The translations under genes were made by a program, and so were the position numbers. The notes under the pieces were generated by a model, which did no database searches, was not told the DNA's origin, and saw only the letters and a program-made list of their open reading frames with translations. Below, in pieces: positions 1 to 38,221 of a stretch of DNA of 38,221 bases; position 1 is the stretch's first letter; each line of letters starts with the position of its first letter. This stretch comes from Prevotella sp. (GTDB taxonomy: Bacteria; Bacteroidota; Bacteroidia; Bacteroidales; Bacteroidaceae), in NCBI GenBank assembly GCA_017470055.1, contig JAFUFD010000070.1:1-38221 (forward strand), written 5' to 3'.

Positions 1-64
1 CCCAGGATGGGAACATAGCAAGGGTACTTGGTTGTAGCGGCGCGATACAGTTCGCTGCCCACCC

Positions 65-138
65 GCCTCTTTAGCTCAGTTGGCCAGAGCACGTGATTTG
101 TAATCTCGGGGTCGTTGGTTCGAATCCGACAAGAGGCT
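65..138 (+). tRNA. tRNA-Thr (anticodon TGT)
   Basis: Cloverleaf is visible: acceptor GCCTCTT pairs with AAGAGGC, the D arm is GCTC/GAGC, the anticodon loop TTTGTAA gives anticodon TGT, and the T arm is GTTGG-TTCGAAT-CCGAC. The anticodon stem CGTGA/TCTCG holds one T-T mismatch. CCA is not encoded. The promoter would lie upstream of the window or in the first 64 bases, where no clear box is seen. Confidence 0.95.
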
Positions 139-331
139 CAAAGAATGCTTACAAACACCTTGAAAGTAAGCCTCAAATCATTCCCATGCATGGAAAGAGT
201 GTTCCGAGGCATCCAGAACAACGTTCCCAGATATGCGGAACAGTGATTCCAAGCATCAGAGTAATCAAGTGCCGACAGAATTTTTAAAGAATTCGCAAAA
301 ATCCTTTTTTATGCATCATTTTACGCAGGTG

Positions 332-530
332 CCTCCTCACAGAAAATACCAGCCTCCTCACAGAAAATACCAGCCTCCTCACGGAAAATACCAGCCTCCT
401 CACGGAAAATACCAGCCTCCTCACGGAAAATACCAGCCTCCTCACGGAAAATACCAGCCTCCTCACGGAAAATACCAGCCTCCTCACGGAAAATAGGAGG
501 CTCCTCACGGAAATGAGCAGCCTCCTCACA
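332..530. repeat. 21-bp minisatellite, nine full copies plus a partial copy
   Basis: The unit starts CCTCCTCACGGAAAATACC and recurs every 21 bp from 332. The first two copies carry CACAG instead of CACGG, the eighth and ninth (479 and 500) are degenerate, and a partial tenth begins at 521. The period is a multiple of three, so both strands stay open (PPHGKYQ on plus, VRRLVFS on minus), but neither frame has a convincing start or protein character. The rest of 139-586 holds no gene that I can see. Read on the minus strand, each unit contains GAGGAGG. Confidence 0.9.
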
Positions 531-586
531 TCAAATGCATAGTTACAACTGCAGAGATATGATAAATCTGCACTTTGACATCAGCC

Positions 587-805
587 TTAGAAACCAAATA
601 GATTTCCGTCCCCTAACATCTCATCCAACAGACGGGAAGAGGGTTCCAAATCGCCAGATTCATCTACACCACCATAGCCAATACCGAGATCAGTATTACC
701 TACGCCACTACCTGTAAGCAGTTCCAAGTTCCTCATCTGGAAGACTTCCATCATAGGAGCCTTATATTCTTTGCGCTGCAAAGCGTTATCGATTATTTTC
801 TTCAT
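587..805 (-). CDS. 72-aa peptide with a possible double-glycine-type leader
   Basis: Last gene of the minus-strand operon, 18 nt after the cohesin-like gene. I start it at the ATG at 805, preceded by GGAGG at good spacing; an upstream in-frame TTG at 820 overlaps that ribosome site. The N-terminal half is basic (MKKIIDNALQRKEYKAP), followed by the hydrophobic, glycine-terminated stretch MEVFQMRNLELLTGSG and a glycine- and acid-rich tail without Lys. Short proteins built this way (KxYxxP, then a leucine pair, then GSG) are familiar in Bacteroidetes. The LLTGSG stretch resembles leader peptides cut by C39-type transporters, but no such transporter is in the window. Function unknown. Confidence 0.7.
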   Translation of the reverse strand: MKKIIDNALQRKEYKAPMMEVFQMRNLELLTGSGVGNTDLGIGYGGVDESGDLEPSSRLLDEMLGDGNLFGF

Positions 806-823
806 AGACCAGTCCTCCAACGT

Positions 824-2005
824 TTACTTCATAATAACCTTTTTACCATTAATGATATAGACTCCCTTTGCAGGCTTCTCAACACGACGACCGTTGAGAT
901 CATAATATACTTCTCCATTAGAATTCCTCAGGTTAATAGAAAGGATGCCTGTAGTATCATCTCCAAAGCCTATAGCACGAGAGGCGGCACTCTTATCATC
1001 GAGTTCATCATAGAAGTCAAAGTAGGCACGGAAAGCCTTCATCTTGGTAGAGCCATTGGAGTAATAGAACTCATTGCCGCTCAGGAAGAGACAAGCATCA
1101 GGAACTGTTGTGTTAGCCTGATAAGTACCTATCATCTCACTCCATTGTTTCTTGGTACGAGTAACTGCCGCCTTTGTGGGCTCTTCTTCTGGGGCAATGT
1201 CGACACCATTAACAGAGAACTCACTAACGGCACTGCTCACCTTAATAATATAAGGATGGTTTGACTCAATTGCAGTGGCTGCGCTAAAATTGACTTTAAT
1301 ACCAACAATCTCTCCGCCTTCCTCTGTTGTCTCGTAGCCGATAAAGTCTTTCAACTCCACATCATCGCCAAAGGCTGTCTTTACCTGCTCCGCACTCATG
1401 GCGAAGGGCAGACATATCGTGCTCCACTCATTTGCCTTGATAGTACGCTTCACGGTAACGTTCACTCCAGAGGCAGGAACTGGTGCCGTTGTTGAAGTCT
1501 CGTCCAGTAAAACGCTGTGAGCATTCACAACTTTTACTTGAAATGTCACATCATCGGCATAGTCCTTATCTGATAAGTTATACTCGAACATAGTCTGCTT
1601 TAATGTCAGCGTATACTCACCCAGAGGGGTGTCCTCCTTTAATACGATCTTCACCTTAACAAGGTCATCAAGGGAAGAACCAGGAATCGCATTGGCTGAT
1701 GCAAAAGGAACTGTGATGACACCTGTCGAGGGATTCATGCCAGAAGAGAAGGATGTGCCCTCCCAAGTCTCAGAGACACTGCACCCAACATCTTCAATGT
1801 AAGACACTAAGTCCATTGGAACTTGGACATATAGCGTCATTGCCGTATAGGTATCAGCCTTACCATCCAATAGATTAACCGATGCCCATACCGTTTCACC
1901 TGGCAGTGCATCGACATCTGCCACTGCAATAACAGGCTTGTCACCTGCGAATACTTTTCCGCCCAATGCCAACAGGGCGAACATGCTCAATAATAATCTT
2001 CTCAT
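824..2005 (-). CDS. secreted cohesin-like protein with C-terminal sorting-like tail
   Basis: 393 aa. Residues 1-20 are a Sec signal peptide (MRRLLLSMFALLALGGKVFA). Residues about 25-160 have the order of a cohesin fold: a start with PGETVWASVNL, a central segment giving GVITVPFASANAIPGSS, then KVKIVLKEDTPLGEYTLTL. Residues about 185-320 hold a second domain seen in Prevotella exported proteins (RTIKANEWSTICLPFAMS, later LSGNEFYYSNG). The end (YYDLNGRRVEKPAKGVYIINGKK) resembles the C-terminal tails of type IX secretion substrates. It follows the dockerin gene by 31 nt. Inference: a surface or released partner for the dockerin modules encoded upstream. Cohesin-like is a fold-level reading, not a proven binding activity. 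Confidence 0.75.
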   Translation of the reverse strand: MRRLLLSMFALLALGGKVFAGDKPVIAVADVDALPGETVWASVNLLDGKADTYTAMTLYVQVPMDLVSYIEDVGCSVSETWEGTSFSSGMNPSTGVITVPFASANAIPGSSLDDLVKVKIVLKEDTPLGEYTLTLKQTMFEYNLSDKDYADDVTFQVKVVNAHSVLLDETSTTAPVPASGVNVTVKRTIKANEWSTICLPFAMSAEQVKTAFGDDVELKDFIGYETTEEGGEIVGIKVNFSAATAIESNHPYIIKVSSAVSEFSVNGVDIAPEEEPTKAAVTRTKKQWSEMIGTYQANTTVPDACLFLSGNEFYYSNGSTKMKAFRAYFDFYDELDDKSAASRAIGFGDDTTGILSINLRNSNGEVYYDLNGRRVEKPAKGVYIINGKKVIMK

Positions 2006-2036
2006 TAGTAACTCATTAAAATTAACTTATCTTCAT

Positions 2037-2681
2037 TTACAATTTTTTCTTTCCAGAAACGTGCTGTAGAATCAACGAGGCATCTTGTGCCGTCACCTGT
2101 CCGTCACCGTTGACATCGGACAGAGTGATGACAAAGCCTTTTAAGGCCACTTTCTCGGCTACATGCTGTAACACCAGAGATGCATCCTGTGCCGTAAGGG
2201 CTTTGTCCTTATTAACATCGCCTTGCAATTCTGAATCTACCTTGTAAGCAGACTCTTCTGGAGTTGTTGCATGGGCATCCGCCTCTACTAACAGCACCTC
2301 ACTCACCAGGTTCTCTTGTACTTCTTCGCTGAGGTTATCGTCTGCCTCGACTGTGAAAAAGACAAGTGGGGTATCACTAATCTGAAGTTGGGTATTTGTC
2401 ATCGAGAAGGCAAGGAAGCGATAGGTGTTCTCTCCTACTTTTGCAACCCGGAACTGATGATCTGTGCCTTGTGTTCCCAAATTAGCAATCAGATGTCCCT
2501 CTTGATTTTCCGCTATGGCTACACCTTCAGGCAGTTCAACATCGAACTGTAGTGCGGAATAATTAGCCGATGCCTCCTGCATGGTAATTCCTACCTGAAA
2601 AGTTTTCTCTGATTTCGCATACAAGCACCCTGCTATCAACGTAAATAGTATGGTGGCAAAATATCTTCTATTTCTTTTCAT
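2037..2681 (-). CDS. secreted cohesin-like and dockerin type I protein
   Basis: 214 aa with a signal peptide at residues 1-22 (MKRNRRYFATILFTLIAGCLYA). Residues about 26-135 are a beta-rich segment (SALQFDVELPEGVAI, later PLVFFTVEAD) typical of cohesin-like modules in Bacteroidetes. Residues about 154-210 are a duplicated dockerin type I pair: DVNKDKALTAQDASLVLQHV and DVNGDGQVTAQDASLILQHV, each with the D-x-N-x-D calcium loop and a helix. It starts 9 nt after the metallopeptidase gene and belongs to the same operon. In known systems dockerins bind cohesins in a calcium-dependent way. Having both modules in one small protein suggests an adaptor (inference). Confidence 0.82.
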   Translation of the reverse strand: MKRNRRYFATILFTLIAGCLYAKSEKTFQVGITMQEASANYSALQFDVELPEGVAIAENQEGHLIANLGTQGTDHQFRVAKVGENTYRFLAFSMTNTQLQISDTPLVFFTVEADDNLSEEVQENLVSEVLLVEADAHATTPEESAYKVDSELQGDVNKDKALTAQDASLVLQHVAEKVALKGFVITLSDVNGDGQVTAQDASLILQHVSGKKKL

Positions 2682-2690
2682 ACTTCTATA

Positions 2691-5600
2691 TTATTTAAAG
2701 GTGTTAAACTCTATTTTCTCACACTTTCCAGCATCACGCCAAGTTCCTTTATATAGAGTTGGCGGACGAGACACGATGCGTCGTGTTGGCGCTTTCTGCA
2801 CTCGTGCTCTCCTTGACGATGCTGTACTATATGCCTGACGGGCTGGGGTATCGAATTCCACAAATGTCTCATAGTCATAGGTCCAGTCATCACCCTCCGA
2901 GAGTTTCATGACTCTTTTGTAGATCGCCTCACGAGAAGGAGCATTAAATCCGCAGTCGGCATAGCGCATCATACTGTTCTCTGTCGGGCGATAGATACCA
3001 TGTCCATAGAGCCAGCCACCCTCATATACACCAATACCCTCATCAGCATAGCGAGAGTCGTTGATAAAGTGTGCCCATTTCACCTCTGATGGAGTATTAT
3101 GCCAGTCAACATTGGCTCCGCCACCATTCTCTACATATATCTGATCAAGGATATTCTTATCTTCTGTGCTTGGTGATAACTCGTCCATACCATTCTCTAC
3201 ATACTCATCCAACAAGAATGCCAGTCCATGACCACCTCCCTCATGATTAATAGTACGACCTCCTTGCAGGTCATAAGCAACATAAGAACCATAATACATA
3301 CTTGTGTAACTTCTGTTCACATCTAATGTTACTCCGTCATTACCCTTATAAATCACATTTACCATCATCAAGTCAGTCTCTTCGCCTAATGCCTTCTTCG
3401 CATATTCAAAAGCGATGGCGTCATTTTCTTTGATGGCATAGGTTTCCTTATTGCCATACATTTCCTTTGCAGCAACAGCCTTCACTTGATAGACGTTAAA
3501 ACGATTGCGAAGCGAGGTATAGGGCTCTTCCGCAAAGAATTGCTCAACAGCAGCGGCTATCTGCTTATCATATTCGCCACCATCTTCCATATCTTTATCA
3601 ACAAAGCACTCACCTAAGAATACTAAATTGATCCCTTTACCAACAGTGGCAGACTGAAGTTGCTTCACCTCGCCATCTCTGGAATAGTCGGTAGATGTAT
3701 ACTCAGTATAAATCGCATGTTCCTCTGGCTCGCCGAGATACTTCCGACAGATGGAGTCTACCTTTGATGCATACCAAGACTCTGGAATATCCCAATCTCG
3801 AACATAGCAGGCAAGCAGATTAGCCTTGTCGTCTAAGACATACCATGTGCCCATTATACCAAGTCCAGAGAGTTCGCCCGTTGCCCACGGGCAATTCCAT
3901 ACATAGTCTATATCATTTATTGGGAACTCCTGAGCATTTTTCTCAGAGTCCTCACGCTTGCCTTCTAACCAAGGATATGCCGATACAATAGTACCATAAC
4001 CCTTATTATGGTATGAGAGATGAAGATTCGCCATCTCCTCACGAGGTAAGCCAATCATCACAACATTTACTTTATTCTTTGCAAAGAGTTCATCGGATGT
4101 TCTTAAATCTCCATTGACATGATCAATCTCATATGTAGGAAGTTTCAGTTTCAAATCGTCGTACTCCAGCAATCTGCGTTCAGGCCAGAGGGACTGAATG
4201 ACAACATTCCATCCGTACTTCTGCCACAATGGATGGTTGATGACAGAATCAGGAATACGCCCATATAGACGATTGCTATCAAATGTGTTTTCATATCTTG
4301 CTTCTTGATATCTCGCCTCAAAAAGAGTACCAAAATTCTCTGGGATTGTGCCCACCAATGTATTTCCGCCCAATCCCACACCATAAACATAGTCGCCTAA
4401 TCCGGAACACCCCAATAAATCCCACTGGCTCAAGGGACGATCGGAACACCACCCCTCATTACGATACCATTCAGGACCATTGGTCGCATTGTACAGGTCA
4501 ATCAGTGCTTGTCGCATCTGAGTTGCAGAAGGTGCACTCTTCGGAGCCTGACCAATAAACAGCGACTGACACCCTTCTGTAAATCTGACAGGAAAGTTTA
4601 CTACCTGCCAACGCTCTTCTTCTGTATCATTGGAGTCTATCTTTAAACGAATATGCAGATCATTACCCTCAACTATAGACTCTATGTGCGAAATGAATTC
4701 CTTATATCGAGAATCGTCCGGAGTTATTACTTCTTGCATAAAATGCTGCAATGGCTCCAACTCTACTTCAACCTCCCTGTTAGCACCTCCATACAAAATA
4801 AAGTCTATTACCTCGCCATCTGGCTGAATAAAGACACGATTCCCCCAAGAATGGTCAGGAGTGTATTGTTTGCCGAGGGCAGGGAAATATACAGGTAAGT
4901 TATTTACCACGATAGTATCTCGATATTCTCCCTGTTTGTCATAAAGCACCAATCTCGCAGTTTGTGCCGATGTTGTCGTATTAGGAGCATAAGAGAGATA
5001 GCATCCGTCAATAGTAATAGGACCTTGTTCTAACCATTCTGAACCTCCATCCAACATTTCACAACCAATATCATCTTGACTGCTAATCCCTCCTGTTCGA
5101 AGCACAACGTCAAAACTTATTCGTCCATCATGTTCTGGAAGCAAACCTATCAGATTATACTCTCGCTTCTGGGCCCTGACATAACGCTCAGGTAAGTCAT
5201 CAGGCATAATTTCCACCCAGTCTGCACATTTAGAAATCACATTAATGGTGTCTGAGAGTTTATACCTTTCATTCTTCACTACAATTTTGCCCACTCTATC
5301 TTCACCTGAATAATTTTCACTATAACCAAAGATGATTTGTTCTGTCCCATCATCTTTTTTTGACAGGCGATAATCAGCGGTGACCAACCAGTCCATGTTA
5401 TCTCCGATGAATTCCACCTCAAACTCCAACCACTTAGGATATCTATCAAGTTCTATAAAGATATCCCGTCCATACTCTTTGTTCTTCACCGTTATTTCTT
5501 TCGGCGAAACAGCCAATATGGGCTGTCCACCACTTTCGATAGAGACGGTAACAGTATCCCTTGCATCACACCGTGAACTAATAACAACTATTTTAGCCTG

Positions 5601-6053
5601 ACGTTTCTTACCGCTATAGTTATCATCATATTCAAAGCATATTTTATTGTCCTCTTGCCATACGTTTTTAATCCAGTTGTCTTCATTATCTATGACTTGG
5701 GAGTCTATATCATATAAAATCCATTCGTAATTACTGCTGACATCTATACTCCCAATCCTATGCTCCATGTTTTCTACTTCCACATGTTTAGGCGATACCG
5801 TCAATTTGTAGATTTTTTCACCCATAATAATATCAGAAAGCAAAGCAACATCATTTTCATCTACGACATAATTGCGATCTAAGTCTGCCTCGTCCTGATT
5901 AAAGTTTGCAGACGGATTACCATTTAGGTAATTCACCAGTTCTACAATGTCGGTGACATTTACATTCCCGTCAAAATTCACATCACCAGATTGAGCATGC
6001 AAGCCAACTGGTAGCACGCATAACAATAAAAAAGTCAAGAGTTTCCTTTTCAT
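2691..6053 (-). CDS. secreted M64-like metallopeptidase with dockerin and BACON-like modules
   Basis: 1120 aa. I start it at the ATG at 6053 because a signal peptide begins there (MKRKLLTFLLLCVLPVGLHA); the 65 codons open upstream run through the structured leader. Order: dockerin pair at about 24-78 (DVNFDGNVNVTDIVELVNYL, then DLDRNYVVDENDVALLSDI); two BACON-like beta domains at about 84-270 (each starting LTVSPK or LAVSPK); a short LRR-like piece near 510-580 (NATNGPEWYRNEGW ... GTIPENFG); and a C-terminal peptidase domain from about 800 (INLVFLGECFVDKD). The metal site is HEGGGHGLAFLLDEY at 937-951, with a later NSMMRYADCGF. This matches the layout of the IgA-peptidase M64 family, with three residues between HE and the second His. 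The substrate is unknown; host or dietary glycoprotein is a guess. First gene of a four-gene operon. Confidence 0.85.
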   Translation of the reverse strand: MKRKLLTFLLLCVLPVGLHAQSGDVNFDGNVNVTDIVELVNYLNGNPSANFNQDEADLDRNYVVDENDVALLSDIIMGEKIYKLTVSPKHVEVENMEHRIGSIDVSSNYEWILYDIDSQVIDNEDNWIKNVWQEDNKICFEYDDNYSGKKRQAKIVVISSRCDARDTVTVSIESGGQPILAVSPKEITVKNKEYGRDIFIELDRYPKWLEFEVEFIGDNMDWLVTADYRLSKKDDGTEQIIFGYSENYSGEDRVGKIVVKNERYKLSDTINVISKCADWVEIMPDDLPERYVRAQKREYNLIGLLPEHDGRISFDVVLRTGGISSQDDIGCEMLDGGSEWLEQGPITIDGCYLSYAPNTTTSAQTARLVLYDKQGEYRDTIVVNNLPVYFPALGKQYTPDHSWGNRVFIQPDGEVIDFILYGGANREVEVELEPLQHFMQEVITPDDSRYKEFISHIESIVEGNDLHIRLKIDSNDTEEERWQVVNFPVRFTEGCQSLFIGQAPKSAPSATQMRQALIDLYNATNGPEWYRNEGWCSDRPLSQWDLLGCSGLGDYVYGVGLGGNTLVGTIPENFGTLFEARYQEARYENTFDSNRLYGRIPDSVINHPLWQKYGWNVVIQSLWPERRLLEYDDLKLKLPTYEIDHVNGDLRTSDELFAKNKVNVVMIGLPREEMANLHLSYHNKGYGTIVSAYPWLEGKREDSEKNAQEFPINDIDYVWNCPWATGELSGLGIMGTWYVLDDKANLLACYVRDWDIPESWYASKVDSICRKYLGEPEEHAIYTEYTSTDYSRDGEVKQLQSATVGKGINLVFLGECFVDKDMEDGGEYDKQIAAAVEQFFAEEPYTSLRNRFNVYQVKAVAAKEMYGNKETYAIKENDAIAFEYAKKALGEETDLMMVNVIYKGNDGVTLDVNRSYTSMYYGSYVAYDLQGGRTINHEGGGHGLAFLLDEYVENGMDELSPSTEDKNILDQIYVENGGGANVDWHNTPSEVKWAHFINDSRYADEGIGVYEGGWLYGHGIYRPTENSMMRYADCGFNAPSREAIYKRVMKLSEGDDWTYDYETFVEFDTPARQAYSTASSRRARVQKAPTRRIVSRPPTLYKGTWRDAGKCEKIEFNTFK

Positions 6054-6085
6054 CTTATTCACTTTATACATTCTAATAGGCACAT

Positions 6086-6274
6086 AGCAGAAGCGCGGGA
6101 CTGCTTGTGCCAGTTCCGAGATGAAGGTCCTGAGAAAACCTGTAATAAGAAAATGGAGTACAGCCCCACGCCAAAACGTGGAAGCCATTCTGCCCTCCTG
6201 CTTATTACTGCCTTGCTTTTGAAAATTTCTCAGGTTCTCATCTCGCAAGTTGGGAGCATAACGCTTCTTCTGCT
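6086..6274 (-). ncRNA. long nested hairpin in the 5' leader of the metallopeptidase operon
   Basis: Complementary segments are nested in strict order. Plus-strand coordinates: 6086-6093 AGCAGAAG with 6267-6274; 6118-6124 GAGATGA with 6238-6244; 6129-6137 CCTGAGAAA with 6226-6234; 6142-6149 GTAATAAG with 6201-6208; 6150-6156 with 6185-6191; and the tip 6166-6170 CCACG with 6177-6181. A separate small hairpin sits at its 5' side (minus-strand GGAGCG/CGCTCC, about 6275-6296). The element lies between the -7 box at 6301-6308 and the ATG at 6053, so it would be transcribed as untranslated leader. It could be a regulatory RNA or a copy of a repeated palindromic element; I do not recognise a named family. 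Confidence 0.7.
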
Positions 6275-6300
6275 GGAGCGAGTCCTTCCCGCTCCGTTGG

Positions 6301-6308
6301 CAAAGATA
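6301..6308 (-). promoter_or_regulatory. -7 box of the metallopeptidase operon promoter
   Basis: Minus strand TATCTTTG matches the Bacteroidetes TAnnTTTG consensus. A TTTG lies at 6332-6335, 23 nt away, slightly longer than the usual 19-21. The leader from here to 6053 is about 240 nt. Confidence 0.65.
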
Positions 6309-6593
6309 CGAAAAATTCGATTAAGTGAGAACAAAAAAGTGAACTTTTTATGTCAAGAGATAGAATTTTATCTAATAAGTGAAGAAAACACCAAATATAT
6401 TTAAGTTTTTTTGAAAGGCTACGGGAAAGGTTATGGGTAGGCGCATTGGCGGGAATGTGCGAACGTAGTGCGGGAATACGAAAGTACCTTAAAACTTGTT
6501 TTAAAGATAGGAATTAATTCTGAATTGACAAAGAAAAAGGGGAAAATCATTTATCGTAACGAGTTCGATGAAACTCAAAGGTTTACCCTAAAT

Positions 6594-6642
6594 CGGCTCA
6601 AAATACGTGATATTCATGTGTATTTTAACTCATAATGAGCCG
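6594..6642 (+). promoter_or_regulatory. nested inverted repeat upstream of the Fic gene
   Basis: CGGCTC (6594-6599) pairs with GAGCCG (6637-6642), and inside it AAAATAC (6600-6606) with GTATTTT (6620-6626). It sits just upstream of the -7 box at 6661 and covers the place where a -33 element would be, as expected of an operator. Between 6310 and 6590 I see only AT-rich, featureless sequence. Confidence 0.5.
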
Positions 6643-6660
6643 ATAATTGGAAAATTTTAC

Positions 6661-6668
6661 TAACTTTG
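6661..6668 (+). promoter_or_regulatory. -7 box for the Fic gene
   Basis: TAACTTTG lies 22 nt before the ATG at 6691. No TTTG is found at the expected -33 position, which suggests a weak or activator-dependent promoter. Confidence 0.6.
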
Positions 6669-6690
6669 CACCGATTTAAAGTCTTTAGAG

Positions 6691-7725
6691 ATGGATACAT
6701 CAAGAGAGATTTTACAGTTTCTGCATTACCATCCGCTGTCTTCGCGTGATGAAATTGCAAAGGGCATAACCTTCGAAGGAAGTGATGCCACTTTGAAGCG
6801 TCTTATTGCGGTAGGTGTTCAGAACGACGATATTGTCGTCGAGGGCAAGGCTCGTGCCACTCGTTACCGTCTTTCTGATCAGGCACATCTGTTGATGCCG
6901 CTCAATCTGGATACATACTTTGCTGTTGATGTGGATAAGCGGCAGGTTCAGGCATCTTTCAACTTTGAACTGATTCGTGAGCAACTTCCAGCCGTCAGGC
7001 TTTTCACTGACGAAGAGAATGCACATCTTCAAGGGTTACAGGCAGAGTTCCGTCAGCATGTGAGTGAGATGAGCGAAAACGAATATCGTAAGGAGATGGA
7101 GCGTTTGGGCATAGACCTCAGTTGGAAATCGTCGCAGATAGAAGGCAATACCTATTCTTTGCTGGAAACTGAACGTCTGCTTCGTGAGAGTAAGACTGCC
7201 GACGGTAAGACCAAGGAAGAAGCCGTGATGCTGCTCAACCATAAGGATGCCTTGCGTTTCATCCTCGATAATCCTGATTATCTGCAGACCTTGACGGTCA
7301 GCCACATTGAGGATATTCATCAGTTGCTTACCAAGGAACTCTCAGTAGATAGAGGTATCCGCCATCGTCGTGTAGGTATCACAGGAACGAATTATCATCC
7401 TTTGGATAATGAATTCCAGATACGTGAGGCGATGCACGATACATGCGACTTGATAAACAGCAAGGACAGCATTTTCGAGAAAGCATTGCTGACGCTTGTG
7501 CTGCTGTCGTATATCCAGGCATTCTCTGATGGCAACAAGCGAACAGCCCGCATCACCAGCAATGCTATTCTGATAGCCAATGGTTATTGCCCATTGAGTT
7601 TCCGCTCTGTCGATTCTATCGACTATAAGAAGGCGATGCTCATTTTCTACGAACAGAATAATCTCTACGCTTTCAAACAAATCTTCATCAACCAGTTTGA
7701 GTTTGCGGTAAGAGAATATTTTTAA
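6691..7725 (+). CDS. Fic domain protein with winged-helix N-terminus and Gln at the catalytic His position
   Basis: 344 aa. Residues 1-70 look like a winged helix (SSRDEIAKGITFEGSDATLKRLIAVG). SSQIEGN at 147-153 fits the inhibitory helix motif (S/T)xxxE(G/N) ahead of the Fic core, i.e. a class II arrangement. The Fic signature is at 276-287, QAFSDGNKRTAR, against the canonical HxFx(D/E)GNxRxxR. The first residue is Gln (codon CAG), so the base that activates the target hydroxyl is missing. Family members transfer AMP or other groups from nucleotides to proteins. Here the activity may be lost or altered, unless Gln is normal for this subfamily. It stands alone, convergent with the GH97 gene 14 bp away. 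Confidence 0.88.
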   Translation: MDTSREILQFLHYHPLSSRDEIAKGITFEGSDATLKRLIAVGVQNDDIVVEGKARATRYRLSDQAHLLMPLNLDTYFAVDVDKRQVQASFNFELIREQLPAVRLFTDEENAHLQGLQAEFRQHVSEMSENEYRKEMERLGIDLSWKSSQIEGNTYSLLETERLLRESKTADGKTKEEAVMLLNHKDALRFILDNPDYLQTLTVSHIEDIHQLLTKELSVDRGIRHRRVGITGTNYHPLDNEFQIREAMHDTCDLINSKDSIFEKALLTLVLLSYIQAFSDGNKRTARITSNAILIANGYCPLSFRSVDSIDYKKAMLIFYEQNNLYAFKQIFINQFEFAVREYF

Positions 7726-7739
7726 CAGGTGCTCACTAA

Positions 7740-9641
7740 TTATCTCACTATCGCACTCCAGCCACCGCCTGGGGCGAGGTGGATCTGCAGCGTATCCCCT
7801 TTCTTGACTGTTTGCGTGGTCTTGGTGTAGTCGTTGGCATCACGGTCGGCATTCACACCATCGGCGAATATCTCAGCACGATGGTTGCCGTCGCTAAGCA
7901 TGTCGAGTGATATTGTCAGGTCGCGTGCCGTCCAGTTGGTCATGGCGGCGATATACCATGTCGTGCCTTTGCGCTTGGCGATGACGGCATATTCGCCTAA
8001 CTGTCCGTCCACGGCGACAACCTCGTCGAACGTGGTGGGAATCTGGGCGATATGGTCGGTGGTTGCCTGCTCCCGCTCATACTTGGTAGGAGCGTCGGCA
8101 AGCATCTGCAAAGGAGCCTCGAAGATGGTGTACATCGCCACCTGATGGGCACGGGTGCCTTGACTCATGGGGTGGTCGTTGTTGCCGAAGAACTCGGCAC
8201 GGGTGGCGTTGGTCATACTGCCCGGGGTATAGTCGAGCGGTCCGACGAGTTGGCGCAGGTAGGGAATGATGACATCATAGCGGGGCTGGTCGTGGAGTGG
8301 CCCGTCACCCACACGGGGCTCCCATTTCGAGTTCTCCAGTCCCTTTACACCCTCGAAGTTCACGATATTGGGATAGGCGACCTGAATACCTGTGGGGCGA
8401 TAGCCGTGATAGTCGAGCAACAGATGGTTGCGTGCGGCACAGTCGGCTATCCGCCATGCGGAGCGCATCACAGCCTGGTCGTCACGGTCGAAGAAGTCAA
8501 CCTTAAAGCCCTTCACACCCAGTGAGGCGTAGTATTTGAAATCGTCCTCCGTATTGTTGATGCAGTTGCGCCATGAGGTCCACAGGATGATGCCCACGCC
8601 TTTCTTCTCCGCATAAGGCAGCAGACTGAGCAGGTCGATGTCAGGGTTCAACTCCGAGCGCAGGCTCTCGTCCGTGCTCCATCCCTCGTCGATGATGATA
8701 TACTCCAGGTGGTTCTTTGCCGCAAAGTCGATGTAATAGCGATAGGTATCGGTATTCATTCCTGCACGGAAGGGAACACCCGTCAGCATCGTGGCGTTCC
8801 ACCAGTCCCAAGCGACCTTGCCTGGACGAATCCATGACGTGTCAGTGATCTGGCACTGTGGTCCGAAACGCTGAGGCAGGTTTGCCGTCAGCAACTGCTT
8901 GTCCTGTTCTGTCACCAAGACGATACGCCAGGGTAGGGCACCCTTCACCTCTTTGGCGATATAGTCGGCACGTTTGGTGGGAACGAGGTTCAGGCGGGCA
9001 TGTCCGCCAATGACCTCCTGAGTGGGATAGGGGGCAAAGGCAGCCTTCAGGCCATGGCTGCCGTTCCTCAACAAGAACATGCCTGGGTAGTCGACTGCTC
9101 CCATGTCGGCGATGACGGCAAGTTTCCCCTCTGGCAGACGCACGGCAAGGGGGTTGATGGCAAGAGAGTCGGTGAACATCCTCGACAAGGGCTGCTCATC
9201 ATAATACGACTCAAAACTATAGCAGTAACGCTCCCCGCCACGATTGTCATTGACGTAGGGGATAAAGGCATCGTAGTCGCCGGCGAAATTGAACTCCGCC
9301 GTCTCTTGACTCACAGTGACGGACTTTTTGCCCAGTACGTGGATGCGATAGGCGGCTGCATCGTTGTCAGCACGGAACTCCACCCGATATTGCTTGTTGC
9401 TGAAGACGGCGGTGTTCTTTGTCACCTTGCCGCTCATCTTTTGGAAGGCACCGTTCAGCCCAATCTCCGAGGGTGTCAACACCGATGTCCTCCCGTGCTG
9501 CACCTCCCATGTCAGTCGGGAAAGGTCGGCATGAATGGTTATCACGAGTTTACCGTCAGGCGAGGCAACGGTATAGTCTTTGGCTGTCGCACCCATGGTG
9601 AGTGCCATAAAAAGGGTCAGTAGTAATGCTTTGACTTTCAT
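7740..9641 (-). CDS. glycoside hydrolase family 97, probably retaining (alpha-galactosidase-like)
   Basis: 633 aa with a signal peptide at 1-20 (MKVKALLLTLFMALTMGATA). The N-terminal beta-sandwich (about 22-265) is followed by a barrel with KVAWDWWN (275-282), IIIDEGWS (315-322), GFKVDFFDRDDQ (378-389) and GLENSKW (434-440). In the retaining GH97 branch the nucleophile is an Asp on this strand with the acid/base Glu about 55 residues on. D382 and E436 fit that spacing, whereas the inverting SusB-type enzymes lack the Asp. A C-terminal beta domain follows. It starts 30 nt after the mutS2 stop, so it is probably read through from that gene. Alpha-galactosidase is more likely than alpha-glucosidase, but the substrate is not certain. 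Confidence 0.9.
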   Translation of the reverse strand: MKVKALLLTLFMALTMGATAKDYTVASPDGKLVITIHADLSRLTWEVQHGRTSVLTPSEIGLNGAFQKMSGKVTKNTAVFSNKQYRVEFRADNDAAAYRIHVLGKKSVTVSQETAEFNFAGDYDAFIPYVNDNRGGERYCYSFESYYDEQPLSRMFTDSLAINPLAVRLPEGKLAVIADMGAVDYPGMFLLRNGSHGLKAAFAPYPTQEVIGGHARLNLVPTKRADYIAKEVKGALPWRIVLVTEQDKQLLTANLPQRFGPQCQITDTSWIRPGKVAWDWWNATMLTGVPFRAGMNTDTYRYYIDFAAKNHLEYIIIDEGWSTDESLRSELNPDIDLLSLLPYAEKKGVGIILWTSWRNCINNTEDDFKYYASLGVKGFKVDFFDRDDQAVMRSAWRIADCAARNHLLLDYHGYRPTGIQVAYPNIVNFEGVKGLENSKWEPRVGDGPLHDQPRYDVIIPYLRQLVGPLDYTPGSMTNATRAEFFGNNDHPMSQGTRAHQVAMYTIFEAPLQMLADAPTKYEREQATTDHIAQIPTTFDEVVAVDGQLGEYAVIAKRKGTTWYIAAMTNWTARDLTISLDMLSDGNHRAEIFADGVNADRDANDYTKTTQTVKKGDTLQIHLAPGGGWSAIVR

Positions 9642-9671
9642 ATTTAATGTTTAATCTTTAATGTTTCATCT

Positions 9672-12212
9672 TCAATCAAGGTCTACAACGGTGATGCCAG
9701 ATCCGCCAAACTGCACGTGCTCGTCCTTTGCCTTCTTGACATTAGGCACGGTGTTCAGATACTGGCGGATGAGTTGGCGCAGGATGCCAGAGCCAGTACC
9801 ATGCAGGATGCGCACTCGGCTCATGCCTACCAAGATAGCATCGTCGATGAAGTGCATGACGGTATCGATAGCCTCGTCGCCCCGCATACCACGAACGTCG
9901 AGGTCCTGATGGAAGTTATGCTTGCGGTCCTCGATAGTGGCACTGGTGATGCGGGTTGTCTGGATGGCAAGTCCTGAGTGGTCGTTCTTCTTATGTTCCT
10001 CCTTGGGCTTCTCGGCATGCTCCAGTTGCTCCACTTTTACTTTTGTGCGTACATCACCGAACACGACAGTAGCCTGTTTGCCACTGATGCTCTCCACTTT
10101 CCCCACGGTGCTTAGTCCTTTAATGCGCACGGTGTCACCAATGGTAATGATGGTGGGTTTAATGGGCTTAGTGGACGTAATGGGGGAAGAAGGGGACGAC
10201 TTTCTCTCTTCCTTCTCCTTCTTACGCTTCTCCTTGCGTGCCTTGCGCTCCTCCATCTGGCGCAGTTTCTTGGCGAAGTCCTCCTCGCTCATCAGACCTT
10301 GTTGGTCGTCATTGGTCACCTGTTGGCGGAACTCATTCAGTTCCTCACGTACCAGTCGGGTACGTTCTTTCTCCGCCTGTGCCTCCTTGATCTCACGGAT
10401 GGTATTCTCTATCTTACGGTTTGCCTCAGCAAGCAGTTCCTCTGCTTGCTGTTGGGCACGGCGAAGGATCGACTTACGCTCCCGTTCAATCTCCTCCAGA
10501 TTGCTCTCATAGCGTTGGATATGCCCCTCCAGTGATTTCTCGTGTTGGTGGATGGTCTGGCGTTTGCCCTCCCAGTAGCGTTTGTCACGGACAATATCCT
10601 GCAAGTACTTGTCACTCTGGATATACTCAGAGCCCACAATCTCAGAGGCATCGTTGATGACCTCCTCGGGGATACCTGTCTTACGGGCTATCTCAATAGC
10701 GAACGAGGAACCAGGCTGTCCGATGGCGAGTTGGAAGAGTGCCTGCATCTGATGGCGGTCGTAGAGCATCGCACCATTCACCACACCCTCATGATCCTCG
10801 GCGAAATGCTTGAGGTTCTGGTAGTGGGTGGTGATAACGCCAAACGCCTGCTTCTGCCAGAACTGTTTCAGTACCGCCTCAGCAATGGCACCGCCAATGG
10901 TAGGCTCTGTACCGCCTCCGAACTCATCTATTAATAATAAGGTACGCGCGTTCGACTGGCGCATCATGTTCTTCATGTTCAGCAGGTGACTGGAGTAGGT
11001 CGAGAGGTCATCGGCTATCGACTGCTCGTCCCCAATGTCTATCATGATGTTCTGGAAAACACCAACGGTAGAACGGTCGCCGATAGGGATGCTGAGCCCG
11101 CATTGCAGCATGTACTGGAGAAGTCCGACTGTTTTCAGACACACCGACTTGCCACCTGCGTTCGGACCGGAGATGATGAGCAGTCGTTTCTCAAGGGTCA
11201 GGATGATGTCAAGGGGTATGACCTTTTTGTCTTGTCGGACTAACGAGCGTTGTAGCAGCGGATGGATGGCACGTATCCAGTCAATGTGCGGTTCCGCCTT
11301 CACCTGTGGCTCAAAGGCGAGCATCTCTTGTGCCAGTTCCGCCTTGGCACGGATCAGATCTATCTGGGCAAGGAACTGGTAGGAGTCGAGAATCTCTTGT
11401 ACATGTGGGCGCAACTCGTCAGAGAAAACCGTCAGGATGCGGATAATCTCACGACGTTCGGCGGCCTCCAACTCACGCACCTTGTTATTTGCCTCCACGA
11501 CCTCTGTGGGCTCGATGAATACCGTCTTACCTGTCGCACTCTCATCGTGGACGATACCCTTGATGCGTCGCTTTAGTCCTGGTGCTACAGGAATGACCAG
11601 TCTGCCGTCACGCATGGTTGGTGCCACGTCCTTGTCAACCAGTCCGTCACGCTGTGCGGCATGTAATATAGTATATAAGGTACGTGAGATGCTGCCCTCT
11701 GTCTGTGCCATGTCATGGCGGATGCCAGCCAAAGTCATCGTGGCGGCGTCTTTGATTTTCCCGAACTTATCCAGGATGGAGTCGATGCGACGTATCATGG
11801 CGGGGAAAGTCAGTACATCCTTGGCGAGTCGGTGCAGTGCAGGATAGGGATATTCGGGGTTGTCCTCATCTCCTCCGTTCTTGTTGAGGAAACTGACAAT
11901 CTGTGAGATGGTCTCCAAAGAACGGCGTAAATCGAATAGTTCGTTCTCCTCCAAATGGGTGTTCTCCAACCGTATGCGGGCTATTGACGCTCGGACATCG
12001 AAGAAGTAGTTAAGTGGAAACGACTCTGCTTCCTGTTGTATGCGACGGAACTCACGTATTTGTTCCAGCCATTCGTTGAGCATCTCCACATTGTCAGAGA
12101 AAGCAATTTCATCCACTTTCTCCTTGCCCAATGTACTCAGACATTGTGCCTTCAATAGGTTGCGTATCTCGTCGAAGCCAATCTTCGTTTCAAAGTTCTT
12201 GGGGTAAATCAT
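9672..12212 (-). CDS. mutS2: MutS2-family ATPase with Smr domain
   Basis: 846 aa, slightly longer than typical MutS2 (about 780-800). The core domain at 1-300 is followed by the ABC ATPase with Walker A GPNAGGKS (349-356) and LLLIDEFGGGTEP for Walker B. A long coiled coil (about 520-680) ends in a KEK-rich stretch, and the Smr nuclease domain closes the protein (LDVRGMRGDEA, then HGTGSGILR). MutS2 proteins lack the mismatch-recognition domain; they act on branched DNA to limit recombination and, in some bacteria, on collided ribosomes. The ATG at 12212 lies only 4 nt after a -7 box, so the transcript may be nearly leaderless. Confidence 0.95.
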   Translation of the reverse strand: MIYPKNFETKIGFDEIRNLLKAQCLSTLGKEKVDEIAFSDNVEMLNEWLEQIREFRRIQQEAESFPLNYFFDVRASIARIRLENTHLEENELFDLRRSLETISQIVSFLNKNGGDEDNPEYPYPALHRLAKDVLTFPAMIRRIDSILDKFGKIKDAATMTLAGIRHDMAQTEGSISRTLYTILHAAQRDGLVDKDVAPTMRDGRLVIPVAPGLKRRIKGIVHDESATGKTVFIEPTEVVEANNKVRELEAAERREIIRILTVFSDELRPHVQEILDSYQFLAQIDLIRAKAELAQEMLAFEPQVKAEPHIDWIRAIHPLLQRSLVRQDKKVIPLDIILTLEKRLLIISGPNAGGKSVCLKTVGLLQYMLQCGLSIPIGDRSTVGVFQNIMIDIGDEQSIADDLSTYSSHLLNMKNMMRQSNARTLLLIDEFGGGTEPTIGGAIAEAVLKQFWQKQAFGVITTHYQNLKHFAEDHEGVVNGAMLYDRHQMQALFQLAIGQPGSSFAIEIARKTGIPEEVINDASEIVGSEYIQSDKYLQDIVRDKRYWEGKRQTIHQHEKSLEGHIQRYESNLEEIERERKSILRRAQQQAEELLAEANRKIENTIREIKEAQAEKERTRLVREELNEFRQQVTNDDQQGLMSEEDFAKKLRQMEERKARKEKRKKEKEERKSSPSSPITSTKPIKPTIITIGDTVRIKGLSTVGKVESISGKQATVVFGDVRTKVKVEQLEHAEKPKEEHKKNDHSGLAIQTTRITSATIEDRKHNFHQDLDVRGMRGDEAIDTVMHFIDDAILVGMSRVRILHGTGSGILRQLIRQYLNTVPNVKKAKDEHVQFGGSGITVVDLD

Positions 12213-12216
12213 GTTG

Positions 12217-12248
12217 CAAATTTACGATTTTTCATTTGGATACGCAAA
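12217..12248 (-). promoter_or_regulatory. promoter of mutS2
   Basis: Minus strand TTTG (12245-12248), a 20-nt gap, then TAAATTTG (12217-12224): both boxes match the Bacteroidetes consensus. The start codon follows 4 nt after the -7 box. Confidence 0.75.
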
Positions 12249-12262
12249 AAGTCTGTTTAAAA

Positions 12263-12294
12263 TTTGGTTAATTCAGAAAAACAATGTAATTTTG
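12263..12294 (+). promoter_or_regulatory. promoter of tRNA-Ser
   Basis: TTTG (12263-12266), a 20-nt gap, then TAATTTTG (12287-12294), about 28 nt before the mature tRNA. A clear Bacteroidetes promoter, divergent from the mutS2 promoter. Confidence 0.8.
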
Positions 12295-12322
12295 CACCCG
12301 CTTTTGAGACATCGACAGCACT

Positions 12323-12407
12323 GGAGAGATGGTAGAGTGGTCGATTACAGTAGTCTTGAAAACTACCGTACCGAGAGGTACCGGGGGTTCGAATCCCTCT
12401 CTCTCCG
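12323..12407 (+). tRNA. tRNA-Ser (anticodon TGA)
   Basis: 85 nt with the long variable arm of a class II tRNA (TACCGAGAGGTA). Acceptor GGAGAGA pairs with TCTCTCC, the anticodon loop CTTGAAA gives TGA, and the T arm is CGGGG-TTCGAAT-CCCT. The discriminator base is G and CCA is not encoded. Confidence 0.96.
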
Positions 12408-12442
12408 CAAAGAAGAGCAACCAGACGGTTGCTCTTCTTTGC
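12407..12442 (+). terminator. hairpin terminator behind tRNA-Ser
   Basis: A perfect 16-bp stem (12407-12422 with 12427-12442) and a 4-nt AGAC loop start at the last tRNA base. There is no long T-run after it. The A-rich and T-rich arms would serve both the tRNA and the converging HerA-like gene that ends at 12467. Confidence 0.8.
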
Positions 12443-12466
12443 GTATATGAGATTGTTGTCACATGT

Positions 12467-14047
12467 TTATTTTATCAGATTGCCAAGGATGTCACGGGTG
12501 AGTTCCTTTGTGACAGAACGGGTGGCTGCACTGGTGGCATTCTTGACCACTCTGCCTGTAGCGGAAGTCTTTGATTTGGTCTTCTTGCCCGTTACCTTAT
12601 CGCTGACATAAGTGCCAAGGATGGTAGCGAGGGTAGAGGTGACGGCGGTAAGTACCGCTTTCCATACTTTACTCATCAAACCAGGTTTCTTCTTCTCTGT
12701 TTTTGCCTCTTGCCGTTTGGCGTTTTGCTCTTCTTTCTCCTCAGCCTCAGCGAGAGCCGTCTGCTCTGCCTCTGCAAGCAATACCTCGAAAGCACTCTCA
12801 CGATCGACTGGCGTGTCGTATTTGCCATAGATACGGCTCTGCTTGATGATGTCGATACGCTGTCCCTCCGTAACGGCTCCAATCTGAGAGAGCGGGAAGA
12901 GCACCTTGGCACGCTCTACGATATTGGGTGCACCTTTCTCGTCGAGGAAACTAACGAGTGCCTCACCCGTCTCAAGGTTCATAATTGCCTCATCTGTCTT
13001 GAAGGATGGGTTGGCACGGAAGGTGTCTGCAGCCGTCTTCACTGCCTTCTGGTCTTTCGGTGTATAGGCACGGAGGGCATGTTGTACACGATTGCCCAAT
13101 TGTCCGAGGATGTTCTCTGGAATATCGGTAGGGCTCTGGGTGATAAAGTAGATACCCACGCCTTTCGAGCGGACGAGTCGGATGACCTGCTCAATCTTGT
13201 CGAGCAGTGCTTTCGATGTGTCGGTGAACAACATGTGAGCCTCGTCGAAGAAGAATATCAATTTCGGTTGTGGCAGGTCACCCACCTCGGGAAGAGTGGT
13301 ATATAGTTCGCTTAATAGCCACAACAGGAATGTCGAGTAGAGTTTCGGCTGCATCATCAGTTTATCAGCGGCAAGCACGCTCATCACTCCTTTTCCGCCC
13401 TCCACAGAAAGGAGGTCTTGGATATCGAAAGAGGGCAGTCCGAAGAATTTGTCTGCTCCCTGATTCTCCAGTTGTAATATAGCACGTTGGATAGCGCCGA
13501 TACTCATTGCCGTCACAGTACCATATTTTAATGTGATCTCCTTGGCATGGTCTCCCATCCAGTTGAGCATGGAACGCAGGTCCTTCAGGTCGTCGAGGAG
13601 TAGCCCTTGCTCATCGGCTAAGCGGAACAGGATATTAAGTATGCCTGTTTGTGTCTCATTCACCTGCAAGATACGGGAGAGCAGCAATGGCCCCATCTGT
13701 GATACAGTGGCTCGCATGGGGTGCCCCTGTTCTCCATAGACATCATAGAAGCGGACAGGACATGCCTGGAACTCAGGATTCTCGATACCGAACTCAGGAA
13801 GTCGCTTCTCGATGAAGCCACTAATCTTTCCTACTTGCGAGATACCACTAAGGTCTCCTTTCATGTCTGCCATGAAACAGGGGACCCCTGCCTGACAGAA
13901 GGTCTCCGCCATTACTTGCAGGGAAACAGTCTTACCAGTACCTGTGGCTCCCGCAATGAGTCCATGACGGTTAGCCATCTTGCCTTGAATGCTGAGCGCT
14001 CCATTGGCGCAATGGGCGATATACAGCCCGCGTTCTTTGTCTAACAT
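12467..14047 (-). CDS. HerA-like ATPase, DUF853 family
   Basis: 526 aa, close to the family norm of about 500. Walker A is GATGTGKT (33-40) and Walker B is [13 protein letters not shown], with TQSPTDIP as the following sensor region and the typical [20 protein letters not shown]. The C-terminus (about 440-526) is Lys- and Ala-rich with one hydrophobic stretch ([19 protein letters not shown]). Related proteins are hexameric DNA-pumping ATPases of the FtsK/HerA superfamily; the physiological role of DUF853 is not settled. It starts 40 nt after alaS without a visible promoter, so it is likely co-transcribed with alaS. Confidence 0.9.
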
Positions 14048-14087
14048 AGTTTGTAGGTTTTATGGGGTGAATGGGTTTTATAGGCAG

Positions 14088-16763
14088 TTATAAGTTGGCG
14101 AGTTCTATCACTTTGTCGACGGCAGCCGTGAGTCCCTCAATGCTCTTACCACCAGCCTGTGCGTAGTGGGGCTGACCGCCGCCACCACCCTGGATGAGTT
14201 TTGCCGCCTCACGAATCATCTGACCTGCATTGAGTCCGTGGCCCTTCACCAAGTCGTCGCTCATCATGATGCTGAGCATGGGCTTGCCCTGGAACTTAGA
14301 GCCGATGGCACACAGGAAAGGAGGCTCCACGGCGGCACGTAACTGGAAGACGAGGTCTTTCACAGAGTTGGGTTGCATATCCAGAACTCTCGTAATGACA
14401 TTGACACCATTGATGGGTTGTATCTCCGTCAGCAGGTAGTTCTTGGTACGCTCTACAGCCTGTGCGTGGAACGACTCAATCTCCTTCTTCATCGTGTCGT
14501 GCTCGTCGATGAACTTCTGGATGACACCCTCCAAGTCTTTCGCATTATTGAAGAGAGCCTTGATTGCCTTCATGTGATCCTCCATGACGTACAACAAGTC
14601 CTCACACTCACGACCCGTCTTTGCCTCAATACGGCGGATTCCTGCGGCGACACTGCTCTCAGAGAGAATCTTGAAGAAACCGATGCGACCTGTAGAGGAG
14701 GTATGGATACCACCACAGAACTCACAGGAGGGTCCGAAGCGTACTACACGTACCTTATCGCCGTATTTCTCACCAAAGAGGGCGATGGCACCGAGTTTCT
14801 TTGCCTCGTCGAAAGGTACGTCACGATGCTCGTCGATATGGATGTCCTGACGAATCATGTCGTTGACCATACGCTCTACCTGACGCAACTCCTCATCTGT
14901 CACTTTCTGGAAGTGGGAGAAGTCGAAACGCAGGGTGTCGGGAGAGACAAATGAGCCCTTCTGCTCCACATGGTCGCCTAAGATCTGCTTCAGCGCATAG
15001 TCAAGCAGGTGGGTCGCGGTATGGTTGGCTGCCGAGGCATCCCGCTTGTCAGTATCTACGCATGCCATGAACTCAGCAGTCGGGTCTTTCGGTAATTGCT
15101 TGACGATGTGTACGCTCTGGTTGTTCTCACGCTTAGTGTCGATAATCTCGATGGTCTCGTCTTCATTGACAAGAACACCGCAGTCACCGACTTGTCCACC
15201 CATCTCTCCATAGAAAGGAGTGGCATCGAGAACTAACTCATAGAATTCATTTTTCTTCAGTGTCACTTTGCGATAACGCAAGATATGACAGTTATATTCG
15301 GTATAGTCGTAGCCGACAAAGGTTTGCTCTGCGGCTACATTGTCGCCGCACAGATTTACCCAGTCGCTGTTCTCCACGGCAGCGGCGTTGCGGGCACGCT
15401 CTTTCTGTTTCTGCATCTCCACATTAAACTGCTCCTCGTCGACAGTCACACCATTCTCACGGCAGATCAGTTCTGTGAGGTCGAGCGGGAATCCGTAGGT
15501 ATCGAACAGACGGAAAGCCTGTACACCGTCCAACTGGCTCTTGCCCTCTGCCTTCAACTTATCCATCGCATCATTGAGCATACTGATTCCTTTGTCGAGG
15601 GTGCGCAGGAAAGAGTCCTCCTCCTCTTTAATCACCTTGGTAATCAAAGTCTGCTGTGCCTTTAACTCAGGGAAGGCATCGCCCATCTCATGCACGAGTG
15701 TAGGGATGAGTTTGTAGAGGAAACCCTCTTTCTGTCCGAGGAAGGTGTAGGCATAGCGTACGGCACGGCGCAGAATACGACGGATGACATATCCTGCCTT
15801 GGCGTTGCTGGGCAACTGACCGTCGGCAATCGAGAAAGCGACAGCACGCAGGTGGTCAGCACAGACACGCATGGCGATATTGATGTCGTCCTGCTCTTTG
15901 CTGACAGGGTTGACCTGTTCTTCCTCGAAGGTGAAGTACTTCAGTCCCGTGATGTCTTGCTCTGCCTTGATGATAGGCTGGAAGACATCCGTGTCGTAGT
16001 TGGAGTGCTTCCCCTGCATCATACGAACCAAACGCTCAAAGCCCATGCCTGTGTCGATGACGTTCATGGAGAGTTTTTCGAGGGAACCGTCAGCCTTGCG
16101 GTTAAACTGCATGAACACGAGGTTCCATATCTCGATGACCTGCGGGTCGTCCTGGTTGACGAGTTCACGCCCCGTCTTGCCAGAGGCTGCTTTCTGTTCT
16201 GGGGTACGAGAGTCTACGTGTATCTCCGAGCAAGGACCACAGGGACCTGTGTCGCCCATCTCCCAAAAGTTATCATGCTTATTGCCATTGATGATATGAT
16301 CCTCAGGCACATGCTTTGCCCAATATCTCGCAGCCTCATCGTCACGAGGGATGTTCTCTTCTGGAGAACCCTCGAAGACGGTAACATAGAGATCCTCGGG
16401 ATTCAGTTTCAGCACATCCACCAGATACTCCCATGCCATATCAATGGCACCTTCCTTGAAATAGTCACCGAACGACCAGTTGCCCAGCATCTCGAACATG
16501 GTGTGGTGGTAGGTGTCATGTCCTACCTCCTCCAAGTCGTTATGCTTACCACTGACGCGCAGACACTTCTGAGTATCGGCACGACGGCGTGGCTCTGGGT
16601 CACGTGTGCCTAATATGATATCCTTCCACTGGTTCATACCTGCATTGGTGAACATCAGTGTGGGGTCATCCTTGATTACCATCGGGGCAGAGGGCACGAT
16701 AGCGTGCTGTTTCTGGTCGAAAAACTTCTTGAACGATTCGCGAATCTCGTTTGCTGTCATCAT
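14088..16763 (-). CDS. alaS: alanine--tRNA ligase
   Basis: 891 aa, normal length. The N-terminal catalytic core opens with [19 protein letters not shown] and [16 protein letters not shown]. The editing domain has the zinc ligands HTATH and CEFCGGIH, and a C-terminal coiled coil and DHHA1 domain ([14 protein letters not shown]) follow. It charges tRNA-Ala and clears mischarged Ser and Gly. Two consecutive ATG codons (16763 and 16760) could start it. A promoter lies 31 nt upstream. Confidence 0.97.
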
Positions 16764-16793
16764 TGTCTTTATCTTATTTAATCAATTTGTCGG

Positions 16794-16824
16794 CAAAATT
16801 ACGAAAAAACAAGAGAAATGCCAA
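16794..16824 (-). promoter_or_regulatory. promoter of alaS
   Basis: Minus strand TTGG (16821-16824), a 19-nt gap, then TAATTTTG (16794-16801). Confidence 0.7.
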
Positions 16825-16862
16825 GCATTTACCCGACTTTTACCCAAATAATACCCAATAAA

Positions 16863-16894
16863 TTTGGTGTTTCGTTTGAATTACACTACCTTTG
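16863..16894 (+). promoter_or_regulatory. promoter of the flippase/glycosyltransferase operon
   Basis: TTTG (16863-16866), a 20-nt gap, then TACCTTTG (16887-16894). The ATG at 16903 follows 8 nt after the -7 box, giving a very short leader. It is divergent from alaS. Confidence 0.78.
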
Positions 16895-16902
16895 TAACAT
16901 CA

Positions 16903-18342
16903 ATGAATACGGAGAATCTGAAGGAACGAACGGCTAAGGGACTCTTCTGGGGAGTGATGAACAGTGGTGCCACACAAGTGCTGAATGTCGTGATTGGCAT
17001 TCTGTTAGGACGTATGATAGCACCAGCGGAATGGGCTCCTATCGGAATGATTGCCATATTCTCCGCTATTGCGGGAAACCTGCAGTCGAGTGGCTTCTCC
17101 ACTGCCATTGTGAACATGAAGCAGCCGACCAGCAACGACTATAATGCCGTTTTCTGGTTTAATATCCTGATGAGTGCCTGCATCTATCTGCTATTGTTTG
17201 CGGCAGCCCCTTGGATCGCCCTGTTCTTTGAGCAACCCTGTCTGACAGACCTCTCCCGTTTTATCTTCCTTGCCTTCTTTATCTCGTCGTTTGGTATCTC
17301 CACCCATGCCTATATGACGAAGAATATGATGAACCGTGAGATCACCATTGTCAACACATGCGCTTTGGTATGCTCAGGTATTGTCGCCGTTGTCCTTGCC
17401 TTCCAAGGCTACTCCTATTGGAGTCTTGCCTGGCAACAGGTCGTGAATGCCTTGATACTTGTCATCGGACGCTTCTTCTTGATTAAATGGCGTCCTTCCC
17501 TGACCATCGATTTCTCTCCGATTCGTCGTATTTGGAAGTTCGCTATGAACATCTTGGTAACGATGATTGTCAATACGGTCAACAATAACATGCTGACCTT
17601 TATCTTCGGAAAACTCTTTGCGAGGACTCCGCAGGTGGTGGGCAACTTCTTCCAGGCGTTCAAATGGAACACGATGGCATACCAACTGGTCAGTGGCAGT
17701 ATTGAGCAAGTGGCACAGCCTGTGCTGGTGGAAAGGGGAGAGATACGTGTTTTCCGCAAGATGTTGCGCTTCACGGCCTTCCTTGCTTTTCCTGCCATGT
17801 TCGGACTCTCGTTGGTGGCAAACGAGTTCATCCTCTCCACTATCGGGCCAAGATGGGAGGCTTGTGTTCCACTGTTTCGCATCCTTTGTGTCGGAGGAGC
17901 CTTTATGCCTTTCTACTCACTTTATAAAAATCTGATTATCAGTCAGGGGAGAAGTGATATTAACATGTGGTTAAACATCTCTCAGATAGTCCTGCAGATG
18001 GCACTGATTTTCCTCACCTACCAACATGGCATCATCACCGTGGTATGTGCCTATACGATTCTGAATATCGTATGGCTCATCGTCTGGCAGTTGTATGCCA
18101 ACAAGTTGATTGGTGTACGCCTCTGGGATGTCTGCAAGGACACGATACCCTTTGCCTTGATTAGCGCAACCCTTATGGTGGTAATCTGGTTTGTCACCAT
18201 AGGCATTACGAATAGTTATCTGTTGCTGTTTCTCCGTATCCTCCTTGCCGTTATCCTCTATGCCACTATCATGAGATTGTTGAAGGTGAAGATGATGGAC
18301 GACTGCATACAATTTTTAAAAGGTAAAAGAGTAAAAAAGTAA
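16903..18342 (+). CDS. Wzx-like polysaccharide flippase (MOP superfamily)
   Basis: 479 aa from the ATG at 16903 (MNTENLKERTAKGLFWGVMN), chosen because the family start motif begins there and the promoter lies just upstream. About 12-14 hydrophobic segments span the protein; the N-terminal ATQVLNVVIGILLGRMIAPAEWAPIGM is typical of WzxC/TuaB-like transporters. Such proteins move lipid-linked oligosaccharides across the inner membrane. It leads a three-gene operon with two glycosyltransferases (gaps of 4 and 6 nt), so the cargo is likely made in part by them. Confidence 0.9.
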   Translation: MNTENLKERTAKGLFWGVMNSGATQVLNVVIGILLGRMIAPAEWAPIGMIAIFSAIAGNLQSSGFSTAIVNMKQPTSNDYNAVFWFNILMSACIYLLLFAAAPWIALFFEQPCLTDLSRFIFLAFFISSFGISTHAYMTKNMMNREITIVNTCALVCSGIVAVVLAFQGYSYWSLAWQQVVNALILVIGRFFLIKWRPSLTIDFSPIRRIWKFAMNILVTMIVNTVNNNMLTFIFGKLFARTPQVVGNFFQAFKWNTMAYQLVSGSIEQVAQPVLVERGEIRVFRKMLRFTAFLAFPAMFGLSLVANEFILSTIGPRWEACVPLFRILCVGGAFMPFYSLYKNLIISQGRSDINMWLNISQIVLQMALIFLTYQHGIITVVCAYTILNIVWLIVWQLYANKLIGVRLWDVCKDTIPFALISATLMVVIWFVTIGITNSYLLLFLRILLAVILYATIMRLLKVKMMDDCIQFLKGKRVKK

Positions 18343-18346
18343 AGTC

Positions 18347-19372
18347 ATGACGAGATACCCAGCAGAAAACGATGTCGCCGTGTTGTTGATATTCTTCACA
18401 CGACAAGAGACACTCAAACGCACTTTTGAGGCTATCAGGAAGGCGCGCCCGTCCCGTTTGTATCTCTATCAGGACGGACCACGCAATGAAGAGGAGGCGA
18501 AGAAGATAGAGGCGGCTAAACAGATTGTCGCAGACGACCAGATAGACTGGGAGTGTGAGGTGTGGCGCAACTACCATACGGAGAACAGTGGTGCATGGGC
18601 TTCCAATTACCAGGCGCAGCGATGGGCATTCTCTTTGCACGACAAATGCATCGTCATCGAGGACGACTCCACTCCAGCCGTGTCCTTTATCCGTTTCTGC
18701 ACGGAGATGCTCAACCGCTATGAGCACGACGAGCGCATCACGATGATAGCGGGATATAACCATGAGGAGAAGACAGAGTCACCCTACGACTATCTGTTTA
18801 CCACGGTGTTCTCCATCTGGGGCTGGGCATCATGGCGCAGGGTCGTCGACCAATGGGACGACCAATATAAGGTGGTGGACAGTGACTTTGATATGCGACA
18901 GTTGGAGGCACTTGTGAATGCTCATGGTGACCGCAAGGAGATGGTCAAGAAACTACGCAAGCACCAAGAGGCTGGAGTCCCTATCTATGAGACAGTCTAT
19001 TGGTCGTATAACATGCTGCATTCCGGGTTGACGATTGTTCCTACCCGTAACATGATACAGAACACAGCCGTTTCCGAGGAGTCGGCACATTTCCAAAGTG
19101 CGATGAAAACCCTGCCACGACGGATGCAGCGACTGCTGACGATGCCCAGTTACGAGATAGACTTCCCCCTTCGTCACCCGCAGTATGTCATTGAGAATGT
19201 GGAATACAAGAAACGTGTCTACCGTATCATGGCCTGGGGACATCCTTGGATCAAGATTGGACGTAGCGTCGAGGAACTGTTGCGTAACCTCAGATATGGA
19301 AACTTCAGTGCGATATGGAAGGCGATGGGCAAGCGTGCCCAGAAACTGTCTGGTCGCTCTGACTATCAATAA
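18347..19372 (+). CDS. GT-A fold glycosyltransferase-like protein
   Basis: 341 aa. The N-terminal nucleotide-sugar fold (VAVLLIFFTRQETLKRTFEAI ... RLYLYQDGP) is followed by the acidic IVIEDDSTP (residues about 102-110), which is the place of the DxD metal site, and by IWGWASWRRVVDQWD, a block often found in capsule glycosyltransferases. The C-terminus is basic. It lies 4 nt after the flippase gene. The sugar and acceptor cannot be told. Confidence 0.8.
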   Translation: MTRYPAENDVAVLLIFFTRQETLKRTFEAIRKARPSRLYLYQDGPRNEEEAKKIEAAKQIVADDQIDWECEVWRNYHTENSGAWASNYQAQRWAFSLHDKCIVIEDDSTPAVSFIRFCTEMLNRYEHDERITMIAGYNHEEKTESPYDYLFTTVFSIWGWASWRRVVDQWDDQYKVVDSDFDMRQLEALVNAHGDRKEMVKKLRKHQEAGVPIYETVYWSYNMLHSGLTIVPTRNMIQNTAVSEESAHFQSAMKTLPRRMQRLLTMPSYEIDFPLRHPQYVIENVEYKKRVYRIMAWGHPWIKIGRSVEELLRNLRYGNFSAIWKAMGKRAQKLSGRSDYQ

Positions 19373-19378
19373 ACGCTT

Positions 19379-20296
19379 ATGGAGATATCTGTCATCATAC
19401 CCGTCTACAACAAGGCATCATACATTGCGAGATGCCTGGATAGTATCTTCTCACAGGACTTCCCTTCCTTTGAGGTCGTTGCCGTTGACGATGGCAGTAC
19501 AGATGGGTCGGGAACCCTCTGTGATAGGTGGGCAGAGAAAGAGCCTCGCCTGCATGTCTACCATATCCCTAATGGGGGTGTGACGGCGGCACGTCGCTTT
19601 GGCGTGGAGCATGCGGAAGGCAGGTACATCATGTTCGCGGATGCTGACGACCAGTTGACCGTCCACTCGTTGAGGCGGATGCATGAGGCGATTACCCAGA
19701 GTGGAGCCGACGAGGTCATCGGTCCCTATGTAGACCAATACGGAAAGTGCCATGACTCTGGCTTTCGTGGTCTCGTAGCCTGTGAGCCCTTGGTGCGTGA
19801 CTTGCTTGCCACACGCAACTCTTTCTGTGTGCTATGGGGTATCATCTTCAAGAAAGAACTCTTAGACGGGTGTCTTGGAGCGCCACGAGTGATTGTGGAG
19901 CGGGAAGACTCGCTCATGCAGATCAAGTGTCTGATGAAGTCGCCTAAGGTCTTTTTCATCAGCGAGCCTGCCTACTTGCATTATGAGGACGTCCCCAATA
20001 GTCGTGTGGAGGACCTGAGTATGATTCGCGTCTATGATAAGGAGTTGCGACAGACACTATCCCCCCAATGGGAGCGTTATCGCACTGCCTTTGTCCATCA
20101 TCAGATTAAGGTCTATGAGAAATTCATCGACAAACGACAATTCCATGTCCTCGATGAGTATTATCGTCCACTCCGTCAGCAGTTAGACAAGTCCATACCA
20201 TTGGCTGATAGGGTCGCCTTGCTATTGCCTCCCTGTATCAGTTATCTCTTCGTACATTATTATAAAAAGATCAGGCGGTGCCTAAAAGGTAACTGA
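19379..20296 (+). CDS. family 2 glycosyltransferase
   Basis: 305 aa. Classic GT2 start ISVIIPVYNKASYIARCLDS, then VVAVDDGSTDGS (residues 33-44), NGGVTAAR and the metal site FADADDQL (residues 84-91). The C-terminal 100 residues are basic with a hydrophobic patch near the end. It is the last gene of the plus-strand operon and overlaps the 3' end of the convergent membrane-protein gene by 26 bp. Confidence 0.92.
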   Translation: MEISVIIPVYNKASYIARCLDSIFSQDFPSFEVVAVDDGSTDGSGTLCDRWAEKEPRLHVYHIPNGGVTAARRFGVEHAEGRYIMFADADDQLTVHSLRRMHEAITQSGADEVIGPYVDQYGKCHDSGFRGLVACEPLVRDLLATRNSFCVLWGIIFKKELLDGCLGAPRVIVEREDSLMQIKCLMKSPKVFFISEPAYLHYEDVPNSRVEDLSMIRVYDKELRQTLSPQWERYRTAFVHHQIKVYEKFIDKRQFHVLDEYYRPLRQQLDKSIPLADRVALLLPPCISYLFVHYYKKIRRCLKGN

Positions 20297-21722
20297 CCAG
20301 TAACGTGGCGTTGTAAATCCACAGGAAAGCCGTAAGGAGAAGCAGGAGACCGTTAGCGATTAGCCGTTGGCGTTGGGTGTTTGGCTTTTTGCTAATAGCC
20401 CATAGCCCATAGCCCATGGCAATAGGAATGACGAATGCCCAATGGGAAGCCATGATATACACCTCATTGAGTCCGAAGCCCAGTCCGAGATGCAGGAACA
20501 TGTCAAAGGCAAAGCCTGCCAGCGTCATCCAAAGGAAACGGCTCTTTCGTCCGAACCATAAGCCAGCGAGGAACAACAACACGATAACAGCCTCCACCAC
20601 ATAACAGATCCACCAACGGTAAGTGACAATTAAGGGGCGGTTCCTGAGGGTGTCGCCTAACAACTCGTCAGGATGTAGTATAAGCGATTCGCCGAACAAG
20701 TTCTCCACCGTCGACTCCCATCGGGGAGTGGTGATGTCTGTCCAGCGAAGGAAGATACTCTTTCCCTTGATAGGCTGTCCTTTATGCAGACTCTCCCAAC
20801 GTGCCTTCGCCTCTTTCTTCTGCTGTGCCTTATAAGTGCGCTCAAAAGCCTGTTGTTTCTCCTCAGGATGGGTGATGGAGGTTGTATCCATAAACTGCTG
20901 GTACGCCTTCTGTCTGGCACTCTCCGTCTTTCTCGCCTGCTCCACTTTCCGTGCCTTCTCCTTGGGCAAGACATATGTCCTGTATTCCCAGTTGGCAAAG
21001 ACCCACATGGAGAGGGCAGGCAGCAACACGGCAAGGAGTAGGTACTTGGGACGGAAAAGACGTTTCCCGTTTACAAACAAGGCATCCAGGTATATCTTCA
21101 CGCCATTGCTCAATGTGACACCAGCAGTGATCACAAACAATAGGATGGTCTGGATGATTGTCAGTTGCTTCCCTTCCTGTATACACTTTCCTGAGATATA
21201 AAGAGCCAGTATCAGCAGGAACATCGATACGGTGAAGTGGTCGGGTACGATACTCGCTACCATGATATGGGCAAAGCCATAGAAGAGAGCGACCAGCAGG
21301 GTGGCTTCAATGCGTGGTAGTCCGATGATCTCCTTGAAGATACGATAGAGGAATAGGAAAGAGTAGATGTTACAACCCAGCAGAATGAGGGCGACGATAA
21401 ACTGGACGAGGTTATATCCCGTCAAGGCTATCAGTCCTGTGTTCAGGAGGTATAGCGGATAAACCATGAAGGCGAGTAGGGGGTGACGGAACACGTTCCA
21501 AGTGACTCCCCAATGGGTGATGACTGCATAGGTGATGGGGTCGTATCCTGAGACGTGGAACTGAGAATAGAACACACCGCCCTTGGTGATAGAGTCTTGT
21601 AGGAAAGTGTCAGAGAAACAATAGATGCAACATGCATGGAGGAAAGCAAAGACAATGGTAAAGACGATGACAAGTCCTCGCTCTTCCCTTCTGATTCTCA
21701 GTAAATCCAATATTTTCTTCAT
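20271..21722 (-). CDS. polytopic membrane protein, paralogue of the upstream gene (DUF6080-like)
   Basis: 483 aa. Eight or more hydrophobic segments surround a large hydrophilic insert at about 255-350, rich in Lys, Glu and Gln (EKARKVEQARKTES). Shared blocks with the neighbour at 21737-23098 are the GYDPIT...EWG/HWG start, FRHPLLAFMVYPLY, DHFTVSMFLLILALYISGK, AGVTLSNGVKIY, KGKSIFLRWTDITTPRWE and GLGFGLNEVYIMASHW. The topology resembles GT-C sugar transferases, but I see no clear catalytic motif. Function unknown; the context suggests surface-polymer modification. It is 14 nt after its paralogue, at the operon end. Confidence 0.75.
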   Translation of the reverse strand: MKKILDLLRIRREERGLVIVFTIVFAFLHACCIYCFSDTFLQDSITKGGVFYSQFHVSGYDPITYAVITHWGVTWNVFRHPLLAFMVYPLYLLNTGLIALTGYNLVQFIVALILLGCNIYSFLFLYRIFKEIIGLPRIEATLLVALFYGFAHIMVASIVPDHFTVSMFLLILALYISGKCIQEGKQLTIIQTILLFVITAGVTLSNGVKIYLDALFVNGKRLFRPKYLLLAVLLPALSMWVFANWEYRTYVLPKEKARKVEQARKTESARQKAYQQFMDTTSITHPEEKQQAFERTYKAQQKKEAKARWESLHKGQPIKGKSIFLRWTDITTPRWESTVENLFGESLILHPDELLGDTLRNRPLIVTYRWWICYVVEAVIVLLFLAGLWFGRKSRFLWMTLAGFAFDMFLHLGLGFGLNEVYIMASHWAFVIPIAMGYGLWAISKKPNTQRQRLIANGLLLLLTAFLWIYNATLLVSYLLGTA

Positions 21723-21736
21723 AACCTTATTGCTAT

Positions 21737-23098
21737 TTAGTCAAACCAAAACCCGATAGACACAACAGGTTGCTGCATCCAGTGGATCAGTAATCCGATA
21801 TTATGTATCAGTAGATAAACGGTTAACATGGCAATCAATGAGCGAACCCCAAAAAGCCATCGTCCTTTGACTCTCACTAAAAGGAAAGCAATAGCGATGG
21901 GGATCACATAAATCCAATGGGCTGACATGATGTAGATCTCATTGATGGCGAAACCGAGTCCAAGGTGCAGGATGGCATCAGGGAGAATCCCTAGCAGGCA
22001 CATCCATAGCAGTCGCTGGCGGAAACCGCAACAGATACCAGCCAATAGCAGCAGGACTATCAGTCCCTCAATGACATAGTTGAGGGGGGAGTGATACGAC
22101 AAGAGCACGGGGCGGTAACTTTTCAGAATATCGTCTAAAACATGCTCCTCATGCAACAGGATAGGCTCTCCAAAGACATTCTCTTTCAGTGTCTCCCATC
22201 GGGAGGTCGTCTTATCCGTCCATTTCAGAAGACTGCCCTTGCCTAACGGTTTTCCTTTATGGATGACCCAAGGCGCCCGTTTATAGCGTTGGTGGTTCTC
22301 TCTTGCCTTCGCCACCATCTCCGCCTTATGCTCCTTGAAGTATTGCTTCTCTGCCTGTTCTTTCGGATAGACATAGACCCGTTCCTCCCATAGTCCCATG
22401 CCAATAGTCAACAGTCCACAGCCCACAACGACCAGGAAATACCTCCATTGGAAGAAGCCCTTCCCTCGTGCCACCAGTTCTGCCGCATAGACCTTGGCGC
22501 CATTCGTCAGGGTCACACCTGCAGTGAGAAATAGCAACAAGGCAGATTGCCATGTCTTTAATACCCGTCCTTCTTTCCATGCCTTTCCTATCAGATAGAG
22601 CGACAACAGGATCAGGAACAGGGAGATGCCGAAATGGTCGGTGGCGATATAGGTGACCAATACATACGCCATGCTAAAGAAGAACACCGTCAGCAAGATC
22701 GCATCCCCTTTGCCGATGCCCACCAGTTCACGCAGGATTCGGAAAAGACATACGGTAGTCAGGAAGGCGAAACACAGGATGATGGCAGCGGCGATATACA
22801 GGGCGGTATTGGCTCCTGTCATTGCTATCAGTAGTTGATTCAACTGATAGGGTAGGTACATCAGGTAGGGCAGTAGCGGATGGCGCAGCACCTCGTATTT
22901 CATTCCCCATTCTGTCAGGATAGAATAGGTGGTGGCGTCAAAGCCCGATAACTGGTAGTTATACGATAATATCTTCCCATAATCCTCGCTGACGACAGAG
23001 AGAAGGGCATGGTATTTCGCTATCAGCATACCGTTCAGTATGATGAGCAACAGCACTACGGCTAATCCTAATATCCATTCCTCACGTCTCAGTCTCAT
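21737..23098 (-). CDS. polytopic membrane protein, paralogue of the downstream gene (DUF6080-like)
   Basis: 453 aa with about nine to ten hydrophobic segments and a central charged insert near 245-320. It matches the next gene along its whole length (FDATTYSILTEWG, LRHPLLPYLMYLPYQLNQ, DHFGISLFLILLSLYLIGKAWKEG, GVTLTNGAKVY, GKGSLLKWTDKTTSRWE, LGFAINEIYIMSAHW), so the pair arose by tandem duplication and has diverged well. The start overlaps the HAD phosphatase stop by 4 nt, which points to translational coupling. Confidence 0.77.
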   Translation of the reverse strand: MRLRREEWILGLAVVLLLIILNGMLIAKYHALLSVVSEDYGKILSYNYQLSGFDATTYSILTEWGMKYEVLRHPLLPYLMYLPYQLNQLLIAMTGANTALYIAAAIILCFAFLTTVCLFRILRELVGIGKGDAILLTVFFFSMAYVLVTYIATDHFGISLFLILLSLYLIGKAWKEGRVLKTWQSALLLFLTAGVTLTNGAKVYAAELVARGKGFFQWRYFLVVVGCGLLTIGMGLWEERVYVYPKEQAEKQYFKEHKAEMVAKARENHQRYKRAPWVIHKGKPLGKGSLLKWTDKTTSRWETLKENVFGEPILLHEEHVLDDILKSYRPVLLSYHSPLNYVIEGLIVLLLLAGICCGFRQRLLWMCLLGILPDAILHLGLGFAINEIYIMSAHWIYVIPIAIAFLLVRVKGRWLFGVRSLIAMLTVYLLIHNIGLLIHWMQQPVVSIGFWFD

Positions 23099-23679
23099 AG
23101 GCGAAAGGGCTTATAATATGCCTCATCGGCATAGGCAAGTAGTTCTCGGTCACCCCTACTGTCTCCGTATGCTGTCAGATGGTACGTCTCTCTATCTGGG
23201 CAGACGGCAGACAAGCGGTTTACTTTCTCCTGTCCGTAGCAGTTCTTGGTCAGGAAACGTCCTGTCAGCATGCCCTCCACCACCTCTATCTGCGTACCCA
23301 GTACCTGTACCGAGGGGAAGAAAGGCTGCACCCAGTTGTCTATCGAGGCACTGATGATCATGACCTCCTTACCCTCACTCTCTGCCTGTTCGATGGCTTC
23401 CACTCCTTGCTGTCGCAACAGGTGGCGATGGGTCGTGGCAAACTGTTGGCATAGGGTGTCGAACTCCTCTATCCGTATTCCCTTGAAGAAATAGGAGAAG
23501 ACTTTCTGTTTTGCCTGATAGTTGGGGTAGAGTCTTAACTTCATCAGCACCAACAGGGGAGAGTAGCGCAGGAATCCCATGACAAACGACATGGTGCCTC
23601 GTGCATAACGGATAAACTCCAACAGCGTGTCCCGTGTGGTCAGTGTCCCGTCGAAATCAAAGACTGCTATCTTCCTCAT
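23095..23679 (-). CDS. HAD-IB family phosphatase
   Basis: 194 aa from the ATG at 23679, which gives the family start MRKIAVFDFDGTLTTRDTL (nucleophile D8, D10). Motif II is MIISAS (98-103). The later Lys is likely in KNCYGQEKVNRL, and motif III is YGDSRGDRELL. The long open frame upstream of this ATG runs through the acyltransferase gene in another frame and is not real. HAD-IB members act as small-molecule phosphatases, for instance on phosphoserine or lipid phosphates. In this operon it may process a lipid or sugar phosphate (inference). It overlaps both neighbours by 4 nt. Confidence 0.88.
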   Translation of the reverse strand: MRKIAVFDFDGTLTTRDTLLEFIRYARGTMSFVMGFLRYSPLLVLMKLRLYPNYQAKQKVFSYFFKGIRIEEFDTLCQQFATTHRHLLRQQGVEAIEQAESEGKEVMIISASIDNWVQPFFPSVQVLGTQIEVVEGMLTGRFLTKNCYGQEKVNRLSAVCPDRETYHLTAYGDSRGDRELLAYADEAYYKPFRL

Positions 23680-24659
23680 GCTGGCATCACTCGTTTTATC
23701 AGTTGATGTAATAGCCACGACAGTGGAATGGCAAACAGAATGGTTAGCAATACCGTACACCAATACCCTAAGTGATAGGGGGAGATATAGACCATCACGA
23801 AATGATGGTGTAACAAATAGATCTCCAGACTGATGGTACCCAAGAAGGCACAACCACGGTTCAACCACTGCGGCGTGCGGCGGAACAGGTCTGTCAGTAG
23901 CAGCAACAGGGAGACGGTCAGGGGGATATAGACCATCCTTTCCGCAAATAGCGGGAAGCGTCCGTGCTTGACCTGCTCCAGATAGATGCAGGCACTTGCC
24001 GTGGCGATGAAGGTGAGGAGTATCAGCCAAAAGGCTCCTTTCTCTATCTGCGTGTCTCTCTTGACCCATTCCCCACAGTTGATACCCAGGAAGAAGATGG
24101 GTACACGGCTCCAGAATATCTCGATATGTCCTACGGCTTGGTGGATGGGAGTCACCCATTGCACGCAGATACACCAGACAATCATCAGGACAGGCAGCCA
24201 CCGATAGGTGGGATGCCGACTGATCAGTCGCATATAAGGTGGTGCCCATAGGTAGAGCATCATGATGGCAGGGATATACCAGAACGTCAGTTCGTCGTGC
24301 AACCAGAAGTCCCAGTTGATGGTGATGTCCCCGATGAGGTCGATAACACTTCCCGTCTGCCAGTTGAAACGGGGAATATAATAGAGGGACGAGACAACTA
24401 TCCATGTGGGGAAGATGCGCAGCAGACGGCGCTTGTAGAACTGTTTGAAAGATGGATTCTTCGTCCAGGAGTACCATAGTCCGATACCGCTCAGGAACAA
24501 GAACATATCCACACCGATGTTCCCACAGCGGCGTAAGCCAAAGAAAATATCATGACGAGGCAACTCCACATGGAAGAGGATGATGAAGAGGATGGCGGCA
24601 CCCATCAACTCACCACGATAGCGGCTAAAGTCGGCCAGGGATATGTCCTTAATCTTCAT
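23676..24659 (-). CDS. membrane acyltransferase, family 3
   Basis: 327 aa with about ten hydrophobic helices. AAILFIILFHVELPRHD gives the catalytic-type His in the first helices, CGNIGVDMFLFLSGIGLWYSW is the family signature after it, and RRLLRIFPTWIV completes it. Members O-acylate surface sugars (OafA/NodX type). The substrate is not deducible. It overlaps the next acyltransferase and the HAD gene by 4 nt each. Confidence 0.88.
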   Translation of the reverse strand: MKIKDISLADFSRYRGELMGAAILFIILFHVELPRHDIFFGLRRCGNIGVDMFLFLSGIGLWYSWTKNPSFKQFYKRRLLRIFPTWIVVSSLYYIPRFNWQTGSVIDLIGDITINWDFWLHDELTFWYIPAIMMLYLWAPPYMRLISRHPTYRWLPVLMIVWCICVQWVTPIHQAVGHIEIFWSRVPIFFLGINCGEWVKRDTQIEKGAFWLILLTFIATASACIYLEQVKHGRFPLFAERMVYIPLTVSLLLLLTDLFRRTPQWLNRGCAFLGTISLEIYLLHHHFVMVYISPYHLGYWCTVLLTILFAIPLSWLLHQLIKRVMPA

Positions 24660-25732
24660 AGGGTGGGATGTGGTATTTGGTCAATCACTTTTTTCACCGC
24701 CCATGAGAGTGCGATGGTCACAAGGACATAGAGCATCAGTCCGTCGTAGATATCCTGTTTCCATGCGACGACGATAAAGAGTTTACGGGCTATCGGATGA
24801 GCCACGAACATGGCGGCGGAGATAGAGCCTATCCACGTGATGCCATGAAGCATCCACTTGGGCATCACCTTCACCAGAGCAACGGTGCCGATGATGAAAA
24901 ACAAGGGAATAAAGAACCAACTATGATACCAGAAACTCATCGCGACAATCAGAGCGGACGAAACCAGTAAGACGGCGAGATATTCCCACCGTGGGAATCC
25001 TCCATTCCCACCGTGGGAATCCTTCTTCCCCACCATGGGAATCCTGCCGAAGATGACGCCTGCGCCAAAAGGCAGCATACCGCCAATGAAATTATAGCGC
25101 AGACGGTTCAAGGTCTCTCCCTCTGGATCGCAGAACACTTGCAAAAGCCAGCATACCAGAATCAAGGCAAAGACCACATAGGTTTTCTGTCGGTAGATCA
25201 ACAGGCGATAGACGATATACAGTTCTATCATCAGTCCGAAGAACCAGTAGATGCCAGGCCAGATAATCTTGTCAGGCGTTGGCAGTATATTGATATACAT
25301 AAGCAGTTGGGCGATGACGTTGTCCCAATGGAACAGGAAGCGCCCTGGGGTTACGACATCCACGATGACGAAGAGGGTGAAGCCTACTATCAGCATCCGT
25401 AATAGTTTCAGATAGTTATAGCGCACAAAGGGAACGACGCCAATGCGTTCCTGCGTCTTATGCTCATACTTCATCACCAGTCCGAAACCACTAAGGAAGA
25501 GGAATACAGGCACCCCGTAATGTCCGAAATAGGAGAGGAGATGAACAGGCAGCAGTGTATCGGGATGGGTCAGCACTCGCCACAACCCCTCATTGTTGGA
25601 GGTGAAGAACTGGTATTCGTTCTCCTTCACAATTCTGCCAATGAAATGACAGTAGTTATGCAGCATGATGGCAAGGATGGCGATGCCTCGCATTGCCGTA
25701 CACTCTTCCCGTGTCAATAACTCATTTCTCAT
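24656..25732 (-). CDS. membrane acyltransferase, family 3, with palindromic DNA repeats inside the gene
   Basis: 358 aa. The signature MRGIAILAIMLHNYCHF, FGHYGVPVFLFLSGFGLVMKYE and YNYLKLLRML place it in acyltransferase family 3, with about ten hydrophobic helices. A hydrophilic loop (MVGKKDSHGGNGGFPRWE, about 231-248) is encoded by three palindromic repeats (24982-25042), probably a tolerated insertion between two helices. It sits second to the phosphoethanolamine transferase, overlapping it by 11 nt. It is only distantly like the following acyltransferase, so the two may modify different positions. Confidence 0.87.
   Translation of the reverse strand: MRNELLTREECTAMRGIAILAIMLHNYCHFIGRIVKENEYQFFTSNNEGLWRVLTHPDTLLPVHLLSYFGHYGVPVFLFLSGFGLVMKYEHKTQERIGVVPFVRYNYLKLLRMLIVGFTLFVIVDVVTPGRFLFHWDNVIAQLLMYINILPTPDKIIWPGIYWFFGLMIELYIVYRLLIYRQKTYVVFALILVCWLLQVFCDPEGETLNRLRYNFIGGMLPFGAGVIFGRIPMVGKKDSHGGNGGFPRWEYLAVLLVSSALIVAMSFWYHSWFFIPLFFIIGTVALVKVMPKWMLHGITWIGSISAAMFVAHPIARKLFIVVAWKQDIYDGLMLYVLVTIALSWAVKKVIDQIPHPTL
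24982..25042. repeat. three tandem palindromes inside the acyltransferase gene
   Basis: ATTCCCACCGTGGGAAT is a perfect 17-bp palindrome at 24982-24998 and again at 25004-25020. A third, decayed copy (TTCCCCACCATGGGAAT) is at 25026-25042. Copy spacing is about 22 bp. The coding frame stays open through all three. Confidence 0.9.
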
Positions 25733-27542
25733 TCTTCAACTTATTATAGTCCACACTGTTCTTCAGCAGTCGGGGGCGTTTCTCATTATACAGACTATTC
25801 AGCACATCGTACGCTGCACGATAGTCCTTGGTGTGGATACCCGCTAAGAACATCAGGGTATGGGGCAACAGGTCCGTCATATAAGGGCGATGGCTGTAGC
25901 GCTTGATAGCCTCCCAACCATAGGGATGGGTCTGGCGGTATTCCTCCGACGCCCATATCCAGAAAGGAATCTCGAACTCCTCACGGGCAAGACGGTAGTC
26001 TATCGTCGCAGAGTGCATTCTGCCATAGAAGTCAAGGGTACCGTTGAAGCACTCCTCGCCATGGTCAGGCATATAGATGACAATGGCGCTCTTCTGCTCG
26101 TAGCGACGCAGGATCTCATCGACGATGGAATCGTTATAGAGTACGGCATTGTCATAGTCGGCATTGATCTGCAACCGCTTCTCTGACAGGTTCTTGTCGG
26201 GATAGTCAGCAGCAGTGAACTTCCGTCTTGTCTTCACAGGGAAACGTCCTCGGTAGTCCACGTGCTGTCCCATCAGGTGGAAGATGGTCAGTTGGTGGTC
26301 ATACTGTTTCCCCTTGGCGATGTCGTCATAATCTTTCAATACCCCCTCGTCATAGCGATGCAATGTCGTATTGCGGGTATCAAACAGTTGCTCACTCAAC
26401 TCAGGGTGATTCAAGAAGAAGCCTCCGCTGAAATCGTAGACAGCCTCACCAGCCTTGGGCAGAAACTGATTCGTGATGAAGGTGACATGGTAGCCTGCTT
26501 TACGGAACACCTCTGGGAACATCGGGACGTCACACCAGTCACCCTCCTCTCCAATGGCATGGAGCGAGAAGACATGCTTAAAGACAAAACTCGTCAGGTT
26601 CCAGGGGGCTACCACATCCGTGAAGGCAACCAGTGTGCTGTCCTGCATCCGTTGCAGTTGGCGGGGTGTCGTCGGCTTGTCATAGCCATAGAGTTGGGAG
26701 CGATAGCGGTTATAACTCTCTCCGATGATTAGCACAATTTGCGGACTGCGGAAGTCACAACTGTCTACCTGTGCCAATTCTGTCGCCTTCATCAACTGGG
26801 TAATCTGCTGAGAGGCAAGATGGTTGGCATACAAACTGAATACCATTCGATGGATGGGCAGGTAGAGGTTGGCGCATCCCTTGGTCGTCAACTCGTGCTC
26901 CACCTCTCCGAGGTTTGCTTTTGTCATCAGTCGCACCATTGCCTGTTTGTTGGGCAGGCACTGGATGGCGCAATAGATGAAAAGTCCCAGTGCCAGTATG
27001 CCCAGTATCGCTTGCGACCTCAGGGCGACAGTCTCTTTCAGTCGCAAGGAGCGCCTGCTCCGTTGATTCCGTCGTTTCCACCATGCACTGCATACCGCCC
27101 AAGTGATATGCAAGAACGCTATCAGGAATATCCATCCCGTCTTTGAGGTGAAGAGGTCCCACCCCACGTACGAGTTCAGGAACTCACTCGCCTCACGTCC
27201 TGTGGTCTCGAAATAAAGCATCAGCATCGTGGGGGTCAGGGTAGACTCGAAATGCACATAGCAGAACATGTCTATCAATGCCACGACATAGAGGATGACA
27301 GCAAGGAGCAGCCGTACCCACAGACGGACTTTCTTGGGGATTAGCGTGAGCAGGAAACAGACAATATATAAGTCGAAGAACAGTTCTACGGCAGATAGTT
27401 CGTAAGGCTTTGCTCCTCGCAGATGCAGTCGGATCTCTGTCTGTGTGCAGAGATAGCCCAGTGCGAACATGAAAACGAAGAAGGTGGCATTCACTCGCAA
27501 TGGACGCCATAACCAACCCAATATCTGCAATAGCCTCTTCAC
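25722..27542 (-). CDS. phosphoethanolamine transferase, sulfatase-like
   Basis: 606 aa. About five N-terminal membrane helices (residues 15-220) are followed by a periplasmic alkaline-phosphatase-fold domain. Motifs: IVLIIGESYNRYRSQLYGYD (metal Glu), VVAPWNLTSFVFKHVFS (likely nucleophile Thr), FHLMGQHVDY, and VIYMPDHGEECF (metal Asp/His). This is the EptA/CptA pattern: transfer of phosphoethanolamine from phosphatidylethanolamine to lipid A or core sugars. The start is GTG at 27542, preceded by AGGAG 5 nt away that overlaps the nadD stop; no ATG lies near. Family members can change resistance to cationic peptides; that is family knowledge, not shown here. Confidence 0.9.
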   Translation of the reverse strand: MKRLLQILGWLWRPLRVNATFFVFMFALGYLCTQTEIRLHLRGAKPYELSAVELFFDLYIVCFLLTLIPKKVRLWVRLLLAVILYVVALIDMFCYVHFESTLTPTMLMLYFETTGREASEFLNSYVGWDLFTSKTGWIFLIAFLHITWAVCSAWWKRRNQRSRRSLRLKETVALRSQAILGILALGLFIYCAIQCLPNKQAMVRLMTKANLGEVEHELTTKGCANLYLPIHRMVFSLYANHLASQQITQLMKATELAQVDSCDFRSPQIVLIIGESYNRYRSQLYGYDKPTTPRQLQRMQDSTLVAFTDVVAPWNLTSFVFKHVFSLHAIGEEGDWCDVPMFPEVFRKAGYHVTFITNQFLPKAGEAVYDFSGGFFLNHPELSEQLFDTRNTTLHRYDEGVLKDYDDIAKGKQYDHQLTIFHLMGQHVDYRGRFPVKTRRKFTAADYPDKNLSEKRLQINADYDNAVLYNDSIVDEILRRYEQKSAIVIYMPDHGEECFNGTLDFYGRMHSATIDYRLAREEFEIPFWIWASEEYRQTHPYGWEAIKRYSHRPYMTDLLPHTLMFLAGIHTKDYRAAYDVLNSLYNEKRPRLLKNSVDYNKLKNEK

Positions 27543-27545
27543 ACC

Positions 27546-28097
27546 CTAACTCCTTATATTATATAGTCGTTCTACCTCCTCGACAATCCCATCAGGTACC
27601 AGTCCTTTGATGGACGCTCCCTGCCTCACCCGTTCCCTGATCTCCGTACTGGATACAGGCAACAGGTCAGCCTCGATAGTTCCTGCTTGTCCGTCACGAG
27701 GATAGACTATCACATCGTGGTTCCTCAGGATATCCTTCCAATGGTACCAGCGGTCAAAGCGCTCCCAGTTGTCACCTCCTAATAATAAGGTAAAGGTGCA
27801 GTCTGGGTAGTCTTTCCTTAGATGTTGCAGTGTATTCCAAGTATACGAGGGCTTAGGCAGATGAAACTCATAGTCGCAAGCCTCAATACCCTCGATGTTA
27901 GTTAAAGCCTTCTGGGCAAGTTCAAAGCGCAAGTCGTCATCCAACAAATCAGACGACTCCTGCTTCAAGGGATTCTGGGGGGACACCATCAGCCATATCT
28001 CCTCCAACTCCGTCTGACGGAGAATCTCCTTCGCCAGTGCGATGTGTCCGCAATGGATGGGGTTGAACGAGCCGCCGAAGATGCCTATCCGCTTCAT
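27546..28097 (-). CDS. nadD: nicotinate-nucleotide adenylyltransferase
   Basis: 183 aa. The nucleotidyltransferase motif GGSFNPIHCGH (residues 8-18) is followed by MVSPQNPLK, LLLGGDNWERF and VSSTEIRERV, all diagnostic for NadD. It makes deamido-NAD from nicotinate mononucleotide and ATP. Its ATG overlaps the gmk stop by 4 nt, and three bases separate its stop from the GTG of the next gene, so it is deep in the operon. Confidence 0.96.
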   Translation of the reverse strand: MKRIGIFGGSFNPIHCGHIALAKEILRQTELEEIWLMVSPQNPLKQESSDLLDDDLRFELAQKALTNIEGIEACDYEFHLPKPSYTWNTLQHLRKDYPDCTFTLLLGGDNWERFDRWYHWKDILRNHDVIVYPRDGQAGTIEADLLPVSSTEIRERVRQGASIKGLVPDGIVEEVERLYNIRS

Positions 28098-28663
28098 TTC
28101 AAAAAGTCTTGTACGATCTGTAGAGTCTCTTGCTTTGCTGTCGCTAAGTCATCATTGATGATGATACGGTCAAACTGAGGGGCGAAGGTCAGTTCATACT
28201 CCGCTTTGGCAAGTCGTTGTTCGATAGCCTCTGGCGTGTCAGTGCCTCGTCCTTCCAACCGGCGACGCAGTTCTGCTACAGAGGGCGGTTGGATAAACAG
28301 GCTCAACGCCTCATCGCCATAGTGCTTCTTGATGTTCACGCCACCTTTCACGTCCACGTCGAACACCACGTTCTGTCCAGCCTTGCGCTGACGCTCTACC
28401 TGAGCCTTCAAGGTTCCGTAGAAACGATTCTCGTACACCTCCTCATACTCCAAGAATTCCTCGTTGGCAATCTTCTCCTTGAACGCCTCTGGTGTCAAGA
28501 AGAAATATTCCACGCCGTCCTGCTCTGTGCCACGAGGAGCACGACTCGTACAGGAGATAGAGAAATACAACTTGAGTTCAGGATGCTCCTGCATCAACCA
28601 ATTGACAATCGTTGACTTACCACTGCCAGAAGGTGCTGATACGATAATTAGTTTTCCTTTCAT
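28094..28663 (-). CDS. gmk: guanylate kinase
   Basis: 189 aa from the ATG at 28663 (MKGKLIIVSAPSGSGKSTIV), which gives the normal family start; an upstream ATG at 28684 lies inside yicC. The P-loop is SGSGKS, SCTSRAPRGTEQDGVEYFF binds GMP, and FDVDVKGG is the later loop. It phosphorylates GMP to GDP. It starts 10 nt after the yicC stop. Confidence 0.97.
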   Translation of the reverse strand: MKGKLIIVSAPSGSGKSTIVNWLMQEHPELKLYFSISCTSRAPRGTEQDGVEYFFLTPEAFKEKIANEEFLEYEEVYENRFYGTLKAQVERQRKAGQNVVFDVDVKGGVNIKKHYGDEALSLFIQPPSVAELRRRLEGRGTDTPEAIEQRLAKAEYELTFAPQFDRIIINDDLATAKQETLQIVQDFLK

Positions 28664-28673
28664 AACTATGAAC

Positions 28674-29546
28674 TTACAACGCATTCAACACCTGTTCCTT
28701 GATCTGCTCCAACTCATCCTTCATCTTCACCACGATATTCTGCATCTCAGCCTGGTTCGACTTAGAACCTGTGGTGTTGATCTCACGTCCCATCTCCTGG
28801 GCGATGAACCCGAGTTTTTTACCTTGTCCTGGCTGGTCTGCCATTGTCTCACGGAAGTATTTCAGGTGGTTGGACAATCGTTGCTTCTCCTCACTGATAT
28901 CCAGTTTCTCGATATAGTAGATGAGTTCCTGCTCCAGACGGTTCTTGTCGTATTCCGCCTCAGGAATCTGCTTTAGACCGTCCACGATACGATTGCGTAT
29001 CTTCTCCACACGACTCTTCTCGTAGGGCTCGATGCTTGCCAGCAGTTGTTCGATATTGTCAATCTTCTCACCGAACTTCTTCTCCAGAGCGGCACCTTCC
29101 TGTGTACGGAAGTCTACTAAGTGTTGCACAGCCTCTACCACACCGGCACGTGCCGCAGCCCATTCCTCGTCGTCGAGCACTTCCACCTCCGTCTTCGTCA
29201 GCACGTCAGGCATGCGGGTCAATGCCTGTATCCAGTCGACATCCGTCAAGGCATGACTGTCCGCGAAACTCTTCAACTGCTGGTAGTAACTCTCCATCAG
29301 TGTCGTGTTGACTGGCGCCGCTTCTGTTGCGGCTTCTTTCTCAATCCATACGCTCATCTCCACCTTGCCACGGATGACCTTCTCGGCAATCAGTTGGCGT
29401 ATCTCCATCTCTTTCTCTCGATAGAGGGGAGCGATACGGGTGGTGAGGTCCAACTGCTTGGAGTTGAGCGACTTGATTTCCACATTGATTTTCTTTCCAT
29501 TATAGGCAACGACAGCCTTGCCGTAACCCGTCATTGATTGTATCAT
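28674..29546 (-). CDS. yicC: YicC family endoribonuclease
   Basis: 290 aa from the ATG at 29546, giving the family start MIQSMTGYGKA; the 64 codons open upstream include promoter sequence. The C-terminal domain (DUF1732) has DEIRVE-type residues as EQELIYYIEKLDISEEKQRL and the closing GREINTTGSKS. Members are RNases linked to stationary-phase RNA turnover. The yicC-gmk-nadD order is common in Bacteroidetes. It is the first gene of the probable nine-gene operon. Confidence 0.95.
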   Translation of the reverse strand: MIQSMTGYGKAVVAYNGKKINVEIKSLNSKQLDLTTRIAPLYREKEMEIRQLIAEKVIRGKVEMSVWIEKEAATEAAPVNTTLMESYYQQLKSFADSHALTDVDWIQALTRMPDVLTKTEVEVLDDEEWAAARAGVVEAVQHLVDFRTQEGAALEKKFGEKIDNIEQLLASIEPYEKSRVEKIRNRIVDGLKQIPEAEYDKNRLEQELIYYIEKLDISEEKQRLSNHLKYFRETMADQPGQGKKLGFIAQEMGREINTTGSKSNQAEMQNIVVKMKDELEQIKEQVLNAL

Positions 29547-29572
29547 AATATTACATTTTGTTTTTATGGGTA

Positions 29573-29603
29573 CAAAGGTACGAATTAGTGAGTGAAATGC
29601 AAA
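29573..29603 (-). promoter_or_regulatory. promoter of the yicC operon
   Basis: Minus strand TTTG (29600-29603), a 19-nt gap, then TACCTTTG (29573-29580). Confidence 0.78.
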
Positions 29604-29639
29604 AGGAAAATTTATTTTTCTTTTCATTTCCGAACGTGA

Positions 29640-29665
29640 GTACCTTCGACCAAGGTCATAGGTAC
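29640..29665. promoter_or_regulatory. 26-bp symmetric inverted repeat between divergent promoters
   Basis: Arms GTACCT and AGGTAC enclose GACC-AA-GGTC, separated by the 2-bp mismatches TC and AT, so symmetry runs from edge to centre. It lies between the yicC promoter and the promoter of the secreted protein: a candidate operator for one or both. Confidence 0.55.
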
Positions 29666-29686
29666 GAATAAATTTGCAATAGTTAG

Positions 29687-29716
29687 TTGGTATTCTCACT
29701 TTTTTTATTACCTTTG
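29687..29716 (+). promoter_or_regulatory. promoter of the secreted protein at 29753
   Basis: TTGG (29687-29690), an 18-nt gap, then TACCTTTG (29709-29716), 36 nt before the ATG. Confidence 0.7.
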
Positions 29717-29752
29717 CAAAAGGAAAAGACTCAACCAAAAAGCGATATAAAT

Positions 29753-30322
29753 ATGAAAAAACTATTAGCCACTTTCTTTCTGCTCATGATGATGAGCAGT
29801 CTGTCTGCCCAGAATATGCTGCCTGCCACAGCGCAATGTGTCAGCGATGACGGTTATCGTAAACTATATCTTAACCTGGAGCGTAAGGCAACAGAAGACG
29901 ACCCTGCGAATGTGATGTCTGTATGGCTCACTGGCAATGGACGTACCACCAAACTGCTGACTACCAATCCCTTGGCAGAGGGGGCATGGAGCAGGATGAC
30001 AGGTGGTAATGCGGCACTTGTCGATATCCGCCAGATCGCCACAGCCGACAAGGCAATATTTATCCCATACGACCAGAACTTAATCTACTTAGAAGGGTGT
30101 CCTGATGCCCGAAACGTGTATTCATATATTCTGAATCTCTCTACGAATACCGCTATCCAACTGCCGTCCAACTCAGGAATAGTAGGGCTTGTTAGTGAGG
30201 ATGATATATATATTGTCATGCAGTCATACCGCTATGACTACGAGAACGGAGGACGTTATCCCGTCCTGCAGGTTTACGACCTCAACGGTCAGTTCTTCAA
30301 GGAGTTAAGTCTGCAGAAATAG
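29753..30322 (+). CDS. secreted protein of unknown function
   Basis: 189 aa from the ATG at 29753, which begins a signal peptide ending ...SSLSAQ (cleavage near residue 20). The mature part is mainly beta-type sequence without a motif I know (CVSDDGYRKLYLNLER, later VLQVYDLNGQFFKELSL). The open frame upstream includes the promoter and is not coding. The last 18 bp overlap the convergent Nudix gene. A periplasmic or surface location is likely. Confidence 0.8.
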   Translation: MKKLLATFFLLMMMSSLSAQNMLPATAQCVSDDGYRKLYLNLERKATEDDPANVMSVWLTGNGRTTKLLTTNPLAEGAWSRMTGGNAALVDIRQIATADKAIFIPYDQNLIYLEGCPDARNVYSYILNLSTNTAIQLPSNSGIVGLVSEDDIYIVMQSYRYDYENGGRYPVLQVYDLNGQFFKELSLQK

Positions 30323-30817
30323 GAAGAACCGTTGGAACTCTCGTTCGAAATTGGGAGTCAGTACCCCTTTGCCTATTGCCTCCCGAATCTCTTGTTGGGT
30401 CCAGAAGCGACCGCCATCCAGTTCCTCCTTGGAGGGACTGATTTCCCCGTCGTAGGTGGTGCGGTTGACATACACCAGTTCCCTTTCCCGTAGGCTGTCA
30501 AACACATACTTCCCCATGAACTGTGGTGTGAAGTCAGTGATGCCCAGTTCCTCACGAACCTCTCTATGCAATGCCTCCTCTGGTGTCTCCCCGTAGTCTA
30601 TATGCCCGCCAACGGCAGTGTCCCATTTTCCAGGCTGTATGTCCTTCCACTCAGGACGTTTCTGTAAATACACGTCGCCTTTGGAGTTAAACACATGCAG
30701 ATGTACCACAGGATGCAACAACCTTGAGCCGTTATGGCACTCGCCACGTGTTGCCTCCCCCATCACGTTCCCCTCCTCATCCACAATCGGGAACTTCTCC
30801 TGCAAATTGTCTTTCAT
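30305..30817 (-). CDS. Nudix hydrolase
   Basis: 170 aa. The Nudix box GHIDYGETPEEALHREVREELGI (residues about 70-92) is complete, with the Glu residues that bind metal. An N-terminal block FPIVDEEGNVMGEATRGECH and HPVVHLHVFNSKGDVYLQKR recall the isopentenyl-diphosphate-isomerase-like branch of unknown substrate. It likely cleaves a nucleoside diphosphate derivative. Convergent and overlapping with the secreted-protein gene. Confidence 0.93.
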   Translation of the reverse strand: MKDNLQEKFPIVDEEGNVMGEATRGECHNGSRLLHPVVHLHVFNSKGDVYLQKRPEWKDIQPGKWDTAVGGHIDYGETPEEALHREVREELGITDFTPQFMGKYVFDSLRERELVYVNRTTYDGEISPSKEELDGGRFWTQQEIREAIGKGVLTPNFEREFQRFFLFLQT

Positions 30818-30841
30818 CTGATAACATGATTAATCTTGATG

Positions 30842-30873
30842 CAAAGGTACAACTTTTTTCTGATCTCCCCAAA
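30842..30873 (-). promoter_or_regulatory. promoter of the Nudix gene
   Basis: Minus strand TTTG (30870-30873), a 20-nt gap, then TACCTTTG (30842-30849), 24 nt before the ATG. Confidence 0.75.
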
Positions 30874-30887
30874 TTTCCCTGATTTTA

Positions 30888-30995
30888 GGAAAAATGTGAG
30901 AAAACATTAAGAAAAGTTTGGAAAAATGTGACAAGAATGATTGTAATTGCAGGAAAAATGTGAGAAAACATCAAGAAAAGTTTGGAAAAATGTGA
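30888..30995 (+). repeat. four GGAAAAATGTGA repeats at exact 32-bp spacing
   Basis: GGAAAAATGTGA occurs at 30888, 30920, 30952 and 30984. Spacers are 20 bp; the first and third are the same but for one base (gaaaacatTaagaaaagttt against C), the second differs. The last spacer ends in the TTTG of the promoter at 30981-31012. Thirty-two bp is about three helical turns, so all four sites face one side of the DNA. This looks like an operator array for the ATPase gene; it is too short and regular to be CRISPR. Confidence 0.85.
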
Positions 30996-31012
30996 TAGAA
31001 GTCGTATCTTTG
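30981..31012 (+). promoter_or_regulatory. promoter of the ATPase/DUF4143 gene
   Basis: TTTG (30981-30984), a 20-nt gap, then TATCTTTG (31005-31012). The -33 box overlaps the last 12-mer repeat, so a protein bound to the array would block RNA polymerase. Confidence 0.78.
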
Positions 31013-31035
31013 TAGCCGAAAAAGGCTAAGATCCA

Positions 31036-32370
31036 ATGATGCTTAAAAGAAAAATAGACCAGTTTCTTACCCAATGGAAGTCTAAAGAAGACAGGCTTCC
31101 TCTGATTGTCAAGGGGGCTCGTCAAGTTGGAAAGACCTCCTCCATTGCCGCTTTCGCAAATGCGACCTATCCCAATGTTATCTCTATCAATTTTGTCATC
31201 GATCATAAATATCAGAATATCTTTGATGATGGATATGATGTGAATAGTATCATCCGAAACATATCACTGCTGAATCCTTCCTTTGTTTTTGAGCCCCATA
31301 AAACACTGATCTTCTTTGACGAGATACAAAGTTGTCCCGCTTGTGCCACCAGTCTGAAAGCATTCAAGATAGACGGGCGATTTGATGTGATTTGCTCTGG
31401 GTCGCTAATGGGTATTCATTATAGGGAAATAGAGTCAAACAGCGTAGGTTATAAAGAGGATTACGAAATGCACTCTATGGATTTTGAGGAGTTTCTATGG
31501 GCGAAAGGTTACTCCGACGATCTGATAGAGGGACTCATAGAGAATATGAGGCAAGTGAAACCCCTAACTCAAATTGAGATGGAGGTGTTGACCAGATTGT
31601 TTCATGACTATATGACGATAGGGGGTATGCCTGCTGTTGTCAATCATTATGTGACAAATGACAATTTTAGCGGGACGCTACAACTACAACGCCAACTCCT
31701 TGCAGACTACGAGGAGGAGATCACTAAATACGCAGAAGGTCTGGACAAAGGAAGAATCAAGAGCATTTACAACCACATCTCGGTATTTCTTGCTCAAGAC
31801 AACAAGAAATTCCAGATTACGAAAGTGGCTCAAGGGGCGAGAAACAGAGAATACACAGGTACTGTGGAATGGCTTTCCGATGCTGGTGTAGTCAATATCT
31901 GTTATTGTCTTGACCAGGTGGCACTGCCACTAAAAGGCAATTATAATCCCAAGGCATTTAAATTGTACTATAAGGATACTGGACTACTTATAGCCTCACT
32001 TGATGAGGAGGCGCAAGAAGACTTGCGTGCTAATAAGAATTTCAATGCCTATAAAGGGGCTATTTATGAGAATATCATCGCAGATATGTTGGTAAAACAG
32101 GGCTATCATCTCTATTTCTATAAGAACGAGAAGTCTACTCTGGAGATGGACTTCTTTGTGAGAGATAAAGAATCCCTTATACCTGTGGAGGTGAAAGCCA
32201 CGGACAATGCCACCAGATCGCTTAATAAACTGATAGACGACAATGAGCATTTCCAAGATATACGGTATGGTATCAAATTCTGTCAGAAGAACATCGGATA
32301 TAATGGGAAGTTTTATACCTTCCCTTATTTCCTTGCCTTCCTCCTAAGGCGTTTCTTGCAACAGCGTTAA
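31036..32370 (+). CDS. AAA ATPase with C-terminal DUF4143 (nuclease-like) domain
   Basis: 444 aa (ATG at 31036 or 31039). The P-loop KGARQVGKTS (26-35) is followed by Walker B TLIFFDEIQSCP and sensor ICSGS, the AAA_14 pattern. The C-terminal half carries DUF4143 with MDFFVRDKESLIPVEVKA, which fits the D-(x)n-ExK core of PD-(D/E)xK nucleases. Such proteins are scattered, often species-variable, in Bacteroidetes and archaea; their job is not settled, with defence or DNA maintenance suggested. It stands alone behind the 32-bp repeat array. Confidence 0.9.
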   Translation: MMLKRKIDQFLTQWKSKEDRLPLIVKGARQVGKTSSIAAFANATYPNVISINFVIDHKYQNIFDDGYDVNSIIRNISLLNPSFVFEPHKTLIFFDEIQSCPACATSLKAFKIDGRFDVICSGSLMGIHYREIESNSVGYKEDYEMHSMDFEEFLWAKGYSDDLIEGLIENMRQVKPLTQIEMEVLTRLFHDYMTIGGMPAVVNHYVTNDNFSGTLQLQRQLLADYEEEITKYAEGLDKGRIKSIYNHISVFLAQDNKKFQITKVAQGARNREYTGTVEWLSDAGVVNICYCLDQVALPLKGNYNPKAFKLYYKDTGLLIASLDEEAQEDLRANKNFNAYKGAIYENIIADMLVKQGYHLYFYKNEKSTLEMDFFVRDKESLIPVEVKATDNATRSLNKLIDDNEHFQDIRYGIKFCQKNIGYNGKFYTFPYFLAFLLRRFLQQR

Positions 32371-32422
32371 AGATTAAATCCCTAATCAAGACATCATTTT
32401 TTTATACAACGAAACGGGGATT

Positions 32423-32599
32423 TCATTCATTAACATCTCTTCCAAACAGAGATGCAATTTGCTGTCTGTTAAGCCAAACGGTCTCATTTTCAATTCTTCG
32501 ACTAGCGAAGCGATTTCATCGATTACTCACTTCCAGCCTGATGGTCTCATCAGGTTGATACAATACGATTTCACCAGTTTGTCTTTCTTCCTGTGCCAT
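32423..32599 (-). pseudogene. relic of the rhuM 5' end
   Basis: Read on the minus strand from the ATG at 32599, it gives MAQEERQTGEIVLYQPDET and IRLEV, the typical start of RhuM family proteins. Then come 30 nt with an in-frame TGA (32516-32518), then RIENETVWLNRQQIASLFGRD, which continues the family. The frame stops at 32423, where about 280 residues should follow. So it is the first sixth of the gene, with a 10-codon insertion carrying a stop. A near-consensus -7 box (TACCTTCG) lies at 32638-32645. The identification rests on remembered RhuM N-termini. Confidence 0.72.
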
Positions 32600-32699
32600 A
32601 ATGATAGTCGAATAGTTGATGTTCCTATTCTCATCTGCGAAGGTACAACATAATTTCTATATGGCAAAGACTTTCACATCATTTAAGATAATTCCTATT

Positions 32700-32726
32700 C
32701 CTCTCCCCCAACAGGGGACAGAGAGG
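32700..32726. other. GC-rich inverted repeat
   Basis: CCTCTC and CCCC (32700-32709) pair with GGGG and GAGAGG (32714-32726) around an AACA loop with an ACA bulge. No T-run follows. Possibly a terminator or an old repeat; the rest of 32727-32860 is AT-rich with no gene. Confidence 0.4.
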
Positions 32727-32864
32727 GGGCTTTCTCCATTTCTCAAAGTACGAAGTATATAACACCACCAAATATTTTTCCCTTTTTCTTTTTTTGTTTC
32801 AGAAATTGTTTGTATCTTTAAAACAAGTTTTCAAGATACTCTCGCTCGAAAATATCCAAATAAA

Positions 32865-32896
32865 TTTGGTATTTTCCTCACTTATTCGTATCTTTG
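32865..32896 (+). promoter_or_regulatory. strong promoter of the structured RNA
   Basis: TTTG (32865-32868), a 20-nt gap, then TATCTTTG (32889-32896). It lies about 360 bp from the next long gene. Confidence 0.8.
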
Positions 32897-33175
32897 CAAC
32901 ATCGCTTGTTAGCCCCAAGGGGTAAAGCGGGCGGTCTTATATATGAGAAAGACGTTTTCGAACGTCTGTCGTTGTGCATAACGAATCTCGCAAATCCGTA
33001 AACTCACAACAGACAGATGACAACGAAGCGTCACGTGGTGCGTTTCTATATACCATATATTATATATAGTTCGTGCTGGCGTGGGCTAACTGCGTTGTCT
33101 ATCCTGTGTGAGTTGGGCAATGCGAGAGCCTGTTATGCCAGGATGGGCAAAGAAACAGACACCTACGCCTTTTTT
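32897..33175 (+). ncRNA. structured RNA or long leader ahead of the RES gene
   Basis: One hairpin has a TTCG loop (AGACGTT 32950-32956 with AACGTCT 32961-32967). A long arm of nested pairs follows: 32976-32982 with 33132-33138 (GCATAAC/GTTATGC), 32986-32992 with 33121-33127 (TCTCGCA/TGCGAGA), 33003-33008 with 33107-33112, 33019-33025 with 33093-33099 (GACAACG/CGTTGTC), and 33046-33052 with 33063-33069 at the tip. GTCTGT 32964-32969 could pair with ACAGAC 33155-33160, which would open the first hairpin. A T6 run ends at 33175. Small open frames inside (13 codons from 32944 with stop; 55 aa from 33017 to 33184) may be coding or chance. No named family recognised. Confidence 0.65.
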
Positions 33176-33253
33176 GTATCATAAGTTAACCTAATAATTA
33201 ACTACTAACTGCCGACTCTGGGGTGTTTTGTTGGCAAAGAAAAGTATACCTCT

Positions 33254-34198
33254 ATGAATAAAACTAATAATGATCATTCCTCCAACACGCACATTTTTCA
33301 GCAATTAGTAAACTCAGCAAAAAGTCAGGCCTATCCAATCTATAGTGGCAAAAATGTTATGGAATTGCCCTTGTATTTTGCCTTTGGAAAATCCTTCAGT
33401 GATAATTATGATAATTTTGCTTCACAATATCTTGATAATCTCAGAGGAAACAATTTAGATAGTGATACTATCAATCTTGTAGATAATCTTATAAAGAATC
33501 TTCGCAAAACAATCAATGAGTATTTAAATGGGAAATTAGCATCTGCTTATTCTTCGTTTAAAGATGCAATGGAACTAATTAAAAGCCTCCTTCCTATAAA
33601 GACAATACATAACAGAATTTTCTATAGGATGAGAGCAAATGGAGGAATAACTGATATAAAAGAATTCTATCATATTCCTTTTGATAAAATCTATTTATCT
33701 CAAAGTGAACGTTTCAGCATTGAAGGCTATCCATGTCTGTATTTGGGGTATTCCAAACATGTCTGTGAAATAGAGGTATCAGGTGGTTCTCTTGCAAAAT
33801 TTGCTTTGAAAGAGCCATTGGATAATATCCTTGATTTAACATTAGGACAGGGTGATGGGAAAAAGGATATTCCAGAAATAGACCTTGTCAAAATCTATCC
33901 TTTGATAGCGTCTTGCTATATTGTTCCGTTTTACAGTATCATGCAAAAGAAAGAATGCAGACCAGACAAATCCTTTTTCCGGGAAGAATATATCATACCA
34001 CAATTATTGACCCTTTATTTGAAAGAAGAAGGTATTGCTAATGGAATTATCTACTATTCGGTAAAAGACCCAAATCTTGATCTTCAAGGAATAGGTGAAA
34101 AAGATTTCAGAAATCTTGTGTTATTTACAAATAGAGAAAATAATACCAACGAGAATTATGACAACGAATTAATAAGTAAATTTGACATAACACTATGA
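33254..34198 (+). CDS. RES-domain protein, solitary and AT-rich
   Basis: 314 aa. The RES core is at about 122-290: RIFYRMRANG supplies the conserved Arg, HIPFDKIYLSQSERFSIEGYP and CLYLGYSKHVCEIEV the Glu-bearing block. RES toxins degrade NAD+ and are usually paired with an Xre-type antitoxin. No such gene flanks this one, and the 120-residue N-terminal helical region is not part of the basic domain. Base composition is far more AT-rich than in the genes on either side, a sign of transfer. It is preceded by the structured RNA, and its TGA overlaps the ATG of the following small ORF. Confidence 0.8.
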   Translation: MNKTNNDHSSNTHIFQQLVNSAKSQAYPIYSGKNVMELPLYFAFGKSFSDNYDNFASQYLDNLRGNNLDSDTINLVDNLIKNLRKTINEYLNGKLASAYSSFKDAMELIKSLLPIKTIHNRIFYRMRANGGITDIKEFYHIPFDKIYLSQSERFSIEGYPCLYLGYSKHVCEIEVSGGSLAKFALKEPLDNILDLTLGQGDGKKDIPEIDLVKIYPLIASCYIVPFYSIMQKKECRPDKSFFREEYIIPQLLTLYLKEEGIANGIIYYSVKDPNLDLQGIGEKDFRNLVLFTNRENNTNENYDNELISKFDITL

Positions 34199-34272
34199 TA
34201 CGACTACTGACCTTAGCAGCAATATTCTTGTGCTGCATGGCGACATCGTTCGGTCAGTTTAAATGTAATTAA
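34195..34272 (+). CDS. 25-aa signal-peptide-only ORF
   Basis: It starts at an ATG overlapping the RES stop (ATGA), runs MIRLLTLAAIFLCCMATSFGQ and stops four residues later. This is a complete Bacteroidetes-type signal peptide without a mature protein. It may be the 5' remnant of a lost secreted gene, or a small membrane peptide coupled to the RES gene. Too short for statistical support. Confidence 0.45.
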   Translation: MIRLLTLAAIFLCCMATSFGQFKCN

Positions 34273-34325
34273 TTATCTTCTTTAATTGTACGGATGTGAA
34301 AAAATGAACATATAATATTGAAACT

Positions 34326-35345
34326 ATGAAAACAAACATTACACAAAAGTTATTGTTGCTCGTTGTGAGCCTACTGTCCTGCATCCGCATGAGTGCGTAT
34401 GACTTCTGGGCACAGAATGAGGATGGTGTAACTATTTACTATAATTACATCAATAATCGTACAGAGTTTGAGGTAACATATAAGGATACAGAATTTAAAA
34501 GTTACACTGTATCTTCTATAGTAATTCCTGCAACGGTCAATGGTTTGCCTGTGACGAGCATCGGAAGCCTAACGTTCTCTCGTTGCACAAGTCTAACCTC
34601 TATTAATATTCCCGATGGTGTGACATATATTGGAGGTGGTGCGTTCTCAGGTTGCAGCAGTCTGACATCGATTACAATTCCCGATGGTGTGACGAAAATC
34701 GGATGGGATGTGTTCAATGGCTGCAGCGGTCTGACCTCCATTAATATTCCCGATGGTGTGACGAGCATCGGAGAGTATGCGTTCTCTCGTTGCACAAGTC
34801 TAACCTCTATTAATATTCCTGATGGCGTGACATATATTGGAGGTGGTGCGTTCTATGGCTGCAGTAGTCTGACCTCCATTAATATTCCCGATGGTGTGAC
34901 GAGTATTGGGGGGTATGCATTCTATGGCTGCAGTAGTCTGACCTCCATTAATATTCCCGATGGTGTGACGACTATCGGAGGTGGTGCTTTCTCTGGTTGC
35001 AGTAGTTTAACTTCGATTAGTATTCCAGATGGTGTGACGACTATCGGAGGTGGTGCTTTCTCGTCGTGTTCTGGTCTGACTTCCATTACGATCCCCAATA
35101 GTGTGACGAGTATTGGAGGTAGTGCTTTCTCTGGTTGTGTCAACTTAATCTCTATGTCTGTAGAAGACGGCAATCCCAAATATGATTCAAGAGACAATTG
35201 TAATGCAATCGTTGAGACAGCCACAAATACACTGATAAGTGGCTGTAAGTCTACTATTATCCCTAATAGTGTGACGACTATCGGGGAATATAACCAAGAA
35301 ATCAAGGGTGAGACGAATGTGGAGATTATTCCCGTAAGTGCCTGA
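34326..35345 (+). CDS. BspA-like leucine-rich repeat surface protein, probably cut short
   Basis: 339 aa. Signal peptide at residues 1-24 (ending SCIRMSA), a short N-terminal region, then eight 23-residue repeats from about residue 88 of the form SLTSINIPDGVTYIGGGAF-x-GC (BspA/LRR_5 type), a divergent unit (LISMSVEDGNPKYDSRDN) and a final NSVTTIGE. After that the repeat pattern breaks off into EYNQEIKGETNVEIIPVSA and stops, with no sorting tail. BspA-like proteins bind host matrix or other bacteria. Units 1 and 4 are almost identical in DNA (207 bp apart). The break is next to the integrase genes and may mark an integration point. Confidence 0.85.
   Translation: MKTNITQKLLLLVVSLLSCIRMSAYDFWAQNEDGVTIYYNYINNRTEFEVTYKDTEFKSYTVSSIVIPATVNGLPVTSIGSLTFSRCTSLTSINIPDGVTYIGGGAFSGCSSLTSITIPDGVTKIGWDVFNGCSGLTSINIPDGVTSIGEYAFSRCTSLTSINIPDGVTYIGGGAFYGCSSLTSINIPDGVTSIGGYAFYGCSSLTSINIPDGVTTIGGGAFSGCSSLTSISIPDGVTTIGGGAFSSCSGLTSITIPNSVTSIGGSAFSGCVNLISMSVEDGNPKYDSRDNCNAIVETATNTLISGCKSTIIPNSVTTIGEYNQEIKGETNVEIIPVSA
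34574..34850 (+). repeat. 207-bp higher-order duplication in the BspA-like gene
   Basis: The stretch from 34574 (GTTCTCTCGTTGCACAAGTC and on for about 70 bp) returns at 34781 with only two mismatches seen in the part checked. This is three 69-bp repeat units, so a block was duplicated on top of the basic repeat. Confidence 0.75.
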
Positions 35346-35416
35346 CGGACTGCTGATTTTATGTATTCCATGTTTCGATGGGCAGGAATGCATATTGTGA
35401 AATATGACCATCGTTC

Positions 35417-35465
35417 CGTTACCAAATCGTTACCTGTCTCGTTACCGAAAATTGTATTGGTAACG
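35417..35465. repeat. three phased CGTTACC repeats and one inverted copy
   Basis: CGTTACC at 35417, 35428 and 35440 (11- and 12-bp steps, about one helical turn) and the inverse TTGGTAACG at 35457-35465, which pairs with CGTTACCAA at 35417-35425. They sit about 115-160 bp before the first recombinase start. They could be recombinase arm-type or accessory-factor sites, or a terminator-like hairpin. Confidence 0.6.
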
Positions 35466-35550
35466 AATGAGACCCTGAATTAGTCGGAGGCTCGGAAAAA
35501 CATACATATTCGGACACATTCTTCCATACGGAGGACTCTTGTAATTGAAG

Positions 35551-35558
35551 TAATTTTG
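35551..35558 (+). promoter_or_regulatory. -7 box of the recombinase genes
   Basis: TAATTTTG lies 20 nt before the ATG at 35579. No clear TTTG at -33. Confidence 0.6.
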
Positions 35559-35578
35559 CAACCAAATTATAAGCGAGT

Positions 35579-36808
35579 ATGAAAGATGAAAAATTCAAGG
35601 TACTGCTCTACCTCAAAAAGAGCACGACAGACAAGAAAGGAAAGGCTCCCATCATGGGGCGTATCACCCTCGGAAACTCGATGTCTCAGTTTTCGTGCAA
35701 GTTGTCCTGCACCTCTGATTTGTGGAATCCCCGTGAAAGCCGTCTGAACGGCAAGAGCAAGGAGGCGGTTGAGGTGAACCGCAAGATCGAGCAACTGCTG
35801 TTGTCAATCAACAATGCCTATGAGTCCGTGAAGGCACGTCAGTCGGACTTCTGTGCCGCTGACGTTAAGGCGGTCTTGCAGGGCAGCATCCAGTCGCAAG
35901 TAACGCTGATGCAGTATGCACAGCGCATGAAGGACGAATGTCATTCACGCATTGGCGTTGACCGTGCCAAAGGGACTTACTACCACTACAAGGCTTTCTG
36001 CGACTACCTGCAAGCCTTCATCGTGAAGAAGTTCAAGGCCGAGGACATTGCTTTCGGGCAACTGACAGAGCAATTCATCTATGATTTCCAGTCGTACATC
36101 TGCGACGAATGCGGACATGAAGGCTCTGCCCGTCATTTCCTTGCCCTCTTGAAGAAGGCTTGCAAGGGTGCCTTCAAGGAAGGCATTGCCGAAAGGCAAT
36201 ATTTCGCCCACTTCTCCCTGCCGAGAAGACGCGAGACCACTCCCAAGGCTCTCAGCAGTGAGACCTTTGAGAAAATCCGTGACCTACAGATTGACCCGAA
36301 GCACGAGGGGCATATCCTATCGCGCGACATGTTCCTGTTCGCCTGCTACACTGGCGTACCCTACTCCGATGTGGTGTCCGTCACGGATGATAATCTCTCC
36401 ATCGACGAGGACGGCAACCTCTGGTTGAAGTACCTCCGTCGCAAGAACGAGAACCGTGCAGCCGTGAAACTGCTGCCGGAGGCGATAGCCCTCATAGAGA
36501 AGTACCACGACGATACGCGAAAGACGCTCTTTCCGTATGTATTCCACCGTACCCTCCATGCCCATCTGCGTGGCATATCAGGCTGGATAGGACTGAAAGA
36601 ACCCATCCACTTCCATCAGGGACGACACTCGTTTGCCAGTCTGATAACGCTTGAAGAGGGTGTGCCGCTGGAAACCATCAGCCGTATGCTCGGCCACACG
36701 AACATCAACCAGACACAGGTCTATGCCCGTGTCACCCCGAAGAAACTCTTTGAGGACATGGACAAGTTCATCGAAGCAACCAAGGATTTTAATTTCATCA
36801 CAAAATAA
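35579..36808 (+). CDS. tyrosine recombinase (integrase), first of a pair
   Basis: 409 aa. An N-terminal arm-binding-like region (VLLYLKKSTTDKKGKAPIMGRIT) and a SAM-like core-binding domain (about 105-215) precede the catalytic domain. Catalytic residues: H346 and R349 in FHQGRHSF, H373 in LGHTN, and nucleophile Y382 in TQVYARV; the beta-hairpin Lys is probably in YLRRKN (285-290). The Arg I place is Pro (TGVPYSDV, P261). Loss of Arg I is known for IntDOT-type enzymes of Bacteroides conjugative transposons, where Ser is found. It is followed after 12 nt by the second recombinase, behind an AAGGAG site. Confidence 0.93.
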   Translation: MKDEKFKVLLYLKKSTTDKKGKAPIMGRITLGNSMSQFSCKLSCTSDLWNPRESRLNGKSKEAVEVNRKIEQLLLSINNAYESVKARQSDFCAADVKAVLQGSIQSQVTLMQYAQRMKDECHSRIGVDRAKGTYYHYKAFCDYLQAFIVKKFKAEDIAFGQLTEQFIYDFQSYICDECGHEGSARHFLALLKKACKGAFKEGIAERQYFAHFSLPRRRETTPKALSSETFEKIRDLQIDPKHEGHILSRDMFLFACYTGVPYSDVVSVTDDNLSIDEDGNLWLKYLRRKNENRAAVKLLPEAIALIEKYHDDTRKTLFPYVFHRTLHAHLRGISGWIGLKEPIHFHQGRHSFASLITLEEGVPLETISRMLGHTNINQTQVYARVTPKKLFEDMDKFIEATKDFNFITK

Positions 36809-36820
36809 GGAGAAACGATT

Positions 36821-38167
36821 ATGAGAAGTACATTCAGCCAACTGTATTACATCAACCGTGCCAAGGTGAAGGCCGACGGCACCACAGCCGTCATGTGCCG
36901 TATCACCATTGACGGAAAGAAAACTGCACTGACGACGGACATCTACTGCCGTCCGGAGGACTGGAACGCAAAGAAGGGAGAGATTTCCATTGCAAGGGAC
37001 AACAACCGACTCATCTACCTGCGCAAGCGGATTGACACCCTCTACGACGAGCAACTGCGTGAGAACGGTGTCATCACTCCCGAAATTCTGAAGAACATCA
37101 TCACTGAAAAGACAAAGAAGCCCACGACACTGCTGCAAATGGGCGAATGGGAACGGGAACGACTGCGCATCCGTGCCAATGAGTTGAACAAGGTGAACAC
37201 CTACCGCCAGAGCCGTAGCCTGCAAGCCCATCTGCAAGAGTACCTGCACTCGCTCGGCAAGAAAGACATTGCGCTGACGGACATAGACGAAGCCTTCGGG
37301 CAAGGCTACAAGGTGCATCTGGTGAAAGGCAAGAACCTCGGCCCTGCACAGGCCAATCATTGCCTGATATGGCTTAACCGCCTCTTGTGGCTCGGCGTGG
37401 ATATGGAAATCCTGCGCTGCAATCCCATAGAGAACGTGGAATATGAGAAGAAGATACAGACCCGTCACCGCTTCGTGAACCGTGAGGACTTCAAGAAACT
37501 GCTTTCAACCCCGATGGCAGACGAGCGAATGGAGATGTTCCGCCACTGGTTTATCTTCTCCAGCCTGACGGGACTTGCATACGTGGATGCCCGTGGCTTC
37601 TACCCTCACCACATCGGCAAGACAGCCGACGGGCGGCGCTATATCCGCATCAACCGCCAGAAAACGAAAGTGGAGTCGTTCATTCCCCTGCACCCCATAG
37701 CAGAGCAGATACTCGACTTGTATAACACCACTGACGATGAAAAGCCCGTCTTTCCGCTGCCAACCCTCAACAGTGCCTGGACGGACATTCACGAAATGGG
37801 ATTTGCCATCGGCAGGACTGAAAACCTCTCGGCACACATGGCCCGTCACACTTTCGGCACGATGCTCGTATCGGAAGGTATCTGCTTGGAAAGCATAGCC
37901 AAAATGATGGGTCACTCCAGCGTGAAAAGTACACAGGTGTACGCTAAGATCACCGATGACAACATCAGCCGTGACATGGACAGGCTGCAGAAACGCCGGG
38001 AAGCAAAGGGACTGACAACCAGCGACACCACGGCAGAGCACAACAAGGCACTGCTACAGAAGAAACTTGACCGTCCGAAAGAACTGCTCCGTGAAGACCC
38101 ACGTCTGGCAATGAAGAAGGTCGGACGTCCTAAGAAGAACCTATTGTATCACATTCCAACAGACTGA
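36821..38167 (+). CDS. tyrosine recombinase (integrase), second of a pair
   Basis: 448 aa. Same architecture: N-terminal SQLYYINRAKVKADGTTAVMC, core-binding domain about 100-205, catalytic domain with H339 and R342 in SAHMARHTF, H365 in MGHSS and nucleophile Y374 in TQVYAKI. Arg I is Ala (TGLAYVDA, A253). A basic C-terminal tail of about 60 residues (KKLDRPKELL ... KKVGRPKKN), ending in an AT-hook-like GRPKK, is longer than usual and may bind DNA. Paired integrases of this kind are found at one end of several Bacteroidetes mobile elements. Confidence 0.93.
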   Translation: MRSTFSQLYYINRAKVKADGTTAVMCRITIDGKKTALTTDIYCRPEDWNAKKGEISIARDNNRLIYLRKRIDTLYDEQLRENGVITPEILKNIITEKTKKPTTLLQMGEWERERLRIRANELNKVNTYRQSRSLQAHLQEYLHSLGKKDIALTDIDEAFGQGYKVHLVKGKNLGPAQANHCLIWLNRLLWLGVDMEILRCNPIENVEYEKKIQTRHRFVNREDFKKLLSTPMADERMEMFRHWFIFSSLTGLAYVDARGFYPHHIGKTADGRRYIRINRQKTKVESFIPLHPIAEQILDLYNTTDDEKPVFPLPTLNSAWTDIHEMGFAIGRTENLSAHMARHTFGTMLVSEGICLESIAKMMGHSSVKSTQVYAKITDDNISRDMDRLQKRREAKGLTTSDTTAEHNKALLQKKLDRPKELLREDPRLAMKKVGRPKKNLLYHIPTD

Positions 38168-38172
38168 AGATT

Positions 38173-38221
38173 ATGACAAACATTTCCATGATACCCAAGG
38201 ATGTCTTTGAGCGGGGCATCA
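38173..38221 (+). CDS. start of a further gene of the mobile element (partial)
   Basis: ATG 5 nt after the second recombinase stop, open to the window end (MTNISMIPKDVFERGI). Too short to name; its place suggests a small DNA-binding or excision protein. Confidence 0.5.
   Translation, partial: MTNISMIPKDVFERGI

What the first reader, a model, noticed from the sequence alone, without database searches (positions are those of the whole stretch)
32865..33184. Promoter-driven structured RNA with a possible hairpin switch ahead of a RES gene
A consensus promoter is followed by a TTCG hairpin and a long arm with five nested stems. GTCTGT at 32964-32969 can pair either in the hairpin or with 33155-33160, which would make two exclusive states. 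The RNA could control the RES gene, act as an RNA antitoxin for it, or be an independent sRNA. A 55-aa frame crosses the same arm. A toxin-like gene without a protein antitoxin, preceded by a structured RNA, is a notable combination.
Basis: partly seen in the sequence, partly recalled or inferred. Interest (0 to 1): 0.75.

Follow-up and report, generated by a model that had tools for sequence, protein, structure and literature searches.

The report
Switch-like RNA leader of gut bacteria
The stretch is one copy of a large, strongly conserved RNA leader that sits in front of many unrelated genes in gut bacteria of the order Bacteroidales, and it looks like an uncharacterised RNA switch rather than an antitoxin for the neighbouring gene.

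Summary
The structured RNA is real but not specific to RES. Window 32899-33235 is one copy of a ~330-nt leader family: 5 strong copies in this genome, found in 110 of 150 genus, 133 of 201 family and 34 of 247 order genomes, but in none of 295 further genomes drawn from the phylum. Rfam 15 does not match it. It follows a Bacteroidetes promoter and precedes unrelated genes; RES follows in 2 of 103 scanned. Covariation supports two sets of pairings that share nucleotides: a long rod joining the 5' and 3' halves, and a fold of each half alone, in which the 3' half is a GC-rich stem before a U-run. The rod strands differ between copies (83 sequences among 112) yet match their own partner: 7.39 of 8 pairs in cis, 4.00 between copies. 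I read it as a transcription-attenuation switch: rod = read-through, separate halves = termination. The rod is well shown; support for the second fold is uneven; trigger, direction and termination are inferred. The 55-aa frame is not conserved. A 2021 survey may list a piece of it unnamed.

The parts
32865..32896 (+). promoter: -33 TTTG (32865-32868) and -7 TATCTTTG (32889-32896)
   Evidence: TAnnTTTG lies upstream of the 3' domain in 111 of 120 family loci; near-identical promoter stretch recurs in the genome
32899..33235 (+). whole leader RNA, from about the transcription start to the end of the last hairpin
   Evidence: homology starts just after the promoter and covers this stretch; start site itself inferred
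32901..32935 (+). 5' hairpin P1
   Evidence: minimum-energy fold; varies in sequence and length in relatives; not tested separately
32950..32967 (+). UNCG-type hairpin h (32950-32956 with 32961-32967); shares its 5' strand with helix f
   Evidence: 99.0% of cells paired, no two-sided change in the close set; not in the window's minimum-energy fold
32951..33032 (+). helix f (32951-32958 with 33025-33032), fold-alone state
   Evidence: cis above all 2000 permutations; weak against nearest relatives, p 0.024; one-sided changes only
32971..33010 (+). helix c (32971-32976 with 33005-33010), fold-alone state of the 5' half
   Evidence: cis above all 2000 permutations; p 0.047 against nearest relatives; one-sided changes only
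32976..33138 (+). helix a of the rod (32976-32983 with 33131-33138)
   Evidence: 95-109 of 112 copies paired at each of 8 positions; 6 of 8 pairs with two-sided changes
32986..33127 (+). core helix of the rod (32986-32992 with 33121-33127), complementary loops of the two halves
   Evidence: 111-112 of 112 copies paired at six positions; 7 pairs 100% paired, 2 with two-sided swaps
33001..33114 (+). helix b of the rod (33001-33008 with 33107-33114)
   Evidence: 93.5% paired, 5 of 8 pairs with two-sided changes
33019..33099 (+). helix e of the rod (33019-33025 with 33093-33099)
   Evidence: 93.4% paired but no two-sided change; narrow result; not significant against nearest relatives, p 0.57
33038..33076 (+). 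AU-rich helix g (33038-33042 with 33072-33076; 33046-33052 with 33063-33069), common to both states
   Evidence: 3 of 12 pairs with two-sided changes
33078..33169 (+). stem P6 (33078-33085 with 33162-33169), terminator-like stem of the 3' domain
   Evidence: 100 sequences, 99.4% paired, 3 pairs with two-sided changes;
33097..33148 (+). helix d (33097-33106 with 33139-33148), fold-alone state of the 3' half
   Evidence: 100 sequences, 95.7% paired, 6 of 10 pairs with two-sided changes; not significant against nearest relatives, p 0.077
33170..33175 (+). U-run after P6
   Evidence: run of at least 4 T in 111 of 120 loci, at least 6 in 80 of 120
33211..33235 (+). last hairpin; loop 33221-33228 can pair with 33157-33164 (K3), which overlaps P6
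   Evidence: loop-pairing hairpin in 88 of 112, against 57% with swapped and 29% with shuffled downstream regions
33254..34198 (+). downstream gene, RES-domain protein, 314 aa
34326..35345 (+). second gene, BspA-type leucine-rich-repeat surface protein

Best explanation
It is a cis-acting leader RNA of a large uncharacterised Bacteroidales family that controls the gene it precedes. Shown by comparison: a 5' half and a 3' half are complementary copy by copy and form a long rod (helices a, core, b), and the 3' half alone can fold into a GC-rich stem (P6 plus d) followed by a U-run. These folds share nucleotides (c with a and b; d with e; f with h; P6 with K3) and cross each other, so the complete sets cannot coexist. 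Inferred: during transcription the 5' half folds first (f, c). If the halves stay separate, P6 and the U-run end transcription; if the complementary loops (core, CUCGCA with UGCGAG) meet and the strands exchange into the rod, P6 is dismantled and the polymerase reads through into the gene, the last hairpin (K3) holding the freed P6 strand. An unknown signal (ligand, protein, speed of polymerase or temperature) would set the balance.
For: Helix a: 7.39 of 8 pairs in cis, 4.00 between copies, 83 different strands among 112; a and b exceed nearest relatives in 99-100% of 112. Two negative-control segments show nothing (972 and 237 of 2000 permutations reach the observed value). Rod: 96.2% of cells paired, 135 two-sided cells against 39.0 in shuffles. 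P6 and d: 97.3% paired, 111 two-sided cells against 25.5 (alignment fitted to the structure); on a sequence-only alignment 97.1%, 18 against 5.6. Energies: the whole RNA takes the rod core in 97 of 101 and P6 in 1 of 101, the 3' domain alone takes P6 in 87 of 101; the rod gains 14.1 kcal/mol on average (window 6.5), against 4.3 when halves are swapped between copies. A promoter element lies upstream in 111 of 120, a sense ORF within 380 nt downstream in 118 of 120, its ATG 55-90 nt past the model end in 71 of 118. Similar genes keep the leader in several genomes (L136, L158, L169; L115, L125, L131, L132, L137).
Against: No RNA data; termination is not shown, and P6 closes a 76-nt interior, unlike a textbook terminator (the pattern scan did not list it). 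In the 28-sequence alignment the helices special to the fold-alone state (f, c, P6, d) have only one-sided changes, and its two-sided pairs lie in g, common to both states. Against nearest relatives d (p 0.077) and e (p 0.57) are not significant and c, f and P6 are weak (p 0.02-0.05). In one search the number of further pair types is ordinary (169 of 500 shuffles). K3 lies after the U-run and so cannot itself prevent termination. The default energy favours the rod, so the fold-alone state needs kinetics or a ligand. A single pseudoknotted fold with part of both sets is not excluded. The 120 loci are mostly high-scoring ones that I picked.
Confidence: 0.6

Rival explanations
1. One static, pseudoknotted leader (both pairing sets partly formed at once) that controls translation or stability of the mRNA near the start codon, not transcription.
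For: Both sets show covariation; the last hairpin is a conserved feature placed near the ATG and lies beyond the U-run; P6 could keep 5 of 8 pairs beside K3 (inference).
Against: Shared nucleotides and crossing of long helices; P6 and the rod core did not occur together in any of 101 minimum-energy folds (the method cannot show pseudoknots); U-run kept in most copies.
Confidence: 0.2
2. A riboswitch or protein-binding switch in the strict sense: nearly invariant nucleotides around the core (GGCAAUGC..GCC; AA..GCA) form a binding site for a metabolite or protein, which selects the fold.
For: Those nucleotides are invariant or nearly so in 112 of 112, beyond what pairing needs; up to 16 copies per genome ahead of different genes resembles a regulon.
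Against: Members were chosen partly by a pattern that includes these letters, so the invariance is partly selected; downstream genes show no common pathway; no ligand evidence.
Confidence: 0.35
3. A free-standing small RNA that ends at the U-run and acts in trans.
For: Own promoter and U-run.
Against: Sense ORF follows in 118 of 120 at a favoured distance; the pairing hairpin lies beyond the U-run; rod strands are matched within each copy and differ between copies, which favours cis.
Confidence: 0.1
4. RNA antitoxin or special regulator of the RES gene.
For: The RES gene follows directly, with no antitoxin gene beside it; a RES relative in G096 also has the leader.
Against: 2 RES among 103 first genes; RES homologue in 5 of 150 genus genomes, RNA in 110 of 150; 3 of 5 RES loci without the RNA.
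Confidence: 0.03
5. A dispersed repeat or mobile element that is structured by chance.
For: Several copies per genome at unrelated places, about 90% alike within this genome.
Against: Copy-by-copy compensation, fixed orientation and placement between promoter and gene; no match in plasmids, phages or viral contigs by the searches made.
Confidence: 0.04

Closest known systems
Transcription attenuators with exclusive terminator and antiterminator (trp-type leaders, T-boxes, transcriptional riboswitches)
   Same: Leader between promoter and gene, two exclusive folds, one of them a GC-rich stem plus U-run
   Different: About 330 nt, whole halves zip together through complementary loops; many unrelated downstream genes; P6 closes a large interior; termination not shown. 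Characteristics of the known classes recalled.
HMP2_1881 of Fremin and Bhatt 2021 (PMC8040213; passages seen)
   Same: 108-bp candidate structured RNA, mostly Bacteroidetes, often near radical SAM domains, expressed in 13 of 13 places; our 3' domain is about 101 positions, 5 of 103 first genes are radical SAM target peptides and 2 of 67 second genes radical SAM
   Different: Its sequence was not seen (supplements not open to me), so identity is untested; the passages describe no full leader, no second fold, no regulon
Bacteroidales-1, Bacteroides-1, Bacteroides-2, Bacteroid-trp (PMC2864571; passages seen)
   Same: Candidate RNAs of the same or a near group
   Different: Those with an Rfam entry did not match the window or 15 other loci (Bacteroides-2 has no entry in the table seen)
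Kissing RNAs that turn into longer duplexes (CopA/CopT type, recalled)
   Same: Complementary loops that could start strand exchange
   Different: Here both partners are in one molecule

Membership tests
Any Rfam 15 family | match at the curated gathering score | tested here: not met
   only tRNAs in the window; 15 family loci gave one tRNA; lax search of 32700-33300 gave only weak, unrelated matches, E 2.5 or more
Conserved structured RNA | compensatory changes above controls | tested here: met
Cis-regulatory mRNA leader | between a promoter and the gene, same orientation | tested here: met
   promoter element 111 of 120; sense ORF 118 of 120
Cis-regulatory mRNA leader | changes expression of the downstream gene | not testable with these tools
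   needs reporter or RNA-seq
Transcription attenuator | terminator stem and U-run exclusive with an alternative fold | tested here: inconclusive
   P6 in 87 of 101 isolated 3' domains and 1 of 101 whole RNAs; state-specific support uneven
Transcription attenuator | regulated termination | not testable with these tools
   needs in-vitro transcription or Term-seq
Riboswitch | direct ligand binding | not testable with these tools
   none
Type III toxin-antitoxin (RNA antitoxin) | RNA linked to one toxin family | tested here: not met
   2 RES among 103 first genes
Protein-coding frame (55 aa) | frame kept in relatives | tested here: not met
   31 relatives with the ATG: 7-72 aa, frames 9, 7 and 15
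RES-Xre toxin-antitoxin | RES domain above cut-off and an Xre partner gene | tested here: not met
   RES 19.7 bits against 23.2; no ORF of 50 aa or more other than the 55-aa frame lies between the leader start and RES on the + strand

The most novel reading that the evidence does not exclude
An order-wide orphan switch class of Bacteroidales, up to 16 copies per genome, in which the two halves of one leader recognise each other by copy-specific pairing and complementary loops, and a common signal read by the invariant core decides between rod (gene on) and two separate hairpins with terminator (gene off), setting a regulon rich in surface proteins.
Probability: 0.35. Interest if true: 0.88.

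Novelty: new variant of a known kind. Interest (0 to 1): 0.75.

Why it matters
A leader RNA of this size, with such covariation, several copies per genome and a spread over an order of dominant gut and rumen bacteria, without an Rfam entry, would point to a shared signal behind many otherwise unlinked genes, among them leucine-rich-repeat surface proteins, and would open the question of that signal to direct tests. Its copy-specific pairing would also be an unusual way to keep many similar leaders from interfering with one another.

Tried and rejected
RES antitoxin or RES-specific control: rejected. 55-aa protein and the upstream MRKTFS frame (23 relatives, 12-83 aa): rejected as conserved proteins. 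Known Rfam family: none. Phage or plasmid cargo: no match (one search was one exact pattern, blastn at 1e-5). Enrichment of exported first genes: 58 of 118 against 13 of 38 control ORFs, p 0.13, not significant. Common downstream pathway: none seen. A defence role: the PADLOC scan of 103 first genes gave scattered matches, no common family. The promoter stretch as the conserved unit: it also stands before housekeeping-like genes without the RNA. Literature: six searches listed no paper that names this element; passages of PMC8040213, PMC7160235 and PMC2864571 were seen; no whole paper and no supplement was read, so prior mention is not excluded. Two of the 80 titles listed for the pattern are Clostridia and Lachnospiraceae bins (L226, L230), which I take as binning errors, untested.

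Rows dropped: 8 of 120 loci left the pairing tests because a core pattern was not found (4 at the 3' side, 4 at the 5' side; where two 5' candidates existed the last was taken); 11 of those 112 had no usable promoter match for the energy test; 103 of 118 first genes and 67 of 83 second genes were scanned, some shortened; 28 of 34 listed close relatives were aligned. The 100 loci were picked by me from the listed hits, not at random.

Full report
What is there. The window is from a Bacteroidales genome (G000, 125 contigs). A -33/-7 promoter at 32865-32896 is followed by an RNA that folds far better than shuffles (z -5.31). BLAST in the own genome gives two further near-full copies at 90% identity (C102, C38), plus many matches to the promoter stretch alone; 13 of 60 relatives, the own genome counted, have a match. 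An alignment of 11 copies shows that similarity begins just after the -7 element and ends with a hairpin near the start codon, while the sequences upstream, and the genes downstream, are unrelated.

The family. A covariance model of the 3' domain (101 positions, 21 sequences) finds 6 places in the own genome, 5 at E below 1e-14. It finds a match in 110 of 150 genus genomes (E<=0.001), 133 of 201 family genomes in 24 of 30 genera, with up to 16 places per genome, and 34 of 247 order genomes in 27 of 174 genera, the own genome counted in each. In a draw from the phylum only the own genome matches, 1 of 296, which also serves as a check on false matches. No match was found in viral contigs by that exact pattern, or in phages or plasmids by blastn. 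No Rfam family matches the window or 15 further loci.

The structure. I took 120 loci (20 fetched and located). The 5' half carries strands a, core and b, and the 3' half their complements. In 112 usable loci helix a has 7.39 of 8 pairs within a copy and 4.00 between copies; the core 5.99 of 6 against 5.57; none of 2000 permutations reaches the observed mean. Pairing at the eight positions of helix a is 95 to 109 of 112, with all four Watson-Crick types at positions 1 to 7 of the numbering 0 to 7. Further helices (c, d, e, f, P6, s1, K3) also exceed all 2000 permutations, e only narrowly, while two unrelated segment pairs do not. With nearest relatives as control, a, b, s1 and K3 stand out, c, f and P6 are weak, d and e are not significant. 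On a 28-sequence alignment the rod has 96.2% of cells paired and 135 two-sided cells against 39.0 in shuffles, while the count of further pair types is ordinary (169 of 500). The fold-alone set has 96.4% paired, but its own helices change on one side only there; two-sided support for P6 and d comes from the wider sets (18 cells against 5.6; 111 against 25.5, on an alignment fitted to the structure).

Two states. The sets share nucleotides: c with a and b (32976, 33005-33008), d with e (33097-33099), f with h (32951-32956), P6 with K3 (33162-33164), by the coordinates; a and b also cross c and d. In 101 RNAs folded up to the U-run the whole molecule forms the core in 97 and P6 in 1, the 3' domain alone forms P6 in 87, and the rod is worth 14.1 kcal/mol on average, 6.5 in the window. 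Swapping halves between copies reduces this to 4.3, and the own half is better in 93 of 101. A run of at least four T follows P6 in 111 of 120. I therefore infer attenuation: separate halves end transcription, the rod allows it. The last hairpin, whose loop pairs with the freed P6 strand, is found by my criteria in 88 of 112, against 57% with swapped and 29% with shuffled downstream regions; since it lies beyond the U-run it can only act after read-through.

The genes. Of 118 first genes found 103 were scanned: 74 Pfam families, 12 with BspA-type repeats, 2 RES, 5 radical SAM target peptides. Of 83 second genes 67 were scanned: 10 with BspA-type repeats, 3 GLUG. In several loci, as in the window, a short gene stands before a large secreted repeat protein. 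Exported first genes are not significantly enriched. Homologues of the RES protein occur in 5 of 150 genus genomes, 2 of the 5 with the leader. So RES is one of many passengers.

What is known. Six literature searches listed no paper on this element. In passages of PMC8040213 a 108-bp candidate, HMP2_1881, mostly in Bacteroidetes and near radical SAM domains, was expressed in 13 of 13 places. It may be the 3' domain of this family; its sequence was not open to me.

Verdict. The specific reading (RES antitoxin, 55-aa frame) does not hold. The family and the rod are close to certain by comparison; the cis-regulatory role is very likely; the attenuation mechanism is my best guess at 0.6; the signal is unknown.

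Noticed in passing
window 32840-32898; e.g. L004-L030: A promoter stretch with the palindrome-like CCAAATAAATTTGG and CTCACTTATTCGTANCTTTGCA recurs in the genome (most of the 46 matches), also ahead of genes that look like housekeeping genes and lack the RNA.
   Followed up: partly
L022 (G000:C1, first 200 bases): Three head-to-tail copies of this promoter, about 73 bp apart, at a contig end.
   Followed up: partly
window 34195-34272: A 25-codon frame with a signal-peptide look overlaps the RES stop codon as ATGA; in L033 the same place holds the start of a long secreted protein, so this may be a remnant.
   Followed up: partly
window 35579-38167: Two tyrosine recombinase genes in a row (phage-integrase and arm-binding domains) follow the BspA gene.
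   Followed up: no
L091, L048, L089, L145, window: FRG, DUF2971-like and RES genes recur as first or second genes behind the leader, often before a secreted repeat protein; the DUF2971 name is recalled.
   Followed up: partly
L115, L125, L131, L132, L137: Leader ahead of Cys-rich peptides that match a radical SAM target family; in L131 and L137 the next frame looks like the radical SAM enzyme.
   Followed up: partly
L207: Two pattern matches 1.2 kb apart on the same strand in one contig.
   Followed up: no
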